DNA from: an uncultured bacterium
Lineage (GTDB): Bacteria > CALINM01
Direction of reading: 5' to 3'
Length of the DNA stretch: 6,872 nt
NCBI GenBank assembly: GCA_938045315.1
Contig: CALINM010000183.1
Location: forward strand, 1-6,872
The position numbers and the translations under genes were made by a program. This document shows, one piece after another, positions 1-6,872 of this stretch. How positions within the stretch are numbered: the stretch's first letter is position 1; the number at the start of each line of letters is the position of its first letter. Under the pieces are notes generated by a model. The model saw only the letters and a list, made by a program, of their open reading frames with translations, made no database searches and was not told the DNA's origin.

Positions 1-7
1 TATTTCT

Positions 8-277
8 ATGAATATAGATGCAGTAAGGGAAATATCTATGGAAGTATTTAAGACAATGATTTATTTGTCCTTGCCCGTATTGTTTGTAAGTCTAATTGTA
101 GGACTTTTGGTCAGTTTATTCCAAGCGGTAACACAAATTCAAGAATTTACTTTAACCTTTGTTCCTAAAATGATTGCTGTGTTCCTAACAATTTTTTTTC
201 TCTCACCATGGATGGGAAAAGTAATAATTACTTTTACAATAAATCTTATCGATAAATTACCTCAGCTTGTGAAATAA
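8..277 (+). CDS. fliQ: FliQ, flagellar type III export gate protein
   Basis: FliQ is a small inner-membrane subunit of the flagellar export gate, where several copies pack with FliP and FliR to form the pore entrance. The 89-residue product has the usual family length and two hydrophobic segments, at about residues 16-38 and 50-72. Between them lies the family signature QAVTQIQEFTLTFVPKM (residues 39-55), and the chain ends in the typical LPQL tail. The start at 8 gives the standard family N-terminus; the in-frame ATG at 38 would remove ten residues. Only seven bases precede the start, so no ribosome-binding site can be judged. ATGA at 8-11 contains a TGA in another frame, so an upstream gene, expected to be fliP, could end there, but too little is visible to call it. 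The fliR start follows three bases after the stop. Confidence 0.96.
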   Translation: MNIDAVREISMEVFKTMIYLSLPVLFVSLIVGLLVSLFQAVTQIQEFTLTFVPKMIAVFLTIFFLSPWMGKVIITFTINLIDKLPQLVK

Positions 278-280
278 TTT

Positions 281-1043
281 ATGTTTGGCATTTTTGAATT
301 TGGTAAATATTTACCTTCTTTTCTCCTTGTTTTTTTAAGGGTAAGTATTATACTGCTTCTTTTTCCCGTATACGGTAATAGGAGTCTACCTGTTCAGTTT
401 AAAATAGGCCTGGTTATTCTTCTTACCATGATTATTTACAGTTTTATAGATGTTAGAATAAGTGTAAATACACTGCCTTTGATTATTACTCGTGAGGTTG
501 CAGTTGGTCTGATTATAGGATTTGCCTGCAAGTTGTTTTTTTTTCGTAATCGAGATGGCTGGACAACTTATAAGTAGTAGTATGGGACTTTCTGTGGCAT
601 CCATTTTTAATCCAGAGATGGGACAAAGTACGGAATTATCAAGATTATTTAGTATTATTGCCATTTTAATTTTTTTCTCAATAGATGGGCATCATGATTT
701 GATTTATTTACTAATAAAAAGTTACGAAGTTTTACCATTAGGTTCTGCAGACTTTGGTAGGATATTTCAAATATCGAAGGAGTTAATAGAAAAGATGTTT
801 TTTATTGCAATAAAACTCTCAGCCCCCACAGTCCTTCTTATGTTGATTACCAATATATATATGGCTTTTATAAGTAAAGCAGCACCTCAAATGAATGTTT
901 TCTTTGTTGGTTATCCAGTTTATATTTTTATCGGATTTCTAACAATTTTAATAGGTCTGCCATTGTTTATACTCGTAATCCAGGAAGGATTTTCAGGGCT
1001 TAAATATGATTTAGAAAAAATCTTGCTCATATTGAAAGGGTAA
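281..1043 (+). pseudogene. fliR: FliR, flagellar export gate protein; frame broken at a T9 run
   Basis: FliR is a multi-spanning membrane protein, present once per export gate beside FliP and FliQ. The region codes for a full FliR but in two frames. The first frame runs from ATG 281 to TAG 575-577 and gives a 98-residue product whose last ten residues look foreign. The second frame, one base on, holds the rest and stops at 1041-1043. It contains the hallmark EMAGQLISSSMGLS followed by FNPEMGQ, and the conserved hydrophobic C-terminal half. Dropping one T from the run at 536-544 joins them into 253 residues, a normal FliR length. The spacing between GF (80-81) and AGQ (93-95) is then 11 residues, as I recall for E. 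coli FliR. No other damage is visible, so the lesion is recent, an artefact, or bypassed by slippage. The start has only a weak ribosome-binding site and lies three bases after fliQ, which suggests coupling. Confidence 0.9.
536..544 (+). other. T9 homopolymer at the fliR frame junction
   Basis: Nine consecutive T lie exactly where the conserved FliR reading frame moves by +1. With eight T the codons read Leu-Phe-Phe-Phe-Val-Ile-Glu-Met-Ala-Gly-Gln, which matches the family. With nine T the frame reads Phe-Phe-Phe-Arg-Asn and stops at 575. The needed correction is loss of one base (or gain of two). A standard -1 ribosomal shift would enter the wrong frame. Runs this long are prone both to sequencing error and to RNA polymerase slippage. 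Confidence 0.9.
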
Positions 1044-1046
1044 TAG

Positions 1047-2081
1047 ATGCCAGATTTTGAAGAGAAAACTGAGCAGGCTACACCGCAGAAGAAGCAAAAA
1101 GCAAGGGAAAAAGGACAGATCCCTAGAAGTAGAGAATTAACCTCTATATTTGTTAGTTTTGTGATCTTCCTTTCCCTCTCACTGTATGGTAGCAAAATAG
1201 TATATGATTTGAAATATTTTATGAGGGATACTTTCAGCAATTTATACAAAAAAAACGTTATATTTACTTTAAATAATCTTTTTTTTGAGATGGCTTTTTT
1301 ACTTTTTCCTTTATTATTGATTGCCATGTCAATTGGTGCAGTCGTTTCAATAGCTCAGGGTGGATTTGTTTTAAAATCCTTTCAGTTTGAATTTAATAGA
1401 CTTAATCCAGTTGAGGGTTTTAAAAAAATCTTTTCTCCTCAAAGTTTTGTCGAACTTTTAAAGAGCCTTATGAAGTTTGCAGTTGGTGGAATCATTTTTT
1501 ATATAGTTGTAAGCAAAGTTGTTTTCGAATCGCCCCAGTTAATGAGACTCGATATGAATACTGTTGTTAGTCAGTCATTTTTTTTTATTAGAAAGGTTAC
1601 ACAGTATATACTTTTCGCATTTCTTGTACTTGCTATTCTGGACTATGGTTTGCAATATTGGCTTTATGAAAAATCGTTAAGGATGTCAAAACAGGAGATT
1701 AAAGAAGAATACAAAGAACAGGAAGGGGATCCTCTCGTAAAATCAAGGTTAAGGAGCCTTCAGAAAGAAATTAATCAAAGAAGAATGATTCAAGATGTGG
1801 CAAAGGCTACAGTTGTTATAACAAATCCGACTCATATAGCAGTTGCACTTAAATATAGTAAGGAATTGCATGCACCTAAAGTCGTAGCAAAAGGTGCAGA
1901 GTTAATTGCACAAAAAATTAAGGAAATAGCAAAAAAAAATAGTATTCCAGTTGTTGAAGATAAACCTTTGGCACGAGCTTTGTATAAATTAGAAATTGGT
2001 GAGTATATACCAGAAGAACTTTATAGGGCGGTGGCTAAGATAATTGCTTTTATTTACAAGAATAGTAATAAAACATTATAG
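1047..2081 (+). CDS. flhB: FlhB, flagellar export gate and substrate-specificity switch
   Basis: FlhB sits in the inner membrane beside the FliPQR pore. It switches export from rod/hook to filament proteins after cutting itself within a conserved NPTH motif. That motif is at residues 260-263 (bases 1824-1835), preceded by VVIT and followed by HIAVAL as in active members. The N-terminus EKTEQATPQKKQKAREKGQ (6-24) is the classic family signature. Four hydrophobic segments lie at about 31-53, 84-105, 140-160 and 186-207, followed by a charged linker and the soluble C-terminal domain. The 344-residue length is slightly below the common 350-380 but complete. GAAAGGG (1034-1040), six bases before the ATG, serves as ribosome-binding site, and the start is three bases after the fliR stop, so translation is probably coupled. 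The gene contains in-frame T9 (1578-1586) and A9 (1931-1939) runs. Confidence 0.97.
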   Translation: MPDFEEKTEQATPQKKQKAREKGQIPRSRELTSIFVSFVIFLSLSLYGSKIVYDLKYFMRDTFSNLYKKNVIFTLNNLFFEMAFLLFPLLLIAMSIGAVVSIAQGGFVLKSFQFEFNRLNPVEGFKKIFSPQSFVELLKSLMKFAVGGIIFYIVVSKVVFESPQLMRLDMNTVVSQSFFFIRKVTQYILFAFLVLAILDYGLQYWLYEKSLRMSKQEIKEEYKEQEGDPLVKSRLRSLQKEINQRRMIQDVAKATVVITNPTHIAVALKYSKELHAPKVVAKGAELIAQKIKEIAKKNSIPVVEDKPLARALYKLEIGEYIPEELYRAVAKIIAFIYKNSNKTL

Positions 2082-2084
2082 AAT

Positions 2085-2088
2085 GGAG
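2085..2088 (+). promoter_or_regulatory. Ribosome-binding site of flhA
   Basis: GGAG lies seven bases before ATG 2096 in the 14-base gap after flhB. It favours 2096 over the in-frame ATG two codons later, which would be 13 bases away. Confidence 0.75.
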
Positions 2089-2095
2089 CACGATA

Positions 2096-4126
2096 ATGGA
2101 AATGATAAAAGAACTTAATAAAAGAAGTGATTTGATAATTGGATTTAGTGTTGTTGGTATTATTGGTGTCATGATTTTGCCAGTTCCACCAGTCTTGCTT
2201 GATTTAATGCTTTCATTTTCAATATCTATCTCCATTGTCATTTTAGTGACAAGCATTTATATAAAAAAACCCCTTGATTTTTCTGTTTTTCCTTCAGTAC
2301 TTTTAATGACCACCCTTTTCAGGTTAGCCTTAAATGTATCTTCCACTAGATTGATTCTCTTAAGAGGTTCTGAAGGGATTGATGCAGCAGGAGAGGTTAT
2401 CAAATCTTTTGGTAATTTTGTGGTAGGGGGTAACTATGTTGTTGGTTTTGTGATTTTTTTAATTCTAATAACGATAAATTTTATTGTTATTACTAAAGGT
2501 GCCGGTAGAATTGCTGAGGTTGCCGCAAGATTTACCCTTGATGGTATGCCTGGTAAACAGATGAGTATTGACGCTGATCTAAATGCAGGACTTATTGATG
2601 AAAAAGAAGCAAGACTTAGAAGAAAGCTTGTTTCAGAAGAAGCAGATTTTTATGGGGCTATGGATGGAGCAAGCAAATTTGTAAGAGGTGACGCGATAGC
2701 AGGAATAATAATTACTATTATAAATATTGTTGGAGGATTTATTATTGGTGTATTTCAAAAAGGGATGCCTATTGGTGAAGCCGCAAAAACTTACACTATT
2801 TTGACCATTGGCGATGGATTGGTAAGTCAGATTCCAGCCCTACTAATATCCACAGCAGCTGGGATTATAGTAAGTAGAGCAGGTTCTGAAGTAGATTTAG
2901 GTAATGAAATAACAAAACAGGTTGTAGTTAACCCAAAACCTCTGGGTACAGCAGCTGTTATTATGGCTATTTTAGGTTTTGTCCCAGGCCTACCTCATTT
3001 TCCCTTTTTTATTTTAGCAGTCATTACTGGGACTGTTGGATATGTAATAAAAAAGGCAATCCAAGTGGAGGATAGGGTAAAGGATGAAGAAAGTAAACCA
3101 AAAGAGACTGTTATAGATTCATTCATAGATTATGATCCCTTGAGCTTAGAAATAGGCTATGGACTAATTCCTCTCGTAGAGGATGAGAACTTACTACTTG
3201 CTAAAATTAAAGCAATGCGCAGGCAGCTTGCTGCAGAGCTTGGTTTTGTAATTCCCTCAATTCATATTAAGGACAATCTACAACTAAAGCCTCATGAATA
3301 TTCATTTCTTATAAGGGGTATCGAAGTGGGAAGAAGTGAAGTTATGATGGGATATAAACTTGTAATTCCTTCAGGGGATTTAGAGGGGATAGAGGGTATA
3401 CCTACTAAGGAACCGGCATTTGGATTAAGTGCTTACTGGGTAAAAGAGGAAGATGCAGATAAAGCAATAGCTAAAGGGTGCATGGTTGTTGATGTTGCAA
3501 CAGCAATAGCAACTCATATAACTGAGATTATTAAAAACCATTCTTATGAAATTTTAACGAGAAACATGTTACAGGAAATTCTCGATAGAATATCTAAAAC
3601 AAACCCAAAGCTTGTGGAGGAACTAATACCTCAACATATAACTTTAGGTGGACTTCAGAGAATTTTGCAAAACCTGCTTAAAGAAAAAGTACCTATAAAT
3701 GATATGGTAACTATTCTTGAGTGTTTACTTGACTACGCACCACAGATAAAGGACGTGGAAATATTAACAGAATATGTAAGACAATCCCTTGCAAGATATA
3801 TCACAAAAACATATATGAATATGGATGGAATTATAAAAGTAGTTACCCTCGATCCAAATTTTGAAAGAGAGATTGCAAAGGCAAATGAGAACAACGGTGT
3901 AGTTAGCCCAGAGCTTATAAATGGAATTATTAAAGCTATAGAGAAGGGTATATCAAACGGCATTTTTAAAGGGGAGTATCCAATTATCTTATGTTCTTCT
4001 GTTGCACGAAGACATGTAAGAAGGATTACAGAGAGACTACTCCCATCTTTAGTTATACTTTCCAGCTCAGAAATTTATGATAATGCAAAAATACAGATTA
4101 CAGGGGTTTTGAAGTATGAAGATTAA
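2096..4126 (+). CDS. flhA: FlhA, flagellar export gate, proton-coupled
   Basis: FlhA forms a nonameric ring under the FliPQR-FlhB complex. Its membrane part uses the proton gradient, and its large cytoplasmic domain docks chaperone-substrate complexes. The 676-residue protein has the normal architecture: several membrane segments within residues 12-320, interrupted by the highly conserved cytoplasmic FHIPEP-type loop, then a soluble domain from about 321 to the end. Visible signatures include PLDFSVFPSVLLMTTLFRLALN (59-80, abridged family core), AEVAARFTLDGMPGKQMSID (140-159), DLNAGLID (161-168) and FVRGDAIAGI (195-204 region). The last includes Asp199, which corresponds to Salmonella Asp208, an essential proton-pathway residue. 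All conserved positions I looked for are present, so the protein should be functional. The start is supported by GGAG at 2085-2088. The 3' end overlaps flhF by 11 bases. Confidence 0.98.
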   Translation: MEMIKELNKRSDLIIGFSVVGIIGVMILPVPPVLLDLMLSFSISISIVILVTSIYIKKPLDFSVFPSVLLMTTLFRLALNVSSTRLILLRGSEGIDAAGEVIKSFGNFVVGGNYVVGFVIFLILITINFIVITKGAGRIAEVAARFTLDGMPGKQMSIDADLNAGLIDEKEARLRRKLVSEEADFYGAMDGASKFVRGDAIAGIIITIINIVGGFIIGVFQKGMPIGEAAKTYTILTIGDGLVSQIPALLISTAAGIIVSRAGSEVDLGNEITKQVVVNPKPLGTAAVIMAILGFVPGLPHFPFFILAVITGTVGYVIKKAIQVEDRVKDEESKPKETVIDSFIDYDPLSLEIGYGLIPLVEDENLLLAKIKAMRRQLAAELGFVIPSIHIKDNLQLKPHEYSFLIRGIEVGRSEVMMGYKLVIPSGDLEGIEGIPTKEPAFGLSAYWVKEEDADKAIAKGCMVVDVATAIATHITEIIKNHSYEILTRNMLQEILDRISKTNPKLVEELIPQHITLGGLQRILQNLLKEKVPINDMVTILECLLDYAPQIKDVEILTEYVRQSLARYITKTYMNMDGIIKVVTLDPNFEREIAKANENNGVVSPELINGIIKAIEKGISNGIFKGEYPIILCSSVARRHVRRITERLLPSLVILSSSEIYDNAKIQITGVLKYED

Positions 4127-5150
4127 GAGTTTTACAGGTAAAAGTTATAGTGAAGCATTAGATTTAGTAAAAAAGGAATTTGGCCCTGATGCTGTGATAC
4201 TAGAAACGGAAGAGATAAAGGGAAAGGATTTTATAGTGAAGATTACTGCAGCAGTAGATTACGATAGCAATTACAATTATAAGGGAATTCATTTTTCCAG
4301 TTATCTAAAAAATGAAATTATACAGGAAAGGGAGTGTATTGATAATGATTACGATTTATCTAAGGAAATAAGAGAAATCAAAGATATGCTGATGGATATG
4401 AAGTCCCAGGGTAAATCTATTGACAAAATAAAAAGTAATTTTTTCACTAAATTAGGAATCAAAAATGAATTCATAAAGGAGTTTATGGATATAAATGATG
4501 ATGAAATTTATGAGAAAATGTCTTCGGAAATTAAGGCGGGATATAAATTATCTAATGGTAAAACAGTAATGCTTGTTGGTCCCACTGGTGTTGGTAAGAC
4601 TACAACGATTATCAAATTAGCATCCTTTGCAGTTAAAATAGGAAAAAAAGTGGGGATTATAAATTTAGATAGCTTCAGGTTAGGTGCCTTTGAACAAATG
4701 CGTGTTTTTTGCCAGCTTTTAGGAATACCCTTTTGCTCGGTAAATGATGTAGAAGAATTTAAATACGTTTATAGTGAATTTTCTAAGAATAAGAATATCA
4801 TTTTCATCGATACTACGGGACGCAATCCTAAAGACAAAAACTATTTAAATAAGTTAGGTAAAATAAGAGATTATGGATTGCCTGTGGAAGTTCACTTGAC
4901 TGTGAGTCTTAGCATGCAGGATGAAATTTTTATTAAGGCTAAAGAGAATTATCAACTGTTGGGAATTGATTATATTATTTTTACAAAGTTAGATGAAGCC
5001 TATAGTTATGGCAGTATCTACAATATTTTTAAAGTCTACGATAAGCCAATTTCTTACTTAACAAATGGTCAGAGGATTCCTAATGATATTCAGGCTGTTA
5101 GCCCTTCAAAACTTACAAATTTGATTTTAAGAAGAGGTGTTATTCAATGA
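4116..5150 (+). CDS. flhF: FlhF, SRP-type GTPase for flagellar placement
   Basis: FlhF is the third member of the SRP GTPase family, beside Ffh and FtsY. At the membrane it marks the site of flagellar assembly and is antagonised by FlhG. The N-terminus MKIKSFTGKSYSEALDLV followed by GPDAVIL (23-29) is diagnostic. Residues 81-100 look helical and probably form a coiled coil. The GTPase (G) domain shows the P-loop GPTGVGKTT (155-163), DSFRLGAFEQ (185-194), DTTGR (232-236, G3), TKLDE (290-294, G4) and NGQRIPNDI (317-325). The C-terminal part matches the family end. At 344 residues it is at the short end because the variable basic linker between residues 45 and 110 is brief. AGGGG (4102-4106), nine bases before the ATG, supports this start inside the flhA end. 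Its stop overlaps the flhG start in ATGA. Confidence 0.96.
   Translation: MKIKSFTGKSYSEALDLVKKEFGPDAVILETEEIKGKDFIVKITAAVDYDSNYNYKGIHFSSYLKNEIIQERECIDNDYDLSKEIREIKDMLMDMKSQGKSIDKIKSNFFTKLGIKNEFIKEFMDINDDEIYEKMSSEIKAGYKLSNGKTVMLVGPTGVGKTTTIIKLASFAVKIGKKVGIINLDSFRLGAFEQMRVFCQLLGIPFCSVNDVEEFKYVYSEFSKNKNIIFIDTTGRNPKDKNYLNKLGKIRDYGLPVEVHLTVSLSMQDEIFIKAKENYQLLGIDYIIFTKLDEAYSYGSIYNIFKVYDKPISYLTNGQRIPNDIQAVSPSKLTNLILRRGVIQ
5133..5139 (+). promoter_or_regulatory. Ribosome-binding site of flhG
   Basis: AGAGGTG, inside the flhF end, is a strong match to the 16S 3' tail and lies seven bases before ATG 5147. It fixes this start. The frame stays open back to 5102, but the upstream stretch has no ATG or GTG and no family motif. 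Confidence 0.75.
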
Positions 5151-5986
5151 AAAAGTATAAAAATAATAAATCAATAAAAACAATTACAATAGCAAGTGGT
5201 AAAGGTGGTGTGGGTAAGACTAATATCGTAGCTAATTTAGGAATAGCTCTAAGAAAAATGGGTAAAGAAGTCTTAATCTTTGATGCTGATCTTGGACTAA
5301 GTAATATCGATGTCCTTCTTTCTTTGGCCCCAAAATATAGTATTGATCATGTTATTAGGGGGGAAAAGAGTCTAAAAGAAATTATCGTTGAAGGCCCCGC
5401 AGGCATTAGAGTACTTCCTGCAGGTAGTGGAATTCAAGAACTAACAAGTTTAAATGAGTTTCAGAGGTTAAGGATTTTAGAAGAGTTTGAAAATTATAAT
5501 GAAAATATAGATATAATGTTAATCGATACATCTGCTGGTATTTCTGAAAATGTATCTTTCTTCTGTTCTGCTGTCCAGGAAGTCATTATTTTGACAACAC
5601 CAGAACCTACGTCTATCACTGATGCTTATGCACTTATAAAGATTTTGCATAATAAGTATAAGGAGGAAAAGTTTAGCCTGGTGGTAAACTTAATAAAAAA
5701 TGAGGATGAGGCAAAGCTGGTTTATAAGAGGCTTGCTATGGTAACAGAAAAATTTTTAAGAATTGATCTTAGCTATTTAGGTTTTGTTAGATATGATGAA
5801 AATGTAAAAAGGGCTGTAAAAGAACAGTCTGCTTTTATTGAATTATACCCCAACACTTTTGCAAGTAAGGATATTATTGATTTGGCGAATAAAATTCTTA
5901 ATTCAGAAGTTAAATGTAAAGGTAGTATGCAGTTTTTTTTAAAAAATTTTTTAATGGGTCTTAAAGAAGAGGTATGTAGTTTATGA
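5147..5986 (+). CDS. flhG: FlhG (FleN/YlxH), MinD-like ATPase
   Basis: FlhG is a ParA/MinD-family ATPase that dimerises on ATP, binds the membrane and limits flagellar number, partly by stimulating the FlhF GTPase. The deviant Walker A motif GKGGVGKT is at 18-25, with the signature lysine at 19. DADLGLSNID (46-55) is the Walker A' segment, and LIDTSAGIS (125-133) is Walker B with the family's typical DT-AG form. TTPEPTSITDAYALIK (150-165) is the classic FlhG/MinD signature. The C-terminal MQFFLKNFLMGLKEE (261-275) looks like an amphipathic membrane-targeting helix. The N-terminus before the first strand is only about ten residues and lacks the DQAxxLR motif that activates FlhF in several species. 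The 279-residue length is otherwise normal. The gene overlaps flhF and fliA by four bases each (ATGA), indicating strong translational coupling. Its neighbours separate it from MinD proper. Confidence 0.95.
   Translation: MKKYKNNKSIKTITIASGKGGVGKTNIVANLGIALRKMGKEVLIFDADLGLSNIDVLLSLAPKYSIDHVIRGEKSLKEIIVEGPAGIRVLPAGSGIQELTSLNEFQRLRILEEFENYNENIDIMLIDTSAGISENVSFFCSAVQEVIILTTPEPTSITDAYALIKILHNKYKEEKFSLVVNLIKNEDEAKLVYKRLAMVTEKFLRIDLSYLGFVRYDENVKRAVKEQSAFIELYPNTFASKDIIDLANKILNSEVKCKGSMQFFLKNFLMGLKEEVCSL
5965..5972 (+). promoter_or_regulatory. Ribosome-binding site of fliA
   Basis: AGAAGAGG within the flhG end lies ten bases before ATG 5983. The spacing is slightly long, but the ATGA overlap would allow re-initiation by ribosomes that finish flhG. 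Confidence 0.6.
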
Positions 5987-6705
5987 AAGAGGTACTAGTT
6001 AAATATTCTGTAGATGAAAAGGAAGAAATTATAAATAATTTTATCCCCTATATTAAGTATACAGCATCCAGGTTAAGTTGGAGGCTTCCAGCTTGTCTTA
6101 CGGAAGATGATTTAATAAGCGCTGGAATTATTGGTTTACTGGATGCGTTAGAAAGGTATGATCCAAAAGTTGCTAAATTAAATACTTATGTTGAATATAG
6201 AATAAAAGGTTCTATGTTAGACCTGATCGAGAAAAACCAGTTTTTACCTAAACATTTAAATAAAAAGATTTTTGATTTGAAAAAGACTATAGACCAGTTA
6301 GAAATAGAGTTGGGTAGATGCCCTGAAGATGAAGAAATAGCAGGTAAATGTGGTATAACTCTTGAAGAGTATTATGAAGTTTTATGCGATATGAACAAAT
6401 TAAAGAACTTCTCCTTTGAGATATTGGATAACAATAATGAAATAGTTAGTCTATTAGATTTAGTCTCAGATTCAGAAGACAATCAACCTGAAAAAGTTTT
6501 AGAGAAAAATCAATTAGTAGAAAAAATTGCTACTGCGATAGATAAACTAAGTGAGAAAGAAAAAATAATAATAAATTTATATTATTATGAGGAGCTTACA
6601 ATGAAAGAAATTGCAAAAGTATTGGGGTTGACTGAGGGTAGAGTTTCCCAAATACATAATCAGGCTATGGGAAAGCTTAAGTTAAAGTTAATGGATTATA
6701 AATAA
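5983..6705 (+). CDS. fliA: Flagellar sigma factor sigma-28 (FliA/SigD)
   Basis: This alternative sigma factor directs RNA polymerase to late flagellar and chemotaxis promoters; in most bacteria it is held back by FlgM, which is not seen here. The 240-residue length matches E. coli FliA (239). Region 2 (about 16-90) has LPACLTEDDLISAGIIGLLDA and ERYDP, followed by NTYVEYRIKGSMLD. Region 3 follows, with LGRCPEDEEIA (110-120). Region 4 (about 184-236) has LSEKEKIIINLYYYEELT and the helix-turn-helix EIAKVLGLTEGRVSQIHNQA (209-228). In a gap-free alignment to E. coli FliA with an offset of one, recalled from memory, promoter-contact positions Arg84, Asp87, Trp88 and Arg91 become Glu83, Gln86, Phe87 and Lys90, so -10 recognition may differ. 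The start is supported by this alignment and by the ATGA overlap with flhG. Its place at the end of the export-gate operon suggests it is made together with early components. Confidence 0.95.
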   Translation: MKEVLVKYSVDEKEEIINNFIPYIKYTASRLSWRLPACLTEDDLISAGIIGLLDALERYDPKVAKLNTYVEYRIKGSMLDLIEKNQFLPKHLNKKIFDLKKTIDQLEIELGRCPEDEEIAGKCGITLEEYYEVLCDMNKLKNFSFEILDNNNEIVSLLDLVSDSEDNQPEKVLEKNQLVEKIATAIDKLSEKEKIIINLYYYEELTMKEIAKVLGLTEGRVSQIHNQAMGKLKLKLMDYK

Positions 6706-6756
6706 TTAGTATTTATTAATTTGAATTTTTTTGAATAACGTGTATTTTAAAAGAAA

Positions 6757-6872
6757 ATGAAAGTACTGGTAATAGACGATGAAGATTTGATCTTTCAGAT
6801 AATAAAACCATATTTAGAAAATTATGGTTGTTATTGTGAGCAGCTTAAACCTAAAAATATTAATGAGGTTAT
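6757..6872 (+). CDS. Response regulator, receiver-domain N-terminus (partial)
   Basis: Thirty-eight codons are visible before the window ends. The product begins MKVLVIDDEDLIFQIIKPYL, the typical first strand and helix of a CheY-type receiver domain, with the acidic pair Asp7-Asp8 that binds the metal ion. The phosphorylated aspartate, expected near residue 50-55, and any output domain lie outside the window. It could therefore be a stand-alone CheY or the start of a larger regulator. ATG 6757 is the first possible start because an in-frame TAA stands at 6748-6750. No clear Shine-Dalgarno sequence precedes it, only an A-rich stretch. It lies 51 bases after fliA with no recognisable terminator, so read-through from the flagellar operon is likely. 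A role in chemotaxis or flagellar control is inferred only from position. Confidence 0.85.
   Translation, partial: MKVLVIDDEDLIFQIIKPYLENYGCYCEQLKPKNINEV

What the first reader, a model, noticed from the sequence alone, without database searches (positions are those of the whole stretch)
281..1043. fliR split across two frames at a T9 run, otherwise intact
Both halves of FliR are well conserved, but the second is in the +1 frame, and the change falls exactly at nine T (536-544). One T fewer restores a 253-residue FliR with correct motif spacing. An unrepaired shift would remove an essential gate subunit and leave about 470 bases untranslated before flhB, with possible polarity. Transcriptional slippage on runs of about nine A or T is known in A+T-rich genomes and, to my knowledge, in Shigella type III secretion genes (mxiE, spa13). 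The same mechanism could set FliR dose here. The competing explanation, a homopolymer sequencing error, is at least as likely.
Basis: partly seen in the sequence, partly recalled or inferred. Interest (0 to 1): 0.6.

Follow-up and report, generated by a model that had tools for sequence, protein, structure and literature searches.

The report
Flagellar fliR broken at T9 run
In this uncultured bacterium's draft genome, the flagellum export gene fliR is knocked out of frame by one base at a run of nine T; this is either a natural on/off length change of a mutable run, as already known for the same gene in Campylobacter, or a sequencing error, and nothing in the sequence shows that the cell uses it as a programmed device.

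Summary
FliR lies in two frames that meet at a T9 run (536-544). Read with one base fewer, it is a 253-aa FliR above NCBIfam's FliR cut-off, and it aligns without gaps across the run with 28 homologues. The other genes of the contig, and at least 14 other complete flagellar genes in the genome, are intact, so this is one isolated and probably recent lesion, not operon decay.

Interpretation: a one-base length change of a mutable poly-T tract, giving a FliR-OFF allele. There is direct precedent: a reversible T8/T7 frameshift in Campylobacter jejuni fliR, and similar tracts in C. coli flhA and Helicobacter pylori fliP. A homopolymer consensus error remains nearly as likely. However, in half of the genome 283 of 287 coding A/T runs of 8 or more are in frame, and the other three breaks lie in genes or neighbourhoods with further lesions, so there is no sign of a generally high error rate.

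Regulated transcriptional slippage is not supported. The run is absent from the nearest homologue. Rescue needs a -1 or +2 product, whereas RNA polymerase mostly adds one base, which here leads to an immediate stop. One side result: sense-strand T9 runs are rare in this genome's genes.

The parts
8..277 (+). fliQ (89 aa; the contig begins just before it); carries a T8 at 192-199
   Evidence: Bac_export_3 E 1.2e-26; runs
281..577 (+). fliR, first part in the 0-frame, 98 aa, ending at TAG 575-577; the ten residues after the run (RNRDGWTTYK) are out-of-frame sequence
536..544 (+). T9 run at which the frame changes; the downstream frame fits a run one base shorter
   Evidence: gap-free alignment with 28 homologues
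545..1043 (+). fliR, second part in the +1 frame; possible internal restart at ATG 555
   Evidence: Bac_export_1 E 1.3e-43
1047..2081 (+). flhB, intact, 344 aa, with its own in-frame T9 at 1578-1586, T8 at 1279-1286 and A9 at 1931-1939
   Evidence: TIGR00328 367.9 bits
2096..4126 (+). flhA, intact, 676 aa
   Evidence: TIGR01398 871.7 bits
4116..5150 (+). flhF, intact
   Evidence: TIGR03499 (164.5 bits, just under the cut-off of 174.15)
5147..5986 (+). flhG-like MinD ATPase, intact
   Evidence: TIGR01969; named flhG from its position
5983..6705 (+). fliA sigma factor, intact
   Evidence: TIGR02479 234.7 bits

Best explanation
fliR in this genome is a frame-shifted (OFF) allele made by a one-base length change in a mutable poly-T tract (eight T in the functional form, nine here). 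The tract exists because three phenylalanine codons in a membrane helix are written with T-rich codons in a genome of 32% G+C. DNA polymerase slippage changes its length and can reverse it, so the sampled cells carry, at least in majority, a FliR truncated near residue 87 and lack a working flagellar export gate until the run reverts. Shown: the break, its one-base nature, the intact surroundings. Inferred: that the DNA truly has nine T, that the population is mixed, that it reverts, and that it affects motility.
For: Single lesion exactly at the run, otherwise full-length FliR. All other genes on the contig are intact, as are the other flagellar genes seen: flgA, F, G, H, I, J, K, L, flagellin, fliD, fliS and fliG, fliH, flgD, flgE; fliF and fliI are seen in part. 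So the lesion is recent and not part of decay. Of the coding A/T runs of 8 or more in 910 kb, 283 of 287 are in frame, so called run lengths are usually right. Precedent: C. jejuni fliR T8/T7 phase variation with motile revertants, about 70% of reads OFF in a stock culture (PMC7677240); C. coli flhA T8/T7, H. pylori fliP and B. subtilis swrA (PMC2831843).
Against: No reads, second strain or conspecific genome could be examined. The only genus and family members held (G001, G002) have no fliR, flhA or flhB in their assemblies. A single consensus error would look identical. The T-run content of fliQ, fliR and flhB is no higher than their amino acids predict, so nothing shows that the tract was selected as a switch.
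Confidence: 0.5

Rival explanations
1. Consensus error: the genome has eight T and the draft assembly reports nine; FliR is normal.
For: The genome is a fragmented draft (244 contigs). A one-base homopolymer error is a common artefact of this kind. All four frame breaks found at runs of 8 or more have the same direction, one extra base. Motility genes are otherwise intact.
Against: In the same assembly 283 of 287 assessable coding runs of 8 or more are in frame, including an in-frame T9 and an A9 in flhB next door. The other three breaks lie in genes or neighbourhoods with further lesions, which fits real pseudogenes. G001 and G002 show the same scarcity of runs of 10, so G000 is not abnormal.
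Confidence: 0.37
2. Transcriptional slippage on the T9 makes a fraction of fliR mRNA in frame, so that FliR is made at reduced dose, by accident or as a regulated device.
For: Bacterial RNA polymerase slips efficiently on nine A or T, and T. thermophilus dnaX and Shigella T3SS genes use it (PMC5009743). E. coli RNA polymerase prefers poly(T) (PMC6260861). Sense-strand T9 is avoided in this genome's genes: 7 seen, 21.5 expected, and the ratio of runs of 9 or more to runs of 8 is lower than for sense A (p 0.002) or outside genes (p 0.0006), as expected if T9 transcripts slip.
Against: Rescue needs loss of one base or gain of two. Single-base insertion prevails in A/T runs (PMC5574713) and here runs into TAA 547-549. 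The run is not conserved in L031, the gene is not richer in T runs than chance, no stimulatory structure follows, and flhB with its own T9 reads in frame.
Confidence: 0.1
3. Plain irreversible null: motility is being lost and fliR is the first gene to go.
For: Two sensory or chemotaxis proteins and a porin in this genome look like multi-lesion pseudogenes. G002 has no match to any of the flagellar families searched for in it.
Against: The other flagellar genes seen are intact, and the second half of FliR keeps its conserved residues.
Confidence: 0.03

Closest known systems
Campylobacter jejuni fliR phase variation (T8/T7 tract; PMC7677240)
   Same: Same gene, same kind of tract (poly-T on the sense strand), one-base change truncating FliR, low-G+C genome
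   Different: There the change is a one-base deletion near codon 29 giving a 39-residue product, with proven reversion and loss of motility; here it is an insertion-type change at codons 86-88, with no population or phenotype data
Campylobacter coli flhA poly-T and Helicobacter pylori fliP homopolymer phase variation (cited in PMC2831843)
   Same: Export-gate genes switched by one-base length change of a homopolymer
   Different: Different genes (and a different base in fliP, from memory); reversible switching shown by experiment there
Shigella spa13/mxiE and Thermus thermophilus dnaX transcriptional slippage (PMC5009743)
   Same: Runs of about nine A/T; type III export genes in the Shigella case
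   Different: There both products are made and RNA heterogeneity was measured; here the run is unconserved and the main slippage product does not restore the frame

Membership tests
FliR (flagellar export gate) | Full-length match to the FliR equivalog model above cut-off | tested here: met
   Read-through protein 185.1 bits, cut-off 168.6; as encoded, neither half reaches the cut-off
FliR (flagellar export gate) | One open reading frame | tested here: not met
   Frame change at 536-544
Phase-variable homopolymer gene (contingency locus) | Frame controlled by a homopolymer long enough to slip at high rate (7-9 or more) | tested here: met
   T9 at the frame change
Phase-variable homopolymer gene (contingency locus) | Both tract lengths occur among cells or strains, and revert | not testable with these tools
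   No reads and no conspecific fliR held
Phase-variable homopolymer gene (contingency locus) | Tract over-represented or conserved beyond what amino acids and codon usage give (supporting, not strictly defining) | tested here: not met
   fliQ, fliR and flhB T-run counts match synonymous shuffles; no long T run in L031
Programmed transcriptional slippage | Heterogeneous mRNA and both products made | not testable with these tools
   Needs cDNA and peptides
Programmed transcriptional slippage | Conserved slippery run in relatives | tested here: inconclusive
   L031, the closest homologue found (44% identical), has 3 T at the site; no nearer relative with fliR is held
Programmed ribosomal frameshift (+1) | Stop or slow codon at the shift site and a downstream stimulatory structure | tested here: not met
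   Next 0-frame codon is CGT, stop only at 575; downstream fold weaker than shuffles, z +1.3

The most novel reading that the evidence does not exclude
In this sparsely sampled bacterial lineage (three genomes held for the whole phylum) the T9 run in fliR is used: RNA polymerase slippage makes a minority of in-frame message, so that the number of export gates per cell is set by slippage rather than by a DNA switch.
Probability: 0.06. Interest if true: 0.6.

Novelty: new member of a known kind. Interest (0 to 1): 0.24.

Why it matters
If the nine T are real, it adds a member of a deep, sparsely sampled lineage to the few in which an export-gate gene is silenced by a homopolymer. It also suggests a simple general cause: phenylalanine-rich membrane helices in A+T-rich genomes write themselves as poly-T. 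For annotation it is a reminder that such breaks should not be read as loss of motility without reads. The separate finding that T9, but not A9, is avoided on the sense strand of genes is a testable hint of a transcript-level slippage cost.

Tried and rejected
Same-genus, family, order and phylum search for a second fliR: only three genomes held and no other fliR. No match among phage records. Programmed +1 ribosomal frameshifting rejected. General decay of flagellar genes rejected. A technical loss of long runs peculiar to this assembly rejected, because relatives show the same scarcity of T10. A four-letter-codon read-through translation misread other places, so the protein was joined in a script. 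A functional two-piece FliR by restart at ATG 555 was considered; unlikely, because the split falls inside a hydrophobic helix of the FliP-like part (own knowledge of the FliPQR structure, not tested).

Full report
What is there. The window is a whole contig (C183, 6872 bases) of a 1.86-Mb, 244-contig draft genome, 91.8% complete. It carries fliQ, fliR, flhB, flhA, flhF, flhG-like and fliA in one direction. fliR starts at ATG 281; its frame ends at TAG 575-577. The rest of FliR is in the +1 frame up to TAA 1041-1043. The two parts match adjoining stretches of the same Pfam profile, 2-78 and 75-228. The frame change coincides with nine T at 536-544.

Is it one base? Reading the gene with one T fewer gives 253 residues, the same length as FliR of the closest homologue found (L031, 44% identical over 246 residues). 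An alignment with 28 homologues has no gap over the 41 residues around the run. The joined protein passes NCBIfam's FliR cut-off; neither half does. No second lesion is seen in fliR.

Is the neighbourhood decaying? No. All other genes of the contig are intact (fliQ). Elsewhere in the genome flgA, flgF, flgG, flgH, flgI, flgJ, flgK, flgL, flagellin, fliD, fliS, fliG, fliH, flgD and flgE are open and full-length, and fliF and fliI are seen in part (gene names by reading the translations, not each by a profile search). fliP is not found in the draft; the contig starts at fliQ, so this is probably a gap.

How reliable are runs in this assembly? I fetched 100 stretches, 910 kb, about half of the genome. 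A hexamer coding model gave the frame on both sides of each A/T run. For runs of eight or more, 283 were in the same frame on both sides. Of the 18 'shift' calls, by-eye reading of the peptides left four true breaks, the rest being gene-gene junctions: fliR (T9); a Cache-HAMP histidine kinase (L153, A9), which also has a stop and a T7 break; an outer-membrane barrel protein (L209, A8), which also has an in-frame TAA; and a multihaem cytochrome (L213, A8) with a damaged neighbour. So fliR is the only clean single break. The assembly is therefore not full of run errors, but one error in about 280 runs cannot be excluded. All four breaks are of the one-base-extra type, which is a weak warning of a shared technical or mutational bias.

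Run-length limits in this genome. Inside open frames, A/T runs of 5-8 are slightly commoner than synonymous shuffles predict; A9 is as expected (56 seen, 61.5 expected), T9 is rare (7 seen, 21.5 expected), and runs of 10 or more are almost absent. The ratio of runs of 9 or more to runs of 8 is lower for sense-strand T (8:103) than for sense-strand A (66:276; Fisher p 0.002) or outside genes (34:115; p 0.0006). Mutation and sequencing should treat the strands alike, so the strand difference points to a cost at RNA or protein level; E. coli RNA polymerase slips more on poly(T) (PMC6260861). Contigs were partly chosen because they hold 9-base runs, which inflates all 9-base counts but should not favour one strand. 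G001, G002 and the genome of L031 also have very few T10 runs. flhB has an in-frame T9 only 1 kb downstream. T-run counts in fliQ, fliR and flhB equal those of synonymous shuffles, so the tract follows from Phe-Phe-Phe in a membrane helix and A+T-rich codon usage, not from selection for a switch.

Mechanism. The simplest reading is a length change in a slippery DNA tract. This is known for the same gene: in C. jejuni a one-base deletion in a T8 tract of fliR abolishes motility, about 70% of reads in a stock culture carried it, and selection on soft agar brought the full-length gene back (PMC7677240). C. coli flhA (T8 to T7 at 3e-4, T7 to T8 at 7e-6), H. pylori fliP and B. subtilis swrA behave alike (PMC2831843). 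Rescue by RNA polymerase is possible in principle: nine A or T suffice in bacteria and slippage is used in T. thermophilus dnaX and Shigella spa13 and mxiE (PMC5009743). But A/T-run slippage mostly inserts one base (PMC5574713), which here leads to TAA at 547-549; only loss of one or gain of two would help. That study also found no transcription error that restored a frame in Buchnera, although another study reported 12-50% corrected transcripts in endosymbionts (as cited in PMC5009743). A +1 ribosomal shift has no site features. ATG 555, about 20 bases before the stop of the first part, could allow restart of the C-terminal part; this would also soften polarity on flhB (inference).

Verdict. 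Observation right; the break is single and probably recent, and is either a true OFF allele (0.5) or an error (0.37). Use of slippage to set FliR dose is unsupported (0.1). It is a new instance of a known kind. Raw reads would settle it.

Noticed in passing
L153 9336-11291 (G000 contig C70): A Cache-HAMP sensor histidine kinase with an A9 frame break, an in-frame TAA and a T7 frame break: a multi-lesion pseudogene, next to an intact NtrC-type response regulator.
   Followed up: partly
L209 1148-4049 and L213 1694-2914 (G000 contigs C24, C31): Multihaem cytochrome and outer-membrane barrel genes (extracellular electron transfer type) with frame breaks and an in-frame stop; damaged genes or poorly assembled stretches.
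   Followed up: partly
L175 2320-3434 (G000 contig C133): A methyl-accepting chemotaxis protein signalling domain broken in several places.
   Followed up: no
G000 coding sequences (L115-L214): T9 runs are three-fold depleted on the sense strand of genes while A9 is not, and runs of 10 or more are nearly absent; suggests a transcript-level cost of U9 runs.
   Followed up: partly
G001, G002 (the only other genomes held for the phylum): G001 has flagellin, fliD, fliS and fliG but no detectable fliP, fliR, flhB, flhA or rod/hook proteins; G002 has none of the flagellar families searched. Assembly gaps or partial flagellar loss in the lineage.
   Followed up: partly
window 8-2081: fliQ, fliR and flhB hold four T runs of 8 or 9 in 2 kb, as their Phe-rich helices predict; export-gate genes of A+T-rich genomes look like natural slippage hot spots.
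   Followed up: yes
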